From a virus, in the IMG/VR virus record IMGVR_UViG_3300036861_000806, positions 26,955 through 90,954 of that record: 64,000 bases of DNA; one strand, 5' to 3'. How positions within the stretch are numbered: position 1 is the stretch's first letter; every line of letters begins with the position of its first letter. The position numbers were made by a program, and so were the translations under genes. Shown one piece after another: positions 1 to 64,000 of this stretch. Under the pieces are notes generated by a model. It ran no database searches. It was not told the DNA's origin and worked only from the letters and a program-made list of their open reading frames with translations.

Positions 1-201
1 TTTGTCCTCGAAAGGTGCTGCCATCCTCGATGAAGCTGCGAAGCCGCAGATAGCAAACTTCTTGCGCCATGGCTCGCCATTCGCTGGGCGGATGATGCCG
101 CGTTCGGCATCGACGATCTCGAAGCGAGCGCGAGCGGGATGCTCTGGGTCCACGCCAGTCGCTCCAGGGGCCTGAGCGGAATAATCAACGTTACTCGACA
201 C
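1..201 (-). CDS. Partial hypothetical protein, 3' end beyond the left edge
   Basis: A GTG at 201 has AAGGAGG six bases upstream, and the frame stays open to base 1 (67 codons visible, beginning VSSNVDYSAQAPGATG). It overlaps the 3' end of the GIY-YIG endonuclease gene by 11 bases, as is usual for this genome. The visible part is hydrophilic with no motif I recognise. Lying downstream of the head genes it may be a head-tail connector or tail gene, but that is position-based inference only. Confidence 0.55.
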   Translation of the reverse strand, partial: MSSNVDYSAQAPGATGVDPEHPARARFEIVDAERGIIRPANGEPWRKKFAICGFAASSRMAAPFEDK

Positions 202-1012
202 GCGACGCCTCCTTCGTGATCAGGGATGTCACCGCATGCCTTTCGGCATGCCGACGCCGAGCGGACTCCGACATCTTTTTCTTCGTCTCCTCCGAGTGTG
301 AACGCGATTGCCCACGATGCGAGATCGACAGTCGCTCACGCCAGAGCGCTTTATCACGGATGCGGATGCGGTAGCCTTTAGCGAACCGGCGACGGTTCGA
401 CTTAGAGATGGCGGAATTCCGTCGCCCCCGCAACCTGGCCGCCGCCCGCTCCGATTCCTCGGGCTTCGCCCAACGACGGTGCGCGGCTTCGCTCTGTCGT
501 ACCCGTGTCTTAGAAGAGACCGCGTGTCCTTTCAGTCGCGTACTGATCTTCACGCGTTGTTCTGGAGACCATCTGCGCTGGCGCATCTTTGCGCGCGTCG
601 ACTCGCTCATCACGCGACCACGATTTGCCTCACTGATCTTGCGTCGTGTCTCGGGCGAGATGACGCGGCCGAGGCACGAGATCTTGTTTTTGGCTCCGAC
701 TCGCGCGGCCACCACAGGATCGAACATTGGACAGCGAGTATCGCGACTCGTGTTCAGGGCGGACTCGAAGGAATCAAGCCATTCCTGCTCGCGCTCTCGA
801 AGGATCTCGCGGGGACATGACTCCAACAGGACGAACGCAAACGCCCCCGGTCCGTCAAGGAGCCAGAGGTCGAGGAGCTGGACCGACGAATGTCGGCCTT
901 TGTTGAGATTCCCGACGTGATCGCGCCACCGACGATTGACGTTGCACGAACTCCCGACATACACGCGCCCAGTCGGTCGGTGCACGATGCCGTAGACCCC
1001 CGAGACCTTCAC
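191..1012 (-). CDS. GIY-YIG homing endonuclease with NUMOD3-type repeats
   Basis: The N-terminal ~90 residues are a GIY-YIG nuclease domain: VYGI at residues 6-9, VYVGSS about ten residues later, then the conserved R/H and E-rich helices. The remainder is a basic linker with repeated NUMOD3-like DNA-binding motifs (SPETRRKISEANRGR near residue 120 and HSEETKKKMSESARRR near the C-terminus). The start is GTG with GAGGAGG upstream. Such enzymes cut one DNA site and spread by homing; this one is free-standing in the structural operon, so its target is probably a neighbouring head gene in related phages. Family assignment is confident; the target is unknown. Confidence 0.9.
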   Translation of the reverse strand: MKVSGVYGIVHRPTGRVYVGSSCNVNRRWRDHVGNLNKGRHSSVQLLDLWLLDGPGAFAFVLLESCPREILREREQEWLDSFESALNTSRDTRCPMFDPVVAARVGAKNKISCLGRVISPETRRKISEANRGRVMSESTRAKMRQRRWSPEQRVKISTRLKGHAVSSKTRVRQSEAAHRRWAKPEESERAAARLRGRRNSAISKSNRRRFAKGYRIRIRDKALWRERLSISHRGQSRSHSEETKKKMSESARRRHAERHAVTSLITKEASRVE

Positions 1013-1048
1013 TCACGCCTCCTCGTCAGGGAATTTGGAGGATCGTCG

Positions 1049-1375
1049 CTACTTCCGCTGAGTCTGCTCCGCTCGGATCATCTTGTCGGCCGGGGGCCCG
1101 AACTTCGCCAGCAGGCGCGCCGGGATGCGCTCTCCCTGCGCGTGGAGCTCCTCGTACTCCGCTCGGTCGCGCCGTTCGCGGAGCTCCTGGGCGGCGCGAT
1201 TCTCGGCGTCGTTCAGCCCCCGGGCATGCCCGCGGGCGATCAGGCTCGCCGCAACCTCAGGGTCGAACCCCGCCCGCTCGCCGGGCGCCCACGACCCGGT
1301 CCCGTTCGGGGCGACGACCGCCCGGTTGAGCACCACCGTGCGGGTGCCGTTCTCGGCCAGGATCACATCCGCCAT
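1049..1375 (-). CDS. Small phage head-region protein
   Basis: 108 residues with an upstream GGAAGGAGA and an ATG start. The sequence contains WAPGERAGFDPEVAASLIARGHA, given here in part as a GERAGFDPEVA core followed by an LIARG helix. I recognise this pattern from small proteins encoded just after major capsid genes in tailed phages, often annotated as head or head-tail joining proteins. The C-terminal half is charged and helical. It lies two genes downstream of the major capsid gene on the same strand. Function is inferred from position and the loose motif. Confidence 0.7.
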   Translation of the reverse strand: MADVILAENGTRTVVLNRAVVAPNGTGSWAPGERAGFDPEVAASLIARGHARGLNDAENRAAQELRERRDRAEYEELHAQGERIPARLLAKFGPPADKMIRAEQTQRK

Positions 1376-1436
1376 GGCTCTGTCTCCTTCCGCTCCCGTC
1401 AGGGCAGGAGCTTGATTGCATTCGCTCGAGGATCCG

Positions 1437-2177
1437 TTAGGTCGCGCAGGGCGTGGTCACCAGGAGGCGACGGAACACGTTGTCGGTCGAGTTCAGCGCT
1501 GGAGGCGCCTCGCCCGGGCTCCCGAACACGTAGACGCCCGAGAGCCAGGTGCCCAGCGACCCGCAGCCCGTGGTGTGCAGGATCGGCTTGAGCACACAGC
1601 GGATGTACCGCTTCGCCCCGCTCAGATCGAACACGGCGGGCGGCCCGGCGTAATACGCCTGTCCCGTCGAGGTCGCCCCCGCCGAGACCGAGTACCCCGC
1701 AACCGTGGAGGTCGCCGACACCAGCACGCCGCCGAGCGCGTTCGCGACACCGAGATCACGCTGATAGGCGAGGTAATCGACGGCGGCCAGATTGCCCGTC
1801 GAGGAGGCTGTGGTCTGCCGCCAGAGCCCGGAGTTGTGGATGCCGTCGCCCGTCGAATAGTCGGCCCAGGTCCCGCCCGTGGCGGAGGTATGCTGGAGTG
1901 CGAACGAGACAGCCATCCCGCGCACCTTGGCGTTCTCGTCAGTCGAGTTCTGCTCGGCGTACATCATCGGCGCGAGCGCGACGGCCGTGTAGTTCTTCGG
2001 CAACCCGAGCCGGTCGACGACGAAACCAGGGAAGAAGTTCCCCGATGACGGCGACGCGACCGACACGCCGCCGGCGCACGTGCAGGTGCCGAGGTCGTTG
2101 GCACCGCATCCCGTCAGCTTCGCGTTGTGCACGAACATCGGGACGACGTAGGTTTCTGCAAGCTCCCGCGTGATCAT
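1437..2177 (-). CDS. Hypothetical structural (capsid-associated) protein
   Basis: 246 residues, rich in Ser, Thr, Ala and Gly, with alternating hydrophobic stretches typical of beta-sandwich virion proteins. It carries cysteines in a TCTCAGG segment near residue 33 and more near residues 192-205. There is no signal peptide and no catalytic motif. It follows the major capsid gene after a 30-bp gap with a ribosome-binding site (GGAGGAGAA), so it is likely made in bulk as a minor capsid, decoration or spike-like protein. I do not recognise a named family. Confidence 0.7.
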   Translation of the reverse strand: MITRELAETYVVPMFVHNAKLTGCGANDLGTCTCAGGVSVASPSSGNFFPGFVVDRLGLPKNYTAVALAPMMYAEQNSTDENAKVRGMAVSFALQHTSATGGTWADYSTGDGIHNSGLWRQTTASSTGNLAAVDYLAYQRDLGVANALGGVLVSATSTVAGYSVSAGATSTGQAYYAGPPAVFDLSGAKRYIRCVLKPILHTTGCGSLGTWLSGVYVFGSPGEAPPALNSTDNVFRRLLVTTPCAT

Positions 2178-2207
2178 CTTTCGTTCTCCTCCTTCGCCGT
2201 CAGGTGC

Positions 2208-3473
2208 TTACACCGAGCCCGGCTGCCATTTGACCTGCGTGAGGACTGCGATGGCCTTGTCATATCGCAGCCCGAAATCGTGTTCGGCGATGGCGCGGAC
2301 CACCGTTTGATCGCGATCGAAGGCAGAGACGACCGCGCCCCCTTCGGTATAGGACGCCTCGGCCGAGGTGTCGATGACCAGATTCATCGACTCGCCGATG
2401 ACCGCCTGCGAGAAGTCGGCGAGGTAGATCTCCGATTCGTTGTTGTTCCCGGCGAGGGAGGCATCGAGGTTCGTCGGGATATTCGTGGTCACCCCGTACG
2501 GGAACCCCCAGAGCCGCCCGCCCGCCATCTCCTCGCGGAACACCGGGTAGCCGTTAGCGTTCAGGAGCGTCATCAGGTAGGTCTGCACGCGCGGCGCCAT
2601 GATCCAGCCCGGGGCGATCATCGGGATGTTGGCCTCGAGGAGCTTCTGCCAGAGCTTGCCGAGATCCGTGAACGTGTTCTGCACCGACGCGGTGCCGTTC
2701 GCGGCGATGATGTTGTCCGGGTGCGCCCAGTAGCGCAGGCCCTTGGGCGTCGAATCGGTCCCCGTGTCGCGGATGAACCCCTGATCCTCGCGCACGCGCA
2801 TCGCGTTGACGGTGTCGTCGCGCACGATCGTGTCAGCACCCGGCGAGGCATAGCGGATCAGATCGTTCGAGATGGGGACGAGGGTGACGAGCTTCTTGAA
2901 CGTCAGGGTGAGCTGGCCGGTCGTCGGCTCCGACTTCGTCGCCGCCGTGTTCTCGCCGATGTAATACGCAGTCGCCCCGCCCGTCAGCTTCGGGATCTTG
3001 ATGGTGCCCGTCGGGACCGGCATGGTCCGCGCGTTCAGACTCCGGACGACGGCGCGGGCGCGGAGGAACTCGATCACGTCCTGGCTAAACTGGGTCGGGA
3101 CCAGGAACCCGCCGGCCGTCGCGTCGCCGGCCGCGAGCGCCTTCTGCCGCGCGTCGGCCCACTTCTCGGCGAGGTCGACCTTGCCCCAGGTCTTGAGAAT
3201 CTCGATGGCACCGTCTGGGCCAGTCCCCCGGAACTTCGCGGCGGCCGTCGCCCGGATGCAGCACGCGAAGTCGAGCCCTTTGTCCTCGGGGCGAACAACC
3301 GGCTGCGCATGGCCGTTGCCACCGCTCGCCGAGAGCACGCGGAAGAAATCCCCCGTCTGCGCCTGCGCGGCCTTGAGCGGGACAAGCTCGCGCTCGCCGA
3401 ACTCGCGGACGGCGTCGGTGACGAGCGGTCCGCACGTATCTCGAATGATCTTCGCCAGTTCCTCTCTCGTCAT
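2208..3473 (-). CDS. Major capsid protein, HK97 fold
   Basis: 421 residues. The N-terminal ~115 residues are a charged delta-like region; the mature domain begins near GDATAGGFLVPTQFSQDVIE, a hallmark of phage_capsid family proteins. It continues with IPKLTGGATAYYIGENT, the DLIRYASPGA segment and the RDTGTDSTPKGL loop typical of HK97-type E-loop/A-domain architecture. The upstream gene is the prohead protease that would remove the N-terminal region, and the downstream genes are other virion proteins. The length fits the family (350-450). It forms the icosahedral shell. Confidence 0.96.
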   Translation of the reverse strand: MTREELAKIIRDTCGPLVTDAVREFGERELVPLKAAQAQTGDFFRVLSASGGNGHAQPVVRPEDKGLDFACCIRATAAAKFRGTGPDGAIEILKTWGKVDLAEKWADARQKALAAGDATAGGFLVPTQFSQDVIEFLRARAVVRSLNARTMPVPTGTIKIPKLTGGATAYYIGENTAATKSEPTTGQLTLTFKKLVTLVPISNDLIRYASPGADTIVRDDTVNAMRVREDQGFIRDTGTDSTPKGLRYWAHPDNIIAANGTASVQNTFTDLGKLWQKLLEANIPMIAPGWIMAPRVQTYLMTLLNANGYPVFREEMAGGRLWGFPYGVTTNIPTNLDASLAGNNNESEIYLADFSQAVIGESMNLVIDTSAEASYTEGGAVVSAFDRDQTVVRAIAEHDFGLRYDKAIAVLTQVKWQPGSV

Positions 3474-3513
3474 TACCTGGTTCCTCCTCGCAGAATCGAC
3501 ACCGTCAGAATCG

Positions 3514-5112
3514 TTAGTCCACGCGTCCGCGGGCGAGCGCGAGCTCGCGCGTGAGGCCAGCCAGAACCTGCCCGCGCAGGCCCGTCGCGATCTCAGTCAT
3601 GACGCCACGTATGTCGGCGGCCGTCAGGCCGCTTAGGGCGTCGTCGGGGTCGTGATAGGGAATTGCCGCCAGGTCGAACTCAACCTCGGCGTCGAAGCCG
3701 TCCAGATCGATCGCGCCGTCGTTCGCGCTGATCGCCTTCGCCACCGAGAGACTAGCCAGCGCCGCATCCACGGCGTCGCCGCCCGACGCGGCCTCGAACG
3801 AACCGTCGTGACTCCCGCAATGGCTCCGCGCGGCGGCAGCGGTCCAGTCATCCTTCGGGTACCGATACGCCTGCTCCTCCCACGCACCGCCGCTCTTCGG
3901 ATGGCCGAAGATAATCGAGTAGGTCTTGCCCTCGTGCTCGCGCGTCCCCCGGCGAAAGCGGTCATAACCATCTGGCGAGTGGAGTCGGCAGCTATGCTCA
4001 TTGGGGAACGGTTTCGCGATATCCTCGGCACCCTTGCCGCCATCTGACATTGGGCAGTCCGCCCCCTTCGGGCACTCTGAGGCGTCGCCCTTTGGGCAGT
4101 CGGCACCCATCGGACACTCGTCCATCGCTCCCGTCTCACCGGTAGCCTCCGGAGCGGCCTCGACCTGGGCGACGACCTCGCGGATCTTTGCGTCGGCCGC
4201 CTGCGCCGCATCGGCGGCCTCGCGGAGGCGACGCTCGTTCACGCCGGAGAGGACACGGCCGCGCTTGGTCATCGCGGCCTTGATGTCGTCGACATCGAAC
4301 GGAGGCGAGAAGGATATGGTCTGGCCCGGAGAGGAAAACGATGTCCCGGTGCTCAGCGGCGCCCAGCCAGCCCAGAGCTTGCGCACCGCCTCGGCCGTGC
4401 CCTCGACCCGGACTTCGGGGAGGATGACCTCGCCGATCCCGAGCCGGACCGTGCGCTCGGGGGCGCCGAGCCGATCAAGCACTTTCGCAGCCCACTCGCG
4501 GAGGGGCCCGATATCGACGCCCGCTGACCGCGCCTCGACGAGGCACTCCGCATTGGCAGGAATCGGCACCACACTGAATTCGAGGAGGGATTGCTCGAGG
4601 AAATCTACGCCGCGCCGTTCCTCGTTGTAGGCCATCTTCATCGGCTGGAAGCCGACCGACACGCCGGAAAGAAACCCCGCGCTCATCATGTCGAGGATCG
4701 TGTCGGCCATCGGGTTCATCCCGGCCGGTGTGAAGTCGATCCGCGCTTTGAGCCGCGCATCCTCGGCCCGAACGTTCACTCCACGACCGATTGGCAACGA
4801 ACGGTAATCGTGGAATGCGAGCACGACTGGATTGCGCCGGTATTCTTCAAGCCGCCATCCGGCCACGGTGATCTGATCGCGCTCGCGGTCGGTCGTCTCC
4901 GTGGAGATGACGACCGGGACAGACCGCTCAGGATCGCCGGCAGCCTTGGCCGGGAGTTCAGCCGTGTAGGCGGCTCGGACGATCAGGCGGTCGGGGCTGG
5001 CATTTAGTGCATCGGCGGTGGCGACGAGGGGGTCGGCGGACTTGACGCTACGGGCGGCGGCGGCGCGGTACTCCTCCGCCGTGACGATCATGCGCTGGCT
5101 CATCCGCTCCAC
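3514..5112 (-). CDS. Prohead protease with extended scaffold-like C-terminus
   Basis: 532 residues, much longer than the usual ~200. The N-terminal ~230 residues match the HK97 prohead protease (S78) pattern: VPVVISTETTDRERDQITVAGW, LAFHDYRSLPIGRG (catalytic His candidate) and a SVGFQP/SLLEFSVVPIPANAECL segment containing the nucleophile-region Ser. After it comes a coiled-coil linker, a Cys-rich tandem (CPMGADCPKG repeated around residue 330), then a domain beginning FPNEHSCRLHSPDGY that accompanies protease fusions in other phages. It processes and probably scaffolds the capsid. A start at M6 (MSQRM) is also possible. Confidence 0.92.
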   Translation of the reverse strand: MERMSQRMIVTAEEYRAAAARSVKSADPLVATADALNASPDRLIVRAAYTAELPAKAAGDPERSVPVVISTETTDRERDQITVAGWRLEEYRRNPVVLAFHDYRSLPIGRGVNVRAEDARLKARIDFTPAGMNPMADTILDMMSAGFLSGVSVGFQPMKMAYNEERRGVDFLEQSLLEFSVVPIPANAECLVEARSAGVDIGPLREWAAKVLDRLGAPERTVRLGIGEVILPEVRVEGTAEAVRKLWAGWAPLSTGTSFSSPGQTISFSPPFDVDDIKAAMTKRGRVLSGVNERRLREAADAAQAADAKIREVVAQVEAAPEATGETGAMDECPMGADCPKGDASECPKGADCPMSDGGKGAEDIAKPFPNEHSCRLHSPDGYDRFRRGTREHEGKTYSIIFGHPKSGGAWEEQAYRYPKDDWTAAAARSHCGSHDGSFEAASGGDAVDAALASLSVAKAISANDGAIDLDGFDAEVEFDLAAIPYHDPDDALSGLTAADIRGVMTEIATGLRGQVLAGLTRELALARGRVD

Positions 5113-5277
5113 CTCGGGCGTCGGGAGAGGCGAGGACGCCTCCGAGCGGTTCAGGGACCCGCCCGTGACCCTCGCCCCTCCACGCCCTGTGGAGCGAACC
5201 AGCGGTGCTACGTACTACGGTTGCGGACTATACCTCAAAGCCGGCAATGCGCCGGGAAGCGGTATATAGTAACTAGC

Positions 5278-5466
5278 TCATCGGCACGATTCCACCCGCA
5301 ACTGCGGCTCCACCACCACCGACCTCGGCACCCCATCGGCCCGGAGATTGACCGTGATCTTGACCGAGGTGAGCGAGGCGTCGCCGAGGACAGCAGCGAA
5401 GCGTTCAAGCTTTTCGGCGACTGCCTGCTTAAGGAGGCAGACGCGGACGGACTCGACGGGGGTCAC
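5278..5466 (-). CDS. Small conserved phage protein
   Basis: 62 residues from a GTG at 5466 that overlaps the TGA of the preceding gene (GTGA), which is why I prefer it to the longer ATG form. The sequence has an amphipathic helix (CLLKQAVAEKLERFAAVLGD) followed by two short strands (SVKITVNLRADG, RSVVVEP), suggesting a compact alpha-beta fold. No function recognised. It lies in the head operon between the protease and the minor head gene. Confidence 0.65.
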   Translation of the reverse strand: MTPVESVRVCLLKQAVAEKLERFAAVLGDASLTSVKITVNLRADGVPRSVVVEPQLRVESCR

Positions 5467-5645
5467 GCCGGAAGGCCCAGCGCCATGGCGATCCGCTTTC
5501 TCAGGCGAGCGCGTCTCGGCGAACGCCGGCAACGGGCGCAGATCGGCCAGCAGTAGTGCGTCACGGTTTTTGAACGCGTGAAGCTCACGTGGCAGCTCTC
5601 TGCGGTTGACCCGTTATCCGCAGCAATTGCAATCTTACCCTTCAC
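5463..5645 (-). CDS. Small zinc-finger-like protein
   Basis: 60 residues, GTG start overlapping the stop of the upstream gene by GTGA. The middle has HYCWPICARC, a C-x2-C pair with a nearby His and an upstream Cys that could bind zinc, followed by an Arg-rich helix (RRSPRRARLRKRIAMALG). This looks like one of the many small zinc proteins of this phage. DNA or protein binding is inferred; nothing more specific can be said. Confidence 0.6.
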   Translation of the reverse strand: MKGKIAIAADNGSTAESCHVSFTRSKTVTHYCWPICARCRRSPRRARLRKRIAMALGLPA

Positions 5646-6382
5646 GGACTCGCCAGCTCCTTCCCCTCGCGCTTCCGCGTCTCACCGAGCACCCAGCGCA
5701 GATCATCGAGCCTCGCGTTCACCTCGTCGCGCTCCTCCGCGTAGTGATACCCATACAGGTAGGGTCGGCGCGCGAGCCCCGGTGACCCGAGCGTGAGCTT
5801 TACGCCCCGGCCGTCGGCGACACCGATCCAGTATTCGAGGCAGGCGAGTTCAACTGTCCGTTCACGTGCCGACCCCTCATACAGCTCGACACCCCAGAGA
5901 CCGATGGCTTCAAAGCCGTCGGCAATGGCGAGGGCTATCTGATACGAGAACGTCGAAGTAAAATACCGCCGCCCGCCCGTCGCCGCGAGGACGCGCTCAA
6001 GCGGGTACTGGACGGCGTTGGCTACTCCGGCGAAGGGGCGGAGTCGCCCAGGTTCTGGGGCCGTGGGGCGCTCGTCGGGCACGTCCCGCGCGGCCGCGTC
6101 GGCGAGGTCGAGCACGTAGCACGGGACGCGGCAGCGCTCCAGCCACGCCAGTTCCGCGTCGGATTGAACAGAAAGGGGATGGCACTCCCAGTGTCTCTCA
6201 TATCGTATCTGCCAGATCTCGTTGAGAGCTTGGAAGCACCAGGTAGGGTCACTCCATGGGGCATCCTTTCGCCCCAGCCCGGCCCCGATGATCGCGACGC
6301 GGCGATGTGAGCACTTAACGATGCCGTCGGCGGCGCTGACGATCGTCTCCCCGTCTGGATACGCCGCGTCGTGCGAGAGCAT
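5642..6382 (-). CDS. DUF115/sialyltransferase-like Rossmann protein
   Basis: 246 residues from the ATG overlapping the upstream TGA (TGATG). The N-terminus has a Rossmann-like RRVAIIGAGLGRKDAPW. The C-terminal half has the pattern YFTSTFSYQIALAIADGFEAIGLWGVEL, cited here in part as SYQIALAIADGF followed by IGLWGVEL. I associate this with DUF115/MptE-like and CstII-type sialyltransferase-fold proteins found in many phage head operons. Because this phage also carries a nonulosonic-acid synthesis cluster at 21-33 kb, a glycosyl-transfer role on virion proteins is an attractive but unproven inference. Confidence 0.65.
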   Translation of the reverse strand: MLSHDAAYPDGETIVSAADGIVKCSHRRVAIIGAGLGRKDAPWSDPTWCFQALNEIWQIRYERHWECHPLSVQSDAELAWLERCRVPCYVLDLADAAARDVPDERPTAPEPGRLRPFAGVANAVQYPLERVLAATGGRRYFTSTFSYQIALAIADGFEAIGLWGVELYEGSARERTVELACLEYWIGVADGRGVKLTLGSPGLARRPYLYGYHYAEERDEVNARLDDLRWVLGETRKREGKELASP

Positions 6383-6582
6383 CACCGCCGAGCCACCCGC
6401 TCGCAGACGCGCCGATGCTCGTCGAGCGCCAGCGCGTTGGCGTCGGCCAGCGTCGATGCGTCGATGAGGTGCCGGCACGGGCGAGGCGGCGGATAATGTC
6501 CCGTCGGCGCCGGCTCTGTCACTTCGCCGAGCGTGCTCGACCATGCGGAGCGGTCGTTGAAGACTGAGACCACGACTTTCAT
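6382..6582 (-). CDS. Small hypothetical protein
   Basis: 66 residues starting MKVVVSVFNDRSAW with GAGGAAACC upstream. There is a Pro-rich centre (GHYPPPRPCRH) and a C-terminal helix (TLADANALALDEHRRVCERVARR). The stop overlaps the next start (TGATG). A start here is preferred because the upstream frame overlaps the 31-residue zinc gene in another frame. No family recognised. Confidence 0.65.
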   Translation of the reverse strand: MKVVVSVFNDRSAWSSTLGEVTEPAPTGHYPPPRPCRHLIDASTLADANALALDEHRRVCERVARR

Positions 6583-6611
6583 GGTTTCCTCACTCACGGC
6601 GATGCTGATGG

Positions 6612-6707
6612 TCAGGCATTGCGCCACCCCCGGCACGGGCAGAGCGTGCACCCGCCGCCGCTGTCGTGAACGAGTGCCGAATGGCCGCAGCGGCAGATCG
6701 GGGTCAC
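6612..6707 (-). CDS. 31-residue zinc-binding peptide gene
   Basis: A GTG start overlaps the TGA of the minor head gene (GTGA). The translation contains ICRCGHSALVHDSGGG then CTLCPC, giving a CxCGH-x4-H-x5-C-x2-C-x-C arrangement that recurs in tiny phage zinc proteins. The ligand spacing and tight coupling argue that it is real despite its size. Function unknown. Confidence 0.6.
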   Translation of the reverse strand: MTPICRCGHSALVHDSGGGCTLCPCRGWRNA

Positions 6708-13742: not shown

Positions 13743-14659
13743 GACGCGACCCGGCGAATGACTCGAAACGTCTCGCGCGTGCTCTCGGGCGACGAACCGG
13801 CGACATGGATGCCGGGGGCCGCCCCAGCTCGGCGCATAGCCGTCCAGCAAAAGAGCAAGGACATCAGCGAATCGTATTTCCCGCGCGACGGGTCCGGGTA
13901 CGCCACCACATCCTCACGGAGCGCGCAGTACGCACACGCACAGAGCGCGTCGTGCGACTTCAGCGGGGCGCGCGTGTCGTACGCGTCATCCATACAGAGT
14001 GCCCACAGCCCACGTTCCATCTCCACGGCGAGCCCCTCCAGTTCCGGCTGCTTATTCGCCCCCGTCGTCACGTGATCGAACGGGATCGACGGATCCACTG
14101 TCTGGGTCAGTGCGGAGATCGACCCCTGCGTGGCGTTGCTCTCCAGCATGAGCGTCGCGAACTGATGCCGCGCGTGGGCGTTGGCCAGCATGTGCGCGGT
14201 GTGCAGGTAGGGGCTCGAGCCCGCCCCTGCGGCCTGATTCGCCCATAGATTGCACGCCACGATCACCCGCGTCTGCCGCGACCGCTCCTCGCGCGCGGCC
14301 GGGGTCATGTCGTCGAGCGGGACATCTGCCATGAGAACCGATCGCCCGAGCGCGGCGACAGTGAGAGCGTTCCCTGGTCGGGTCTCACCAGCGGGATCGA
14401 CGCCACCGTATCGCCGCGCCAGCGGCACCCCGTCCGTCTCTCCGAGGAGCTGGGCCACTGTCACCCCGTAGCGGAGGAACTTCTCGATCCCCCGCGCGAA
14501 CAGCCGCTCCCCGTCCTCCATCGGCTGCTGCTGCATTCCGCGCCGGAACATCCGCGGGCTGTCCCGCTGCACCTGACGGAGCGAGTCTTGATTCCAGCGC
14601 GCCTCCCACAGCGGGAGGGCGAACGACTGCCCCGGCTCGAAGAGTGGTCCATGCGTCAT
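13739..14659 (-). CDS. terL: Terminase large subunit, nuclease half
   Basis: 306 residues forming the C-terminal RNase H-like nuclease half of a large terminase. RRYGGVDPAGETRPGNAL carries the first catalytic Asp. VIVACNLWAN, TLMLESNATQGS (central acidic residue) and HDALCACAYCALRED (final acidic cluster) follow in family order, and it opens with the usual PLFEPGQSFALPLW and QVQRDSPRMFRRGMQQQPM linker segments. It is in the same reading frame as the ATPase gene upstream, separated by one TGA and ten codons. It cuts concatemeric DNA during packaging. Confidence 0.88.
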   Translation of the reverse strand: MTHGPLFEPGQSFALPLWEARWNQDSLRQVQRDSPRMFRRGMQQQPMEDGERLFARGIEKFLRYGVTVAQLLGETDGVPLARRYGGVDPAGETRPGNALTVAALGRSVLMADVPLDDMTPAAREERSRQTRVIVACNLWANQAAGAGSSPYLHTAHMLANAHARHQFATLMLESNATQGSISALTQTVDPSIPFDHVTTGANKQPELEGLAVEMERGLWALCMDDAYDTRAPLKSHDALCACAYCALREDVVAYPDPSRGKYDSLMSLLFCWTAMRRAGAAPGIHVAGSSPESTRETFRVIRRVAS

Positions 14660-14689
14660 CGTTCTCTCATCACGTCCCGGAAGACTCCA

Positions 14690-15538
14690 TCATCGTCGGC
14701 TCCGATCACGCATCGTCGTCTGACTCTCGACCCGCGCCTCCAACTGCGCACAGTCATCGCTCACGCGCACGATCAGCCAGCGCCAGCGCTCGCCGCCCTC
14801 GGCCATTAACTTGGCATAAGCGTCTTGTTGGTGATGACGGAATCCCACCATGAGTACGCGCGTCTGGGGTTGGAGCCGCTGAAGCCAGAAGCCAATAGAC
14901 TCGTACACCTTGAGGCGCATACCGGGATTATAAATCGTGTTGTGCGCCGTAACCGGATCGTCGAACACGAGGATATCGTGCGACGCGCCGGCCCGGATGC
15001 CGATCACCGGGCTCGCCTCGAGCGTCGGATCGCGCCCAGGCGACGTGCGCTTGACGAAGATCTTATGATCAGCCCACGGCTCGCCGGGCGCTGGGACGCA
15101 CTGCGGAAACACATCGCGGAATTCTGGCATTCTCCGATCGTAGGCCAAGCTCGACGGGTCGCCGCTCTCGATATACCGCTTGACCGTCATCACGCGCTTG
15201 ACCGACTCGTCATCCGACCCCGACACGATCCGCGCGCGCAGATTGGGATCGCGCCCAATCTCCCACAGTAATCGTCCCTCCACGATTACGAGACTTTTCC
15301 CCCACTGGACCGGCCCAAGAATGCCGGCGTAATACCCCCGCGTCCAGCAGTCATCCACGAAGTCCCCAAGTAGCCGATGGAAGAGCGAGTAGTCAACCGG
15401 ACGCGCCCGGTCATCACGCAGCACGAACGGCACGAACGTGTGAAAGTCCACCCGGGATCGGAGCACGAGCTCCTGGTACGCGGCGACGCCGGCTCGAAGC
15501 ATGACATCTTCAGGCGTCGTTTGAGGATTCGTGACCAT
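14690..15538 (-). CDS. terL: Terminase large subunit, ATPase half
   Basis: 282 residues from ATG 15538 (AGGGACC upstream; overlaps the small-subunit stop by 29 bases). Adenine-binding region then GILGPVQWGKSLVIVEGRLL (Walker A variant, GKS), RARIVSGSDDESVKRVMTVK, and HDILVFDDPVTAHN (Walker B with DD). RVLMVGFRHHQQDAYAKLM is the coupling motif. The ORF ends RSRR-TGA, after which the same frame reopens into the nuclease half. It powers DNA translocation into the head. The TGA could be a true gene split, a mutation or a sequence error. Confidence 0.9.
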   Translation of the reverse strand: MVTNPQTTPEDVMLRAGVAAYQELVLRSRVDFHTFVPFVLRDDRARPVDYSLFHRLLGDFVDDCWTRGYYAGILGPVQWGKSLVIVEGRLLWEIGRDPNLRARIVSGSDDESVKRVMTVKRYIESGDPSSLAYDRRMPEFRDVFPQCVPAPGEPWADHKIFVKRTSPGRDPTLEASPVIGIRAGASHDILVFDDPVTAHNTIYNPGMRLKVYESIGFWLQRLQPQTRVLMVGFRHHQQDAYAKLMAEGGERWRWLIVRVSDDCAQLEARVESQTTMRDRSRR

Positions 15539-16325
15539 CGGTCCCTGACGTGAGCGCCGGCGTCCACGGGGTCGCGACGTCGGGCGATGGATGCATCGTG
15601 AGTCGCACATAGCGATCGATCGCGCGCCGCCGATCATCCTCGGGGATCTCCCGCAGTTGATCCTCGATCGTCACTGTCACATTCACCCCCGCCCCCCCGG
15701 CCGGCATCAGATTCCGGAGCCTTGCATACAGCGCGATGGCCGCCAGCTTGTCGTGCGCTGACACCTCGAGGTTGGGCCCATAGGGGCCCTGTGTCTTGCG
15801 GAGCGTCTTGATGGCCGCCGCGATATGATCGGGCAGGTCGGCAACCGTCCCGGCCTCGAGCGCGGCGAGGGCGGCATCGATCTCGCGCGCCCCGGCGAAC
15901 GCGATCGCCCCGGTCTCTGCGGCGAGGCGCTCTACAGTCGCCCCGCTGGCCTCGAGCGTGCGCTCCATCGCCTCCTGCACATCCGGCAGGCGCAGCAGTC
16001 GGCTGCCGATGACCATGAGGCTCGGATTGCCTCCGCGGTAACCGGCCGCGCGCGCCGACTCCATTCCGTTGCCAGCCGTTGGCCCGACGAGATACGCCCG
16101 GATGAATCGTCGTTTGCGCACCGCCGCCCGCGTGCTCTGCCGGCTGCGCTGCGGCGCACTGTCCCGAAGCGGCGAGAGTGCATGGCCCGCTTTCGCTCGC
16201 TTCAACGCGGCGTCAATCTCCTCGATCTGCGCCACCGCGTGGGCGCGGAGCTTCTTCAGATCCTCTGGCGCCAGCCGCGCGATCTGCTCGCGCTCGGCCC
16301 ATTGGGCGTCAGACTCTTGCGCCAA
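15510..16325 (-). CDS. terS: Terminase small subunit, 5' end possibly frameshifted
   Basis: 271 residues as drawn from a TTG. The core RRFIRAYLVGPTAGNGMESA with RAAGYRGGNPSLMVIGSRLL and RLPDVQEAMER is the Terminase_2 helix-turn-helix pattern that binds packaging sites; a helical oligomerisation region follows. Upstream a GTG at 16371 (GTGA-coupled) reads VNSHDWGAPAKRVKAL and would join the same protein at AQESDAQWAER if one base were different. The true start is therefore probably 16371 with a frameshift near 16320. Confidence 0.88.
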   Translation of the reverse strand: MAQESDAQWAEREQIARLAPEDLKKLRAHAVAQIEEIDAALKRAKAGHALSPLRDSAPQRSRQSTRAAVRKRRFIRAYLVGPTAGNGMESARAAGYRGGNPSLMVIGSRLLRLPDVQEAMERTLEASGATVERLAAETGAIAFAGAREIDAALAALEAGTVADLPDHIAAAIKTLRKTQGPYGPNLEVSAHDKLAAIALYARLRNLMPAGGAGVNVTVTIEDQLREIPEDDRRRAIDRYVRLTMHPSPDVATPWTPALTSGTDGHESSNDA

Positions 16326-16367
16326 GAGCCTTCACGCGCTTCGCGGGCGCGCCCCAGTCGTGGGAGT

Positions 16368-16556
16368 TCACAGGTCATCCTCTCGGCCCATTGACTGGGC
16401 GGCCTTCACCAACACCGCCTTGAATTCGATCAGCGAGGAGTTCACATGCCCATATTCCGAATTCTGATTCGCAAGCTGCGCGGTCCGCCGCTGAATCCGC
16501 ATCAAGTCGCGGTAGGACTTGCGGACGAGCGTGAAGTCGTCATCACCGGGGGCCAT
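16368..16556 (-). CDS. Small hypothetical protein upstream of terS
   Basis: 62 residues, ATG overlapping the nucleotidyltransferase stop by 14 bases. Reads MAPGDDDFTLVRKSYRDLMR, then a Gln/Asn-rich helix and SLIEFKAVLVKAAQS. All helical, no motif recognised. Its position just ahead of terS suggests a packaging or head role, but that is inference. Confidence 0.6.
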   Translation of the reverse strand: MAPGDDDFTLVRKSYRDLMRIQRRTAQLANQNSEYGHVNSSLIEFKAVLVKAAQSMGREDDL

Positions 16557-17571
16557 GGAGTACCTCGTCACGATAGACATTGTAGATCAGGTCATCGGCG
16601 AAGGCGCGATCGGGCTCGGCCCTGAGATCGGAGCTCGCGCTGCTGGCGTAGAGGCGCGCCAAGCCCTGCTCAATCATCGTGTAGACGTCGTGTCGTTCGC
16701 ACTGCCCCGTCTTGATCTGCACGAGTAGCGCCCGATCCGGACGCGGAAACGTAATCCATCCGGTGTCGAGGACCTCAACCGCTTCCTCGTTCACCCGAAC
16801 CGCATGAGAGAGCGCCTTCCAGTCGACGCCGCCGGCTAGATGAGCCTTCTTCGCGCGCTCGCCGTACTCGGCTAGAACCTTGCCGTACGTCTCGCGGGCG
16901 TACTTCACCGTCGCGCCGAGCGGCAACTTGCGACCGCAGACATGCAGATGCGTGACCGTCGTGCCGTTGACCCCAGGCAGGTCGATCAGTTCGATGAGCT
17001 GCGACTGCTCCAGCGATAGCAGGCTCTCGCAGTCGACGACCAGCGCGCCGATAGCGACTGCGTGCTCAGAGAGTCGATCGCTCACCGGCAGGGCATTCAG
17101 GAGATCGACGACACGCCGAACGGCGTCCATCCGAGAGCCCTTGATCCCATATCGCGCTGCCTGCTTCCGGGCATACCCCACGAAGGCGTTGACGTTGCGA
17201 GACAGGAGCCGATCGCGGCCGTCGAGAATCTGCTGCATGACGCGCTGGCCGAGCGCCGTTGGGCACTCAGCCCGTTTGTTGCCGAACGCGAACAGCACGT
17301 CCAACGCCCACGTCTGACCATCCATGAGATCGTGGAGGAAGCGATCCAGGCTGAATTGCTCCACGTCCACGTCGTCCTGGCTGTTCCGCTCAAACGTGGC
17401 CTTCTTGCGGCTGGTGACGATTGCCTTGTCGTAGGAGCCGAGGACGATCTCCCGAGCCGTGGGCACGTAGATGCGCTTGATGTCCAGGTCAGAGTCGGGC
17501 GTGTCGGTGCCGTACAGATGGGAACCAAACTTCACTTCCAGCAGCACCTTGCCCGTTACGGCGCGCCCCAT
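16543..17571 (-). CDS. Predicted nucleotidyltransferase (COG3541/YcgL-like)
   Basis: 342 residues. The polymerase-beta-type signature is clear: FGSHLYGTDTPDSDLDIKR (GS...SDxD) near residue 17, with the third Asp probably in DVDVEQFSLDRFL. It belongs to the group of large predicted nucleotidyltransferases common in bacteria and big phages; the substrate is not established, and RNA or protein nucleotidyl transfer is possible. The promoter at 17579-17608 would start the message almost at the ATG. First gene of the packaging operon. Confidence 0.85.
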   Translation of the reverse strand: MGRAVTGKVLLEVKFGSHLYGTDTPDSDLDIKRIYVPTAREIVLGSYDKAIVTSRKKATFERNSQDDVDVEQFSLDRFLHDLMDGQTWALDVLFAFGNKRAECPTALGQRVMQQILDGRDRLLSRNVNAFVGYARKQAARYGIKGSRMDAVRRVVDLLNALPVSDRLSEHAVAIGALVVDCESLLSLEQSQLIELIDLPGVNGTTVTHLHVCGRKLPLGATVKYARETYGKVLAEYGERAKKAHLAGGVDWKALSHAVRVNEEAVEVLDTGWITFPRPDRALLVQIKTGQCERHDVYTMIEQGLARLYASSASSDLRAEPDRAFADDLIYNVYRDEVLHGPR

Positions 17572-17578
17572 GGCGTGT

Positions 17579-17608
17579 ACAGTACGCCGAGAGTCAGACT
17601 CAGGTCAA
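17579..17608 (-). promoter_or_regulatory. Promoter for the packaging operon, TTGACC-N18-TACTGT
   Basis: On the minus strand TTGACC (17608-17603), an 18-base spacer and TACTGT (17584-17579) precede the nucleotidyltransferase ATG by about 8 bases, so the transcript would be nearly leaderless. The -35 box is the end of a 20-base element at 17605-17624 that recurs at two other places in the window. Confidence 0.6.
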
Positions 17609-17624
17609 CCACGCGGTAGACGGG
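17605..17624 (-). repeat. Repeated 20-bp element, copy 1 (CCCGTCTACCGCGTGGTTGA)
   Basis: Identical to 33518-33537, and matching over 19 bases at 58829-58847. Copies 1 and 2 each end in the -35 box of a minus-strand promoter with an 18-base spacer. It also encodes the last codons of the interrupted HNH gene. Likely an operator or activator site. Confidence 0.75.
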
Positions 17625-17662
17625 GTAGCGCCCCCGGCTTACCTGCCTCGGCAATAATATAC

Positions 17663-17691
17663 TTGACACACAAGGCTAGATCGCCTATGCT
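17663..17691 (+). promoter_or_regulatory. Transposase promoter TTGACA-N17-TATGCT
   Basis: Consensus -35 (17663-17668), 17-base spacer and -10 (17686-17691) overlap the left inverted repeat. The ATG follows six bases after the -10, so the message would be leaderless. The same geometry is seen in the second element at 29301-29329. Confidence 0.7.
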
Positions 17692-17697
17692 TGGGGT

Positions 17698-18189
17698 ATG
17701 GACAAGACAGCGAGCGCCCCCGAGACCCTGCTGGAAGCCATCCGCTACTTTTCCGACCCCGATGTGTGCCTCTCGTTCATGGTTCAACTGCGGTGGCCGA
17801 ACGGCGACGTGCGCTGTCCGACGTGCGGGAGCAACGGTACCTCGTTCATCTCGACTCGCCGTGTGTGGACTTGCCGCGAGAACCACGAGCGCAAGCAGTT
17901 CTCCATCAAGGTCGGCACGATCTTCGAGGACAGCCCGATCCCGCTGGACAAGTGGCTCGCGGCCATGTGGCTTATCGCCAACGCGAAGAACGGGGTTAGC
18001 TCCTACGAGATCGCGCGCTCGCTCGACGTGACGCAGAAGACCGCGTGGTTCATGCTCCATAGGATTCGGCTGGCGATGCAGGATGGTTCCGTCGAGAATC
18101 TGCGCGGCACGATAGAAGCCGACGAGACCTTCATCGGGGGTAAGGTCCGCAACATGCACAAGGCGAAGCGTGCGCGCGTACGACGGTGA
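17698..18189 (+). pseudogene. Truncated IS1595-family transposase
   Basis: 164 residues equal to the N-terminal half of the intact 326-residue transposase at 29337. It has the zinc ribbon (CPTCG ... WTCRENH) and the start of the DDE-like core (VTQKTAWFMLHRIRLAM; GTIEADETFIGG with the first Asp). It stops at RARVRR where an inverted-repeat-like sequence (18186-18207, GTGACTCATTTATGTTGTGG and on) begins, so the catalytic C-terminal half is missing. It cannot be an active transposase alone. Confidence 0.88.
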
Positions 18190-18286
18190 CTCATTTATGT
18201 TGTGGCCTATCTGCAACATCCTCAGACCACTGCGGTTGCGGCGTAGGGTCAATTCTTGATGCCAGGCGCAGAAGGGACAGAGAGAT

Positions 18287-18730
18287 ATGCCGGAGAATGA
18301 CCGCAAGCCGCCTCACTTGCAAGCCCTCCTGTTTTCACAGGGCGCCATGGAAATGGCCGAGGATGAGACCCCAGGCAAGAGTCTTATTGGCATCCTCTCG
18401 CGCGTATTCGTGCCGAGCGGAGCAACCCATTTACCGAAGCTGTGGGTATATCTGAATATGTTTGGCGTCTCCGGACATTTCACGGTGCGTCTTGAGTGGC
18501 GCAAGGATGACGAGACGTTATCGCGTCTAAGTAGGGAGTGGGAGCACGGTAACCCAAGCCGCGCCGTCGAGATTGCGGCACAGGCGACCCTGCCCGTTAG
18601 AGGGGCTGGCGTATATAAAATGTGGGCCATGCTGGGAGAAGAAGTACTCGGGCGTACGGCGATGACGGTGGAAGTCATAGACAATATGCAACCGACCCTA
18701 GATCGCGAAGAGGGGGACTGGGATGGATGA
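18287..18730 (+). CDS. DUF6941-like cargo protein of IS1595 element 1
   Basis: 147 residues. LLFSQGAMEMAEDETPGKSL followed by IGILSRVFVPSG fits the DUF6941 pattern of a small beta sandwich opening with a short strand and a GK-SLIGI segment. The rest alternates strands (KLWVYLNMFGVSGHFTVRLEW; MTVEVIDN). Neither secreted nor membrane-bound. Start ATG with AGAGATATG context. It has no known transposition role and is a passenger gene of this element; its stop overlaps the next small gene. Confidence 0.65.
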   Translation: MPENDRKPPHLQALLFSQGAMEMAEDETPGKSLIGILSRVFVPSGATHLPKLWVYLNMFGVSGHFTVRLEWRKDDETLSRLSREWEHGNPSRAVEIAAQATLPVRGAGVYKMWAMLGEEVLGRTAMTVEVIDNMQPTLDREEGDWDG

Positions 18731-18869
18731 CCTAGAGAAGCAGAAGACCGTAACACCATGGGAACGCTTCGTCTCCCTCGCCCGTAAGGTGACGCAGACG
18801 CCGAAGACCGAGGTAGAGAAGCGGGAGAAGGAGTGGCGGAGGGCGAAGCGGCGCCGAGAATCATCGTAG
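18723..18869 (+). CDS. Small basic cargo protein shared by both IS1595 elements
   Basis: 48 residues: MDDLEKQKTVTPWERFVSLA then RKVTQTPKTEVEKREKEW and an Arg/Lys tail. It resembles the 55-residue protein at 30328-30495 (FFGLLKKLVQVPKSEVDEKR), with the common pattern F-x2-L-x-K-x3-x-P-K-x-E-V-x-x-K. The shared gene in two separate elements suggests a functional passenger, perhaps an antitoxin-like or regulatory protein; that role is inference. Confidence 0.6.
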   Translation: MDDLEKQKTVTPWERFVSLARKVTQTPKTEVEKREKEWRRAKRRRESS

Positions 18870-18996
18870 GCGCAGTCTCTTTGGCCGAGGAAGCGTTACG
18901 ATCACGCGCTCCGCATCCGTCTCCGTCTGCTCTCTGAAGAACCAGCGCAACGCATCGCCGGTCGGATGAAAGAGCTGGTATCGCGACGACTGACCC

Positions 18997-19719
18997 TCAA
19001 CAAGCCGCAGGAGCGCCGACTTCAAGCCGCGTCATGATCCATGCCAGCATGTCCGCTGCCTGTAGACCGTACGCATCCTTCTTATCGATCGCCGTGTGCG
19101 AGATGTATCTGTACTGCTGCTTGTGTTCGGGGTTGCTTGTGATGGCCGTCAACAACGCGTTGGCCTCGCTCCAGAACTGATGACCGCTCTCGAAGACATA
19201 CGCGATGCGGCTATCGTCGTGTTTCTCATCCATCCAGAAAGCGGTCACGCGCAGAACGACCTGGCACGTAGCGGAGTAAATGCTGCCGAAGTACTCCGTC
19301 CAGTCGGGCGGCGCCATGGCTTCGAATTCTGCCTGGCTAAACTGGACCGAGACGCCAAAGTACGTGTGCTTTCGGACCGCATCGACGGCCTGTCGGAGAA
19401 CTTCGGCGCGCTGTTCTACTGACCACCCCTTGTATTGATCGGTGGCCGCATAAAGCGCGGTCATGTGGAAGTGCGTCGTAGGACGCGGGCCAGCATCGCG
19501 CAGCATACGTGCCCACTTGCGCTTGAAGTGCTCGTACCCCTTAGGCCGAAAGATGTAGCCTGCGACGCTGATAGGCTCCGTGCCTTCAAGCCGCGCGCTC
19601 TCGTCGAGATAGCCCCCCAGGATCATGACGAGGCCGGGGGCGCCGTCACCGAGGATGACCCGCAGAATCTCTAGTAGAGAGTCCTGGGGCGGATGCGCGG
19701 CGACAGCTACGGCACTCAC
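18997..19719 (-). CDS. DUF3800 cargo protein, C-terminus possibly frameshifted
   Basis: 240 residues; GTG 19719 or ATG 19626 (MILGGYLDESARLEG) could be the start. GGYLDESA near the start, HFHMTALYA, AYVFESGHQ and AYGLQAADMLAWIM near the end are the DUF3800 signatures of a predicted RNase H-like fold with Asp/Glu active-site residues. After TRL the frame ends in a short tail, while a neighbouring frame continues LKSALLRLVEGQSSRYQLFH and on to 18861, so a one-base shift may have cut the protein. Passenger of IS1595 element 1. Substrate unknown. Confidence 0.75.
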   Translation of the reverse strand: MSAVAVAAHPPQDSLLEILRVILGDGAPGLVMILGGYLDESARLEGTEPISVAGYIFRPKGYEHFKRKWARMLRDAGPRPTTHFHMTALYAATDQYKGWSVEQRAEVLRQAVDAVRKHTYFGVSVQFSQAEFEAMAPPDWTEYFGSIYSATCQVVLRVTAFWMDEKHDDSRIAYVFESGHQFWSEANALLTAITSNPEHKQQYRYISHTAIDKKDAYGLQAADMLAWIMTRLEVGAPAAC

Positions 19720-20369
19720 CGCACGCCTCCGCCCGCTGGACCTTCGCGGTCACCTTTAGCCGCTCCTTCGTCTTGCCCCCCACCCGTTGTACCGTCTGGG
19801 GCCGTGTGAGTCAAGTATGTTGTTGCCCCTGCCTCATTGGCTGGACGCCCTACGTCGGGGCGCGCGCGACGGCGATTCAGGCGGCGGCGTAGGGCGCCGG
19901 TTTCGCGCGGGTGGCAGCGCCAACACAGCGTCCGCAAATTGTCGAGCCCGCAGGCCCCGCCACCCTCAGCGACCGGAATGATGTGATCCGCCTGCCAGAG
20001 CGCCGGCAGTCGGGCACTGAGCGGCCAACCCGAGTAGTGGATACGAATAGTCATCAGGATGTCCCCGTGCTGAACGCTGACTCGCCATCGCGTCGTCTCA
20101 AGCGGCGGCCCTTCGGCGATGCGCCGCCGTAACTCGGCCTCAAGGCGAGGCTTCACGACCTCCGTCTCGAGACGGCAGAGCACGCACACACCGCGATCAC
20201 GTCGAAACACTTCATGGCGCGCAGTCGCGGCACTCGCGCGAATCTGATACTGGCGCACGCACTCATCGGAGCACCACGTTCGGCGTCGGCCGCTGACGGA
20301 CGCGCCGCACCAGCGGCACTCGCCCTTCTGTCGCTTGGGGAGTGCCCCTAGGTGAAGCTGCCGGCGCAT
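19716..20369 (-). pseudogene. HNH endonuclease gene interrupted near its 3' end by IS1595 element 1
   Basis: Starts MRRQLHLGALPKRQKGECRW. It has two zinc pairs (CRWCGA ... WCSDEC and CVLC ... CWRC) and an HNH core LWQADHIIPVAEGGGACGLD with NLRTLCWRCH. The insertion replaces the last 12 codons: joining across one copy of the target duplication restores EAGKPGALPRLPRG and a stop at 17605, 192 residues in all. The present tail is IS sequence, but the catalytic domain is intact, so activity may persist. A free-standing homing-type or packaging-associated HNH enzyme are both possible. Confidence 0.8.
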
Positions 20370-20437
20370 CACAGCAAGACCTGGTAGTGCATCAGTTTCA
20401 AGTAGTCCGGGTGCTCACGGCGACGCCTCATGGGCAT
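20369..20437 (-). CDS. Possible 22-residue leader peptide before the HNH gene
   Basis: ATG 20437 reads MPMRRRREHPDYLKLMHYQV and stops by TGATG overlap with the HNH start. GGGGAC lies upstream. The overlap is typical of real genes here, but the size makes it uncertain. Confidence 0.3.
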   Translation of the reverse strand: MPMRRRREHPDYLKLMHYQVLL

Positions 20438-20571
20438 CACAAGTCCCCACTGTTTACGCGGGTCTGGGGCCGGTGCAGTTGTTCTTGACAGTAGTCATTG
20501 CTATGCTGCAGCGCGCACGCAATGGATCGCCCCCGAGGGCGGAACGACCGGATACCCGAGGAGGATTTGCG

Positions 20572-21396
20572 ATGCTGAACGAGGATGGCCATTCCGTGAA
20601 GGGCTGCACGATTATCTATGCCCCGGCCGGTCAAGCCGGCGAATACGCGAAACTCGCCGTGAACCCCTACCGCGGCTGTGGTCACGGCTGCTCCTACTGC
20701 TACGTGCCGGCAGCAATCCGCATGAGCCGCGAAGCCTTCGACCGAGGGGCCGCGCCGAAGCCGGATTTCCTTGCGCGCCTGATCCACGATGCGGAGAAGT
20801 ACCGGGCGCACGGGGTTCGCGAACAGGTCATGCTCTCGTTCACCACCGACCCCTACAACCCTGATGATGTCGAGCATCAACTCACGCGCCGGTGCTTGGT
20901 CGCGCTCAAGGATCACGGGCTCGGCATCTGCACGCTGACCAAGGGCGGCGCACGGGCGCTTCGAGATATTGATCTCTTCCGTCCCGAGCGCGATGCATTC
21001 GCCTCCACGCTGACCACGCTCGACCCGGAACAGTCGCGGGAATGGGAGCGCGGCGCCGCGCTCCCCGCTGACCGCCTCGCCACGCTGGAGCAGTTTCACG
21101 CCGCCGGCATTTTTACATGGGTGAGTCTCGAGCCGGTCTACGACACGGCGATGACGATCGAACTGATCAAGCGGACGGCCGGCTACGTGGATCTCTACAA
21201 GATAGGGCGGATCAATTACCACCGGATCACGCGCGAGATTGACTGGTGCCAGTTCACCGCCGATGTCCTGCGAGTGGTCAACGACTTGGGCAAGCAGCAC
21301 TACATCAAGCGCGATCTCCAGCCGTTCTTGCCGTCGGGGTACAGCAACCCGAAGTATGTGAATCAGGTGCGCGCTCACGAGACCGCCTCACGCTGA
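20572..21396 (+). CDS. Radical SAM protein, SplB-like (COG1533)
   Basis: 274 residues from the ATG preceded by GGAGGATTTGCG. NPYRGCGHGCSYCYVPAA supplies the Cx3CxxC 4Fe-4S motif, with the CYV that typifies the SplB/Rv2578c group. LSFTTDPYNPDD, LTKGGARALRDIDLF and VSLEPVYDTA are further signatures of the TIM-barrel core. It is a single plus-strand gene between minus-strand genes, so it has its own expression. Known relatives include spore photoproduct lyase, but this subgroup has no settled reaction; DNA repair or a modification role is inference. Confidence 0.85.
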   Translation: MLNEDGHSVKGCTIIYAPAGQAGEYAKLAVNPYRGCGHGCSYCYVPAAIRMSREAFDRGAAPKPDFLARLIHDAEKYRAHGVREQVMLSFTTDPYNPDDVEHQLTRRCLVALKDHGLGICTLTKGGARALRDIDLFRPERDAFASTLTTLDPEQSREWERGAALPADRLATLEQFHAAGIFTWVSLEPVYDTAMTIELIKRTAGYVDLYKIGRINYHRITREIDWCQFTADVLRVVNDLGKQHYIKRDLQPFLPSGYSNPKYVNQVRAHETASR

Positions 21397-21469
21397 CCGC
21401 TCGCTTCAAGCACCACGCCGAGATACCGGGCGGCGGCGGTGGTCGTGTCCAGCGCACGCCACTGCCACG

Positions 21470-22417
21470 TCACGGCGCCGCCTCATGCCGCAATTCCGCT
21501 ACATCCTCATATCCCAACCGATAGGCCGAGGCCCGGAAGTCCATCGGCGGGGCTGATGGCCGTCCTGCGGCGGCATCCCGCCCTCCGATGACGAACGCGT
21601 CGATGAGTGCCGTGCTGCGGCGCCGGTTGCCAGATCGGCCATGGCGCGTGGGCCAGAAGATCCGGCGGGCCCGCACGATCGCCGGGTGTGGGTAGGCCCG
21701 CACATAGGCGGCGAGGACCTCGCGCCAGCCGAACTGTCGTCGGTCGGACAGCGCGGCGTATGTTCGGCAGACCCGCTCATAGTCGGCCGCAGTGTCAACC
21801 GACAGTTTGATCGCTGAGCGGTCGGCGCCATCGGGACACCTCACGTTCACGATGTCGAGGGCGTGCTCCACCATCCACGTTGTCACATGCTCGCGTGCGC
21901 CATTGCCGGCCGCCGCGGCAGCGGCGAGGAGCGTACGGCGGTCAAAAGTCTCGACATCATTGCCATCATACCAGCTCGGCGGGTGGACGTTCGACGCGTA
22001 GGCGGTCGCCCACACGCCGCGTCGGCGTCTCTCGCGAAACACCCGCAGCACTTCGCCGGCCACGAGCGGGTCCAGCAGCGGGCAATCGGCCGTGAGCCGG
22101 ACGATCACATCGGCGCCAATCGTCTCGGCAGCGATGACAAACCGGCCGAGCACATCCCGCTCCGACCCGCGGGCGACGCGTGCGCCAGCCGCACGGGCGA
22201 GATGAGCGATGCGATCATCCTCGGGCCGGTCGCTCGTGGCGACGCAGACTATATCAATGCCGGGGATTGCTTGAGCACGGTTGATGACGTGGGCGAGGAT
22301 CGTTTGGGGCGCGCCGCCTTTGCCGCAGGCCGCTGGTGTACGCGGCAGGAGGCGGAGGACCTTGCCGGGAAGGCGTGTCGAGCCGGTGCGGGCTTGGATG
22401 ATGGCGGCGGTGGTCAC
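21470..22417 (-). CDS. SpsF-like cytidylyltransferase (CMP-nonulosonate synthetase type)
   Basis: 315 residues from GTG 22417, which overlaps the preceding TGA. TTAAIIQARTGSTRLPGKVL is the nucleotide-binding opening of the SpsF/COG1861 family. DIVCVATSDRPEDDRIAHLA, DVLGRFVIAAETIGADVIVR and LTADCPLLDP carry the conserved Asp that binds the metal and sugar. The family activates sugar acids with CTP. The C-terminal ~60 residues are phage-like extra sequence. Last gene of the nonulosonate operon; it would make the CMP-activated donor. Confidence 0.87.
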   Translation of the reverse strand: MTTAAIIQARTGSTRLPGKVLRLLPRTPAACGKGGAPQTILAHVINRAQAIPGIDIVCVATSDRPEDDRIAHLARAAGARVARGSERDVLGRFVIAAETIGADVIVRLTADCPLLDPLVAGEVLRVFRERRRRGVWATAYASNVHPPSWYDGNDVETFDRRTLLAAAAAAGNGAREHVTTWMVEHALDIVNVRCPDGADRSAIKLSVDTAADYERVCRTYAALSDRRQFGWREVLAAYVRAYPHPAIVRARRIFWPTRHGRSGNRRRSTALIDAFVIGGRDAAAGRPSAPPMDFRASAYRLGYEDVAELRHEAAP

Positions 22418-22590
22418 TTTCGTCGCGCCTTCATGTAGCCACGCATGTAGCAATTCCGAGAACAATGACGGAGTTTCATGTTGCTCGATTTCGAGATGGT
22501 GAACTGCTTCCCGCAGCTCGAACAAAAACGCACGATCGGAAGACAACGGCAGTACGGGCAGGTATGGCGGCGGTCGCCGGGGGCGATCAT
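22414..22590 (-). CDS. Small zinc-ribbon protein
   Basis: 58 residues, start overlapping the upstream stop by TGATG. CPYCRC, CSSCGKQF and HCSRNCY give three Cys pairs, enough for one or two zinc sites, with a basic tail. It lies between the FemAB-like and SpsF-like genes. The fold resembles zinc ribbons of HNH-associated proteins. Function unknown. Confidence 0.65.
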   Translation of the reverse strand: MIAPGDRRHTCPYCRCLPIVRFCSSCGKQFTISKSSNMKLRHCSRNCYMRGYMKARRK

Positions 22591-23219
22591 CAGGTTAGCC
22601 GCGCGGGCTCATCGCGCCCACCGAAACCGCCACGAAAGTGCTCGATGCTCTGGCCCTTGGGATCTTGCGCTTGACCACGCCATCCCAACTCAGCCCACCG
22701 CACCCCGCGCGCTTTCAACGCCATCAGCGCGTGCCAAATGACGGCATGCTGGAGGTCGTCATCCACTGAGGCGCCCGACGCATAATAGCTCCAGTCGGCA
22801 TGGCGGATCGCGTAGGCGAAGGCGAGCGGCGCGGCGCCGTCATACGCAAGCACGAGGAGCCCAGCGCCCGCCGCGAGCCAGTCGGTCATGAGTTGCCACG
22901 TGGCCAGCGGGCGCGTAACGCGGCCAGCGCAGCGAAGATGCAGCACGCGGGCGATCTCGGTGTCGGTGGCGAGCCTGAAGTTGAGCTGCCGGTTAGCCCC
23001 GTTGATCAGCGCCTTGTAGGACTTCCGGAGCCCGGTCCAGAGTTCCGCCTCGCTCGGGCTCAAGTCGAGGATTCTCGTCTGCCACGTCGCGGTGGCGAGG
23101 AGACGTGAGCGGGTGCCGGGTGGGCCGTCGTGGAGCGCCTCGTAGGCATGCCACGCGGGGGACGACCACCACGCGGCGGCGTGGGGGCGCCAGGCGGTAT
23201 CGGGCGGCGCGGTGATCAC
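22590..23219 (-). CDS. FemAB/GNAT-like acyltransferase of the nonulosonate operon
   Basis: 209 residues. WTGLRKSYKALINGANRQLN followed by a conserved W-Q-L-M-T-D-W helix, LLVLAYDGAAPLAFAYAIRH and the final LGWRGQAQDPKGQSIEHFRG match the FemAB-like GNAT proteins often encoded with sialic, pseudaminic or legionaminic acid genes. It probably transfers an acyl or aminoacyl group to an amino-sugar. The donor and acceptor cannot be read from sequence. Confidence 0.75.
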   Translation of the reverse strand: MITAPPDTAWRPHAAAWWSSPAWHAYEALHDGPPGTRSRLLATATWQTRILDLSPSEAELWTGLRKSYKALINGANRQLNFRLATDTEIARVLHLRCAGRVTRPLATWQLMTDWLAAGAGLLVLAYDGAAPLAFAYAIRHADWSYYASGASVDDDLQHAVIWHALMALKARGVRWAELGWRGQAQDPKGQSIEHFRGGFGGRDEPARLT

Positions 23220-23521
23220 CCATCCGTCCTCGTCGGAGGCTCCGGTTCGCGGTCGAATCGAACGTGCGCTTGGAGATCTCCAGCGAGAGAGCCGGCCCGC
23301 CGCAGTCGCGCTTCTTCTTCTGCCACGGTCGTCTCGTCTGGGAGCAGCTCGCTCTGCACATAGAACCGCAGGGTGCCGCGATACTTGACCACCTCGTCAA
23401 CGAGCCGATAGAGCTTCGCGCGGTCGGCTGGAACGTACGCGTAGTCGAGTTCGCGTAGCCCCTTCGTCAGCGCGAAGACAGCGTCATCCATCCACTCGTG
23501 CCAGTCACAGTGATCGGTCAT
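23216..23521 (-). CDS. Small hypothetical protein in the sugar operon
   Basis: 101 residues, overlapping both neighbours by ATGA-type junctions. MTDHCDWHEWMDDAVFALTK then a helix-rich, acidic middle and a Pro-rich tail. No catalytic motif or membrane span. It may be an accessory phage gene unrelated to sugar synthesis. Confidence 0.6.
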   Translation of the reverse strand: MTDHCDWHEWMDDAVFALTKGLRELDYAYVPADRAKLYRLVDEVVKYRGTLRFYVQSELLPDETTVAEEEARLRRAGSLAGDLQAHVRFDREPEPPTRTDG

Positions 23522-24348
23522 GCTCCCACCCCCACCCGGTACCGCAGGAACGGCTCCTCCGCCGGTGCGGATCCCAGCGTCGAATCGCCCAGCATCATCT
23601 CAGCTTCCCGGATCAGTCGCACGTACTCCCGCGCCTCGTCGGGTGTGCGCGCGACGGCGTAGTCCGCGTTGTTGGGAGACGTGTCCTCCAAACGAACGTG
23701 GAATTCCACTACACGCGCACCGGCGGCGACCGCGTAGGCGCCAGCACGAGGATTGCGGGAGTGGTCGGAGAAGCCCTGGCGAGGCTGGTGGCCATCATAC
23801 CCGGTATGTAGCGCGGCAAGCCCGAGCTGGTCATCCGGACACGGGTACGCGCTGCGGCAGTGCAGGATGGTGATATCGGGAGCACGCTGGGGATCGTGAT
23901 TGTAAACCATGTTTCGATATGCATCCCTTGACCACCCTAGACTCGCGCCCATCCCGGCACTGATGATCAGCGGCTTCTCAGGCCAGCAGCCATGCAGCGC
24001 GACGAAGGGGACGTCGGTCGCCTCGAAGGACGAGATCTTGAACCGTGAGACGTGCTCCGCGATGGTGGGGACATCCTCGGGGAGATAGACCGTGCAGAGG
24101 AACTCCAGCCCTTGAGCGCGTGCATGAGCCGCGAGCTTCGGTAGCCACTCGCGCGGGAACGCGAGCAGGCGGTAGGCGTCGAGGTACTCGGGGGCGCGGC
24201 GACGTTCGGCGAGGCGCTCGGGGGAGGAGCACCACTGAAACTTACAGGCGTCGGCGTGGATCTCGGCGGCTAATTCGATCAGCCGGTACGCCTTATCGAG
24301 GTCGCCGTCGTGGGTGGCGGCGGCCTCACAGACTACAAACGTCGTCAT
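23518..24348 (-). CDS. NeuB-like nonulosonic acid synthase, lacking the SAF domain
   Basis: 276 residues. TTFVVCEAAATHDGDLDKAY, DACKFQWCSSPERL, FKISSFEATDVPFVALHG, PLIISAGMGA, ITILHCRSAYPCPDDQLGLA and GFSDHSRNPRAGAYAVAAGA follow the NeuB TIM-barrel in order, including the metal-binding His. Enzymes of this family condense phosphoenolpyruvate with a hexosamine derivative to form a nine-carbon sugar acid. The usual C-terminal antifreeze-like SAF domain (~60 residues) is absent, which is unusual for bacterial NeuB; activity is therefore likely but not assured. Confidence 0.85.
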   Translation of the reverse strand: MTTFVVCEAAATHDGDLDKAYRLIELAAEIHADACKFQWCSSPERLAERRRAPEYLDAYRLLAFPREWLPKLAAHARAQGLEFLCTVYLPEDVPTIAEHVSRFKISSFEATDVPFVALHGCWPEKPLIISAGMGASLGWSRDAYRNMVYNHDPQRAPDITILHCRSAYPCPDDQLGLAALHTGYDGHQPRQGFSDHSRNPRAGAYAVAAGARVVEFHVRLEDTSPNNADYAVARTPDEAREYVRLIREAEMMLGDSTLGSAPAEEPFLRYRVGVGA

Positions 24349-24737
24349 CGTCTCTCGATCCTTTCACAGGCGACAAGGTCGTTCATGCGATGGACTTCTT
24401 TTCCCACCCTAACTATTATCGTTCTTTTCCGGTTCGCAGGTCCTTCGTAGAATCCACGTCTCACGTTGTCGTCTGTCAGCGGTGCGTCGGACTCGAAGCC
24501 GATCTGGGCTCCAACGATGGCGTTGAGCAGCGCGGAGCGGTTGCGGTCGAGCACGCGCTCAAGGCGCGCCGTTGTCTCAGCGGAAATGGGCTCTGCCGAT
24601 CCAACAAGGGGAAAGCGAAGCCACACGGCGCCGTCGTGGACCGCCACGTCATCATCGCTCGCGATGGCATTGATGCGGAGAGCGTCGTTGTGAAGCACCC
24701 ACTGGTTATAGATATTTCGGTAGGCGTTCTTCGTCAT
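24345..24737 (-). CDS. Hypothetical protein
   Basis: 130 residues, ATG with GGAAAGGATAGGG upstream. MTKNAYRNIYNQWVLHNDAL opens a strand-rich protein (VAVHDGAVWLRFPLV; RKRTIIVRVGKE). Soluble, no motif recognised. It overlaps the NeuB-like gene by ATGA and so is co-translated with it. Confidence 0.6.
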   Translation of the reverse strand: MTKNAYRNIYNQWVLHNDALRINAIASDDDVAVHDGAVWLRFPLVGSAEPISAETTARLERVLDRNRSALLNAIVGAQIGFESDAPLTDDNVRRGFYEGPANRKRTIIVRVGKEVHRMNDLVACERIERR

Positions 24738-24800
24738 TGGCCCTATCCTTTCCTTTTCCTCTCCGACGCGATGGCTAGACTCCGGCGCTCATCATCGGTT

Positions 24801-24980
24801 TCATAGCGGCTCCTCCTCCTCCTGCCACGCGCCGTCTTCTCCGACGGTGAAGATGCGCGTCGTCTCCCCCTTGAAGTTGACGAGCTTAATCTCAATGATT
24901 GGGTATGCGTATTGCGTAACCGTCTTCCCGCTCCCCCGGTCAAGGAACGTGATGATGGCGGCTGCGTAGGGGTCGCTCAT
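24801..24980 (-). CDS. Small beta-rich protein
   Basis: 59 residues from ATG 24980, overlapping the upstream stop. MSDPYAAAIITFLDRGSGKT then YAYPIIEIKLVNFKGETTRI and an acidic EEEEPL end. Four short strands are likely. The remaining bases up to 24737 contain nothing I can support. Confidence 0.55.
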   Translation of the reverse strand: MSDPYAAAIITFLDRGSGKTVTQYAYPIIEIKLVNFKGETTRIFTVGEDGAWQEEEEPL

Positions 24981-25150
24981 CGCCGTTCAAGTGCCAGTTC
25001 ACACGTTTCGTCTATCCAATCGGCCGCCTCGCGCATGATGGCTGTATCAACATAGGGCGCGCCGAACTGACCGTAACGCTGACCGCTGACCTCGCGATCC
25101 ACGAATGTGGCAAGCGCTCGAAGCTCGCGTGCCAGATCTCGAGACATCAT
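24977..25150 (-). CDS. Small helical protein
   Basis: 57 residues from ATG 25150, chosen because GGAGG lies eight bases upstream, inside the end of the aminotransferase gene. SRDLARELRALATFVDREVS and AIMREAADWIDETCELALER are two helices. Pattern typical of small phage proteins; function unknown. Confidence 0.6.
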   Translation of the reverse strand: MMSRDLARELRALATFVDREVSGQRYGQFGAPYVDTAIMREAADWIDETCELALERR

Positions 25151-26541
25151 CGGGTAATCCTCCATGCGGGCGCCGGGTCGATCGGGTCTCCCTCGACCCG
25201 CGCGCGGACGTCGCCGGCCGCGATCGCCTCGATGACGATCGCCATCGCCTCGTCGCAGGCCCCCAGCAGCGCGTCGACGTCGGCGTCCGTATGCGCGAGC
25301 ATGAGGTTCATCCCCTCTGGGTGGATCAAGTGGCCGCGCCTCACCGTCTCCTGGAAGAACAGCGACGCGCGATGCCGGTTCGGAGGAGTGGTGGAGGCCT
25401 GCGGACTCGAACCGCTTCTGTATGGCCTACCCGCGTCGGCAGACTGATGACCACCATTTGCCTTCTGACTGCGCGGGACTCCCTCGGCCCCCATTTCCTC
25501 GTCCCACCGGATCACCGGATGCGGTGGCTGTCCGACCGCGCGCGTCGGCGCTCCGTGCTTCTCCGCGAGCGCGTTGTACCCCTCGATGATCCGCGCACCG
25601 AGCCACGCCATGTGCTCGCAGACCCCGCCTTGCTGGTAACGCGCGAGCGTCGCATCGGCGGCGGCGAGTCCGATCAGGTCGCCGCCGAACGTGCCAGAGG
25701 CCAAGCGCGCCCAGCGCATCGGCTCGGCGCGGCCAACCAGCGCGGCCAGCGCGTAGCCATTGGCGAGGGCTTTCCCGAACGTCGCCAAGTCGGGCGTTAC
25801 GCCGCAAAGGGCTTGGTAGCCACCCGCGTGCCAGCGGAAGCCCGTGACCATCTCGTCGAAGATCAGGAGGGCACCCCAGCGATCGCAGCGCTCGCGGAGG
25901 CCCTCAAGGAAGCCCGGCGAGGGTGGTTCGATCAGCGTGGGCTCGACAATGACGGCGGCGATATCCTGAGTGCTGAAGTTCCCGAAGATGTCATCCGCGC
26001 CGTCCCGGTCGAGAGCGGCGAGGTCGTTGTACTCGAACGATACTGACAACTCCGTCATCGCCTCCGGCACCCCCGGGTGCTCCGGCCGTGTCACCGCATA
26101 CCAGCTGTGCCAACCGTGATATCCGCAACAGAGAACCACGTCGCGCCCCGTGTGCGCGCGGGCGACGCGGATAGCTGCCTCGGTCGCCTCGGACCCCGTC
26201 TTGAAGAAACGCACGGATTCGGCGCAGGGGATCAGGTCAACGAGCCGCTGAGCGACGCGCTCCTCTAGTTCGACGTTTGGGAGCGAGAAGATCGGGCCGT
26301 CCATGACCTGCTTGATTACAGCCCCTTCGACCGCCTCGTCACGGTAGCCGAGGCTAACGGCGCCGAGACCGCAGATCCAATCAACGAAGCCGCGGCCCGG
26401 TCCAGTCAACCTCCACTCGAACACCCTCGCGCCAGAACCTCGATACAAAGACCTCGGGTACACGCCGGGGAATCTGCCGCGCATTTTACTCAGCGTCATC
26501 GCGCCGCCGGGGATCAGCTCGACCGCCGCCTCCGTCGTCAT
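25147..26541 (-). CDS. Class III PLP aminotransferase (GSA-aminomutase-like) with an in-frame insertion
   Basis: 464 residues. VEWRLTGPGRGFVDWICGLG-like opening, ESVRFFKTGSEATEAAIRVA, YHGWH, LIFDEMVTGFR (PLP-contact Asp) and LATFGKALANGYALAALVGR with the Schiff-base Lys place it among glutamate-1-semialdehyde aminomutase-like transaminases, often found in sugar-acid clusters. About 40 residues between RWDE and RHRASLFFQ (DNA ~25375-25495) look inserted and contain tRNA-like sequence. In the nonulosonate operon it probably aminates the keto-sugar made by the PseB-like enzyme. Confidence 0.87.
   Translation of the reverse strand: MTTEAAVELIPGGAMTLSKMRGRFPGVYPRSLYRGSGARVFEWRLTGPGRGFVDWICGLGAVSLGYRDEAVEGAVIKQVMDGPIFSLPNVELEERVAQRLVDLIPCAESVRFFKTGSEATEAAIRVARAHTGRDVVLCCGYHGWHSWYAVTRPEHPGVPEAMTELSVSFEYNDLAALDRDGADDIFGNFSTQDIAAVIVEPTLIEPPSPGFLEGLRERCDRWGALLIFDEMVTGFRWHAGGYQALCGVTPDLATFGKALANGYALAALVGRAEPMRWARLASGTFGGDLIGLAAADATLARYQQGGVCEHMAWLGARIIEGYNALAEKHGAPTRAVGQPPHPVIRWDEEMGAEGVPRSQKANGGHQSADAGRPYRSGSSPQASTTPPNRHRASLFFQETVRRGHLIHPEGMNLMLAHTDADVDALLGACDEAMAIVIEAIAAGDVRARVEGDPIDPAPAWRITR
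25389..25415 (-). other. tRNA 3'-end-like sequence inside the aminotransferase gene
   Basis: On the minus strand GCGGTTCGAGTCCGC (25415-25401) is a T-arm with loop TTCGAGT, followed by a GGCCTCC stretch and then CCACCA (25394-25389), like the end of a tRNA or tmRNA gene with encoded CCA. I could not fold a convincing D-arm or anticodon arm upstream, so no complete tRNA is claimed. It lies in the in-frame insertion. Confidence 0.45.
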
Positions 26542-27338
26542 TGCGCCTCTTCCGCCGGAAACACCCAGCCGGCGTAGTCGGCCGCACGGCGCACCGCGCG
26601 GCCCGTGCTAAGGATCGCGTCGCGCACGCAGGCGGCGGCCGCCGCCACGCCGACGCCCACGAGCGCCACCCCCAGGCCAACGTACCCATCGCTCAGGGCC
26701 ATCCAGGAGAAGCTGCTAAACAGCAGCAGCATAAAGACGGCGCCGATACCGCCGGCGCTCGGCGTCTCGAATTGGTAGCGCTTTCGGACGGCGAGTGCCC
26801 AGCGCCCCCGGCGGCTCCGAGACCGAGACGCGATGGCCTCGAACGGCTCCAGCGCCTCGGCCCAGCGGGCGAGCAGGAAACGCTGGCCGCCCCGCACGCC
26901 TACGAGGATCGGCGACAGCCCCGTCGCCGGGGCGCGGCGCAGCTCGGGCGTCCAGACCTCTAGCGCATCGAAGCTGGGACGCGCCTCCGCGATCGCGTCG
27001 CGCACGCGCCTCGGCACCGGCCACTCCAGGGAGGCCCACGCGCGCACGGCCTGACCGAACCAGATGCCGGCGTCGCGGTCTCGGTCGGTGTTGTAGCTCG
27101 ACGGATAGCGCCAGCGCCAGACCGCGAGCTCCGCGTCGGTCAGGAGGTGGCCGCCCACGCCCGCCAGCTGCCGCGTCCGCCTCGCAAGTGCGGCGAACCC
27201 CAGCTCGGTGTACTCCTCCACGTCGCGGTCGATGTCGCCGGGCGGCGCCGCCTGCGCGGGCATCGGGTCCGCGTAGATCTCCACGTTCCAGGGCTCGCCC
27301 GCGTCCCGCGCGACTAGTAAGGTCGAGGCATTCGTCAT
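26538..27338 (-). CDS. Phage membrane protein with two C-terminal transmembrane segments
   Basis: 266 residues from ATG 27338 (CAGGAGGAGCGG upstream, ATGA overlap). The soluble N-terminal ~195 residues contain WNVEIYADPM and a VWRWRYPSSYN segment; residues ~200-245 hold two adjacent hydrophobic spans (IGAVFMLLLFSSFSWMAL and VGLGVALVGVGVAAAAACV). The C-terminus is short and polar. It may anchor a complex at the inner membrane. No family recognised. Confidence 0.65.
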   Translation of the reverse strand: MTNASTLLVARDAGEPWNVEIYADPMPAQAAPPGDIDRDVEEYTELGFAALARRTRQLAGVGGHLLTDAELAVWRWRYPSSYNTDRDRDAGIWFGQAVRAWASLEWPVPRRVRDAIAEARPSFDALEVWTPELRRAPATGLSPILVGVRGGQRFLLARWAEALEPFEAIASRSRSRRGRWALAVRKRYQFETPSAGGIGAVFMLLLFSSFSWMALSDGYVGLGVALVGVGVAAAAACVRDAILSTGRAVRRAADYAGWVFPAEEAQ

Positions 27339-28039
27339 CGCCGCTCCTCCTGTAACACCGTGGTTCGGATTGAGTAGTCGAGACTCCGGCTCGCGAGCCA
27401 GCGACGCCGGCTCCGCTCCCAAGCGATGAGCAGATCGCCGGCCAGACACTCTTCGAGCCCGCCGCCCGTCGAGACGTGGAGGTCCCAGCGCTCGGCCCGC
27501 CCCTCACTCCCGCCGATTGACCCCGTGGCGTTCGTGTGATGCGCGACCGCGCGCGCGCAGGCCGCACAGCGCCAGCCGGCGACCTCCGTCGCGGTGATCA
27601 CGTGCGATCGAAACTCCAGCCAGGCCGTCGGGCCGAAATCCCAGAATCCACACGACGCGAACGCGCGCCGCGACGCGGCGTTGTCGTTGCGGATGACGGC
27701 CCAGACAAACGACGCACCCTCGCGGACGGCGTGCTCGGTCGCCAGCCGTATCACCGGGGTCGAGAGTCCGAGCCCGCGCATCTTGGGAGCCACCGTCAGA
27801 GAGATCTCGACCTCACGGGCCCAATCGAGCCGGTAGGTCGCCACGGGCTCCGTAGCCTCGACGATCATCAGTCGGCGTCGCGGATCATTGAGGCAGGCGA
27901 TCAGCCAGGCCGCGTGTTCTTCGGCCGCCACAGGCTGCTGGATGAGCGAGGCTGCTACGGTCGCCGAATCATTGCGCCACTCGAGAAGCCGAGCGGCGTC
28001 GGCAAGGGTGGCCGGGCGAGCGAATAACTCGGGGCTCAT
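27335..28039 (-). CDS. GNAT N-acetyltransferase (PseH/sugar N-acetyltransferase type)
   Basis: 234 residues. RPATLADAARLLEWRNDSAT, EHAAWLIACL, VEISLTVAPKMRGLGLSTPV (acetyl-CoA loop) and FVWAVIRNDNAASRRAFASCGF match GNAT enzymes that acetylate amino-sugars in pseudaminic or legionaminic pathways. An extra C-terminal ~80 residues carries WRCAACARAV and looks like a separate zinc-containing module. As part of the operon it could acetylate the 4-amino group made by the aminotransferase. Confidence 0.78.
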   Translation of the reverse strand: MSPELFARPATLADAARLLEWRNDSATVAASLIQQPVAAEEHAAWLIACLNDPRRRLMIVEATEPVATYRLDWAREVEISLTVAPKMRGLGLSTPVIRLATEHAVREGASFVWAVIRNDNAASRRAFASCGFWDFGPTAWLEFRSHVITATEVAGWRCAACARAVAHHTNATGSIGGSEGRAERWDLHVSTGGGLEECLAGDLLIAWERSRRRWLASRSLDYSIRTTVLQEERR

Positions 28040-28059
28040 TCCGCGACCTGCTTATCCGC

Positions 28060-28088
28060 TTGACACAGGCTCGTACTAGGCGTAGACT
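28060..28088 (+). promoter_or_regulatory. Promoter TTGACA-N17-TAGACT
   Basis: Consensus -35 at 28060-28065 and -10-like TAGACT at 28083-28088 with a 17-base spacer, facing the plus-strand gene at 28174. The start would lie ~80 bases downstream of transcription initiation, after an AAGGAG ribosome-binding site. Confidence 0.65.
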
Positions 28089-28173
28089 CCTGAGTGTAGG
28101 GCGAATCAGGTGACCGGCCCCACGACACGGGCCGGCGGACGCGGGGACCGGAGAACCGCAAGGAGCAGACGAG

Positions 28174-28866
28174 ATGCCGACCTACCTGTGCGACGACGGC
28201 AACGCCGAAGTGCGTATCGAGGCAACGTCCGCCCGCGAGGCCGCTCAGCAGTACGTGGACGACGGCGACTGGGGCGTGATCGAGGAAACCTCGTGGATCA
28301 AGGTCTACGTCGAGGAAGTCCATGGCGAGGACGAGGATGGCGACGAGATCCTCGGCGAGCGTGAGGAGCACCGCATTCGCATCGAACCCGAGGAGCCCGA
28401 GTGCACCGACGACATCCCGGATGAGCACGATTGGCAGTCGCCGATCGAGGTCGTGGGCGGCATCGAGAGCAACCCCGGCGTGTGGGGCCACGGCGGCGGC
28501 GTCATCATCCACGAGGTCTGCGCCACGTGTGGCGCTTACCGGGACACCGACACGTGGGCTCAGGACCCCCAGGACGGCACGCAGGGCCTCCGGTCGCTGA
28601 CTTACCGAGATGCGGATGAGGCATCGCGGGCGTGGCTGCGACAGCGCGCCTACGAGGACGTGGCCGAGCGGCTGCGCGACATCATCGAGGTCGCGCAGGA
28701 TGAGCACAACATCGCGCGCTCCTCTATCGACGTTAGCGGCCCCGATGAGGGCGAGGAGATGCTCGCCGAGATCCGCGCGGCTCTCGCGCCGGACTACGTG
28801 GCCGATTGGACCGGCAACGGTAACGGCGATGAGATGGACATCGTTGTCAGCCGGGTCGCCCGATGA
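28174..28866 (+). CDS. Acidic phage protein of unknown function
   Basis: 230 residues, strongly acidic. MPTYLCDDGNAEVRIEATSA and AREAAQQYVDDGDWG are recognisable as a recurring opening in phage proteins. A zinc-type VCATCGAYRDTD lies in the middle with a His-rich approach (WQSPIEVVGG). The C-terminal half is helical. It is the first gene of a plus-strand group inserted in the minus-strand sugar operon. Confidence 0.65.
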   Translation: MPTYLCDDGNAEVRIEATSAREAAQQYVDDGDWGVIEETSWIKVYVEEVHGEDEDGDEILGEREEHRIRIEPEEPECTDDIPDEHDWQSPIEVVGGIESNPGVWGHGGGVIIHEVCATCGAYRDTDTWAQDPQDGTQGLRSLTYRDADEASRAWLRQRAYEDVAERLRDIIEVAQDEHNIARSSIDVSGPDEGEEMLAEIRAALAPDYVADWTGNGNGDEMDIVVSRVAR

Positions 28867-29066
28867 CGCTCGGCGACCTGATCGCGTGGGAAGCGACCTA
28901 CCGGGTCTGGCTCGTGCGGTCAGTCCATGGCGACCATCCGGCGTCTCGGGAGATTTGGGCCGAAGCGCCCCTTCACGTTCGCGTCCGGCAGGCGGAGCGA
29001 TGGCTCCGCCTCGCCGAGCGGGAAGCCAAGCGGCAGGCGACGATGGCCGCGCGGCGAGGTCGGTAG
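28863..29066 (+). CDS. Small helical protein
   Basis: 67 residues, ATGA overlap with the previous gene. MTLGDLIAWEATYRVWLVRS and APLHVRVRQAERWLRLAERE are amphipathic helices with a basic tail. It stops two bases before the interrupted transposase gene, so no left IS end is visible between them. Confidence 0.6.
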   Translation: MTLGDLIAWEATYRVWLVRSVHGDHPASREIWAEAPLHVRVRQAERWLRLAEREAKRQATMAARRGR

Positions 29067-29300
29067 CATGACCCCGATCCTCGCCCGTGGCCGTCCCGAG
29101 TACCCCAAGACCCTGAAGGACTTCATCAAGCTCTTCCCCGACGACGCGGCGTGCTGGCGCTACCTCGTCTCCTGCCGCTGGCCGCACGGCTTCATCTGGC
29201 AACGATATACTTGGCTCAGTAGCCCCGCCCGCGACGCTGGGCGAAGTGCCCTCTCTGCGGGGCGGTCGCGGCCCGCCAAACCCAGCCCGATAATAGGCAC

Positions 29301-29329
29301 TTGACTCATCCATCATTAGGCAGTACACT
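29301..29329 (+). promoter_or_regulatory. Transposase promoter TTGACT-N17-TACACT
   Basis: -35 at 29301-29306 and -10 at 29324-29329 with a 17-base spacer. The ATG at 29337 follows seven bases later, giving a leaderless message as in element 1. Confidence 0.65.
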
Positions 29330-29336
29330 CAGCGGC

Positions 29337-30317
29337 ATGGAAGAGACGACGGTCCGCTCCCCGAAGACGCTGATTGAGGCGATCCGCTACTACTCGGACC
29401 CCGACGTGTGCCTGACCACGATGGTCGAGGCCCGTTGGCCGAAGGGCGTGACGTGCCCGACGTGCGGCGCTGCCAACCCGCGTTTCATCTCCACTCGGCG
29501 CATATGGGAGTGCCGCGATAAGCACCCGCGTCGACAGTTCTCGGCCAAGGTCGGGACGATCTTCGAGGATTCGCCCCTGCCGCTGGAGAAGTGGTTTCCC
29601 GCCGTCTGGCTGATCGCCAACGCCAAGAACGGGGTCAGCTCGCACGAGCTCGGCCGCGCCCTTGGCGTCACGCAGAAGACCGCGTGGTTCATGCTCCATA
29701 GGATTCGGCTGGCGATGAAGGCCGGAACGTTCCTCAAGCTCTCCGGCAAGGTCGAGGCGGATGAGACGTTCATCGGCCCGGACCCGAAGAAGATGCACCG
29801 CGACCGCCTGGAGGCCCGCCGCAAGGCCAAGGGCCTGGAAGACGGCTACGTGTCCAAGACCATCGTGGCGGGCCTGCTGGAGCGTCCCACGAAAGGCACC
29901 AAGGCCAAGAGCCGCGTCCATGCCGAAGTGGTGGACACGACGCGGGCCTGGGATCTGATCCCGCAAATCAAGGACAACGTCACGCCCGGCAGCGAGTTGA
30001 TTACCGACATGAACCGCTCGTATTGGGCCGCCCGCGACGAGTACATTCACAGCGTGATCGACCACACGCAGATGTACGTGAAGGGCCACGTCCACACCAA
30101 CGGGATCGAAAACTTCTGGAGCCTGCTCAAGCGGATGATCCACGGCACCTACGTCGGCGTCGCGTCGTTCCATCTCGGCGCCTACGTGGACGAGGAAGTC
30201 TTCCGCTTCAACGAGCGCGGCGACGATGACGGCGGGCGCTTCGGCACGGTGCTCCGTCAGGTCACGGGCCGGCGGATCGACTACGCGACGCTCACCGGCA
30301 AGATCGCGATGGCGTAG
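29337..30317 (+). CDS. IS1595-family transposase (complete)
   Basis: 326 residues from ATG 29337. Zinc ribbon CPTCGAANPRFISTRRIWEC, the helical region VTQKTAWFMLHRIRLAMKAG, then a DDE/DDN-like core: GKVEADETFIGPDPK (first Asp), GSELITDMNRSYWAAR (second Asp) and VHTNGIENFWSLLKRMIHGT (Asn/Glu and K). ISXO2-like transposase domain. All catalytic parts are present, so this copy is probably active and could mobilise element 1, whose ends are similar. Confidence 0.94.
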   Translation: MEETTVRSPKTLIEAIRYYSDPDVCLTTMVEARWPKGVTCPTCGAANPRFISTRRIWECRDKHPRRQFSAKVGTIFEDSPLPLEKWFPAVWLIANAKNGVSSHELGRALGVTQKTAWFMLHRIRLAMKAGTFLKLSGKVEADETFIGPDPKKMHRDRLEARRKAKGLEDGYVSKTIVAGLLERPTKGTKAKSRVHAEVVDTTRAWDLIPQIKDNVTPGSELITDMNRSYWAARDEYIHSVIDHTQMYVKGHVHTNGIENFWSLLKRMIHGTYVGVASFHLGAYVDEEVFRFNERGDDDGGRFGTVLRQVTGRRIDYATLTGKIAMA

Positions 30318-30327
30318 GAGAGAGATC

Positions 30328-30495
30328 ATGAGCAAGAAACCGCCCGATCCGTCACCGCCGCCGAAGCGGACGGCGGAAGACCAGAAGTTTTTTGGCCTGC
30401 TGAAAAAGCTCGTGCAGGTGCCGAAGAGCGAGGTTGACGAGAAGCGCGCCGAGCACCGGAAAACCCGGAAGCGACGGCGGACGAAGCCGGCCTAA
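30328..30495 (+). CDS. Small basic cargo protein of IS1595 element 2
   Basis: 55 residues, ATG with GGAGAGAG upstream. Pro-rich start then FFGLLKKLVQVPKSEVDEKR and a Lys/Arg tail. Similar to the 48-residue protein in element 1, which argues for a conserved passenger gene. It may bind nucleic acid or act as an antitoxin; unproven. Confidence 0.65.
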   Translation: MSKKPPDPSPPPKRTAEDQKFFGLLKKLVQVPKSEVDEKRAEHRKTRKRRRTKPA

Positions 30496-30521
30496 CGAGC
30501 GCGTTTACCCGAAGGATGTTC

Positions 30522-31256
30522 TCACGCATTCTGTAGTATTGGGCGTCCCTCGGCATCGTAGACAAGATTGAATCGCGCGACTACTTCCGCGATGCCGTCG
30601 GCACGTGCAGAGATCGTCACGACATAATTTATTGCCTGCACAACCAACGGTGCAAAGAGTCCCTCTATTTGCAGTCGTAGTGGTCGAGTATCCCAGGCGC
30701 AGATGATCAGATTTACATGGTCCTCGTTGCCGCCATGCTGAACGGAATGCCGAATTATCCACTCTTGTCCTGGACCGCTTCGCCGAAGTGCTTGCTCGCC
30801 CATTCTGTCTGAATCAGGATCAAGACGTACGGATACCAGTGGGTTATGAATTGCCGGGAGTCCTGGATTGCGCACACTAATTCTCAGGACCCGCCGATTG
30901 CCCGAGAGATCGTCCAAACACCACTGACATGCCGGATTATGCGTTACCACCAATCGCGGCTCGCGTTCCTGTTCTAGAACACTAATCCGCTGTAAGTGAG
31001 AATCAGCGGCAAACCGTTCTTTGCTGATTGCCCGATGCGCCCCGAGATAAATACTGGCCATGATTAGCGCAACCGCGAGATAAGGGCTATACGGATTCAG
31101 GACCTCAAAATATCTGGCTACAAATGTTCCGGCTTTAGGACCAAGAATGCCTTCTCCCAGCACCCACACGATAATACCGGCACACGTGAATGCGATTGAT
31201 CCAGCGTTAAACATTTCTTTGAGAACCAGACGCGCTGTCTCTCGGTGTTTGATCAT
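30522..31256 (-). CDS. Membrane-anchored cargo protein of IS1595 element 2
   Basis: 244 residues. Two N-terminal transmembrane spans (AGSIAFTCAGIIVWVLGEGI; PYLAVALIMASIYLGAH) are followed by a short coiled linker and a soluble beta-sandwich-like domain (LRISVRNPGLPAIHNPLVSV; LRLQIEGLFAPLVVQAINYV). Convergent with the transposase and wholly inside the inverted repeats. AT content seems higher than in nearby phage genes. No known function; possible exclusion or membrane-stress role is speculation. Confidence 0.7.
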   Translation of the reverse strand: MIKHRETARLVLKEMFNAGSIAFTCAGIIVWVLGEGILGPKAGTFVARYFEVLNPYSPYLAVALIMASIYLGAHRAISKERFAADSHLQRISVLEQEREPRLVVTHNPACQWCLDDLSGNRRVLRISVRNPGLPAIHNPLVSVRLDPDSDRMGEQALRRSGPGQEWIIRHSVQHGGNEDHVNLIICAWDTRPLRLQIEGLFAPLVVQAINYVVTISARADGIAEVVARFNLVYDAEGRPILQNA

Positions 31257-32141
31257 GGCTCCGGCAACCTCCTACTTGGCCGAGTACAGTAGCACTGTTA
31301 CTGAGCCAAGTATATCGTTGCCCTTCGTCTGCGCAACATGCGGCGAGCCGCGGCACTATTTCGTCCAGCAGAGAAAGCTCTTCGAGTGCGCGGCCGGCCA
31401 CCAAACGAGCGTGACGGCCGGGACCGTCCTGCACCGCACGCGGATGCCGCTCACGACATGGTTTTGGGCGGCCTATCTCATCACCACGCACAGGCCCGGC
31501 CAGTCGGCCCTCCAGCTCGCGCGCCAGCTCGACTTGCGGTACGAGACGGCATTCCAGATCGGGCAGAAGCTCCGGGCCGGCATGGTCAACCCCGAGCGCG
31601 GTCGTTTGTCGGGCATTGTCGAGGTCGACGACTCCTACATCGGCGGCCGGCAGGCCGGTCCTGGGGGTCGTGGAGCCCGCGGCAAGGCGATGGTGATTGC
31701 CGCCGTCGAGCGCCGCGACACGCGGGCCGGGCGCCTCCGCTTGCGCCAGATCCCCAGCGCGACCACGACCGACGTGCTGCGCTTCATCGAGGATTCGTGC
31801 GAGCCTGGAACGCGCGTCGTCACCGATGGGCTCGGCGCCTACACCGCCCTCCGCGACACGGGCTACAAGCACGACGTGGTGACCGGTGAGACGCAAGTCG
31901 AGATCGCGGAAGGACTGCCCCACGTTCACCGGGTGTTCGGCAACCTGAAAGCCTGGCTGATCGGCACGCATCACGGCGTCTCCCCGAAGCACTTGCAGGG
32001 GTATCTCAATGAATTCACGTTCCGATTCAATCGCCGCCGCATGCCCATGGCCGCCTTTCAGACCGCGCTCGGTCTCGGGGCGAGCGTGCCCGGCCCGACG
32101 TACCGGCAGGTCTACCGCGTTGGGCGAATCGGGGAATGGCG

Positions 32142-32450
32142 TCACCCCAACCCCTCGCGCACGCCTGAGTTATTCGGATAAGCATGTTCCGCGATGGTGG
32201 TCCAGTAAGCCTCTAGCTCCCGGCGAATCGCGACCGCATGGGGTGCTTTCCACAGATCGTCACCTGTGACGATATCGCGGACGATGATGGTGGACGGGCC
32301 GCCCGCTTTTATAATGGCCTTCCCCTCGGCTATTGCCTTCGTCAAGGAGCGAGACGCCGCGAACTTCTGCGTAACCCTCCCATCTAAGCTTTCAATCGCA
32401 CAGACCTGGTAGCGGGTTGTTCGCAATCGACGCCTCCCTCTGTCAGTCAT
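32142..32450 (-). CDS. Small hypothetical protein
   Basis: 102 residues starting MTDRGRRRLRTTRYQVCAIE, overlapping the PseB-like stop region. FAASRSLTKAIAEGKAIIKA and a VRDIVTGDDLWKAPHAVAIR segment suggest a small alpha-beta domain. Its last 40 bases overlap the 3' end of the split transposase gene on the other strand. Confidence 0.6.
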   Translation of the reverse strand: MTDRGRRRLRTTRYQVCAIESLDGRVTQKFAASRSLTKAIAEGKAIIKAGGPSTIIVRDIVTGDDLWKAPHAVAIRRELEAYWTTIAEHAYPNNSGVREGLG

Positions 32451-33432
32451 CGGGGTCCGTCTCCCTGAGCATGTCCACCAGCTCGTCGACCTCAATCCAG
32501 CGCACGGGCTGATCCGACGCGTAGATCTTGCCGAACAGCTCGTAGCCCACTGGCCGCGGGAACGACTCGCGCCACGAATGATAGGACGGCAGAATGATCA
32601 TCGCGTCGTCGCGGGCCCACGTCCGGGGTGCCTCTTCCGGCGTGACCAGCATCTCGTCCAGTTTCTCGCCGCCCCCTCGTGAGCCGATGACAACGATCTC
32701 GGGGGCCACAGCGCCATACATCCTGGCGGTGGCATGCGCCAGATCGCCGACCGTCGCTGCGGGGAGACGCGGGACGAAGATCTCCGCCCCCTCCATCGCC
32801 GCGAGGGCGGAGAGGCAGAACTCGACGGCTTGGCGTTGCGTGATCACGAAGCGTGACATGGCCGGGTCCGTCACGGTAAGCGGCGCGCCACGCCGGAGCT
32901 GATCAAGCCAGATCTCGGTGACCGACCCCGTGGACCCGAGCACGTTGCCCCAGCGCGTGCAGCTAATCGTCAGACCCCGCGGGGCTGTAATCGCGTTCGA
33001 TGCGACCGCCTCATGCTCCATCTGGGCCTTACTCGCGCCATAGCTCGTGCTGGGCGCGGCGGCCTTGTCCGAGCTGATCATCAGCACGCGTTTCACGCCA
33101 GCGGCGAGGGCGGCCGAGATCACGTTGGCGGAACCGGCCACGTTTGTCTTCCGCACTTCACCGGGGTTGTCGGCGACGGCGTCGATGCGTTTTAACGCGG
33201 CGCAGTGCGCCACCGTGTCGCATCCCCACATCGCCTCCTCGAGACGCTCCCGGTCACGCACGTCGCCAAGGAAGAAATGCGCGTTGGCGTATGCGCGAAA
33301 TCGCGACGCGATGATCGCCTGACGCGATTCGCTCCGGCTATACAGCACGACGCGGTCGGCGCCCCCCACCAGCAACGCCCGGGCGAGCGCCCGGCCGAAG
33401 AAGCCTGTCCCGCCGGTTATGAGGACTCTCAT
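32443..33432 (-). CDS. PseB-like UDP-GlcNAc 4,6-dehydratase (SDR)
   Basis: 329 residues, SD AAAGGAGGCGAG. MRVLITGGTGFFGRALARAL is the NAD(P)-binding GxxGxxG. FLGDVRDRERL, VKRVLMISSDKAAAPSTSYG and ASKAQMEHE give the catalytic SDK and YxxxK of the FlaA1/PseB/CapD group, followed by CTRWGNVLGSTGSV. Relatives dehydrate and epimerise UDP-GlcNAc as the first step of pseudaminic or related sugar synthesis. It is the first gene of the minus-strand sugar operon, with promoter at 33492-33521. Confidence 0.88.
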   Translation of the reverse strand: MRVLITGGTGFFGRALARALLVGGADRVVLYSRSESRQAIIASRFRAYANAHFFLGDVRDRERLEEAMWGCDTVAHCAALKRIDAVADNPGEVRKTNVAGSANVISAALAAGVKRVLMISSDKAAAPSTSYGASKAQMEHEAVASNAITAPRGLTISCTRWGNVLGSTGSVTEIWLDQLRRGAPLTVTDPAMSRFVITQRQAVEFCLSALAAMEGAEIFVPRLPAATVGDLAHATARMYGAVAPEIVVIGSRGGGEKLDEMLVTPEEAPRTWARDDAMIILPSYHSWRESFPRPVGYELFGKIYASDQPVRWIEVDELVDMLRETDPDD

Positions 33433-33491
33433 CTCGCCTCCTTTACCATTCGTTCACGGCATCGCACTCGCCGACAACATTGCTGGTCCGT

Positions 33492-33521
33492 ACATTACGC
33501 CAGAGTCTGGATTCCGGTCAA
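33492..33521 (-). promoter_or_regulatory. Promoter of the nonulosonate operon, TTGACC-N18-TAATGT
   Basis: Minus strand -35 TTGACC at 33521-33516, 18-base spacer, -10 TAATGT at 33497-33492. It has the same upstream 20-base element and spacer length as the packaging promoter at 17579-17608, so both operons probably share control. The leader to the dehydratase ATG is about 50 bases. Confidence 0.65.
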
Positions 33522-33537
33522 CCACGCGGTAGACGGG
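33518..33537 (-). repeat. Repeated 20-bp element, copy 2
   Basis: Identical to 17605-17624 (CCCGTCTACCGCGTGGTTGA on the minus strand). It sits upstream of and overlapping the -35 of the dehydratase promoter. Confidence 0.75.
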
Positions 33538-33626
33538 CAACCGGTGGAGGACCCGACCCCGATACTCCCGCCAACCAGCGGATTCCCCTCACGATATCGC
33601 TACTTTACCCGGCAGACGATTTCCCC

Positions 33627-33656
33627 TTGACAGTGGTCATGATTATCGTCTATGCT
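33627..33656 (+). promoter_or_regulatory. Divergent plus-strand promoter TTGACA-N18-TATGCT
   Basis: -35 at 33627-33632, -10 at 33651-33656. It drives the plus-strand group 33744-35673. The predicted start gives an ~80-base leader before the first good ribosome-binding site (GGGAGG at 33733). Confidence 0.7.
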
Positions 33657-33743
33657 ATGTACATGATGATGAGCAGCCACGCAGGGACAGCGAGCCTAGA
33701 AGACATCGGCCACGCGCAGCACACCATTACACGGGAGGCTCCA

Positions 33744-34004
33744 ATGCTCAGCACCCCACGGTCCGCTGGGATCACCGCCACACACATCACGTATTTTGCG
33801 GTGGCCGAGAACGCCGAGGGAAAGATCGGCCAATTATTCATAACGGCAGAGCGACGGGCTAACCGCGCCGGGGCAGGGGCTCGCACGGTCTCACAGGAAT
33901 GGACCGGGGCCACGTACCCGTCCATGCGTGCCGCGTGCAAGGATCTGAGCCGCCTGAACGCGATCAGCACCCCGGCGGGGGTCGCATCATCGGAGCAGAA
34001 GTAA
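33744..34004 (+). CDS. Small hypothetical protein, first gene of the plus-strand group
   Basis: 86 residues from ATG 33744, chosen because GGGAGGCTCC lies just upstream; upstream in-frame ATGs near 33656 would need a leaderless message. ITYFAVAENAEGKIGQLFIT and a basic SQEWTGATYPSMRAACKDLS region suggest a small alpha-beta protein. No family recognised. Confidence 0.6.
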   Translation: MLSTPRSAGITATHITYFAVAENAEGKIGQLFITAERRANRAGAGARTVSQEWTGATYPSMRAACKDLSRLNAISTPAGVASSEQK

Positions 34005-34059
34005 ACGGCACGGGCAGCCCACGTGCAGCACACCCTACCCGACGAGGAGATATTAGGCG

Positions 34060-34251
34060 ATGCGTAAGATACAAACCAACATCACGAGGAAGACATGTTC
34101 CGCATTGGTTTCAGGCCAGAATGTCTGCACACGGCCCGTCGGTCATAACGGAGAGCACCGATGCAAGGCGTCCGACGTGGATGCGCGTCGGCTCCTGGGA
34201 GATCACGAGTGGGAGAGCCTGAGCGTAGACCAAGAAGCATCCGGTCGATGA
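34060..34251 (+). CDS. Small Cys/His protein
   Basis: 63 residues with GAGGAGATATTAGGCG upstream. TRKTCSALVSGQNVCTRPVG followed by HNGEHRC shows the C-x-GH-x-GEH-C type motif of small phage zinc proteins. Stop overlaps the next ATG. Function unknown. Confidence 0.6.
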   Translation: MRKIQTNITRKTCSALVSGQNVCTRPVGHNGEHRCKASDVDARRLLGDHEWESLSVDQEASGR

Positions 34252-34580
34252 GCGTCTCCCGCCCCTGCGAGCAGTGCGACACGGTACGGCGCTGCCGGAT
34301 GTTCATCGACGGCACCACGGGGCGACCGGTCTACCTCTGTGGCGCCTGTGCGCGGGAGTTGGGGTATGACCGGGCGCCGATGCAGCTAGGCATACCACCC
34401 TGCGTGATTGGACAGCGACGGAGAGGAGGACACTCAATGAAGCTGCCCGTGCTGACCTGCCAGCGCTGTGGCCACGCGTGGATTCCGAGACAAGACAAGG
34501 TCTGGGTCTGCGCCAAGTGTCATTCTCCGAAGTGGAACGAGCCGATGACGAAACGTCAGACAAAGGGGGTGGCGCGGTGA
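34248..34580 (+). CDS. Double zinc-ribbon protein
   Basis: 110 residues. First ribbon CEQCDTVRRC with CGAC; second LTCQRCGHAWIPRQDKVWVC with CHS. An internal ATG at 34438 with GGAGGACACTCA in front could yield the second ribbon alone, so two products are possible. Such ribbons commonly bind nucleic acid or proteins. Confidence 0.65.
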   Translation: MSVSRPCEQCDTVRRCRMFIDGTTGRPVYLCGACARELGYDRAPMQLGIPPCVIGQRRRGGHSMKLPVLTCQRCGHAWIPRQDKVWVCAKCHSPKWNEPMTKRQTKGVAR

Positions 34581-34732
34581 GCGAATTGTTGCTCCGCGAA
34601 GACGAGCGCACGTATTTGGCCGACTCCACGCGCTGCGACGCGTGCGGTCACTTGGAGGCGTTGCACAACAATCACTGCTGCACGTTCTGCATTGTGCCTG
34701 GATGCCGATGCCGGTGGGGAGAATTGTGGTAA
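34577..34732 (+). CDS. Small zinc-finger protein
   Basis: 51 residues, GTG overlapping the previous TGA. CDACGHLEALHNNHC followed by CTFCIVPGCRCRW gives a Cys/His-rich cluster with CxxC pairs. GTGA coupling and ligand density support it. Function unknown. Confidence 0.6.
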   Translation: MSELLLREDERTYLADSTRCDACGHLEALHNNHCCTFCIVPGCRCRWGELW

Positions 34733-34810
34733 GAGCCATTATACCGATCGGGTGATCGGGAGGGTGCGGTGAGGTTTTTCGATTGACTCACAATGGATAA
34801 GGGGGCTGAC

Positions 34811-35038
34811 GTGACGACTACAACTGAGGCTGAGGCGGCCGAGGAACTCCACATCACGATCTCGCACGACGAGTTCCTGGAGATGGTGCGCTCGCGGTAT
34901 GCCGTTCCAGAGGGATTCGGGTTCCGCATGATTATCGAGAGCAAGAGATCGTACGCCGACAAGTTCAGCGCGCCGGAGACCATGCGGATGATTTTTCAAC
35001 GCCAGGTCCCAGTTTCTTCGCTGAGAGAAAAGCCGTGA
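34811..35038 (+). CDS. Small hypothetical protein before the recombinase
   Basis: 75 residues from GTG 34811 preceded by AAGGGGGCTGAC. AEAAEELHITISHDEFLEMV and YAVPEGFGFRMIIESKRSY suggest a strand-helix-strand fold. Its stop overlaps the recombinase start by GTGA, so both are translated together. Confidence 0.6.
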   Translation: MTTTTEAEAAEELHITISHDEFLEMVRSRYAVPEGFGFRMIIESKRSYADKFSAPETMRMIFQRQVPVSSLREKP

Positions 35039-35673
35039 CGCGGGCGGCGCTCTACGCCCGCGTGAGTACGACCGACCAGCACGCCGAGAATCAGCTCGCG
35101 ATGCTCCGCGCCTACGCCCTCGCGCGTGGATGGGAGGCCATCGAGTACGTCGACCACATAAGCGGGGCGAAGGAACGACGCAAGGCGCTCGATGTGCTCG
35201 TGGCCGCAGCGCGTGGCCGCAAGATAGACGTCGTCGTCTGTGTGAAGCTCGATCGCTTGGCGCGCTCGCTCCGCCATCTCGTCACACTCGTTGCCGAGTG
35301 GGAGGCTCTCGGGATCCAGTTCGTCGTCACCGATCAGGCCATCGATACGACCACGCCAGTAGGGCGCTTCACGTTTCACGTGCTCGCCGCTGTCGCGGAA
35401 TTCGAGCGCGAGCTGATCCGAGAGCGCGTCGTGGCCGGCATGCGGCGGGCGAAGGCGGCCGGGAAACACTGCGGACGGCCGCGGCTGCACATGATCGACG
35501 GACGGAAGGCGGTTGCCCTCACGGAGCGGAACGGCGTCAGCGCGGCAGCTCGAGCCCTCGGGGTCCATCACCAGGTCGTCACCCGGGCCATCGCTCGCAC
35601 AAAGGGTGCGGTTGAGCAGGCTCGTAAGCGGTCGGCGGCGCAAGCGCGAACAAGGTCCGGACCGGGGTCATAA
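35035..35673 (+). CDS. Small serine recombinase (resolvase/invertase family)
   Basis: 212 residues, GTG start. RAALYARVSTTDQHAENQL carries the nucleophile Ser in YARVST. KIDVVVCVKLDRLARSLRHL has the conserved DRxxRS, and the E-helix AVAEFERELIRERVVAGMRR and a C-terminal HTH (VSAAARALGVHHQVVTRAI) follow. Size and order fit Tn3-resolvase/invertase enzymes. It may resolve dimers, invert a segment or be of transposon origin; no crossover repeats were recognised nearby. Confidence 0.92.
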   Translation: MTRAALYARVSTTDQHAENQLAMLRAYALARGWEAIEYVDHISGAKERRKALDVLVAAARGRKIDVVVCVKLDRLARSLRHLVTLVAEWEALGIQFVVTDQAIDTTTPVGRFTFHVLAAVAEFERELIRERVVAGMRRAKAAGKHCGRPRLHMIDGRKAVALTERNGVSAAARALGVHHQVVTRAIARTKGAVEQARKRSAAQARTRSGPGS

Positions 35674-35909
35674 AAAGGATTTCCTTTGTGCGAGGGATTC
35701 GCGCCCCGCGTCGCGTGGCCATTCGCTCCTCTCGTAACGTCGCGCTCCGTGGCCACCAAGGCCCCTACACGCGATTTGCTCGCGCGCGCGCGCGTAGGTA
35801 GATATACCGACCCCCCTCCCGCTATCCTGACCCTCCCCTGACCGAGATCTCGCGCCCAGGGAACTCCTACGCTGCGACAGGGGCCTTCCTGGGGGCACCG
35901 GGAGGCGCT
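35674..35909. other. Convergent intergenic region
   Basis: 236 bases between the plus-strand recombinase and minus-strand replication genes. It starts with a weak hairpin AAAGGATTTCCTTT (near 35676) and holds an alternating (CG)n run near 35780-35794 and several G/C-rich tracts. No credible gene. It probably contains terminators for both directions, but none has a clear stem plus U-tract. Confidence 0.4.
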
Positions 35910-36599
35910 TCATGCCTCCTTAGCCTCTCTCAACGGGGTAGCGACGCGCTGAGTTTGTCCGGTTCGCATGTCGTTCGCATCTGCTCCGGCTCGCAATAAG
36001 GCTGGCAGGATCGCCCTGCCTCGCTCCGCATCTGCTGCGCATGTAGCGCACATGGACTCGCCGAGCCCGACGTGGTCGCAGAGCGGCCGCTTTTCCGAAG
36101 CCTGGCTGCAAGCCACTTCGAAGGGGGTAGGGGGATTAGATTCGATAGGATTAGATACTTGCTTGAAGCCATCGTTAAGCTTTGGCTTGCCTGAGGCTGA
36201 AGCCTCGGCTTGACCCTTAGCCTTACCAATGGCCTTAGCCCTGGCTGTAGCCTGACCTCCACGTTGACCAGCCTCACGGAGAGCATTTATAGTCGCCGCC
36301 GAGTAGTTGTGCTCCGTGAAGTCGTGGACCTGATAGCCACCGTCTCGAGGCTCCCACAGACCATGCTCTTTCCGACCACGTGCTCTAACTAGAGCGTCGG
36401 CTAGCTTGACCGCCATCGGCTTGGCGACATCAGCATCGGCCGCGAGTTTCACCACCATGGTCAATGGAATCGCACCGTCCGTACGATGCTTCGCGCACCA
36501 TGTGTTCACCTTAGCCCACAGAAATCCGGCGGCCATGCGTTCGATCGGCTTGAGCAGCGCATCGCTCTCAAGGGCCAGGAACTTCTCGTGGTCAAGCAT
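35910..36599 (-). CDS. Replication-associated protein with DnaD-like N-terminus
   Basis: 229 residues from ATG 36599. LALESDALLKPIERMAAGFL, a WCAKHRTDGAIPLTMV segment, ADALVRARGRKEHGLWEPRD and GGYQVHDFTEHNYSAATINA form the winged-helix pattern common in phage replication or DnaD-like proteins. An Ala/Lys/Gly-rich linker and a C-terminal zinc-type CDHVGLGESMCATC follow. It likely helps load the replication machinery. Last gene of the replication operon. Confidence 0.75.
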   Translation of the reverse strand: MLDHEKFLALESDALLKPIERMAAGFLWAKVNTWCAKHRTDGAIPLTMVVKLAADADVAKPMAVKLADALVRARGRKEHGLWEPRDGGYQVHDFTEHNYSAATINALREAGQRGGQATARAKAIGKAKGQAEASASGKPKLNDGFKQVSNPIESNPPTPFEVACSQASEKRPLCDHVGLGESMCATCAADAERGRAILPALLRAGADANDMRTGQTQRVATPLREAKEA

Positions 36600-36639
36600 G
36601 CTGTCCTTGGTGGTCGCGAAAGCCACGGCTATGCTCCCC

Positions 36640-36705
36640 CTACGGGTGATACATCCCGAACACCTCTCTCGCCCGCTTCCCATCCCGCTCGCTCGGCTCG
36701 CTCAT
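36640..36705 (-). CDS. 21-residue remnant of the MTEPSARDLERA family
   Basis: ATGA overlap with the ATPase stop; reads MSEPSERDGKRAREVFGMYH. The opening matches the starts of the proteins at 42685-42903 and 52601-53023, so it looks like a shortened member of that family. May be a relic. Confidence 0.35.
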   Translation of the reverse strand: MSEPSERDGKRAREVFGMYHP

Positions 36706-38387
36706 CGGAACAATCCCTCCATCGGCGTGATCGCCCCACGCTCAGGAATAACACCCATTGTCCGGAGCCAAGCGAGATCGCGGTTGAATCGACCGCCGTT
36801 CGGATGGAGCTCAAGCAGCTCGGCCAATGCTTCGCGGCTCAACGCTCGACCGGCCTTGATGATGGCGATCAGAATGCGGCGCTTGCTCTCGTCCGGCAGC
36901 GCGGCCAAGGCGGCATCGCTCCCCGTGTCCCGCGGTCTGGCGTGCTGCATCCCCAGCGATGTGAGCGTGAGCCCGTCGAGATAGCCGGCGGCGCGGAGAC
37001 TAGCGAGCCCGCGGTTGTACCGACCCCCATTCGGGTGCAGATCCTGCCAGCGGGCGACGGCTTCCCGGCTGAGCGGGATACCGCGCGTGACGAGCATCAG
37101 GATCGTGTCAAGGATCCGTTGTTGCGGGCCATCGAGCCCCTCTGCAGGCAGGTCGGTGGTGGGGATGCGTCTGGCGGGAATGATGCGCCCCGGGCCAGCT
37201 GCAGGCCATGATCGTCGAACCTCCTCCAGCCGCCCCCGTAGCCCCTCCAGCGCCGCCAGGAGGCGCCCCTGAGCCTCCACGTCGACCTGGACGACCTTCG
37301 CGCGCCGTTCTGCCGTCTTCTTGGCCCGGCGCGTAGCAACCTCTAGGCGACGCACCAATGGTTCGTTCAGGACATTGACCTTGACCGCGACGCGCTTTTC
37401 CTTGCGTGCCGGTACCGTCTTTTCTGCCTTCGCGAGCTGGGCCTTCACCTCCGCGAGCTGACGCCTCAGCTCGCGGGGATCCTCGGCCTTCGCCCTCTCG
37501 ATCGTGGCGGCCATTTTGGTACGCAGCCGCTCCAGGTCGACCGGGGCCAGCGCTTTCGGTTCGGCGCGGCGTTCACCGGTTTTCGGTGTGGCCGCTGAGT
37601 CAAAGGTCTCGCGCTGGTGCATCATGACGCGCTTGAGCCCGATCGGATGGCCTTCTGGGAAGTCCGGCGCCCAGATGAACGCCTCTCCGGTCTTCAATGT
37701 GGAGAGCTCGGCGAGGATCTCCTCGCGCTCACCGTGATACCGGATCCACTCGCGAATGGCTGCGACATCCTGAGGCCCAAGGGTCCGATGGACGATGAGG
37801 ATCTCTGCCTGCGTCGTGATGTTCTTGCTCAGGCTGGCAGGCCTCTGCGTAATCGCAGAGCCACCCAGCCCAGACGAGCGCCCAAGCTTCCAGATCCGGG
37901 CCACATGCCCAAGCATCTCCTCTTCGCCTTTGAATGGATTCTGCGGCGCAACCTCGTGCGCCTCTTCGAGGAAGATATGCAGCGGCTCCGTGTTCTTCTG
38001 GAAGAGTTGGCGCGTCAGATCTGCTACGAACCGACCACGCTCACGCCCCGGGAGGTGTTTAATAGAGAGCACGGCCGAGATCCGATGCTCGACAAGAACA
38101 TCGGCGATCGTGGTGCCGACGGTGGCCTCGAGCGGGACATCGGCATGGCGGCCACCGAAAATGTAGACGGAAAGCCCTGGGCCCTTTCCATCCTTCGAGG
38201 ACTTCAGGCCCCACCACGTATCAGTGGGATCAACCACGACGAACGGCACGCCGGCATGGAAGAATTGCTCGGCTAAGACCGCGGCCGTGTTACTCTTACC
38301 GCTCCCGCGCTTTCCCACGACGAGAAACGTCTGTGTCGCCGCTTCGATCGGGAGGGTGAGACCGTGGCCGAGATGAAGCGATCTCAT
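36702..38387 (-). CDS. HerA/FtsK-like P-loop ATPase with two C-terminal winged-helix repeats
   Basis: 561 residues. TFLVVGKRGSGKSNTAAVLA is Walker A. FVVVDPTDTWWGLK and LHIFLEEAHEVAPQNP (Walker B, EE) with GLGGSAITQRPASLSKN mark the HerA/DUF853 clan of hexameric translocases. A coiled coil spans ~285-400, then two repeats (residues ~460-480 and ~530-550) share LHPNGGR-(Y/F)-NR-x-L-x-x-LR. Overlaps the helicase-methyltransferase gene by ATGA. Known relatives move DNA or work with nucleases in defence; here a role with the fused methyltransferase is inferred from coupling. Confidence 0.87.
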   Translation of the reverse strand: MRSLHLGHGLTLPIEAATQTFLVVGKRGSGKSNTAAVLAEQFFHAGVPFVVVDPTDTWWGLKSSKDGKGPGLSVYIFGGRHADVPLEATVGTTIADVLVEHRISAVLSIKHLPGRERGRFVADLTRQLFQKNTEPLHIFLEEAHEVAPQNPFKGEEEMLGHVARIWKLGRSSGLGGSAITQRPASLSKNITTQAEILIVHRTLGPQDVAAIREWIRYHGEREEILAELSTLKTGEAFIWAPDFPEGHPIGLKRVMMHQRETFDSAATPKTGERRAEPKALAPVDLERLRTKMAATIERAKAEDPRELRRQLAEVKAQLAKAEKTVPARKEKRVAVKVNVLNEPLVRRLEVATRRAKKTAERRAKVVQVDVEAQGRLLAALEGLRGRLEEVRRSWPAAGPGRIIPARRIPTTDLPAEGLDGPQQRILDTILMLVTRGIPLSREAVARWQDLHPNGGRYNRGLASLRAAGYLDGLTLTSLGMQHARPRDTGSDAALAALPDESKRRILIAIIKAGRALSREALAELLELHPNGGRFNRDLAWLRTMGVIPERGAITPMEGLFR

Positions 38388-40786
38388 CCCTCCCCCCGCT
38401 CCCTCGCAGGCGGCTCCGCGAGGAGATCGTCGATATCTATCTGCTCGGCGATCGGCTTCGCGCCCAGCGCCTTACTCACGTTGCGAACCATTTGTCTGTA
38501 GTAGCTCGCCTTCAGCTCGATTCCTACGCCCCGTCGCCCACCCAGCACGGCGGCGTAGACCTCGGAACCGATGCCGGCGAACGGCGACAGCACCGTCTCG
38601 CCTGGGTTGCTCCACAAAACGAGCCCGCGGTTGATCACATCAAGCTGAAGCGGATGAATATGAGACTCGTCCTGCTCCTCCCGAGCCTCGCGATACGAGA
38701 GCACTTCATCAAGGCGGATATCGTCCCAGAACGACGAGGCGTATTGCCGCCAGATCCACTGTGAGTATTGATTCTCGATCTGGTTACCCGGCCATCCGCG
38801 ATAGCGCAGGATCTCGGCCGGGGGCAGGCGTTCGCCGGCGTAGGCCATGAGGCCTGTTGGATGCGCGACCGGCACAGGATTGACCCCACGGCGACGGAAG
38901 CGGAGCAAGTAATCCGCGTGCGCGAGCGATACCTTGGTGGAATCGAGGCACACGGTCTTGTGATGCAGAGAGCGCAACATCGTCCGGTTCCTGACCGTCA
39001 ACGGCTCTTTCCAGATATGATAGCGGCCCGCATACTCAAAGCCGTGGCGACGATGCAGTCGGATGATGTCCCCCGGAAAATCGATGACGGGCACGAAGTC
39101 TCCGCCATCGGGAATCTCCATGCAATGCACCAACGCCATCCGTCCTGGCACCAGCAGCCGCGCACTCTCACGGACAACATACTCGTAGTGCTCGAAGAAC
39201 TCTGTGTAGTCCTTGCTGTTGGAGAGATCACGCGGGTCGGAGGAATACTGATAGAGCAGGCCACCGAAGGGGGGCGAGTAGATCACGAGATGGACAGACT
39301 GCTCCGGCAGGTCGACCATCACGTCGATGCAGTCTCCGTGATAGAGCGCGTAGCGGTCGGTGATTACAGGGGTCGGACACAGCCACCTCGGGGGTTCTAT
39401 CCGAGCGCGGGACCGGTCGACGGTAAGTCGCTGGGCGTCACGCATGTGGACGATGATCGCCGCGAACATCTCATCGGCGCGCGCGCATTTGCGGCGCAGA
39501 CGCTCCTGAATGCGGATCTCGCCTTCCGTCCAGATCACATCCACCGTGACCGGCCGCATCTGACCATAGCGCCAGCAACGCCGGACTGATTGGTAGTAGC
39601 CCTCGAACGAATGCGTCGCGAAAGTCACCATGTGTGCGCAATGCTGGAAATTAAGCCCGAGCCCGGCAATGCGGCTTTTGGTGACCAACACACGCGCCTC
39701 GCCACGGAGAAACGCCCGGATGCGCTCCTCCTTCTCGTCCTCTTCGAGCGCGCCGGTCACTTCCACCGCGTCAGGAATGAGCTTCGCCAGCAGAGCGCTC
39801 TCGGCGTTCAGTTGGCACCACGCGATACCCGGCTCGCGATGATCGAGAAGCTGCGCGGCACGCTCACACCGCTCCGTGAGTGAGCGGCGCCGCTCATCAA
39901 GTTCTTGACGCATGGAGAGTGCCGGGAGCGTGAACAGCATCCCGTCTGGAGGTCGACTCGCTGGGATGACATGATCGCGCTCGATCAGCGGCGGCAATGC
40001 AAACTCCCGATCGTCGAACGCCGGATCGAGATCGGACGGCTTTCGGCACGCACGTGCCCACGAGGCGATCCAACGCCAGAACGGTTGATGCGCGTAGCCC
40101 TTAAGGCGCCAGCGGCCCGTCATGGTATCCAGCGCGCCGAGTGAGATACGTCGGGTGAAGTGACCGGAGAACATGACCCGCCGCCGCTCTTCCCAGCCCA
40201 TCTCCTCGAAGAATTCCTCGATCATGTCAGAATGCGTCAACTCCCCGAGGGCCTCACTCGACGAGCCAAGCTCTGACCAGTCATTCGGCGCTGGCGTCGC
40301 CGAGGCGAGCAACCGATAGGGAATCTTCAGGAGAAAGCGCGTGATGGCCTTGCGAGTCGCGCCGTCAAAATGCTTGAGGATTCCACTCTCGTCGCACTCG
40401 ACGCCCGCATAGTCGCCAGGATCAAGACGGTGGAGCTGTTGGTAATTGATCACGCCGATACGCGGCAGGGCTGCTCCGGGCCGGAGGCGAGAAACTTCGA
40501 CGCCAAACTTCTCGCCCTCCGCGACAGTCTGCACCCCAACTGCGAGAGGGGCCAGGATCAGGACACGGCCGCCCGTGTGGCGCGCGACGTTCTCTGCCCA
40601 GGCTAACTCCATCGCGGTTTTTCCAAGCCCGGTATCCGCGAAAACGCCGCGTCGCCCGCCGCGCAACGCCCAGCCGACGAGATGGCTCTGAAATGGGAAG
40701 AGAAAGTCTGGCATCCACACTGGCTCGAAGCCGTGCTCGCCGGCGAGATTAGTCTTAGCGTCCAGAAACGCCGCATAGTCTCTCAC
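38384..40786 (-). CDS. SF2 helicase fused to a beta-class DNA methyltransferase
   Basis: 800 residues from GTG 40786 (GTGA overlap). Residues ~25-440: SNF2/SF2 helicase with GVFADTGLGKTAMELAWAEN (motif I), GVECDESGILKHF (II, DES variant), LLASATPAPNDW (III), GLGLNFQHCAHMV and YYQSVRRCWRYGQ (V-VI). Residues ~500-780: methyltransferase with SPPFGGLL (motif IV) before LSPFAGIGSEVYAAVLGGRR (motif I), the beta-class order used by N6-adenine or N4-cytosine enzymes. Such fusions are known in large phages and probably modify phage DNA; strand-coupled modification is inference. Confidence 0.9.
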   Translation of the reverse strand: MRDYAAFLDAKTNLAGEHGFEPVWMPDFLFPFQSHLVGWALRGGRRGVFADTGLGKTAMELAWAENVARHTGGRVLILAPLAVGVQTVAEGEKFGVEVSRLRPGAALPRIGVINYQQLHRLDPGDYAGVECDESGILKHFDGATRKAITRFLLKIPYRLLASATPAPNDWSELGSSSEALGELTHSDMIEEFFEEMGWEERRRVMFSGHFTRRISLGALDTMTGRWRLKGYAHQPFWRWIASWARACRKPSDLDPAFDDREFALPPLIERDHVIPASRPPDGMLFTLPALSMRQELDERRRSLTERCERAAQLLDHREPGIAWCQLNAESALLAKLIPDAVEVTGALEEDEKEERIRAFLRGEARVLVTKSRIAGLGLNFQHCAHMVTFATHSFEGYYQSVRRCWRYGQMRPVTVDVIWTEGEIRIQERLRRKCARADEMFAAIIVHMRDAQRLTVDRSRARIEPPRWLCPTPVITDRYALYHGDCIDVMVDLPEQSVHLVIYSPPFGGLLYQYSSDPRDLSNSKDYTEFFEHYEYVVRESARLLVPGRMALVHCMEIPDGGDFVPVIDFPGDIIRLHRRHGFEYAGRYHIWKEPLTVRNRTMLRSLHHKTVCLDSTKVSLAHADYLLRFRRRGVNPVPVAHPTGLMAYAGERLPPAEILRYRGWPGNQIENQYSQWIWRQYASSFWDDIRLDEVLSYREAREEQDESHIHPLQLDVINRGLVLWSNPGETVLSPFAGIGSEVYAAVLGGRRGVGIELKASYYRQMVRNVSKALGAKPIAEQIDIDDLLAEPPARERGEG

Positions 40787-41076
40787 GCGAACACCTGCGC
40801 CCGAACTTCCGCCACCCGCCCCGCCAGCTTGAGCACCTGTTCGGTCGGTCGATCCCACTCTCCGATCTTGAGCAACGCCTCAGCGTATGCGAAAGCCTGG
40901 AGTTTCGGAAGGCCCGTCGGCAGAATCGACCGACCTGAGACGACGTGACTCACAGTCCAGCCACGATGGCGACCAGGTGTTCGATGTAGCGCCAATCCTT
41001 GGCGGACGGACGCTATGACCTGAAACGGTCCCTCCTTGCAGTCCAGTGTGATCTCCAGGCGTCGCCAGCAGGTCAC
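40783..41076 (-). CDS. Small hypothetical protein
   Basis: 97 residues from GTG 41076. EITLDCKEGPFQVIASVRQG, RGWTVSHVVSGRSILPTGLP and KLQAFAYAEALLKIGEWDRP: strands then a helix. It overlaps the helicase gene by GTGA. No recognised family. Confidence 0.6.
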   Translation of the reverse strand: MTCWRRLEITLDCKEGPFQVIASVRQGLALHRTPGRHRGWTVSHVVSGRSILPTGLPKLQAFAYAEALLKIGEWDRPTEQVLKLAGRVAEVRAQVFA

Positions 41077-41086
41077 TTGATTGTGC

Positions 41087-41428
41087 TCACAGCCGCGTCC
41101 ACTTCGTCGCCACGCCACGCGACGTCTCGACCGGATACCGCGTCTCCGCGTCCTTGAGCTTCGCGCGGATCGCGGCTGCGGGATCAAGGTTGAGCGCATG
41201 ACAGAACATGAGGGCGAAGATCATCACGTCGGCGACCTCTTTGCCAGCGTCGATCCGTAGTTCGTCGGAGATCTGCTCTCGCTCGGGGAGCCAGCGGAAC
41301 AGGTCGCAGAGTTCGCCGGCTTCGGAGGCTAAGGCCATCACGAGATTCTTCGGCGTGTGGAAGCGTCGCCAGTCGCGGGCGTCGCGGAAGGCGATCGCGC
41401 GGTCGGTGAGGTCGCGGAGGGTGCTCAT
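41087..41428 (-). CDS. mazG: MazG-like nucleotide pyrophosphohydrolase
   Basis: 113 residues. FRDARDWRRFHTPKNLVMAL, SEAGELCDLFRWL and GKEVADVMIFALMFCH give the EXXE...EXXD metal-binding set of short MazG proteins. The family splits NTPs or dNTPs to monophosphates and pyrophosphate. Phages often carry it to adjust nucleotide pools, damp (p)ppGpp signalling or remove host nucleotides. It lies in the nucleotide/replication operon. Confidence 0.9.
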   Translation of the reverse strand: MSTLRDLTDRAIAFRDARDWRRFHTPKNLVMALASEAGELCDLFRWLPEREQISDELRIDAGKEVADVMIFALMFCHALNLDPAAAIRAKLKDAETRYPVETSRGVATKWTRL

Positions 41429-41480
41429 CGCTCAGAATCCCCTGTGTTTATGCGGGTAAATGAGGACTTGACAAAACCCT

Positions 41481-41924
41481 TCACACGCACGGCTCCACGT
41501 TCTCAGCGTGCGTAATGCGGATGTGGGCGCCCGGCGCGGCGTCGTATCGCTTCGCCATCCGAATCTCCACCAAACGCGAGTCGTCAACGAACACAATCCC
41601 ATTCAGGGCATCCTCGATCGCCTTGAGACAATTCGAGAGGTCGGGCTTGGTGATGGGATAGATGACGCGCTTCGGCAGGGACTTCGGGCGCGGCAGATAA
41701 AACATGATAGTCATGACCAATGGCCCGTCAACGGGGACTGGTGGCCGATGCGGGAGCACCTGCGCCAGCACCGTCCGCTTCCAGTCCTTGTCCTGAGAAC
41801 GCTCATACACCCGAGCCGTGGTCGCCCCGTTGGGCAGCCGGATGGCTCGGGCTCGTGGTCGCCCTTGCGGGATAGGGACGCCATAGATGCGGACGGCGAG
41901 AATGAGGCTCACCGGCTCAACCAC
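41481..41924 (-). CDS. rusA: RusA-like Holliday junction resolvase
   Basis: 147 residues, GTG start overlapping the HTH gene. RIYGVPIPQGRPRARAIR, MTIMFYLPRPKSLPKR, and ITKPDLSNCLKAIEDALNGI followed by VFVDDSRLVEI contain the conserved KPD..N and DD acidic residues of RusA. It would cut four-way junctions during recombination or before packaging. Family identification is strong. Confidence 0.92.
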   Translation of the reverse strand: MVEPVSLILAVRIYGVPIPQGRPRARAIRLPNGATTARVYERSQDKDWKRTVLAQVLPHRPPVPVDGPLVMTIMFYLPRPKSLPKRVIYPITKPDLSNCLKAIEDALNGIVFVDDSRLVEIRMAKRYDAAPGAHIRITHAENVEPCV

Positions 41925-42078
41925 CCCTCCTCACCCGCCGTTGCCACCGCCGCACGACATCCTCTGCCGCCGCCATCGAGATCCCGAGCCGGAGCGCGAG
42001 GTAGGCGAAACTCTCGCCGTGTCTGAACGCCTCGCAGATGCGACCGGAAAGGAAAGCGGTCAGACGGCGGCGCGTCAC
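41917..42078 (-). CDS. Small helix-turn-helix protein
   Basis: 53 residues; GTG start overlaps the previous TGA and the end overlaps the rusA start. RICEAFRHGESFAYLALRLG followed by ISMAAAEDVVRRWQRR is a helix-turn-helix with a basic tail. Probably a regulator or DNA-binding accessory of the recombination genes. Confidence 0.6.
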   Translation of the reverse strand: MTRRRLTAFLSGRICEAFRHGESFAYLALRLGISMAAAEDVVRRWQRRVRRGG

Positions 42079-42428
42079 GCCTCGCCCTCTCGCGCCGCCG
42101 GCTCATCGCGCACCATCCGCACGGCCAGCCCCATGCGGAGTCCGGTATCAAGCCCCATGCGCATGTGGAGGCCAACGAAGCGGCCGAGGATCTTCCGATC
42201 TTCTTCGGAGAGCCCTTCGGCAATCCGGCTGATCCCCACCTTGAGCCGGTCGATTTCCGGGAAGTCCTTTTCAATCCTCGCGCGCCGCCACCAGCCCTCG
42301 ATCTGATTCGCGGCGTGATCGGTCCAGCCCTCGGCGTCAAGCATCTGAGCGAGGACGGTGGACGAGCGCGGGCCCTGCTTGCCGAGGTGGCGACGCAGAG
42401 TCACTTCGTCTGGCCGTCCGGTGGTCAT
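42075..42428 (-). CDS. Hypothetical protein with HTH-like start
   Basis: 117 residues, SD AGGAGACC. MTTGRPDEVTLRRHLGKQGP and TVLAQMLDAEGWTDHAANQI resemble a winged helix; the C-terminal half (GLHMRMGLDTGLRMGLAVRM) is Met-rich and helical. ATGA junctions to both neighbours. No family recognised. Confidence 0.6.
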   Translation of the reverse strand: MTTGRPDEVTLRRHLGKQGPRSSTVLAQMLDAEGWTDHAANQIEGWWRRARIEKDFPEIDRLKVGISRIAEGLSEEDRKILGRFVGLHMRMGLDTGLRMGLAVRMVRDEPAAREGEA

Positions 42429-42688
42429 ACGAGGTCTCCTTTGATCGCGACAGGTTCCACCTTCCGCCACTTCGTTGATCGCTTCGCTGGCCACCGGCGC
42501 CGCTGCTCATCAAGCGTGGTGACGTTTTTAGGACGGTCGGTTGGCGTGTAGGGATGCGGGTCATTGGTGATCTTGTGGGCGAGCTGCTCCATGGCCCGCG
42601 CCCACAGCCCTTGAGCACACCACGGCTCGCCATTAACGATCGTCATCGCTGCGGGGATTAAATCAACGCTGCAGTGAACGCAGATCAC
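42425..42688 (-). CDS. Small zinc-type protein
   Basis: 87 residues. MICVHCSVDLIPAAMTIVNG then EPWCAQGLWARAMEQLAHKI: Cys pairs near the start, a basic C-terminus rich in Arg/Lys. Likely one of the phage's small zinc proteins. Function unknown. Confidence 0.55.
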   Translation of the reverse strand: MICVHCSVDLIPAAMTIVNGEPWCAQGLWARAMEQLAHKITNDPHPYTPTDRPKNVTTLDEQRRRWPAKRSTKWRKVEPVAIKGDLV

Positions 42689-42903
42689 GCCGTTGCCTCA
42701 TTCTTAGAATGCTCTCCTATGCGCAGCAGAGCCGCGATCTGCTTCCGGCTCTGATGCTCCCGGGTGAGGAAGGGCGTGATGATCCATTCGCGCTCATCGG
42801 CGAGAGCCTGAGCGACCAGTTGCACGGCATTGCTCCAGTCGTTCTCCATCCAGTCGACGACATTCCCCGCCCGTTCCAAGTCCCGCGCGCTCGGCTCAGT
42901 CAT
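42685..42903 (-). CDS. Small helical protein, MTEPSARDLERA family
   Basis: 72 residues from ATG 42903. MTEPSARDLERAGNVVDWME and AVQLVAQALADEREWIITPF. The opening and the QALADERE segment are shared with the 140-residue protein at 52601-53023, so this is a small paralogous family in the phage. Role unknown. Confidence 0.6.
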   Translation of the reverse strand: MTEPSARDLERAGNVVDWMENDWSNAVQLVAQALADEREWIITPFLTREHQSRKQIAALLRIGEHSKNEATA

Positions 42904-42935
42904 CACGGATGCCACAGCGGATGAGTGCCAGTGAT

Positions 42936-43348
42936 TTACGCATGTAGATCCTCCAGGGCGGCGAACAGTTCACCGCGTAGGTAACCGAGCTGCACACGCT
43001 CATCGCCTTCCGGTGGGCGCGGGTCCGACTCATGAACGATGCAGAAGAGGCGTCGATATCGGTCGGCGATCTCAACCACCTCCCACAGCCGACATCCGTC
43101 CGGGCGTTGGCGGCGAAGTCGAGGTTCGCATCCGCCTGACCAATCCTGTTCTCACGGTCCTCGTTGTCGTCCCACTCGTCGATGTCGATCGCGTCGAGCA
43201 CGGGCTCGCCGCCGTGGGGATCTTGCGACCGCGCATTGACGTAGCTTGGGCAGTCGGTACGCCGCCACGGGAGCGGCACGAGATACCAGGGACCAGCGGT
43301 CGCTTCCTTCGCTCGCGCCTCGATGATGGCTAGGCGTTCGGGCGTCAT
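42936..43348 (-). pseudogene. Small phage protein with a one-base frameshift
   Basis: Begins MTPERLAIIEARAKEATAGP, a very common phage opening, and runs to FAANARTDV. There one base is missing; the next frame continues RLWEVVEIADRYRRLFCIVH and ends FAALEDLHA at 42936, as expected for this family (ANARTDVPRLL...). Probably an intact gene with a sequence error or a fresh pseudogene. Confidence 0.7.
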
Positions 43349-44421
43349 TTCTTGTCCCCCTCGGGCTGGGGGGAAAGGGCGGCGCGGGCGAGAATCTGAA
43401 TCGTGAGGAGCGTCGGACCAAGTTGCTCGTCATCGGCCTTGTCGATCAAATCACCGATCTGTTGCAGCGCCCCCCGCAGCCGCTCCCGCTCCCCTTCCAC
43501 CTCGGCGAGACGCTCCCGTGCCCGTTGCTCGGCGTCGTGCGCCGACTGGACCGTCCGCTCATCCTCGACCTTCTCGGCTTCGAGGGCGGCGAGGCGGGCG
43601 CGGAGGGCGGCGATCTCGTCGGGCAGCTCTACGTACCCGGGAAGCTCACGCGATAGGTAGCGCACGGGTCGACCGATTGATTCCGCGTAGGCGATCTCTG
43701 ACTTAGTGCTGTCGCCGATATAGCCGCCCACGTCGAGTACCCACACCCAATCGCACAGGTCGATCTTCCGTTTGTGCAGCCAATCGAGGCGTTCCTTGTG
43801 GGCCGGATCGAACTCGCCTGACGCCTTCGGCAGCATTCGCCCGATCGTCAGGACGATGCAGCCCTCATCCGCCAGTCGCGCAAGCTGACCGGCCCACGTC
43901 GACCGGAAGCGCACCGACCCGCACATGCAGACGATCGGGGCCGTAAACCTCCCTCGTAGCCCGTCCCGCTCCTCCCGCAGCCGCATGTTCTCTTCGTCTC
44001 TCGCACGGATCACCGCTACAGAGGCGGCCAGATCGGCGGCACGAGACTCGACCGCCGCGTCCCGCTCCAGCGACAGGCGGCCGATGATCCGCACGTTCTC
44101 CTCCCGCAGCGCCTCATTCTCGCGGATGATGGCGGTCTGCGCGTCGGTGTCGGCCTCTTGCTGGTCGACCTGATTGCGGAGCGCGTCCCGCTCCCCTTCA
44201 AGGGCGGCGAGCAGGGCGCGGAGATCGTCACGCTCACGGATTGTCAGTAACCACGCCGCGACGACTTCGTTCGGCGTCATGTCGGGCAGCAGTCCGGCTT
44301 CTAGCGTTGCGCGCAAAGAGTCGCCGCTCAGTCCGACAACGCGATGATCGCCCGCGTGCCCAACCGAGCAGTTACAGCGCCATCCACTGGCGAGCGGGAA
44401 CCCGCAATATTCAGTCGTCAC
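43345..44421 (-). CDS. Coiled-coil protein with an embedded nucleoside deoxyribosyltransferase-like domain
   Basis: 358 residues, GTG start. N-terminal zinc-type CGFPLASGWRCNCSVGHAGDH; a long coiled coil (~65-150); then APIVCMCGSVRFRSTWAGQL, CIVLTIGRMLPKASGEFDPA and DLCDWVWVLDVGGYIGDSTK resembling the nucleoside 2-deoxyribosyltransferase/DUF4406 group that handles nucleosides; and a second coiled coil. Sandwiching this domain between coiled coils is unusual. It may act on modified nucleotides or sense them; catalytic activity is not certain. Confidence 0.75.
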   Translation of the reverse strand: MTTEYCGFPLASGWRCNCSVGHAGDHRVVGLSGDSLRATLEAGLLPDMTPNEVVAAWLLTIRERDDLRALLAALEGERDALRNQVDQQEADTDAQTAIIRENEALREENVRIIGRLSLERDAAVESRAADLAASVAVIRARDEENMRLREERDGLRGRFTAPIVCMCGSVRFRSTWAGQLARLADEGCIVLTIGRMLPKASGEFDPAHKERLDWLHKRKIDLCDWVWVLDVGGYIGDSTKSEIAYAESIGRPVRYLSRELPGYVELPDEIAALRARLAALEAEKVEDERTVQSAHDAEQRARERLAEVEGERERLRGALQQIGDLIDKADDEQLGPTLLTIQILARAALSPQPEGDKK

Positions 44422-44494
44422 AGCGCACCATCTCTTTCAGCCGCGCGTTCTCCGTGAGTACCCGGATGGTTTCTTTCGCGGCTCCCAACCTCAT
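44411..44494 (-). CDS. 27-residue possible peptide gene
   Basis: ATG 44494 reads MRLGAAKETIRVLTENARLK and ends in the start of the next gene. Helical. No good ribosome-binding site. Listed because it fills the gap and overlaps in the local style. Confidence 0.35.
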   Translation of the reverse strand: MRLGAAKETIRVLTENARLKEMVRCDD

Positions 44495-44514
44495 CGCTCG
44501 GCTCGCGCGTCAGG

Positions 44515-44709
44515 TCAGCGGGCACGTCGGCTCTCCGCATCGAGCAAGCGCTGAATCTGACCAGCCACCGCGAATTCGGACCAGCCACCGCCGTCTACTT
44601 TGCCCGGCAATTCCAGCACCAGGCGGTCGGCTCGCTGCCCGGCGCCGTTCGTGAACAACATCCGCGCGATCTTCTTTGCGAGCTTGGCGTTGCGCGTCGG
44701 GTCAGGCAT
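44515..44709 (-). CDS. Small hypothetical protein
   Basis: 64 residues from ATG 44709 (TGATG overlap). MPDPTRNAKLAKKIARMLFT and ADRLVLELPGKVDGGGWSEF then an AVAGQIQRLLDAES helix. Looks like a small phage adaptor; function unknown. Confidence 0.6.
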   Translation of the reverse strand: MPDPTRNAKLAKKIARMLFTNGAGQRADRLVLELPGKVDGGGWSEFAVAGQIQRLLDAESRRAR

Positions 44710-44905
44710 CAGCGCGGCTCTGAGTCTGGAACACCGAATAGCGATCGTGCCCCAGCAGCGGCTCACTGACGACGAACGCGCCGGGGTGTGTCCAGGCATA
44801 CACGAGCGTCTCGGATTCATCCGCGAAGCTGGCAAGCCAACGACGGCTTGCCAAGTAATCGCGGCGCGCGCTCAACTCTGGGGACCAATGACCGCCCTTA
44901 CCCAT
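44702..44905 (-). CDS. Small hypothetical protein
   Basis: 67 residues: MGKGGHWSPELSARRDYLAS, WLASFADESETLVYAWTHPG and a VFQTQSRADA end. Likely alpha-beta. Overlaps both neighbours. Function unknown. Confidence 0.6.
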   Translation of the reverse strand: MGKGGHWSPELSARRDYLASRRWLASFADESETLVYAWTHPGAFVVSEPLLGHDRYSVFQTQSRADA

Positions 44906-45251
44906 CCGCCCCTCCCCCTCCCCGCTCCCTCCCTGGCCCGTCGACTCGGGTGACGTTCAGCGCGACGTGGAAGTGTCGGCAGTAAACAGCCACGGCCTTC
45001 CACGTCGCGCTGAACGTCACCCGATCGCCTCGCGGTATGACTCTCGAAGCGACGTTCCACTTTCGGCGTCCTAGCTCCAAGTCGCACAGGTATGACGCCG
45101 TAAACCCAAGCTCCCGCGCGACCTCTCGAAGCGTCTTGCCGCGTCGCTTCCGGCGCTCACGCCACTCCGCGCCCTCGACCGACGAATGGCGAATGATCCC
45201 ACTGCCGGAGCACGCCGAGCACAATGTCTCGCCGGTTCGCAGTGCCCTCAC
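44898..45251 (-). CDS. XRE-type helix-turn-helix protein with zinc pair
   Basis: 117 residues from GTG 45251 (GTGA). ETLCSACSGSG is a zinc-type Cys pair; RRKRRGKTLREVARELGFTA followed by SYLCDLELGRRKW is a Cro/XRE helix-turn-helix. The C-terminal ~35 codons run through a perfect 26-bp inverted repeat (44947-45023) and end in a Gly-rich tail, so the true C-terminus may have been altered. Probably a transcription regulator. Confidence 0.65.
   Translation of the reverse strand: MRALRTGETLCSACSGSGIIRHSSVEGAEWRERRKRRGKTLREVARELGFTASYLCDLELGRRKWNVASRVIPRGDRVTFSATWKAVAVYCRHFHVALNVTRVDGPGRERGGGGADG
44947..45023. repeat. Perfect 26-bp inverted repeat with 25-bp loop
   Basis: The left arm 44947-44972 (CGGGTGACGTTCAGCGCGAC...) is exactly the reverse complement of the right arm 44998-45023. 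It lies in the coding 3' end of the HTH gene. No U-tract follows, so it is not a standard terminator. It could arise by template switching or be an assembly artefact. Confidence 0.9.
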
Positions 45252-45481
45252 GCCCGCTCCCTCCCTGGCCCGCCGGCCGGGGCGCGGTAAGACTCCATGG
45301 CGGCTCTCTCGGCTTTCCCCGTGGCAAGACTGTGGCCGCCCGCGACCCCTGAATTTCCACAGAAACCGCACATGTAGGTAACGCGCCGCGCCTGCACCTT
45401 GAAATGCCAGCAGTCCGGCCCGCATCGCGGCCTCTCCGCGATGACGCAGGGGCATGTATAACGATCTGGGGTCACCCTCAC
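45248..45481 (-). CDS. Small zinc-ribbon protein
   Basis: 77 residues, GTG start (GTGA). YTCPCVIAERPRCGPDCWHF and YMCGFCGNSG give several Cys pairs. It ends PAGGPGRERA, encoded by a repeat (CTCCCTCCCTGGCCCG on the plus strand) also found at the ends of two neighbouring genes. Function unknown. Confidence 0.55.
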   Translation of the reverse strand: MRVTPDRYTCPCVIAERPRCGPDCWHFKVQARRVTYMCGFCGNSGVAGGHSLATGKAERAAMESYRAPAGGPGRERA

Positions 45482-45756
45482 ACCTCCCTCCCTGGCCCGC
45501 CGGCCTCGGCGCGGAGGGCGGCGATCATTCGCTCAGCCGCCCGCATCGCCTCTCGTCGTGTGCGAAAGTGGCCGTCGAGTACAGACCAGCCATAGACCAC
45601 GCCGCGGCGTGCGCCATCGACCATTGCCTGCCATCCGCCGCCCTCAAGCTTGACGACGGCTGCCGATTGTAGTGGCGCGAATCGGTAAATGTAGGAGATG
45701 GGATCAGTCTTGTTCCACTTCGTGGCCCGCTCCTGATCGCCTGCGCTCGGGGTCAC
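45478..45756 (-). CDS. Small hypothetical protein
   Basis: 92 residues from GTG 45756 overlapping the integrase stop. YRFAPLQSAAVVKLEGGGWQ, AMVDGARRGVVYGWSVLDGH and a helix REAMRAAERMIAAL, ending AEAGGPGREV. Alpha-beta. Function unknown. Confidence 0.55.
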   Translation of the reverse strand: MTPSAGDQERATKWNKTDPISYIYRFAPLQSAAVVKLEGGGWQAMVDGARRGVVYGWSVLDGHFRTRREAMRAAERMIAALRAEAGGPGREV

Positions 45757-46988
45757 CGCAGACTCTCGCCAGCCGCAGCCTCGAACGAGTGACAGGCCCA
45801 GCACTCCCAGCAGCGCCCGATCAGGCGGCCGTCGGCTGAGACGAGCACGTCGTGGTCAGTGGCGGGACAGCGGCAGACACAAAGGGTGACGTCGTTTGGT
45901 CCACCGAACGCGGCCGATGTTGTCCCCGGGGCCGTTGGATACATCCTGCGGCTCTCTCGCCCGCTGTTTACCGCCCTCCGGCGCACTGACAACGTAGTCC
46001 TTACGATGTGTGGCCCCACTCCGTGACCGCCGTGATTTCGCGGGGTTACGGCGGCGGTTTCAAGGGCGCGATCCGGCGGCACACATCCTCGGCTTACATC
46101 CGGGGCCGGGCCGAGGCTCAGAATGGCGTCGGTGCGGTCCTGATCGACGAGCCCGAGATAGATCTGCGTCGTTGATAAGCTGGTGTGCCCGAGCAGTTCC
46201 TGCACGGCCTTGAGGTTCCGCGTGCGCTCGTAGGCGTCGGTCGCAAATCGGTGGCGGAACCGATGCGGTGTGCAGTCGTCGACCCCAGCGCGCCGGCCCC
46301 ACTGCGCCACGCGCCGCCAGATCATTTTTCGCGACCATGCCGACTCATCAAGCTTGGCGAACAGGAACGCGGCCGGCGCCGAGTCGGCGCGACGCTGACC
46401 GAGATCCTCCACCGCCGCCCAGCACTCGGGATGCAGCGGCACGTTGCGCTCACGCTCACCCTTGCCGAAGACGTGGACCTGAGCGAGCACGGGCGTTCCG
46501 TTCGGCAGCATGGTCGGGCCTGTGAGGTGCTGGCGTTGAATTCGTGGGATCTCGCCCAAGCGTAACCCCGTGTAGTACAGGAGCGCCCGCAGCGCGCGAT
46601 CCTCTACGGACACCGGGAGGGCCAGAATCGCGTCTCGGGCCGTTACCGGCAACGGCCGCGGCAAGGCCAACGGGGTCCGCACGAGGGCAATGGCCTCGGT
46701 GGGATCCGTCGCCCAATACCGACGCTGCACTCCCCATTTCGCGAAGACCCGGAGGCTCGTTTGGCAGCGACGGATGGTGACAGCTTTCAGTCCGCGATCT
46801 GCCATGTGGGCGAGCCATCCCTCGATCATCTCGTGCGTGAAGTGCTGCAAGCCATCGCGCCGCTTCTCATGGATGACGTGATCGACGAACAGCTTGATGT
46901 CGAGGCATCGGCCACTGATGGTGTACGGGCTCCGGCGGAGCATCCGAAGGTGATCCCGGAACGCGAGACGCGCGGTCTCTAATCGCAT
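45753..46988 (-). CDS. int: Tyrosine recombinase (phage integrase) with a Cys-rich C-terminal extension
   Basis: 411 residues from ATG 46988. SAM-like N-domain (FRDHLRMLRRSPYTISGRCL), then the catalytic domain: YYTGLRLGEIPRI (first Arg), HVFGKGERERNVPL (Lys), CTPHRFRHRFATDAYERT (HxxR), LGHTSLSTTQIYLGL (H and nucleophile Tyr). XerC/D-like. The last ~110 residues are extra and contain CVCRCPATDH and CWECWAC, a possible zinc module not usual in integrases. Marks the phage as probably temperate. Confidence 0.92.
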   Translation of the reverse strand: MRLETARLAFRDHLRMLRRSPYTISGRCLDIKLFVDHVIHEKRRDGLQHFTHEMIEGWLAHMADRGLKAVTIRRCQTSLRVFAKWGVQRRYWATDPTEAIALVRTPLALPRPLPVTARDAILALPVSVEDRALRALLYYTGLRLGEIPRIQRQHLTGPTMLPNGTPVLAQVHVFGKGERERNVPLHPECWAAVEDLGQRRADSAPAAFLFAKLDESAWSRKMIWRRVAQWGRRAGVDDCTPHRFRHRFATDAYERTRNLKAVQELLGHTSLSTTQIYLGLVDQDRTDAILSLGPAPDVSRGCVPPDRALETAAVTPRNHGGHGVGPHIVRTTLSVRRRAVNSGRESRRMYPTAPGTTSAAFGGPNDVTLCVCRCPATDHDVLVSADGRLIGRCWECWACHSFEAAAGESLR

Positions 46989-47065
46989 AGATGCGTGCCC
47001 CCTTCGCAGACGGATGGCCCGGCCGTTGCCGGTCGGGCGGTCGGTGCGAAGGAGGGTAACTGATT

Positions 47066-47287
47066 TCATCCCTGATGTATCCCGCGCGAGCAGTCATCGC
47101 AGACGCCTAAGTCGGTGTCTTCACCACAATGGCAGTATGGGCACCAGCACCGCGCCATCTCCTGCTCAAACTCCTCCGTGTCGCAGTCATCCAGGCCGAG
47201 GTTGTAGCAGCTATCGCAGATGCCACGCTCGCCCGTGGCAAGCTCCTTTCCGCAGTCGTCGCAATACACACTCGCGTCGCTGGTCAT
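47066..47287 (-). CDS. Acidic multi-zinc protein
   Basis: 73 residues from ATG 47287 with GGAG upstream. YCDDCGK, GICDSC, CWCPYCHCGED and GVCDDC: four Cys clusters, enough for two zinc sites, in an acidic protein. Resembles small rubredoxin/zinc-ribbon-like phage proteins. Function unknown. Confidence 0.6.
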   Translation of the reverse strand: MTSDASVYCDDCGKELATGERGICDSCYNLGLDDCDTEEFEQEMARCWCPYCHCGEDTDLGVCDDCSRGIHQG

Positions 47288-47378
47288 GTCATCAGTCTCG
47301 GGCTCCGGGAGTGTCAACGGGGGTGGCGACTCTCACCCGGCAAGCTCGCGCTTCAGCCGTACTCGACGGTCTTGGCGA

Positions 47379-48431
47379 TCACGCCTTCAACTCCTTCGCG
47401 ATGTCGTCGAGGGTGGAGAGATCGCAGGTGTCGAAGGCGTCGATGGATCTCAGGCCGTGCTTCTCCAGCAACTCCCTGATCTTGCCGCGCGCCACGCCGT
47501 TGAGCTTGTCGGCGATCTTTGAGACGAGAGCACGGCGGGCGGCCTGCTCTTCGTCCTGCTGCGTCTCCACCACCACAGGAGATGGCATTTCTTCATCATG
47601 GGGCGGCTCATCTGCCTGTGGTGGCGCTGCAGCGGGCTTGTCGGCCTCCAGCTTGTCGGCCAGGGCGTCGAGCGCCTTGGGTTTCTCGGGCGTGAGCCCC
47701 GTCTCAGCCATGGCGACGGCATCGAGATCCTGCGGCAGCCCCGCCTCGGCGTGCTCGTCAAGCGCGATGGCCTTTTGCAACTCCACCGACGCCGGCGCGA
47801 GCTTCAGCACGCGCTTCAAAACGGTCTTCTTCGCCATCTCATCCCAGGCTGTTTGCCAGGGCCCATCCTCGCTCGCCCGCGAATAGTGCTTGCGGTGCGC
47901 CTCGATCTCGCCGCGGCTCATGACGTCGAACTGCGAGGAGCCGTCCTTCAGGCGCACCACGGCGTAGACATACGTACACGGGCCACGATCTTCGAGGGCG
48001 GCCGGGATGTGGAACAGCTTTGGCTCTAGGCCGAAGGCATAGCTGAACTGATCCTTCTCACAAACGACGCGAGTGTCTACGGCGCCGATCTCGCCGGAAC
48101 GTCGGGCCAGGGCAAGCAGTCCCTTGTAGCCGGGCTGGAACTGCACCTCGTTGACCTTCTTGCGGCCGTTGTAGTACGGGATGAGGTACGCCTGCCCGAG
48201 CACGCCATCTGGCTCGAGGCCGAGCTGCGACGCCTGGATCACGGCCCCGATGAGGCTAATCGGCTCGCACTCTAAGAGCTTCGGCGTCCGCTGTACGGAT
48301 GTCAGCGCGATCCGCATCATCCGCTCGGCGTTCATGTGCTTCGGCAGCGCGAGCGCGATCTGGGCCTTAGACTTTTCCAGCAGGGTGCGGACGTTCGCGG
48401 CGCGCTGCTGCGCGGGCATCAATTGCGTCAT
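47379..48431 (-). CDS. recT: RecT-family single-strand annealing protein
   Basis: 350 residues from ATG 48431 (ATGA overlap with the nuclease). Residues ~30-230: ALPKHMNAERMMRIALTSVQ, ISLIGAVIQASQLGLEPDGV, GQAYLIPYYNGRKKVNEVQF, QPGYKGLLALARRSGEIGAV and AWDEMAKKTVLKRVLKLAP are RecT signatures in order. An acidic linker and a small C-terminal domain follow. With the YqaJ exonuclease it forms a RecET-type recombination pair. Confidence 0.94.
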   Translation of the reverse strand: MTQLMPAQQRAANVRTLLEKSKAQIALALPKHMNAERMMRIALTSVQRTPKLLECEPISLIGAVIQASQLGLEPDGVLGQAYLIPYYNGRKKVNEVQFQPGYKGLLALARRSGEIGAVDTRVVCEKDQFSYAFGLEPKLFHIPAALEDRGPCTYVYAVVRLKDGSSQFDVMSRGEIEAHRKHYSRASEDGPWQTAWDEMAKKTVLKRVLKLAPASVELQKAIALDEHAEAGLPQDLDAVAMAETGLTPEKPKALDALADKLEADKPAAAPPQADEPPHDEEMPSPVVVETQQDEEQAARRALVSKIADKLNGVARGKIRELLEKHGLRSIDAFDTCDLSTLDDIAKELKA

Positions 48432-49324
48432 GACTTCAACCTCCTCAGCGAGCGCACGGTCGAGGGCTCCACGGTGTAGCCCTTCCGATCGCTTGCCTTC
48501 CATGAGTAGCGCGTGCCATTGACCAGCACGCCATAGGTCGCCTCACCGATCGAGCCTTTGAGTAGGCTCTCGGCGTCATCCTTCACCATCGTCCAGTGCG
48601 TGAGCTGGGCCTTCGCTTCGACGAGACGCGCATCCCACTCGACCGCTTCGGGCGGGAGCGACGCCGAGGCCCCATCGTCCTTGGGATAGAGCTTGCCGAG
48701 CAAATCCTTGCTCGTCGCGTCTGGTGCGGGCGGGTCGAGCCGCTGAATGCGCGCCCAGAACTCTTCCTCGCGCTCCAGCAGGATCGCGATGAAGCGATCG
48801 TTTCGCTCGATGTCCGTCCAGAGAAACCGCTGCCCACCGATCAGAACCGCGAGCGAGCCCCAGGCCCAGCCCATGACGGCCATCTGGTGCTGGAGCTGGA
48901 TCTGGTAGACGAGCGGCGGCTCCTCGGCCCACTCCTCCGCGTGGAAGATTCCGGTCGTCTTGATCTCCAGGACCCCGGGCGTGCTGCGCTGCTCACGCTG
49001 AAGGATCTCGCGGTCGAGCGTGGCGAAGAGGAACGGGCGCGCGTCGTTGACGTGCAGCGTAAACCGGCCGTGATCGATGAGCGATCGCTGCGTCTCGCGC
49101 TCATACTTCTCGGCGATGAGGGGCTCCAGGAGGTTGCCCCACTCCATCGCCTCCGTCTCCTCGGCCGAGGCATTGACCAGTCCGATCTTCTCGCAGAAGA
49201 GCTTAAATGGGGACTTCCATGGCGAGGCGCCGAGCACGGCGGCAGCGTCACTGGCGCCAATGCCGCCAGCGCGCGCGGCGAGCCATTCCCCTTTCGTTTT
49301 GAGCGCGAGTACGCGGGTGCCCAT
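48428..49324 (-). CDS. yqaJ: YqaJ-type exonuclease (RecE partner)
   Basis: 298 residues. AARAGGIGASDAAAVLGASP, ETEAMEWGNLLEPLIAEKYE, FLFATLDREI and GVLEIKTTGIFHAEEW contain the PD-(D/E)xK acidic residues and Lys of the YqaJ viral recombinase family; PPLVYQIQLQHQMAVMGWAW follows as expected. It resects DNA ends to load RecT. Overlaps recT. Confidence 0.94.
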   Translation of the reverse strand: MGTRVLALKTKGEWLAARAGGIGASDAAAVLGASPWKSPFKLFCEKIGLVNASAEETEAMEWGNLLEPLIAEKYERETQRSLIDHGRFTLHVNDARPFLFATLDREILQREQRSTPGVLEIKTTGIFHAEEWAEEPPLVYQIQLQHQMAVMGWAWGSLAVLIGGQRFLWTDIERNDRFIAILLEREEEFWARIQRLDPPAPDATSKDLLGKLYPKDDGASASLPPEAVEWDARLVEAKAQLTHWTMVKDDAESLLKGSIGEATYGVLVNGTRYSWKASDRKGYTVEPSTVRSLRRLKS

Positions 49325-49540
49325 CTATGCTAACTCTCCTTGGTCCTTCGCCGCCGCATCCGGCGCAACGTCATTGATCAGCGCGGCGGCAAACCTCTTC
49401 GCCGCCTTGATCGCTTCGTCCATCTCGTCGAGCTTCGTGGCGAGGGCTCGGCGGCGAGGCTTTAATCGTTCCAGCTTCCCGACCGCCTTGCTGATCTCGC
49501 TTCGAGCGCGTCCGGCCGGTGGACGTAAGACATCTTTCAT
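49325..49540 (-). CDS. Small coiled-coil protein
   Basis: 71 residues from ATG 49540, chosen for the GGAAAGGATTGCGCC in front. EISKAVGKLERLKPRRRALA followed by TKLDEMDEAIKAAKRFAAAL is a basic/acidic coiled coil. Immediately upstream of the exonuclease gene; may be an accessory. Function unknown. Confidence 0.55.
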   Translation of the reverse strand: MKDVLRPPAGRARSEISKAVGKLERLKPRRRALATKLDEMDEAIKAAKRFAAALINDVAPDAAAKDQGELA

Positions 49541-49590
49541 GGCGCAATCCTTTCCAATTCCATCTATCAACATGTTCGGACGGCGGCGAA

Positions 49591-50910
49591 TCATGTGAGC
49601 ACCGACGGCGCCGTCCCCATCCCATTCCGCCACCGGAGCGCCGCCTCGACCGTGCGGCAGTCGGGATGCACGCCCTCGATGTGGAAGACGCCGATAGAGG
49701 GGTTCCGCATCTTGAGATAGGGCCGGACGCGCCCGTCGCCCAGATCGAGCGAGAGAAGCTCATACATGTCGCCTTGCCGATGAAGCACCTTGGCGCCCAG
49801 GGCATCGCACACCCGCTCGATCCCGATCTTCCGCACACGCTCACGCCGGATTTCCGCGTTCGTGTCCTTCAAGACGTCGCGGGGATCAAGCCGCTCGGCC
49901 GGCGTTTCTACCAACTCGCGCGGGACGGTCACCCCGTGCAATCGATAGATCCCCCACGCATCCGCGAACTGTAGGGCCATGCCGGTGTCGTTGTGGAGCT
50001 GGCCGCGTTCATCGCGTGTGAGCACTTTCGGGCGGTCGGAGACCATCACGAACTTCCGGTGTGGCCACCACCAACAGGCCGAGCGCGCGGTGTTCTCGTA
50101 GGCGATGGCACGGAGCCACATATCGCCCGGCAGATCCAAATGGCAGACCTCGCGGAAGAAACTGGCCATCACGGGGTCGGCGTACCAATACCCGCCACCG
50201 ATCCAGAACTGACCGCCAATGTAATGTGTATAGGCGCTGCGCACGGCTCTGTCCACGGCGCTGCGCACGGCGCTGTCCACGGCGCTGCCCACGGCGCTGT
50301 CCACGGCGCTGTCCACGGCGCTGCGCACGGCGCTGTACACGGCGCTGTCCACGGCGCTGTGCACGGCGCTGTCCACGGCGCTGCCCACGGCGCTGTCCAC
50401 GGCGCTGTCCACGGCGCTGCGCACGGCTCTGTCCACGGCGCTGCGCACGGCTCTGTACACGGCGCTGTCCACGGCGCTGTGCACGGCGCTGTCCACGGCG
50501 CTGCCCACGGCGCTGCGCACGGCTCTGTCCACGGCGCTGCGCACGGCGCTGTCCACGGCGCTGCCCACGGCGCTGTCCACGGCGCTGTCCACGGCGCTGT
50601 CCACGGCGCTGCGCACGGCTCTGTCCACGGCGCTGCGGCTGTCGCCGCGCGCCGGCATCCAGCCAGTGAGGAGCAACGACGCACAGGGCGCCGCGAAGGC
50701 CAGCACGAGCGGTGACGGCACACGCACGATCCGCTCCGGCTTCGGCAGATTCGCAAAGGCGTAGCATTCGAGCGCCGCCCGCTCGAACGTTGGCCAGTCG
50801 GCCTCCCCGGTCTGCAGCCCGATCGCGGTCCAGCGCTCGACCCATTCTCCGAAGCGGGCGCGTTCCGCCTCGGAGAGTGACGTCAGGCGCTTACGGGGTC
50901 GTGCCACCAT
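49591..50910 (-). CDS. DUF6745-like protein with 34 tetrapeptide repeats
   Basis: 439 residues. Residues 1-91 are a helical N-domain; 92-227 are 34 tandem x-x-A-V/Y units (mostly DSAV, RSAV, GSAV, DRAV); 228-439 form the conserved domain: GGQFWIGGGYWYADPVMASF, WWWPHRKFVMVSDRP, LHNDTGMALQFADAWGIYRL, RERVRKIGIERVCDALGAKV and RTVEAALRWRNG. This C-domain resembles DUF6745 proteins of phages and actinobacteria. The repeat probably forms a long amphipathic helix and is likely length-variable. Partner gene 50910-51218 is its usual neighbour. Confidence 0.8.
   Translation of the reverse strand: MVARPRKRLTSLSEAERARFGEWVERWTAIGLQTGEADWPTFERAALECYAFANLPKPERIVRVPSPLVLAFAAPCASLLLTGWMPARGDSRSAVDRAVRSAVDSAVDSAVDSAVGSAVDSAVRSAVDRAVRSAVGSAVDSAVHSAVDSAVYRAVRSAVDRAVRSAVDSAVDSAVGSAVDSAVHSAVDSAVYSAVRSAVDSAVDSAVGSAVDSAVRSAVDRAVRSAYTHYIGGQFWIGGGYWYADPVMASFFREVCHLDLPGDMWLRAIAYENTARSACWWWPHRKFVMVSDRPKVLTRDERGQLHNDTGMALQFADAWGIYRLHGVTVPRELVETPAERLDPRDVLKDTNAEIRRERVRKIGIERVCDALGAKVLHRQGDMYELLSLDLGDGRVRPYLKMRNPSIGVFHIEGVHPDCRTVEAALRWRNGMGTAPSVLT
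50230..50637 (-). repeat. In-frame 12-bp tandem repeat, 34 units
   Basis: Coding repeat of the DUF6745-like gene. The unit is close to GACAGCGCCGTG on the minus strand, with variants at the first codon (Asp, Arg, Gly, His, Tyr) and occasional Arg for Ser at the second. Because it is 12 bases, all three frames on both strands are open here. Confidence 0.92.
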
Positions 50911-51218
50911 CAGTCCCGGACCTGCCGCGCCTCTTCTGCCAGATGATCATATTCCTGGACGCGCCCGACGACGTACTCGCCCGCCGGCAGCGCCACCGGC
51001 TTGTGCTCCTCGTGCACGATCTCGGCGCCGCCCGCCCCGACGCGGAGATACAGCACGCCGTCGACCTCGACGAGGAGGCCGTCGCTCGCCTCCGTGAGCT
51101 GGTGGCAGTGGCCCGTCACTTCGCCGTAGGCCAGCACTCGGCCCTTGGCGATGCCGCCGCCGTGAGGAATCTGGGCGGGCTTGATGAGAATGTCGCCTTG
51201 CTGATAGTAGGTCGTCAT
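50910..51218 (-). CDS. Conserved phage protein, usual neighbour of DUF6745 genes
   Basis: 102 residues, SD AAAGGAGAG. YYQQGDILIKPAQIPHGGGI, VLAYGEVTGHCHQL, IVHEEHKPVALPAGEYVVGR and QEYDHLAEEARQVRD. I recognise the QGD ... G-E-x-T-G-H-x-H ... H-E-E-H-x-P-x-x-L-P-x-G-x-Y pattern from small proteins encoded beside DUF6745. The His cluster may bind metal. Function unknown. Confidence 0.72.
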   Translation of the reverse strand: MTTYYQQGDILIKPAQIPHGGGIAKGRVLAYGEVTGHCHQLTEASDGLLVEVDGVLYLRVGAGGAEIVHEEHKPVALPAGEYVVGRVQEYDHLAEEARQVRD

Positions 51219-51358
51219 TGTTCTCTCCTTTCGTCACAGATCCCGCACCCCGGGCAGTCGCCGTCCCGGTGCGCGTAGTATGCGGCCTTGGTCGGGGCAT
51301 CCGACCAGGCGAGTCGGGCGTCGTCGGGCGCGGTGATCGGGCGCTCGGTGGCGCTCAT
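51215..51358 (-). CDS. Small zinc-type protein
   Basis: 47 residues from ATG 51358. MSATERPITAPDDARLAWSD then YYAHRDGDCPGCGICDERRE with three Cys. TGATG-type overlaps both sides. Function unknown. Confidence 0.55.
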   Translation of the reverse strand: MSATERPITAPDDARLAWSDAPTKAAYYAHRDGDCPGCGICDERREQ

Positions 51359-51717
51359 CAGGCACCGTCGATCTTGGCGCGGAGTGCCCGGATGGTGTCG
51401 CACATGACCCTTGACGTGGCCTCCGTCGTGCCCGTAATCCACAACCATTCAGCCTGATGTTCTTTGGTCCACTCGCCGCCCTGATGGAATAGGATCGGCA
51501 GTCGCATGACGTCGTACATCTCCGGCGCGGCAGCATGAAGGCGGCACAACTGTACGGCGCCAACGTAGAAGCATCCGCACTTAGCGACGTTCCCGCTCTC
51601 GACCGGGGTATGCGCCGCAACCCCGGCCAGCCCGACCGTAGGCTGACCACCGATCGGTGGGGTACGCCGATCCCCCTCACGGCGAAGCGTCCCCAGGCTG
51701 CGACAGTCCTTATCCAT
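51358..51717 (-). CDS. Small phage protein
   Basis: 119 residues from ATG 51717 (GGAGGGAAGAGCG upstream). KCGCFYVGAVQLCRLHAAAP and EMYDVMRLP match the C-x-L-H-A-A-A-P-E pattern common in small phage proteins, with a helical ATSRVMCDTIRALRAKIDG end. Function unknown. Confidence 0.6.
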   Translation of the reverse strand: MDKDCRSLGTLRREGDRRTPPIGGQPTVGLAGVAAHTPVESGNVAKCGCFYVGAVQLCRLHAAAPEMYDVMRLPILFHQGGEWTKEHQAEWLWITGTTEATSRVMCDTIRALRAKIDGA

Positions 51718-51847
51718 CGCTCTTCCCTCCACACCAGCCGTTCATGAGTTCATCACCGTCAACGATTCGCCCACATGTCCCACAGCGCAGCCCCAGATCA
51801 GTGAGCCGCCCGTAGGTATGTCTTCGCAGCGTCAGAATCACGCTCAT
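51710..51847 (-). CDS. Small zinc-type protein
   Basis: 45 residues from ATG 51847: MSVILTLRRHTYGRLTDLGL then RCGTCGRIVDGDELMNGWCG. A C-x2-C plus a later Cys suggests zinc. The 47-base gap to the HNH gene holds nothing clear. Confidence 0.55.
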   Translation of the reverse strand: MSVILTLRRHTYGRLTDLGLRCGTCGRIVDGDELMNGWCGGKSDG

Positions 51848-51894
51848 CGTCTGCCCCGCACGATCTTGCAGGCGTACGAGGGATGAATCCCGAA

Positions 51895-52401
51895 TCAACG
51901 GGCGATCCCGCTGATACTCTCGCCGCCAGCCTGGAAAGCATCGATGACGCGCGCCTTGTCACCAACCGCAAGCTTTCGCTCTTGCGCGCCACCGCCGCGC
52001 TGTCTACCTTTCAACACCATGTCGCGCATGTTGTCAGTCTGGGTTCCTAGGAACAGATGGCTAGGCCGGACGCAGAGCATGTTGTCGCAGCGATGAAGAA
52101 TGGCCTGCCCTCCGGGGATCTCGCCGTATACCAAAAGCCACGCCACACGATGGGCGCCCTGATTCTGGCCCTCGAAGTAAAAGGCGCCGTAACCACAAGT
52201 GAACGCCGCCGCCAACCAGGGCCAGCACTCATCGCCGTCGCGTTGATCGACCTTGTTCCAGAATCTTTCTGAATGCCGCCCGCCCGACCCCGCCTCTCCG
52301 CCAAGAGAGTTAGATTGAGGGGCCGGACGGGCAGGGCTCGCCATCCTAGAGGGAATGACGGGCTCGGAACCATAGCGGCTGTAGGTCACGCACGCACTCA
52401 T
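51895..52401 (-). CDS. HNH homing endonuclease with truncated HTH tail
   Basis: 168 residues from ATG 52401 (ATGA overlap). RFWNKVDQRDGDECWPWLAA, YGAFYFEGQNQGAHRVAWLL, PGGQAILHRCDNMLCVRPSH and LFLGTQTDNMRDMVLKGRQR are the HNH homing enzyme pattern (H-RCDN-C-P-HL). The HTH at the end stops early after ESISGIAR, so DNA binding may be weakened. Free-standing in a run of small genes. Confidence 0.87.
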   Translation of the reverse strand: MSACVTYSRYGSEPVIPSRMASPARPAPQSNSLGGEAGSGGRHSERFWNKVDQRDGDECWPWLAAAFTCGYGAFYFEGQNQGAHRVAWLLVYGEIPGGQAILHRCDNMLCVRPSHLFLGTQTDNMRDMVLKGRQRGGGAQERKLAVGDKARVIDAFQAGGESISGIAR

Positions 52402-52604
52402 CGGGGCTCCGCCGACTCGCTCGCTTCCCTCAACAACTCGTTCGCCGCCTTCGCGTAGCATTCAGCCCCACACACCTCTCTGGCCCTGAACAGGTCGTGG
52501 CTATCCCCGTTGTCATGGACGACGAGCAGGAAGCGAAGCTCGTGGTATTTGCCGGGCATGAGATCGCCACATTGATCGCATCGACGCTCGACGGACTGGC
52601 TCAT
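52398..52604 (-). CDS. Small zinc-type protein
   Basis: 68 residues. RRCDQCGDLMPGKYHELRFL and AREVCGAECYAKAANELLRE: C-x2-C and C-x3-C flank a beta segment, like a split zinc finger. Coupled to neighbours by overlaps. Function unknown. Confidence 0.6.
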   Translation of the reverse strand: MSQSVERRCDQCGDLMPGKYHELRFLLVVHDNGDSHDLFRAREVCGAECYAKAANELLREASESAEPR

Positions 52605-53023
52605 GCGCCCCCTCCGTTTGCGCGGATGGCGGACTCGATCTTGATTGCGTAGCCCGGCGGGTTCGGCATTCCCCGGTGGGCTTCTGTGGCCCCGTCGCGG
52701 AGGAACTTGAGGACCCGCTCGGCCATCACACGTTCAGGTTGCTCGTCGTCGTCCTTGTCGTAACCGTCGAGCATGACTTGAAGGATGATGCCCATGATCG
52801 GACGGACCAGAGAGAAATCCTCGTCTTCAGGATGTTCGCGCGCCCACTGGCTGATGAACTGGCCAGCGATCTGCGCGGCACGCTCCCGCTCATCCGCGAG
52901 CGCCTGGGCGATTGCCGCGTGCTTCGAGCACACCCGCTCGCCGTTGCACTCCCATCCGGTGTACAGCGTGCACGGTCTGTATTCCCGCGCCCGCTCCACG
53001 TCCCGCGCGGTCGGCTGGGTCAC
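52601..53023 (-). CDS. Hypothetical protein, MTxPxARDxERA family
   Basis: 140 residues. MTQPTARDVERAREYRPCTL, ECNGERVCSKHAAIAQALAD, and ERERAAQIAGQF. Shares the opening and the QALADERE helix with 42685-42903. A CSKH motif suggests metal binding. The C-terminal half is helical. Function unknown. Confidence 0.65.
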   Translation of the reverse strand: MTQPTARDVERAREYRPCTLYTGWECNGERVCSKHAAIAQALADERERAAQIAGQFISQWAREHPEDEDFSLVRPIMGIILQVMLDGYDKDDDEQPERVMAERVLKFLRDGATEAHRGMPNPPGYAIKIESAIRANGGGA

Positions 53024-53214
53024 GACTTCACCCGGCGCGAGCCGATATGCCAGCGACGCAGCTTGGGCTCACAGGTGCAGTGCTCGCTACAATGTCCGCA
53101 TCTCTTACAGGTCGGAGTCCCAGGCTTCCAGCAGTCACAGCCAGGCCGCAGCGCCGCGCCGCAGCATACGCACTTCACGACATCGTCTATCATTCGCTCG
53201 ATCGGGGAGGTCAC
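53020..53214 (-). CDS. Small Cys-rich zinc protein
   Basis: 64 residues, GTG start overlapping the upstream stop. KCVCCGAALRPGCDCW and CKRCGHCSEHCTCEPK give many Cys and two His, room for two zinc ions. Function unknown. Confidence 0.6.
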   Translation of the reverse strand: MTSPIERMIDDVVKCVCCGAALRPGCDCWKPGTPTCKRCGHCSEHCTCEPKLRRWHIGSRRVKS

Positions 53215-53312
53215 CGCGGCTCCAATAGCAGAATCAGCACGTACAGGACGCCGATGTTGAGGAGCGCGATCAGCGCGGCGAGTACTTCGTCGCGGAGGGG
53301 GCGGGTGATCAT
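53211..53312 (-). CDS. 33-residue single-span membrane peptide
   Basis: ATG 53312 reads MITRPLRDEVLAALIALLNI then GVLYVLILLLEPR: one hydrophobic span of ~20 residues with basic N-terminus. Overlaps both neighbours (ATGA and GTGA). Could be a tiny membrane regulator or part of lysis; unknown. Confidence 0.55.
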   Translation of the reverse strand: MITRPLRDEVLAALIALLNIGVLYVLILLLEPR

Positions 53313-53596
53313 GGCGCCACTTGCCTCGGCTCGCAATTCTCGTTCAGATATTCATCCGCCGTCAGGAGCCGTCGACAGCCCGGGCACGCAACATAGCCCC
53401 CCGGAAGGATCTTGACGTTCGCGTGGGGCGTGCGAGTCACGGGGCGCCGCACATCCTGAAACGCGCCGTAAGCATCGTCATGCATTACCCTCACGAGATC
53501 CGGCCGCTTGGCCCACGGAGGCATAAGCGGCAGGCCGCCTCGCCGACTGGAGAAGCGGGGGGAGATGATCAGGCCGCATTGCGCGCAGATGAGCAT
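53309..53596 (-). CDS. Zinc-ribbon protein
   Basis: 95 residues. MLICAQCGLIISPRFSSRRG at the start and GGYVACPGCRRLLTADEYLN near the end give two C-x2-C knuckles separated by ~65 residues, a split zinc ribbon. Function unknown. Confidence 0.6.
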   Translation of the reverse strand: MLICAQCGLIISPRFSSRRGGLPLMPPWAKRPDLVRVMHDDAYGAFQDVRRPVTRTPHANVKILPGGYVACPGCRRLLTADEYLNENCEPRQVAP

Positions 53597-53599
53597 GGG

Positions 53600-53725
53600 C
53601 TAGCTCAGCCCTAACGGAATTCCAATGGTCAAACACGCTGAGGGCCAGCGCTCCAGGTGGAGGCAGAGCACGCTCACTAGATATCTCCGGTCTGGCGTCG
53701 TGGCCACGATGATCATGGGGCTCAC
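53600..53725 (-). CDS. 41-residue hypothetical protein
   Basis: GTG 53725 overlaps the previous TGA (GTGA). Reads MIIVATTPDRRYLVSVLCLH from the third codon, then ERWPSACLTIGIPLGLS. Two strands and a hydrophobic end. Accepted for its coupling; low certainty. Confidence 0.45.
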   Translation of the reverse strand: MSPMIIVATTPDRRYLVSVLCLHLERWPSACLTIGIPLGLS

Positions 53726-53898
53726 GCTGTCCGCATCCATCTCGGCAGCCGAAACATCGCCGCGGGGATCCGAACCGGACGAAAGACATGGCCCAGCCGC
53801 TGGCGATCCTCACATCTCCCGTGGACGCCGACACTGCGATTGAGCAATCGGCTCGTTGGGGCGCCGCAGAGGAGACAAGGGCGAGGCCGGGCGGTCAT
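53722..53898 (-). CDS. Small zinc-type protein
   Basis: 58 residues from ATG 53898 (ATGA). PRPCLLCGAPTSRLLNRSVG, GVHGRCEDR: C-x2-C, His and a later Cys. Basic C-terminus. Function unknown. Confidence 0.55.
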   Translation of the reverse strand: MTARPRPCLLCGAPTSRLLNRSVGVHGRCEDRQRLGHVFRPVRIPAAMFRLPRWMRTA

Positions 53899-54104
53899 CG
53901 CCCGCTCCGCTGCCACGGCTTGAACGCCGCCCGCCGGAACTTCCCGTAGAAGTTCAGCCGGCGCCGTGACGTCGTGTCCGGAGGCGACGTGAACCGCGCG
54001 TGGCGGCAGTCGACGCATCGACAGAGAGCGTCGTGGTGGCGTTTGGCGTCGACGTCGGCGCGGCGACTACGGGCCACTCGGGCGCGGCGTTCTTGGTGAG
54101 TCAT
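53895..54104 (-). CDS. Small basic zinc-type protein
   Basis: 69 residues. MTHQERRARVARSRRADVDA, then HHDALCRCVDCRHARFTSPP and a basic end. One CxCxxC cluster with flanking His residues. Follows the HNH gene of the Ro60 locus. Confidence 0.55.
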   Translation of the reverse strand: MTHQERRARVARSRRADVDAKRHHDALCRCVDCRHARFTSPPDTTSRRRLNFYGKFRRAAFKPWQRSGR

Positions 54105-54112
54105 CGGGCGCC

Positions 54113-54733
54113 CTACCTCGCCACGAAGTCACTGATGAGCGCCGGGGTTGCGGTATCGAAACCGCAGACGTCCAGCAATCGATCAGCTATGAGCCGACAC
54201 AGCGACACGAAGTAGCCCTCGCGCAGATCCGACTTCATCTTGTTGACGTCTCTATGAACCCACTGCACGTTGCCAGGCACGTACCCGAAAGAGTTGTCAC
54301 GACGATCCAGCGAGGCGTCGATTCCGTGAGTCAGCGGCAGACCTGTGTAGGCACATCGCCCGTCTTGAGCCCCCCATGTCTGCCATAGGGTTTCGGGCGT
54401 GACCTCAAACAAGAGGCCGCGCTTCGCCGCATCGCTCTCGATCTGCGTGAGATACACGCCCGTCAGATCGCGATAGCCTCTCCAGCGCGGGTTGTTTTCC
54501 CGAACCACGGCACACCGCAGACAACGTCTGCTACGCCGCAGGTGCGACAAGGTTGACGGCCCGCAGATATGCCCGCAAGTGGAGCAACACCACCGCCACA
54601 GATGGTGCCCATGGTCGTTTCGGCCGACGTACTCGTGAAGCGCGCCGGGCCCGATGGCCTCGCCGATCTCATGACCGCCTTGAGATAACTCGGCGACACG
54701 ATAGCGCCGACCCCGATTCCATGGAACCATCAC
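54113..54733 (-). CDS. HNH endonuclease carrying a Ro60-like C-terminal tail
   Basis: 206 residues, GTG start inside the Ro60 stop region. Zinc ribbon CCSTCGHICGPSTLSHLRRS with CLRC, then an HNH-type core TWGAQDGRCAYTGLPLTHGI, DASLDRRDNSFGYVPGNVQW and VHRDVNKMKSDL. The last residues DVCGFDTATPALISDFVAR match the end of the upstream Ro60 protein (DVVGMDTTTPSLIADF) at 12 of 16 positions. This suggests the nuclease gene inserted near the 3' end of the Ro60 gene, leaving or copying the old C-terminal codons at its own end. Probably a homing endonuclease. Confidence 0.85.
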   Translation of the reverse strand: MMVPWNRGRRYRVAELSQGGHEIGEAIGPGALHEYVGRNDHGHHLWRWCCSTCGHICGPSTLSHLRRSRRCLRCAVVRENNPRWRGYRDLTGVYLTQIESDAAKRGLLFEVTPETLWQTWGAQDGRCAYTGLPLTHGIDASLDRRDNSFGYVPGNVQWVHRDVNKMKSDLREGYFVSLCRLIADRLLDVCGFDTATPALISDFVAR

Positions 54734-56376
54734 ATCCTCGACCCGATAAAATCAGCAATGAGCGACGGCGTAGTCGTGTCCATACCGACTACGTCGAGCA
54801 TGCCCGCATCGTTCGGGTCAGCGATCGTGAATCCGTTGGACACCATCGCGACGACGGCGAGCTTGGCGGAGATACCCGTCTCGCGGCGGTACTTCGTGAG
54901 CGCCTGTGACGGGTGCATCGCGCCAGCCCATGTCTCCGAGTCCGTCAGGACGACGAATCCGTCAGCGGCGAGCTTCTGCTCCAGCGCCCACAGCATCGGC
55001 AGCGAGCAGTCGGTGCCGCCGAACGGGAGGCTCGAGACGACGCGCACCGCATCGGCGAGCCGCTGTTTGGGGCTGATGGGTAGCGGCCGGAACTCCGTTG
55101 CGAATCCCATGATGACGTGATTCGGCTCACGGGCCGCCGTGACGAGGGCGAGGGCGGCGCTCGCGTCTCGCGGTGTCAGGCCCGGTACGCCCGCGATGGC
55201 CCCGCCGCCCATGGAGCCGGACACGTCCAGCGCCAAGACGTAGCGCTTGCCCGTGATCGGCACATTCTCGAACGCGGTATAGAACGCGGCGTCAAGGGCG
55301 TCGATGATCTGGCTGACAGGCGCCCAGGTCAGCGAGCCGCGCTCGCCGTGGCCCTGCGCATAGACGCGCTGGGCGGACAGCAGCGCGATCGGGTGCAGTC
55401 GCGAGCGGCGAATCCGCTCCTCGTTGCCGAGCTCGCGGACCACATGCGCGACCGCCTCGCTCATCGGAGCCAGCAGGCCCACCGCCGTCATCTTGGCGAG
55501 ACTGCGAACCATTGCCGTCATCGGCATTCGCTCCAGCAGCGCCGCCCACACGTCGGCTTGGTTCAACATCTCGGGCGGCACAACTTCGCGCGGGAGATCG
55601 TGCTCGCGGATCAGGGCGCACAGACGCTTGACATCCAGCCCGGCGGTGATCTCGTCGAGCGCGGCAACCAGGGGGTGCGGGGCGACAGGCTCGAGGAATC
55701 GCCGATAGGGCGCAAGCCGGACCCCCTTCTTGGTCCGCTGCTCTTCGGCGCGGAGATCCTTCGATCCGGTGAGCCACCGAAAGAGGGCCTGATGCTCGGC
55801 GCTCGGCGGGGTGACGTGCGCGAGCCGCAGGAGGTCAGCATGGGTCCAGCCGTCGCGCTGACGGTACTTGATGGCCTGATAGACGACGTGATCGATCTCG
55901 GCTGAATACCACCCCTGCACGGCGCGGCGCAGTCCCCGACCCCATCCCCGGAATGCCTGCACCGCTTGCGCGAAATGGAACAGATGCGTCCCGATCCGGC
56001 AGACTTTGGGCATCGCCTCGAATGCCACCGCCTTCGTCGCTGAATCGCCGAGCGCCGCCGCCAGGGCGAGGGCGAAGATGGCGGGGTCGTTCTTCGGGGC
56101 CCGACCTGCCGTGGAGACCTCCACGATACGGCGCACCGCGCGCGGGCCATCGGTCTGAATGCAGCGCGTGACGGCTGCGGCGTTCTCCTTCGTCAGCTTC
56201 TTCTCTGAGGCGTAGTACGTCGGGCCCTCTGATCCGAGAATCAGAAAGCGGTCGAGCCGTGTCCAATCATCCACCGCCCACGTAAAACCACCCGCGCTGT
56301 TCGGAACCTGCGCGGTGCCGGGAATCGGCTCGCTCTGGGGCGTGGTCCGTGTCGAGACATGCTGGCTGTAGTCCAT
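54730..56376 (-). CDS. rsr: Ro60/TROVE-domain RNA-binding protein (Rsr-like)
   Basis: 548 residues from ATG 56376 (GAGGGAAACC upstream). A TROVE HEAT-repeat ring (~25-370) includes EGPTYYASEKKLTKENA, AIFALALAAALGD, HLFHFAQAVQAFRGWGRGLR and KYRQRDGWTHADLLRLAH. A von Willebrand A domain follows with the MIDAS YVLALDVSGSM (D384-x-S-x-S), GGTDCSLPMLWAL and VVLTDSETWAG. Ro60 binds misfolded RNA ends and Y RNA and can tether nucleases. A YrlA-type RNA lies just upstream on the same strand. Confidence 0.95.
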   Translation of the reverse strand: MDYSQHVSTRTTPQSEPIPGTAQVPNSAGGFTWAVDDWTRLDRFLILGSEGPTYYASEKKLTKENAAAVTRCIQTDGPRAVRRIVEVSTAGRAPKNDPAIFALALAAALGDSATKAVAFEAMPKVCRIGTHLFHFAQAVQAFRGWGRGLRRAVQGWYSAEIDHVVYQAIKYRQRDGWTHADLLRLAHVTPPSAEHQALFRWLTGSKDLRAEEQRTKKGVRLAPYRRFLEPVAPHPLVAALDEITAGLDVKRLCALIREHDLPREVVPPEMLNQADVWAALLERMPMTAMVRSLAKMTAVGLLAPMSEAVAHVVRELGNEERIRRSRLHPIALLSAQRVYAQGHGERGSLTWAPVSQIIDALDAAFYTAFENVPITGKRYVLALDVSGSMGGGAIAGVPGLTPRDASAALALVTAAREPNHVIMGFATEFRPLPISPKQRLADAVRVVSSLPFGGTDCSLPMLWALEQKLAADGFVVLTDSETWAGAMHPSQALTKYRRETGISAKLAVVAMVSNGFTIADPNDAGMLDVVGMDTTTPSLIADFIGSRM

Positions 56377-56399
56377 GGTTTCCCTCAGTGTGTTCGGCG

Positions 56400-56570
56400 C
56401 GGATGAAGAATTGCCCACCGGCGAAGCGCTTGCGCGCCCTTTGCTCTACCAGACTGAGCTACGTGGCTATCCGTGGATAGCCGCGACCGGAATCGAACCG
56501 GTGCCACAAGAGAACCGGCGAACGCCGACCCGAGCCGAGTTACAGAACACGCGACGGATGAAGGATCGCC
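56400..56570 (-). ncRNA. YrlA-type Y RNA with circularly permuted tRNA-like module
   Basis: Minus strand, read 5'-3': T-arm ACCGGTTCGATTCCGGT (56502-56486, perfect 5-bp stem, loop TTCGATT); a 10-bp acceptor-like helix (56485-56476 with 56471-56462, one mismatch) closed by tetraloop CACG; TA; D-arm GCTC-AGTCTGGTA-GAGC (56459-56443) with the conserved GG. T-arm, acceptor and D-arm are thus in permuted order, as known for bacterial YrlA RNAs that mimic tRNA. Flanks CTCTTG and CAAAGGG can pair as the next stem. Ends are approximate. It lies 67 bases ahead of the Ro60 start. Confidence 0.85.
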
Positions 56571-56716
56571 GACCGGATGACTTAGCAGGTAACCGGCCAG
56601 CAGCGACCCGTCGCAGGAGAAAAGAAGCGGACGAATGAACGCCGACGGGTGCTTTTCAAGGTAACCCGCCGACTCCGGCCCGCCCCTCTGATTGACGTTG
56701 GCACCCAAAGATTCCA
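56571..56716. other. Non-coding region with imperfect ~72-bp tandem copies
   Basis: Minus strand carries two related stretches beginning GGTTACCT (56666 and 56594), each followed by a C-A-Y-C-C-G then GTCGGCG and T-T-C-x-T-C-C-G. GTCGGCG occurs four times in 56520-56675. No gene. It may be part of the Y RNA transcript, a second decayed copy, or the operon leader. Confidence 0.4.
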
Positions 56717-56986
56717 TCAGAATCTCCGCATTCTCCGAGCCGCCGCGAGCATCTGTGGAGCACCTCCGAGCATCTGTCCCGGCATCCCGATAGAACCTTG
56801 AGTAACTACGGGTGCGTCCGCGATGCTGAGGGCGTAAAGGGCCAGCATGCGAGCGAAGACTGAGGGCTCCAAGCCGCGCGATAGCGCCGACTCCGTGATG
56901 GCCTGCCACTCTTCTGTGGTGAATCTTATCGAATGGGGCTCTCGGGAGTGCATCGCGGCTAGGGGGCGGCGCTCGGGGGGATTCAT
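56717..56986 (-). CDS. Small ribbon-helix-helix-like protein
   Basis: 89 residues. HSIRFTTEEWQAITESALSR followed by GLEPSVFARMLALYAL is a strand-helix-helix DNA-binding pattern like MobC/RHH proteins. Gly/Met-rich tail. Overlaps nothing but is adjacent to the HTH regulator. Probably a regulator. Confidence 0.6.
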   Translation of the reverse strand: MNPPERRPLAAMHSREPHSIRFTTEEWQAITESALSRGLEPSVFARMLALYALSIADAPVVTQGSIGMPGQMLGGAPQMLAAARRMRRF

Positions 56987-57238
56987 TTATGCCGCCTCCG
57001 GCCCTTCCGGCCGGATTTTCCCTTTCCGATTGGCTCGCTTCTCGGCCTTGGCGATCAGCCGCAGAACCGTCTCGATGACATTGCCGCTCGTGCTGCGCCC
57101 AGCGAACACGTTCACCACCAGCGGGCGCGTCACCCCGGCGGCATTCGCGATCGCATCCTGCGTCACGTGGAGCCGTTTGCAGTCCGCGCGGAGCTGGATG
57201 AGATCGGGCTTGGTTTGTTCTGGGCTAACGGTTACCAT
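56987..57238 (-). CDS. Cro/XRE-type HTH regulator
   Basis: 83 residues from ATG 57238. LIQLRADCKRLHVTQDAIAN followed by AAGVTRPLVVNVFAGRSTS is a helix-turn-helix, and ETVLRLIAKAEKRANRKG a basic helix. It faces the divergent gene at 57327, with a palindromic operator at 57259-57282 between. Likely the lytic/lysogenic or local repressor. Confidence 0.75.
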   Translation of the reverse strand: MVTVSPEQTKPDLIQLRADCKRLHVTQDAIANAAGVTRPLVVNVFAGRSTSGNVIETVLRLIAKAEKRANRKGKIRPEGPEAA

Positions 57239-57258
57239 CACGGCGGTAACGGTAATCC

Positions 57259-57282
57259 TTCCCTTGCGTGATTGCAAGGGAA
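57259..57282. promoter_or_regulatory. Palindromic operator between divergent regulators
   Basis: TTCCCTTGC-GTGATT-GCAAGGGAA: perfect 9-bp arms. It lies ~20 bases upstream of the minus-strand regulator and ~45 bases before the plus-strand gene, the usual place for a repressor site. A tandem CGGTAACGGTAA lies beside it. Confidence 0.7.
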
Positions 57283-57326
57283 AAGTTGCAGACTCGCAAG
57301 TATAGGAGAACACGGCGATTCTTCGC

Positions 57327-57723
57327 GTGGCTGCTCCACTGGCTCTCATGGAGGAGGTGCGCGCTCGACTCAATGACGATGCGCGGTTCTTCGCGGAACT
57401 CGCGATTGATGACAACACCGTCGCTCACTGGCGGCGGCGACGGGGCGTCCCCGAACCGCAGCTAGTGAAACTCCGTCGGCTCGCCGAGGAACTGGCGAGT
57501 GACGAAGAGAAGCGCCGCGATCAGGGGCTTGCGTTGATTGCTGAAGGCTTGGCGCTCGCAACTCGGGTACGAACGAAAAAGAAGGGGAAGGACTCGGGCC
57601 GATCCGGTTCTCTTCGACCGCCGACGCCGCAAGCCCCGCGTCCGCCCCGCATGGATGCTCCGCCGCAAATCCGACGTGGCCGAGATCATCTCCTTGATCG
57701 AACGTCGACCGAGGCAGCCATGA
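57327..57723 (+). pseudogene. Divergent HTH gene, apparently frameshifted
   Basis: From GTG 57327 or ATG 57348 the first frame reads MEEVRARLNDDARFFAELAI, DDNTVAHWRRRRGVPEPQLV and KLRRLAEELASDEEKRRDQG, a helix-turn-helix. After an AAAAAGAAGGGG run (~57575-57590) the next frame takes over with RRRKPRVRPAWMLRRKSDVA and EIISLIERRPRQP, ending at 57723 with ATGA overlap to the lipoprotein gene. The natural gene probably ends there; an indel in the run would explain the break. Confidence 0.6.
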
Positions 57724-58235
57724 AACTCGCCATGACGCTCGCCTGTCTGCTCGCGCTGACTCTCACCGGCTGCGCCCAGAAGTGGTACCTGTACCGCACG
57801 ACCGGCATCACGCGTGAGGAAGCGGCTCGGGATACCTACCAGTGCACGCAGGAATCGCGGACCTCATGGTCAGGCGGCGGGACGGGCGCCCTGGGCCTCG
57901 CCCTGATGGGTGCGGCAGCGTCCAATGCCGAGACTCAGGCGAAGCGGCTCTACGTGATGTGCATGGAGGCGCGCGGCTATCACTACACGACCGATCGAGA
58001 CCAGATGATGCGGGAGCATAATCCCGTGGGCGCCGGCCGCGAAGTAACGCTACACAAAAGGCACGGTCAACCATCGGTTGACCAGGAACTTCAAAAAGGA
58101 GCTGAGCCATGGAAGAGAAAACGCGCTCTCGCAGAGTTGCCGAACTTCGCGCCCGCATCGCGATGGCCGTCCGCCGAATCCAGCGTGCAACCTACGCGAC
58201 CGGACCGCTCTATGCCGAGCTGGTCCTCGGGGTGA
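57721..58235 (+). CDS. Small lipoprotein
   Basis: Start ATG 57721. MKLAMTLACLLALTLTGCAQ is a lipoprotein signal with lipobox LTGC. YLYRTTGITREEAARDTYQC and AKRLYVMCMEARGYHYT follow. The in-frame stop at 58235 overlaps the next gene by 127 bases, so the true end may be nearer 58060 with a shift. Outer-membrane or exclusion role is possible (phage-encoded lipoproteins often act in superinfection immunity). Confidence 0.65.
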
Positions 58236-58843
58236 TCGCGGCCGAAAAGGCTGGGCTCACGCGGATGATGATTGCCAGAACCATCCGGGCAGAACTTGAG
58301 GCAGAACGCAGTCGACGGCTCGTTAAGCATACGGATGGCAAGGTTGAAGAGGTGGTGAAGGAATCCAAAGGTACAGCGGCGCGGTATGTCATGCTCGCCC
58401 GGTGGGAACAGGGCCGATTCATCACGAAGAACCACAAGGAAAAGCGCGTTGATGGGGTGCTGATCGGCGAGAGAACATGGCATTCGCCGGTGAAGGCGCT
58501 CCAATCGGGTCTCTACTCGTTTCGGAAAGTCTTCCTGGCGTACCGGGAAGCCGTGCGTCCAGCCCTGACGGATCTGAACGAGGTTCCGACCAGTCCACAA
58601 GACGCTGCGGATCGCGTCATCAAGCGCTTGACCCTGCCTATGCTCGTGAAGGAAAACGGGGCAGAAGTTATTCGACGGGTCAGGATCACGGAGTCCGCTG
58701 AAGCCCTTGCGGCGTTCCTGGAACTGTTGCACAAACTCCCGATGGCAAAGGAGGCTGAACGGCTGCGCATGATCATGGAGCGTGAAACCGTGCGGCGGCC
58801 ATTCAATGAATCGCGGAAGCGGAAGGCGTCAACCACGCGGTAG
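58109..58843 (+). CDS. Helical hypothetical protein
   Basis: 244 residues, SD AAAAAGGAGCTGAGCC. RRVAELRARIAMAVRRIQRA, VIAAEKAGLTRMMIARTIRA, RLVKHTDGKVEEVVKESKGT and ALAAFLELLHKLPMAKEAER. Basic, nearly all helical; no known motif. The stop lies in the third copy of the repeated 20-bp element. A DNA-binding or regulatory role is only a guess. Confidence 0.65.
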   Translation: MEEKTRSRRVAELRARIAMAVRRIQRATYATGPLYAELVLGVIAAEKAGLTRMMIARTIRAELEAERSRRLVKHTDGKVEEVVKESKGTAARYVMLARWEQGRFITKNHKEKRVDGVLIGERTWHSPVKALQSGLYSFRKVFLAYREAVRPALTDLNEVPTSPQDAADRVIKRLTLPMLVKENGAEVIRRVRITESAEALAAFLELLHKLPMAKEAERLRMIMERETVRRPFNESRKRKASTTR

Positions 58844-58847
58844 ACGG
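58829..58847 (-). repeat. Repeated 20-bp element, copy 3 (19 of 20 bases)
   Basis: TCAACCACGCGGTAGACGG on the plus strand, matching 17605-17624 and 33518-33537. Here it is in the 3' end of a gene, and no -10 box lies at the expected distance, so it may be an operator rather than part of a promoter. Confidence 0.7.
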
Positions 58848-58858
58848 TAGATCCTTGT

Positions 58859-59185
58859 TCATGGTGATCGTCCCACTCGATTAGCATCGTCGATCGCCCG
58901 CCGGCAGGACCGGTAGGCAGCGCGGAGGTCGGCCTCATAGTCCGTCAGTCGGCCCAGGTCATCGCGGCCGATCGCCCAGCCATCGGCGACGATGGCGTCC
59001 GACCCGTCGGCTAGGCGGATGGTCGCGCGGCCGGGACCGACGAACCCGCGCGATCCGTCCGGGCGCCTGGGGATCGCCGGCTCGTCCGAGCAGACCCAGG
59101 GCGCGAGGGGGACCGGCACGATCTCGACGCGATCAACGGCGCAGCCGGCAAGCAGGAGCGCGGCGAGCGCGAGCATCGTCTTCAC
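58859..59185 (-). CDS. Small lipoprotein
   Basis: 108 residues from GTG 59185 (GTGA). VKTMLALAALLLAGCAVDRV is a lipoprotein signal with lipobox LAGC. PLAPWVCSDEPAIPRRPDGS and a helical YEADLRAAYRSCRRAIDD follow. It could be an Rz1-like outer-membrane spanin component in the lysis region; not certain. Confidence 0.65.
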   Translation of the reverse strand: MKTMLALAALLLAGCAVDRVEIVPVPLAPWVCSDEPAIPRRPDGSRGFVGPGRATIRLADGSDAIVADGWAIGRDDLGRLTDYEADLRAAYRSCRRAIDDANRVGRSP

Positions 59186-59358
59186 GCCCACGTCCCCCGC
59201 CGCCAGGACAGAAGGCAGGCTGGAGGAAGGCCACTGATCTCACCGGTGAGCCATCTGATTTGCTCCCGCGTCCGCGCCGCCACCTCGCTCCACGCGGCGG
59301 CATCCTCAAGCTTCTTGACCAGCCGCTCCTGTTCGGCCTCAAGCTCCTCCAGCGTCAA
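59182..59358 (-). CDS. Small coiled protein, possible lysis accessory
   Basis: 58 residues from TTG 59358 (overlap with previous TGA). LTLEELEAEQERLVKKLEDA and REQIRWLTGEISGLPP. Short coiled coil then a Trp-rich end. Coupled to the lipoprotein gene. Function unknown. Confidence 0.5.
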   Translation of the reverse strand: MTLEELEAEQERLVKKLEDAAAWSEVAARTREQIRWLTGEISGLPPACLLSWRRGTWA

Positions 59359-59555
59359 GCGTTCGGATCCTTTCTGCTGGCCTCACGCTCGTCGAACCGG
59401 CGCCGCTCGATCTCGATCTGTGCGGCTGCATTCTCAGCGCGAATCGCAATCTCGCGTTGGGTCTGCTCAACCCGCGCCCGGTCAATCGCGTCGCGCTCGG
59501 CTTTCGCGCGAAGGAGGTCGAGGAGCCAGTCGACGATCCGGCGGAGCCAAGTCAC
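59355..59555 (-). CDS. Small helical protein with amphipathic/membrane start
   Basis: 66 residues from GTG 59555. VTWLRRIVDWLLDLLRAKAE could lie along or in the membrane; RARVEQTQREIAIRAENAAA then a charged coil. The arrangement resembles a spanin inner-membrane subunit (short span plus coil) next to an outer lipoprotein, which is inference from order. Confidence 0.55.
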   Translation of the reverse strand: MTWLRRIVDWLLDLLRAKAERDAIDRARVEQTQREIAIRAENAAAQIEIERRRFDEREASRKDPNA

Positions 59556-59746
59556 GTCCCGACCGCTGAGGTTACGAGCCGGTGCCTGTAATCCGCCACC
59601 GCCGCCGTGCCGCACGCCTTGGTCGCGGCCACGGTGTCGCGCAGGCAACCGCAGAGCGCGCAGCGCGCGACCGTCCCTGCCCGAAACGGCGGGCCGCCCT
59701 GCACGTCCGGAGCGAAGTCGTGCGTCGAATCACTGACGATATTCAC
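59552..59746 (-). CDS. Small zinc-type protein
   Basis: 64 residues. DVQGGPPFRAGTVARCALCG and CLRDTVAATKACG. Cys pairs CALC and later Cys. GTGA coupling downstream. Function unknown. Confidence 0.55.
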   Translation of the reverse strand: MNIVSDSTHDFAPDVQGGPPFRAGTVARCALCGCLRDTVAATKACGTAAVADYRHRLVTSAVGT

Positions 59747-59949
59747 AGCTCCTCCCCCATCACTTTAATGACACGAACGACCGTCGGCTCCTTAGAGAGC
59801 AGCGCCTTGCCGGCCGCGCGTGCGACATCTTCCGTGCCGAATGCATTGCTCATTTCCAGGTGCACGCGTTGTGGGATCTTCTGCCCGATCGGGACTGACA
59901 GCGGGTCGATCGCGTTGACCCGGCGCACGACGAGTAAGTACCAGGACAC
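59743..59949 (-). CDS. Small hypothetical protein
   Basis: 68 residues: MSWYLLVVRRVNAIDPLSVP, IPQRVHLEMSNAFGTEDVAR and SKEPTVVRVIKVMGEEL. Strand-helix-strand fold likely. Function unknown. Confidence 0.6.
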   Translation of the reverse strand: MSWYLLVVRRVNAIDPLSVPIGQKIPQRVHLEMSNAFGTEDVARAAGKALLSKEPTVVRVIKVMGEEL

Positions 59950-59950
59950 G

Positions 59951-60256
59951 CTACCCGATCGCCTTCTTCGCCGCGCCGATCACGGCCTCTTTGAAGAGAT
60001 CGATCATCTGGTTAATCGTGTTCTGCATGTCAACCGTCGCGTCGATCCGCGCCTCGAGCGCCGCCGCGACCGTCTCCTGCCGCTGCGACTCGACGAGGGC
60101 CGCCGCGTCCTCGGCAGACAGCTCTCCCGACGCGGCCTTGGCGGCGATGTTGCGTAGCGTCGACGCGGCGACGAGCGCCCGTTCCGTCGCGAGGTCGCTG
60201 TCGCCGGGGAATACCTTGCGGAGAGCGTCGGTCACGCTCGCGGGGATCGTAGGCAT
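59951..60256 (-). CDS. Small helical protein
   Basis: 101 residues from ATG 60256 (TGATG overlap). MPTIPASVTDALRKVFPGDS, ERALVAASTLRNIAAKAASG and MIDLFKEAVIGAAKKAIG. Ala-rich helices. Function unknown. Confidence 0.6.
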   Translation of the reverse strand: MPTIPASVTDALRKVFPGDSDLATERALVAASTLRNIAAKAASGELSAEDAAALVESQRQETVAAALEARIDATVDMQNTINQMIDLFKEAVIGAAKKAIG

Positions 60257-60411
60257 CAGTCGATTCTCTGCCACGGCTGGCGCGTGGTCCCTGGAGCGAA
60301 CCAACGCTTTGCCAGCGCGGCCCGGCGCTGGATCTTGGCCTTGTCCTCCTCGGTGGCGTCCTTGCTCGCGAGCGGCGTCTCGATCAGCTCCGGCGAGAGT
60401 CGAAACCCCAT
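60256..60411 (-). CDS. Small basic protein
   Basis: 51 residues from ATG 60411: MGFRLSPELIETPLASKDAT then KAKIQRRAALAKRWFAPGTT. Overlaps the next gene by TGATG. Reads like a small phage structural accessory. Function unknown. Confidence 0.55.
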   Translation of the reverse strand: MGFRLSPELIETPLASKDATEEDKAKIQRRAALAKRWFAPGTTRQPWQRID

Positions 60412-60436
60412 TATGCATCACCCCTTTTGATTGTCG

Positions 60437-60535
60437 TTACGATGCTGATTCCTTTCGGCATCGATCGCACAGAGTGCCTCTGATCCATTTCATCGTCCAG
60501 CAGCGCCCGCACAGCGCGAGGCGTCGGCCCTTCAT
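60437..60535 (-). CDS. 32-residue zinc-finger peptide
   Basis: ATG overlaps the lipoprotein stop (ATGA). MKGRRLALCGRCWTMKWIRG then CDRCRKESAS: two C-x2-C pairs forming one zinc site. Function unknown. Confidence 0.55.
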   Translation of the reverse strand: MKGRRLALCGRCWTMKWIRGTLCDRCRKESAS

Positions 60536-60942
60536 TTCAACCGCCGTTTGTCGTTCTCCGCCCGGATCGCGTCGAGGAAGGCCGCCGCGACGATGCCGCG
60601 CTCGATCTCGACGAACGACGGCGCGAGCGGCCCGGCACGGTGGCGCGCCTCCACCTGGTCCCAGATTTTCCCGATGGCGTCGAGCTGCCCGAGCGTCAGC
60701 TCATTCTTTCGCTGTGCCGCCGCACGTAAGCGGATGGCCCGCAGATCACCTCGAATGCTCGCGTGCACGGCCCGCGCTTCTCCGTAGGTCGGTCGCTCGA
60801 CCGCGGACCAGTCGAAGAACGCGTCGACCTTGCGCGCTAACTCGGTCAGTCGGACATCCGTCTGTTCGTCGTAGGGGGCGATGAGCGTCACCGCGCAGCC
60901 GGACGCGGCGACGCTCATCAGACACAGCGCGAGCAGCGTCAT
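60532..60942 (-). CDS. Lipoprotein
   Basis: 136 residues from ATG 60942. MTLLALCLMSVAASGCAVTL is a lipoprotein signal with lipobox ASGC. IAPYDEQTDVRLTELARKVD and DLRAIRLRAAAQRKNELTLG are helical. A periplasmic/outer-membrane role is likely; related phage lipoproteins have been seen among lysis or virion proteins. No specific family named. Confidence 0.7.
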   Translation of the reverse strand: MTLLALCLMSVAASGCAVTLIAPYDEQTDVRLTELARKVDAFFDWSAVERPTYGEARAVHASIRGDLRAIRLRAAAQRKNELTLGQLDAIGKIWDQVEARHRAGPLAPSFVEIERGIVAAAFLDAIRAENDKRRLK

Positions 60943-61012
60943 CAGTCGATGGGACGGTCGGCAGGCGTCGATCCTGCGGCTCGATGGCATCGCGACCATC
61001 ACTCGTTCCGCC

Positions 61013-61828
61013 TTACGCCGGGGGCATCGTCGGGTCGCCCTCCTCGCGGCGAATCTCGTCGGACGTCTTCGCCGTGAAGTGCGCCTCGATCTCGGCCGGC
61101 GTCATCGCCGCGAAGTCGGGGCCGGACCCCTCGATCCAGTCGCGGATCTTGCCGGTCATCGTGCCGGCGACGTGGAGCGCCGCCGCGACGTTGCCGTTGT
61201 TGAGGAGGCCCGTGAGCAGGGTGCTTACCGTCCCGACGATCGCGAGGATTTGGTCAATCGACGGGCCGGCGCCGCCGCTGATCGCGGGTATATAGAGATC
61301 CTGGCAGTTGCGATCGCGCATCACGACGTACCAGCCATCACCCCGCCGTCGCAGCGACGGGAGCGCGGCGACGCCGAGCGGCAACACCGCCAGCGCGAAG
61401 GGCAACGACGATGTCGGCGCCGTCGCCGGGTCGGGCGCCCCGCTCGTCTTGACCCCCGCGAGCCCGTCGACGTACTTGAGGAAGGCGGCCCCGTTGGCGA
61501 GCACGGCGCGCAGCACGGCGTTGACCTTGTCCTGCACGCTTACGGGCACGCCGCGGTCGATCTCGGACTTCCACGAGGCCAGCACGCCGGCCGCGAGGTT
61601 CTCCGACTTGGCCCAAAGGTCGTAGATCCCCGTGCCGGTCTTGAAGATCGCGTCGGGCACCTGCTTGGCGTTGTGCTGGCGAACAAGCTGCCGATAGGCG
61701 TCCTCGACCGTCGCCTTCTGCGCGTCGACGGCGCGCGCCGTCGAGACGAACGCCGACGCGCAGCCGGCGAAATTCGCGACGAGTGCGAGTAGGAAAACGG
61801 CCGTTAAGAACTTCGAGGTATGCCGCAT
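61013..61828 (-). CDS. Lipoprotein, possibly virion- or envelope-associated
   Basis: 271 residues with SD GGAGGAGACGCAT. MRHTSKFLTAVFLLALVANF followed by AGCAS gives a signal with lipobox FAGC. DAYRQLVRQHNAKQVPDAIF is helical. SSLPFALAVLPLGVAALPSL is hydrophobic, and a second hydrophobic run ILAIVGTVSTLLTGLLNN lies near residue 205. Function unknown. Confidence 0.7.
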   Translation of the reverse strand: MRHTSKFLTAVFLLALVANFAGCASAFVSTARAVDAQKATVEDAYRQLVRQHNAKQVPDAIFKTGTGIYDLWAKSENLAAGVLASWKSEIDRGVPVSVQDKVNAVLRAVLANGAAFLKYVDGLAGVKTSGAPDPATAPTSSLPFALAVLPLGVAALPSLRRRGDGWYVVMRDRNCQDLYIPAISGGAGPSIDQILAIVGTVSTLLTGLLNNGNVAAALHVAGTMTGKIRDWIEGSGPDFAAMTPAEIEAHFTAKTSDEIRREEGDPTMPPA

Positions 61829-61884
61829 ATGCGTCTCCTCCGTCGGGGTAAAAAGGTTGTCCAGTTCGCGCCGCTATTATAACC

Positions 61885-62262
61885 CTACGGTTTCGCTCCC
61901 GGCGGCGGGCCCGTCGGTGGCGCCCACGAGTCGGGGGTGAGCTTGGAGCGGCGCAGGCCGTCGACCGCCTCGCGGACGCCCACGGCGACCAGGGCGATGC
62001 CGGCGCTCGCCGCCGGGTTCGCCGCCTGTCCGGTCGCCCACGAGTAGGCGATGTCGCCGGTCGCGGAGATGACCGGGAGTAGGACCGGGATCAGCGGTCG
62101 GACGGAATCCGGGATGTACCGCTTCAATAACATGACCATGATCGGGATGACGGCGATGATCACCGGCGTCCAGACCGTGACCGAGATGTTTGCCACGGCA
62201 TCGGCGCCCCAGGCCAGCGTCGGCAGCAGGGTCAGCGTGAACAGGAAGAAAAGGACTGTCAT
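61885..62262 (-). CDS. Small membrane protein, holin candidate
   Basis: 125 residues from ATG 62262 (ATGA overlap). MTVLFFLFTLTLLPTLAWGA may be a signal or first span; VTVWTPVIIAVIPIMVMLLK is a strong span, and a third lies at VRPLIPVLLPVISATGDIAY. The C-terminus is polar and Pro-rich. Size and three spans fit a holin, and lysis-type genes are near, but no holin family is recognised. Confidence 0.6.
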   Translation of the reverse strand: MTVLFFLFTLTLLPTLAWGADAVANISVTVWTPVIIAVIPIMVMLLKRYIPDSVRPLIPVLLPVISATGDIAYSWATGQAANPAASAGIALVAVGVREAVDGLRRSKLTPDSWAPPTGPPPGAKP

Positions 62263-62501
62263 CGTACGGCTCCTTTCGATCGGTGAATCAGGTCGCACAT
62301 CGCGGCGTTGTCCGGGCCGCCGGCTTCCGCCGTGCCAGCCAGGTGCAAGTAATCAACGCGTCCATCATCGGCGCCCACTCGGTTGGCGTGCGCGTCGCAC
62401 GGGATGATATTGAGGATATCAACCGCCGGGTCGGCGGTCGGGTCGCAGCCGAGGCAGACGGTGCGCCCGAGGGCTGGGCTGTCCGGCAGCATGTCGCTCA
62501 C
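62259..62501 (-). CDS. Small Cys-containing protein
   Basis: 80 residues. RTVCLGCDPTADPAVDILNI and IPCDAHANRVGADD: C-x2-C and C-x2-H. Recurs in type among small phage proteins. Overlaps both neighbours. Function unknown. Confidence 0.55.
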   Translation of the reverse strand: MSDMLPDSPALGRTVCLGCDPTADPAVDILNIIPCDAHANRVGADDGRVDYLHLAGTAEAGGPDNAAMCDLIHRSKGAVR

Positions 62502-63254
62502 TCCGTCGCCTCCGTCGCCTCGCAGAAGATGCTACGCCGAGCGGCTGCCCGCGCACGATCACACCGACGACATCGTCGATCCCCATGTTTGTCGATGACA
62601 TCGTACGCATGTCCGCGAGGGCAAGTAGTTTTTAAGGCATTCCGGATACCCATCGGGAGCCGCGGGGCTGGTCGCAAACAAGACGGCAGATGCAGCCATC
62701 GGTCACCTCTGGCAATGTGAGAGATTGTTGTGACCGGCAATCCAATCTCGACGGCGATCTCTTGATATAGTTTCCCGAGCGCTGCGAGCCGTAGAATCTC
62801 AAGCGCCTGCGTTTCAGTCGTCTTCGCTGACCCATTGTGCTCGCCAATCCCAAGTCGTCCGTGGATTCGTTTATCGTGTTCGTTTTCTAATTTGAGTCGC
62901 CCAGCGAAGATTGCCGAGCTTATTATTTAAGCCGTCGCCGTCATGGTGAGCAGCGCCATACATTGTGCTAGGTTTCGGCCCAACGAATGACAAGAGCAGA
63001 AGATCATGGACGCGTTTCGGTATTTTCCGTCCATCGCTTCCGCACAACGTAACATAGACGTAGGCGGGCGCATTCGGAGTGAACCGCCCCTGAGTTAGTC
63101 CCCTTGGCCGATAGACGCGGAGAGCTAGCAAGCGAGGCTTATCAAGCCGGGTCGAACGCCACCGAGTACCGTACCATGCGGTACGAACGCGACCGAGATC
63201 AGAAACCTCGTACTTCGATCCGTACCCAGGAATCTGACGCCATCGTTCACTCAT
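62498..63254 (-). pseudogene. NUMOD4/HNH homing endonuclease broken by a frameshift
   Basis: 5' part (63254-62871): SERWRQIPGYGSKYEVSDLG (NUMOD4), VHDLLLLSFVGPKPSTMYGA, HHDGDGLNNKLGNLRWATQ (HNH core). One base then shifts the frame; the continuation reads LENEHDKRIHGRLGIGEHNG, AKTTETQALEILRLAALGKL and EIAVEIGLPVTTISHIARGD (helix-turn-helix) and ends with a zinc-type CPRGHAYDVIDKHGDRRCRR tail. Together ~250 residues of a full homing enzyme. Error in sequence or recent inactivation. Confidence 0.8.
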
Positions 63255-63724
63255 TCAGATACCTCGAAAAAGACATCGCGTCCAGCATTGAACTCCGCCT
63301 CTATGAGATCGGCTAGTATCAGTACGAACGCGTCCCCAGTTCTGAGACAACCGTTTGTGGGACGAAGCTGGCCGTCCTCAAGCAGCGGTCCGCCGTGGAT
63401 ACCGAACCCCGAGCGATTATGCTCCGATCCCGATCGCGCGGCATCACCAGCCACGGGCCGAAGTTTCAAGAACACCGGCCCGAAGTGCTGGTTCTGCTCT
63501 TTATCGGAAATCCGATCAACCTCAATAATGCGATACACTCCACACGGTGTGTCCCCGAACGGCTTCAGCGGATCGCGCGTCGGGTTGCCGTGCGCGATCG
63601 CCGCCTGGTTATCCGCCTTGCCGCAGCAGCGATCCGGCCCGACGACGAGACGCGCATCCTCGACCGCCCAGAGCGTGCCTTCGGCCGTCCGGTCGTGCGG
63701 GAGCTTGGCGAAGAGTCTTATCAA
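63251..63724 (-). CDS. L,D-transpeptidase (YkuD-like) catalytic-domain protein
   Basis: 157 residues, overlaps the HNH gene. PCGVYRIIEVDRISDKEQNQ, FGPVFLKLRPVAG, GFGIHGGPLLEDGQLRPTNG and CLRTGDAFVLILADLIEAEF match the YkuD active site HxG...(S/T)xGCxR, with Cys as nucleophile in NGCLR. Phages use such domains to remodel or cut peptidoglycan. No signal peptide, so export would need a holin or the virion. Family call is good; lysis versus wall-remodelling is open. Confidence 0.82.
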   Translation of the reverse strand: MIRLFAKLPHDRTAEGTLWAVEDARLVVGPDRCCGKADNQAAIAHGNPTRDPLKPFGDTPCGVYRIIEVDRISDKEQNQHFGPVFLKLRPVAGDAARSGSEHNRSGFGIHGGPLLEDGQLRPTNGCLRTGDAFVLILADLIEAEFNAGRDVFFEVSE

Positions 63725-63737
63725 TTTTCGCCCGTCC

Positions 63738-64000
63738 CTAGCAGCCCGCGTTCGGCTTCGTGCAGACCGCGGCGCTGGTGGCGCCGCGCAGCACGCCCGC
63801 TTCTTTCAACCGCACGAAGATGCGACGGTCGGCCGGATCGAACGGGATAGAACCCGACGCTTGGGCGAAGAATGCGAAGCTGCGGTTCGTCCCGCCCGTG
63901 TAGGTCACGCTGACCGAGGCCGTGGGCGACGCCAAGCAGGCGCCGGTCGCCGTGTTGGTTTCACACACCGTCAGCGTCAGCGGAAGCGGCACATCGCCCG
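63738..64000 (-). CDS. Partial beta-rich protein, 5' end beyond the right edge
   Basis: 84 codons from an internal GTG, and the frame is open to the window edge, so the gene likely begins outside. LPLTLTVCETNTATGACLAS, ASVSVTYTGGTNRSFAFFAQ and DRRIFVRLKEAGVLRGATSA: beta strands like an immunoglobulin-type or tail/surface domain ending in Cys residues. Probably a virion or surface-associated protein. Confidence 0.6.
   Translation of the reverse strand, partial: GDVPLPLTLTVCETNTATGACLASPTASVSVTYTGGTNRSFAFFAQASGSIPFDPADRRIFVRLKEAGVLRGATSAAVCTKPNAGC

What the first reader, a model, noticed from the sequence alone, without database searches (positions are those of the whole stretch)
54730..56570. 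Phage Ro60 protein with its own YrlA-type Y RNA whose tRNA-like module is circularly permuted
The Ro60 gene has full TROVE and vWA domains and an intact MIDAS. Within the 200 bases upstream on the same strand a T-arm, a 10-bp acceptor-like stem closed by CACG, and a D-arm occur in the order expected for a permuted tRNA mimic, the known YrlA design. A complete Ro60-Y RNA RNP in a phage suggests control of host or phage RNA decay, or tethering of a nuclease. Established knowledge: bacterial Ro60 and Y RNA work with PNPase or other RNases.
Basis: partly seen in the sequence, partly recalled or inferred. Interest (0 to 1): 0.85.

Follow-up and report, generated by a model that had tools for sequence, protein, structure and literature searches.

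The report
Phage Ro60 with three Y RNAs
This phage carries the gene for the RNA-binding protein Ro60 and, just in front of it, three small RNAs built to bind it, one of which imitates a tRNA; the combination is already known from other phages and bacteria, but the comparison showed that many relatives carry the same tRNA imitation opened at its other end.

Summary
A complete Ro60 gene (54730-56376, minus strand; TROVE and Ro60-vWA domains, MIDAS residues present) follows a YrlA-type Y RNA at 56396-56536 whose tRNA-like module runs T-arm, acceptor hairpin, D-arm. Rfam YrlA matches it full length (43.5 bits, below the curated 69). All five YrlA helices covary across 36 sequences. The contig is a tailed phage. 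Ro60 with Y RNAs in phages is already described (Chen et al. 2014) and 342 phage records hold Ro60, so this is a new member of a known kind. The likely job, not shown, is tethering a host tRNA-binding factor such as PNPase to the Ro60 ring. The more surprising result lies in the relatives: about 20 phage and 30 bacterial Ro60 loci carry the opposite circular permutation, a normal-order tRNA with the Y hairpin inserted between D-arm and T-arm, and three or four bacterial loci carry a Y RNA whose loop copies 23S rRNA helix 69. I found neither in the literature I could read.

The parts
54730..56376 (-). Ro60 (Rsr) gene, 548 aa: TROVE ring + vWA domain with complete MIDAS
   Evidence: (phrog_850)
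56396..56536 (-). YrlA-type Y RNA (tRNA-like module in permuted order)
56526..56536 (-). 5' strand of the Ro60-binding Y stem (GGCTCGGGTCG)
   Evidence: alignment; covariation of Y stem 1
56396..56405 (-). 3' strand of the Y stem (CATCCGCGCC)
56486..56502 (-). T-arm (ACCGG TTCGATT CCGGT)
   Evidence: sequence
56462..56485 (-). acceptor-like hairpin CGCGGCTATC-CACG-GATAGCCACG, closed by a loop so that there is no free CCA end
   Evidence: sequence
56443..56459 (-). D-arm (GCTC AGTCTGGTA GAGC)
   Evidence: sequence
56424..56439 (-). extra GNRA hairpin GGGCGC-GCAA-GCGCTT after the D-arm, seen in 7 of 66 aligned elements (window included)
56551..56614 (-). stem-loop Y RNA 'b' (GCGACGGGTCG..GGTTACC..TTCATCCGTCGC)
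56624..56686 (-). stem-loop Y RNA 'a' (GGCGGGCCGGAG..GGTTACC..TTCATTCGTCCGC), also matched by nematode stem-bulge RNA RF01656 (31.1 bits, below cut-off 38)
54113..54733 (-). context: HNH/endonuclease VII-like ORF that overlaps the Ro60 stop; probably an independent homing-type nuclease

Best explanation
The phage encodes its own Ro60 ribonucleoprotein: one Ro60 ring and three Y RNAs made just upstream on the same strand. Shown here: the protein family, three Y RNA structures under covariation, and the permuted tRNA-like module of one of them. Inferred: each Y stem (GGGYCG / TTCAYYCG strands) binds the outside of the Ro60 ring; the two stem-loop Y RNAs gate or stabilise it, and the YrlA RNA holds out a tRNA-like body to which a host factor docks. 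By analogy with Deinococcus and Salmonella the factor is PNPase or another tRNA-binding enzyme, so that 3' ends of structured or damaged RNA threaded through the ring are degraded or processed during infection. No PNPase, RtcB or RNA_ligase gene matched in the 90,954-base record (which may be a fragment), so the partner enzyme would come from the host.
For: Ro60 domains and MIDAS. Leave-one-out Y model finds exactly three sites in 64 kb, all three adjacent and upstream of Ro60 on its strand. YrlA helices covary: 94.2% of cells paired, 27 of 32 pairs with changes on both sides, 0 of 500 shuffles as good. Lower stem of the stem-loop Y RNAs covaries. All 189 Y-motif + T-arm candidates of related loci lie on the Ro60 strand. 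Known chemistry of YrlA: binds Rsr by its basal stem, PNPase by the tRNA-like domain, is modified by DusA and TruB (PMC8394870). No PNPase, RtcB or PF09414 RNA ligase match in the record.
Against: No expression, binding or phenotype data for this phage. The Rfam YrlA score is below the curated cut-off. Tethering of PNPase has been shown only in a few bacteria, and no phage Ro60 has been tested in anything I could read. No sigma-70-type promoter match upstream.
Confidence: 0.6

Rival explanations
1. Decoy or RNA-repair accessory: the closed tRNA mimic occupies host anticodon nucleases or tRNA-sensing defence factors, and Ro60 holds cut tRNA for repair; no decay machine is formed.
For: The Salmonella authors propose YrlA as a competitive inhibitor of the anticodon nuclease (PMC7790460). 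The same phage has an RlaP-family nucleotidyltransferase of RNA-repair pathways (window 16543-17571, PF10127 41.1 bits). Diverse anticodon-like loops in relatives would suit decoys.
Against: This YrlA has no anticodon-like loop and no RtcB or PF09414 RNA ligase match was found in the record. RlaP relatives have a phage family of their own (phrog_388), so its presence is weak evidence.
Confidence: 0.25
2. Passenger: a Ro60-Y locus picked up from a bacterium with little use to the phage.
For: Phage and bacterial Ro60 proteins are intermixed in the tree (at least 18 changes).
Against: Reading frame, MIDAS and all three RNA structures are intact, and the nearest protein found is only 62% identical, so the locus has been kept over long divergence; Ro60 recurs in hundreds of phages.
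Confidence: 0.12
3. Not a Y RNA: remnants of two neighbouring tRNA genes or a chance match.
For: YrlA models give weak matches to tRNA pairs (25.6-29.5 bits; 13 of 14 control genomes ring at E<=1).
Against: No tRNA in the window; 59.4 bits with a model that never saw it; the Y stem pairs across the whole module and covaries; two further Y RNAs beside it.
Confidence: 0.03

Closest known systems
YrlA RNA of Salmonella (Rfam RF02553, PDB 6CU1)
   Same: Y stem formed by the two ends; T-arm, looped acceptor, D-arm in circularly permuted order; encoded beside Ro60/Rsr
   Different: 43.5 bits against a gathering score of 69; 10-pair acceptor hairpin with CACG loop; extra GNRA hairpin after the D-arm; phage-borne, with no RtcB match in the record
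Y RNAs beside Ro60 in mycobacteriophages and other phages (Chen et al. 2014, cited in PMC12282133)
   Same: phage Ro60 with adjacent YrlA; the same Rfam model matches YrlA in Pinkcreek, Cashline, FuzzBuster, Sparky, Sixama
   Different: a different, uncultured phage; Ro60 at most 49% identical to phage isolates; two stem-loop Y RNAs plus one YrlA
Deinococcus radiodurans Rsr-Y RNA-PNPase (RYPER)
   Same: Ro60 ring with MIDAS, stem-loop Y RNA as presumed tether and gate
   Different: PNPase binding not tested; any partner would be the host's
Listeria phage CKA15 Rsr-like protein with abundant noncoding RNAs (PMC12282133)
   Same: phage Ro60-like gene next to highly transcribed RNAs in the same direction
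   Different: there the RNAs are seen by sequencing but not assigned; here they are assigned by structure but not seen

Membership tests
Ro60 / Rsr | TROVE domain and Ro60-type vWA domain over curated cut-offs | tested here: met
Ro60 / Rsr | complete MIDAS (DxSxS, T, D) | tested here: met
Ro60 / Rsr | binds Y RNA and misfolded RNA | not testable with these tools
   needs protein
YrlA-type Y RNA (structural class) | tRNA-like module in permuted order T-arm, acceptor, D-arm | tested here: met
YrlA-type Y RNA (structural class) | Y stem pairing the two ends, with covariation | tested here: met
   helices 1 and 2
YrlA-type Y RNA (structural class) | encoded beside Ro60 | tested here: met
   about 20 b upstream of the Ro60 start, same strand
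YrlA-type Y RNA (structural class) | binds Ro60; DusA/TruB substrate | not testable with these tools
   D-loop GG and T-loop TTCGA letters are present
Rfam RF02553 sensu stricto | gathering score 69 bits | tested here: not met
   43.5 bits; YrlA elements beside Ro60 in Mycobacterium, Gordonia and Microbacterium phages also fall short at 33-47 bits, so the cut-off fits close relatives of the seed only
Stem-loop Y RNA (two elements) | conserved Ro60-binding lower stem with covariation | tested here: met
Nematode sbRNA RF01656 | gathering score 38 bits | tested here: not met
   31.1 bits in the window; one related phage locus passes at 40.2

The most novel reading that the evidence does not exclude
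Ro60 loci use one Y-tRNA chimera in both circular permutations. Beside the known YrlA form (open at the Y stem, acceptor closed by a loop, as in this window), phages and bacteria of several phyla carry an 'isomer B': a normal-order tRNA (acceptor, D-arm, T-arm, acceptor) with the Y hairpin, itself permuted, inserted between D-arm and T-arm, giving free tRNA-like ends. The two forms have interchanged repeatedly, and other Y RNAs in such loci carry anticodon-arm-like or 23S helix-69 loops, so these loci would be a general platform that offers imitations of core host RNAs to host enzymes.
Probability: 0.5. Interest if true: 0.8.

Novelty: new member of a known kind. Interest (0 to 1): 0.45.

Why it matters
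For the window itself: another phage with a full Ro60 RNP, distant from the cultured phages that have one, and with three Y RNAs rather than one. In the wider set: if the second permutation is real, what is conserved is the joined shape (tRNA body plus Ro60 arm) and not the position of the ends, and ordinary tRNA finders report such RNAs as tRNAs with introns, so they are probably misannotated. That makes the open question of what bacterial Y RNA modules bind directly testable in sequenced strains such as Minicystis rosea, Sorangium cellulosum So0157-2 and Polyangium.

Tried and rejected
Rfam gathering scan of the whole window: no hit, so the curated threshold alone would have missed everything. 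Isomer-B model on the window: only 21.9 bits, overlapping the YrlA T-arm; rejected, the window has no isomer B. L132 at 60.4 bits with that model is two tandem YrlA RNAs read in the wrong register; left out. The neighbouring HNH nuclease as the tethered enzyme: annotated neighbours of Ro60 in other phages differ, so more likely a homing nuclease. Promoter scan: no match on either strand; the single terminator-like match lies on the other strand, away from the Y RNAs. First automatic test of the GNRA hairpin placed the D-arm wrongly and was replaced. Structure prediction of Ro60 was not run: the fold is not in doubt. Key Y RNA papers (Chen 2014, Wang 2018, Sim 2018 and 2020) are not held, so absence of isomer B from the literature is not proven.

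Full report
WHAT WAS CLAIMED.

THE PROTEIN. The minus-strand ORF 54730-56376 (ATG behind GAGGG; 548 aa) matches the Ro60 vWA domain (1.5e-61) and TROVE (1e-45) over their cut-offs and phrog_850, RNA-binding protein. DVSGS (384), T455 and D479 complete the MIDAS. The contig is a tailed phage: major head protein, maturation protease, portal, terminase, RecT and RecE-like exonuclease; the whole record is a 90,954-base IMG/VR virus contig.

THE RNA. Rfam finds nothing at curated thresholds. With permissive thresholds YrlA RF02553 matches full length at 56415-56528(-) with 43.5 bits, E 1.7e-8, below its cut-off of 69. YrlA elements beside Ro60 in Gordonia, Mycobacterium and Microbacterium phages also score only 33-47 bits, while a match across neighbouring tRNA genes there gives 25.6. 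To avoid circularity I built model R2 from 27 phage and bacterial relatives without the window. In the 64-kb window it has exactly three hits: 56396-56536 (59.4 bits, 1.7e-11), 56624-56686 (36.5 bits) and 56551-56614 (35.3 bits), all minus strand, all between Ro60 and the next upstream ORF. They fold better than shuffles (z -3.3 and -3.5).

COVARIATION. On 36 YrlA-type RNAs including the window, five helices (two in the Y arm, T, acceptor, D) pair in 94.2% of cells; 27 of 32 pairs change on both sides; the covariation score is 0.636 against 0.209 in shuffles (0 of 500 reach it) and 0.07-0.14 when slid. The lower stem of 13 stem-loop Y RNAs behaves likewise (0.716 against 0.282). MAFFT, not the structure, made the alignments, but most relatives were chosen because they show the T-arm, acceptor, D-arm and lower Y-stem pairs, which inflates those helices, and the compared columns were picked for pairing; the upper Y stem (helix 2) was not used in choosing the sequences and still has 8 of 8 pairs with double changes.

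KNOWN OR NEW. tblastn finds Ro60 in 342 of 50,697 phage records, mostly annotated 'Ro-like RNA binding protein', at under 60% identity. Y RNAs in mycobacteriophages are credited to Chen et al. 2014 (PMC12282133); from memory that paper reports Y RNAs near Ro60 in over 250 bacterial and phage species, at least one per species tRNA-like. YrlA superposes on tRNA as a circular permutation (PMC11472068), binds Rsr by its stem and PNPase by its tRNA-like domain, and is modified by DusA and TruB (PMC8394870). The window is therefore a new member of a known kind. Its own traits are the long acceptor hairpin and a GNRA hairpin after the D-arm.

HOW IT PROBABLY WORKS. Inference: Ro60 ring plus Y RNAs, with the tRNA-like body recruiting a host enzyme; the record shows no PNPase, RtcB or PF09414 RNA ligase match, but an RlaP-type nucleotidyltransferase is present, which keeps an RNA-repair or decoy role open.

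WHERE THE EVIDENCE LED: THE OTHER PERMUTATION. Ro60 loci from 80 viral and 80 bacterial contigs are full of Y motifs on the Ro60 strand. In locus L008 one element is a tRNA in normal order whose middle is a Y module in reversed order (3' half, short loop, 5' half). A scan found about 40 such elements, all on the Ro60 strand. An independent count took 189 Y-motif + T-arm candidates (189 on the Ro60 strand, 0 on the other) and asked with which D-arm's acceptor the T-arm's acceptor pairs: with the upstream one (isomer B) in 30 cases against a shuffled mean of 4.0 (maximum 10), with the downstream one (YrlA, isomer A) in 30 against 2.5 (maximum 7). On 30 aligned isomer-B elements 16 of 19 predicted pairs show double changes (the acceptor pairs were part of the selection there). 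Model R1 scores isomer B at 60-113 bits in about 20 phage and 30 bacterial loci, while hits of ordinary tRNA length (about 72 nt) score 48 bits or less there. In 12 whole bacterial genomes every R1 hit of 60 bits or more lies in the Ro60 locus that led to the genome or within about 9 kb of a second, divergent TROVE gene (three genomes); the hits under 52 bits are mostly of tRNA length. Rfam sees only 'tRNA' there and ARAGORN 'tRNA with intron'. On a Ro60 tree the two forms change at least 14 times (FastTree, many weak forks, labels incomplete). Tandem duplication with loss of the outer halves would convert one into the other; L132 shows two tandem YrlA RNAs.

LOOPS THAT LOOK LIKE OTHER RNAS. 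After the motif GUUAYC a hairpin with a 7-nt loop is enriched (70 against 18 expected) with U33 in 85 of 110 and A37 in 74 of 110, the signature of an anticodon loop. It never occurs together with the GNRA hairpin (0 of 7 against 34 of 59, p 0.004, relatedness ignored); the window has the GNRA form. Y elements in L227, L235 and L237 (and, degenerate, L250) contain the 23S rRNA helix 69-71 sequence; the 30-mer of L235 matches E. coli genomes at 100% (5,375 of 5,426 genomes, median 7 places, annotated 23S ribosomal RNA).

LIMITS. Everything is sequence-based. The main Y RNA papers could not be read, so novelty of isomer B and of the helix-69 loop is provisional.

Noticed in passing
L008:3760-3880, L145:3532-3804, L158:4759-4875, L161:2578-2702, L237:6294-6420, L256:2782-2907, L262:4876-4999, L272:4899-5150 and others: Isomer B: normal-order tRNA with a permuted Y hairpin between D-arm and T-arm; some have CCA encoded after the acceptor (L161, L145). 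All on the Ro60 strand; Rfam calls them only tRNA.
   Followed up: yes
L227:2906-2990, L235:1437-1520, L237:4740-4830, degenerate in L250 near 4560: Y element whose loop carries the 23S rRNA helix 69-71 sequence (30 nt identical to E. coli 23S in L235).
   Followed up: partly
many loci, e.g. L005:5589-5660, L134:2216-2250, L270:2840-2870: Hairpin with a 7-nt loop (U33, A37, A38; varied 'anticodons') directly after the GUUAYC motif of Y RNAs.
   Followed up: partly
L231, L236, L243, L255, L262, L264, L272, L276, L284; phages Sparky, Sixama, SparkleGoddess: Ro60-Y loci often sit inside or beside tRNA gene arrays.
   Followed up: no
G005:C11:139926-148510, G006:C22:146432-153284, G003:C1:4250798-4251997: Second, divergent TROVE gene in Polyangium and Sorangium genomes, each with its own isomer-B elements nearby.
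   Followed up: partly
window 16543-17571 (-): RlaP-family nucleotidyltransferase (RNA-repair pathway, PF10127) in the same phage.
   Followed up: partly
window 21470-22546, 23518-24348, 25147-26541, 32443-33432 (-): Sugar cassette: cytidylyltransferase, NeuB, class-III aminotransferase, Polysacc_synt_2 dehydratase; looks like a nonulosonic-acid pathway for surface decoration.
   Followed up: partly
window 29301-30317 (+) and 31147-32181 (+): Two different IS1595-type (ISXO2-like) transposase genes within the phage contig.
   Followed up: partly
window 6704-8599 (-): Mu F-like head protein interrupted by an intein-like segment (PF14890 match, below its cut-off).
   Followed up: partly
window 49591-50910 (-): DUF6745 protein with a long internal run of SAVDSAV-type repeats; the repeat opens several overlapping frames.
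   Followed up: no

Follow-up and report, generated by a model that had tools for sequence, protein, structure and literature searches.

A likely intronless homing element that rebuilds the 3' end of the Ro60 gene (rsr) in phages

Results

The rsr locus and its HNH endonuclease gene

We analyzed a 64,000-nt stretch of viral DNA (positions 26,955 to 90,954 of IMG/VR record IMGVR_UViG_3300036861_000806), hereafter called the window. Its rsr gene (54730..56418, minus strand) encodes a protein of up to 562 amino acid residues, which matched TROVE (1.1e-45) and vWA_Ro60 (1.2e-61) in Pfam and Ro60 structures in the PDB (1yvp, 9e-123; also 2nvo). Directly upstream of rsr, a local search revealed a YrlA-type Y RNA (RF02553; 56415-56528, minus strand) with 43.5 bits and E=1.4e-8, a score that does not reach the gathering score of 69. 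Having a Y RNA partner in addition to its TROVE and vWA domains, the gene is Ro60/Rsr. At another viral locus, L001, a tRNA-like stretch similar to YrlA was observed downstream of rsr, near 4800-4900.

An HNH endonuclease gene (54113..54730, minus strand; PHROG endonuclease families, 2e-19) follows rsr. The ATG at 54730, which lies in a TGATG overlap with the TGA stop of rsr, is the more plausible start, and a GTG start that extends the open reading frame (ORF) to 54113-54733 is also possible. rsr is uninterrupted up to its normal C-terminus and the HNH start sits on its stop codon; the HNH gene is not within a self-splicing intron or an intein. The same overlap of HNH start and rsr stop was found in L001, which suggests that the two genes may be translationally coupled. 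The HNH core residues were invariant across eight relatives, and the window protein is a nuclease with an intact catalytic core and predicted activity. Its predicted structure resembled PacI, Gme HNH and Cas9 HNH, all weakly (E 1e-3 to 1e-2). About 1.7 kb downstream, the window carries a second, unrelated HNH_3 endonuclease gene (51895-52461, minus strand; Pfam HNH_3, 1.8e-14). Further along, an ORF at 49591-50910 contains many near-identical repeats in a row (AVDSAVRSAVD...), and several frames are open there on both strands.

The HNH protein ends with a second Ro60 C-terminus

The initial annotation had proposed that the HNH C-terminus is a second copy of that of the adjacent Ro60, and this was confirmed by three comparisons. 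The HNH tail LDVCGFDTATPALISDF and the Ro60 end LDVVGMDTTTPSLIADF were identical at 12 of 19 residues and 37 of 57 nucleotides. Positions 146-165 of the 165-position Pfam profile vWA_Ro60 (PF25045) matched HNH residues 184-203, although the match stays under the gathering cut-off (E=0.0084 with 24,736 models scanned). A profile made from the tails of 152 other Ro60 proteins, with the window left out, scored 36.9 bits against the HNH tail (E=9e-8 at Z=1e6), while chance ORFs reached approximately 9 bits. Among approximately 27,500 ORFs, only one non-Ro60 ORF besides the window HNH exceeded 10 bits, that of locus L099. Third codon positions were identical at only 8 of 19 sites, and with 12 of 19 residues conserved, this indicates that the two tails are old relatives and not a recent duplicate.

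These features divide the region into three parts, all on the minus strand. The putative displaced native rsr end with its stop codon (LDVCGFDTATPALISDFVAR stop) occupies 54113..54175 and forms the HNH C-terminus in frame, as indicated by the profile matches, by GC content at third codon positions (GC3), and by its absence from HNH relatives. The current rsr end (LDVVGMDTTTPSLIADFIGSRM stop), at 54730..54798, is probably element-borne; this assignment is based on composition and on 20 of 57 nucleotides that differ from the displaced copy. The spacing of the two equivalent tail positions points to an inserted unit of approximately 623 bp at 54176..54798, comprising the replacement rsr end and the HNH body.

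The best matches to the window HNH were 43-55% identical and came from eight Streptomyces phage records, which represent seven phages of the Stanwilliamsviridae (LukeCage occurs twice). In the regions inspected, the HNH gene lay directly behind the Ro60 gene in all seven, and none of their HNH proteins carried a Ro60-like tail. Distant HNH relatives in viral contigs neither adjoined Ro60 nor carried the tail. The tail had been interpreted as a trace of insertion, a reading that would be contradicted by HNH relatives outside Ro60 loci sharing the C-terminus or by Ro60 relatives lacking the motif. Neither was found: HNH relatives outside Ro60 loci were without the tail, and 170 of the 172 Ro60 ORFs examined had the motif. 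ORFs of approximately 60-70 amino acids were observed behind the HNH gene, inside the inserted unit, in Streptomyces phages (L378 2716-2916, L008 4527-4742, L009 4476-4691, L010 4524-4742); it is possible that they are cargo.

A Ro60-like tail could also be a working domain of the nuclease, kept by selection for docking to Ro60 or YrlA or for folding. In favor of this, the window tail is still open and in frame, and the predicted structure shows a helix at residues 197-204. However, all relatives of the window HNH stop short of the tail, and model confidence drops from approximately 73 to 47 across residues 181-205. Moreover, the corresponding copy lies behind a stop codon in locus L065 and behind a second ORF in phage MeganTheeKilla. 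We therefore consider a working domain very unlikely; the tail is probably without function for the nuclease.

Isolate phages with and without the HNH gene

Ro60 tail matches were found at 332 places in 331 isolate phage records, which amounts to a single extra copy of the tail. Close relatives differed in the presence of HNH at one site: it was present in LukeCage, Kenrey and MeganTheeKilla, and absent from StarPlatinum, Phredrick and Gilson, respectively. In MeganTheeKilla, a different rsr 3' end, the HNH gene and a small ORF are followed by a displaced 71-nt copy, which was 100% identical to the 3' end of the HNH-free Gilson rsr, stop codon included. In Kenrey and LukeCage, the insertion joins cleanly at the native stop.

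The rsr genes of Kenrey and the HNH-free Phredrick were 98-100% identical until the last two 60-nt windows, where identity fell to 0.88 and 0.68. Jada and Gilson showed the same pattern (98-100%, then 0.82 and 0.73). Between MeganTheeKilla and Gilson, the divergence spanned the last 300 nt, with identity falling from 0.83 to 0.67. In the control pair of HNH-free phages, Phredrick and Gilson, the last two windows retained identities of 0.97 and 1.00. This loss of identity at the rsr ends of HNH-bearing phages indicates that these ends are foreign. Thus, HNH is present or absent at the same site in close relatives, and the flanking rsr end is co-converted with it.

Between Jada and Patelgo, the rsr body was 0.80-0.90 identical, whereas the tail (0.93-0.95) and HNH (mostly 0.90-1.00) were closer, indicating that tail and HNH travel together. 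On the other hand, the HNH cores of Kenrey and MeganTheeKilla were 97-98% identical while their rsr tails were only 65-70% identical; the tail is therefore not always part of the recent history of the nuclease. In these two phages, the target may have been recoded against self-cleavage, or the tail may have been exchanged separately.

The two same-strand tail copies that flank the HNH body could also have arisen by local tandem duplication of the rsr 3' end, through slippage or unequal recombination, with HNH between them by chance and later divergence of the copies. The MeganTheeKilla comparison argues against this: the displaced copy equals the sister allele, the in-frame rsr end differs by approximately 33% over the last 60 nt, and the difference extends back 300 nt. 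In addition, the in-frame copy is the compositional outlier in L065 and L099, and the displaced copy of L099 retains consensus Ro60 residues although the nuclease there is dead. We regard tandem duplication as extremely improbable.

Direction of the replacement

The initial annotation had left two alternatives, namely that the original rsr end became the nuclease tail or that rsr was rebuilt with an end carried in by the element. Both appear to have occurred together. Alignment of rsr 3' ends from related phages with and without HNH demonstrated this for MeganTheeKilla by comparison with Gilson: in the former, a foreign end accompanies HNH and the native end is displaced; in the window, composition points in the same direction, more weakly.

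By GC, the last 21 codons of the window rsr ranked third among 542 windows. When the last 18 codons of the current rsr were ranked by low GC3, the positions were 33 of 545 in the window, 1 of 515 in L065 and 3 of 524 in L099. The displaced copies had GC3 values of 0.80, 0.71 and 0.71, respectively, close to those of the rsr bodies (0.82, 0.74 and 0.78). The Ro60 tails of relatives were closer to the displaced copy than to the current end in four of four cases, clearly in L065 and weakly in the window, where the scores were nearly even (54.6 vs 52.5). These results suggest that in L065, L099 and the window, rsr now ends in sequence of foreign composition, and that the displaced copy is probably native. 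The search for a close HNH-free sister of the window phage gave Ro60 relatives of approximately 60% identity at best, and the direction in the window therefore rests on a modest compositional signal.

The reverse arrangement, in which the nuclease carried the tail over from an earlier host gene and the window rsr has kept its native end, would fit this modest difference and the closest tails, which give no clear decision. However, the direction is opposite in the sole close-sister case (MeganTheeKilla/Gilson), and the composition of the window, L065 and L099 agrees with that case; the reverse arrangement is thus unlikely. Given the direction proved by MeganTheeKilla, and the composition, the most economical interpretation is that rsr formerly ended in what is now the HNH tail and received its present end along with the nuclease.

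Insertions at other rsr loci

In a survey of viral rsr, 5 of 121 distinct genes had an HNH_3-type match within 1 kb (118 of the 121 had at least 600 nt of downstream sequence). Two of these five loci, L065 and L099, retained a displaced tail. In L065, the nuclease ends with HGKSWRDH and a stop codon, and the displaced tail (VVGFDASVPQAIREFVV stop) lies right behind. In L099, the tail is fused to a truncated, frameshifted nuclease (KSWTH-VGFDTSAPAVLADWLRE stop). Both nucleases belong to HNH_3 and are unrelated to the window HNH family. In the window and MeganTheeKilla, the first residue of the displaced copy is the L or M of GM(L/M)D; the L065 and L099 copies start two to three codons further on. 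Nearly the same codons of rsr thus appear to have been entered by at least two unrelated HNH families. Among 80 bacterial genomes, no HNH of either family was found within 1 kb of rsr, nor was a second tail.

Directly after rsr in L331 (approximately 4620-5130), we observed a composite nuclease-like ORF that combines an HNH_3 helix-turn-helix end with a cysteine-rich region, the latter endonuclease VII-like by eye. A Cys codon (TGT/TGC) near the presumed cut, at the DVV positions beside it, was seen in approximately 8 of 12 HNH-bearing rsr ends vs approximately 5 of about 180 others, counts that ignore relatedness (loci L008, L378, L379, L380, L001, L065, L078 and L099). It is possible that this codon protects HNH-bearing rsr from self-cleavage.

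Discussion

Taken together, the sequence evidence makes it very probable that the locus is an intronless homing element within the rsr 3' end, which rebuilds that end and whose nuclease sometimes receives the displaced native end as its C-terminus. The presumed target is an rsr without insertion: the nuclease would recognize its highly conserved GM(L/M)D-xx-GFD codons and cut both strands there, presumably at or close to GGAATG/ATGGACTTC in the HNH-free allele. An HNH-carrying rsr would then serve as the repair template, so that the last codons of the donor would be copied together with the HNH gene; the expected sequence outcome is seen in the isolates. The right-hand join would fall close behind the HNH stop or the cargo ORF, either cleanly, as in Kenrey and LukeCage, or leaving the rsr end of the recipient behind, as in MeganTheeKilla, L065, L099 and the window. 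rsr would remain full length with the donor end, and since a complete end comes with the element, the target gene would keep its function. The native end, displaced together with its stop codon, would in the window and L099 be translated as the nuclease C-terminus.

Integrative elements at tRNA genes also rebuild a 3' end, bringing with them the substitute for the part that they displace. They differ in using a site-specific integrase and att sites instead of an endonuclease, and their target is an RNA gene.

The closest known systems are fungal mitochondrial mobile ORFs. In Glomus atp6, atp9, cox2 and nad3, a mobile ORF brings a replacement C-terminus, and the native end left behind matches an uninvaded relative; the first such case was Allomyces macrogynus atp6 (PMC3630166). 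C-terminal duplications of cob and atp6 (PMC6279837) and cases in atp6 and cox2 (PMC4019555) have also been reported. As in phage rsr, a nuclease gene lies in the 3' part of a coding gene, the foreign in-frame C-terminus is element-borne, and the displaced native end downstream is most like the uninvaded sister allele. This arrangement of a foreign in-frame C-terminus with a displaced native end behind the nuclease was found in MeganTheeKilla, L065, L099 and the window. The fungal nucleases are LAGLIDADG or GIY-YIG enzymes in mitochondrial genes, whereas those of phage rsr are HNH, the inserted unit is only approximately 0.6 kb, and the displaced end is fused in frame as the nuclease C-terminus. 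The rsr element thus works like the fungal elements but is not assigned to their group by descent.

Among phages, the T4-like group has free-standing homing endonucleases (seg and mob genes), which occupy intergenic positions or divide a gene in two. They resemble the rsr insertions in being intronless, beside a conserved gene, variable in presence, and associated with flank co-conversion; the available excerpt of that account does not mention a replaced C-terminus with a displaced end (PMC2988022). Skunavirus HNH endonucleases are likewise free-standing, at fixed genome positions, and linked to marker exclusion, and the available excerpt of their description does not report duplicated host-gene ends (PMC12724721). 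In the open-access literature, we found no phage or rsr precedent for the swapping of gene ends.

The entry of homing endonucleases into coding genes is attributed to an accompanying intron or intein, or to splitting of the gene. The rsr insertions represent entry without either, with the host gene left whole, and the displaced end means that a nuclease can acquire a new C-terminal segment in one step. Isolates of Streptomyces phages are at hand in MeganTheeKilla, Kenrey and Gilson, which makes the mechanism accessible to laboratory testing.

In our judgment, the odds are about even that the swapping of gene ends is a general and so far overlooked route by which phage HNH elements enter coding genes, carrying a replacement 3' or 5' end and sometimes taking the displaced end into the inserted protein. 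The flanks of other HNH genes were compared in short windows to find duplications. Two further loci, L255 and L219, suggest that the process is not restricted to Ro60; they are leads, because each is a single metagenomic contig without an HNH-free sister. In L255, the HNH_3 gene runs antisense to a host gene whose product resembles tail completion protein gp17 (Pfam E=0.0012, below the curated cut-off), and two copies of the 5' end of the host gene flank the HNH_3 gene (score 147; null maximum 93). A tblastn search with the start of this host gene gave no match in isolate phages and only L255 itself among viral contigs. In L219, a C-terminal segment (VDGTGLIS-PVEGLA) occurs on either side of an antisense HNH_3 gene, and one of the two copies is fused to a small ORF.
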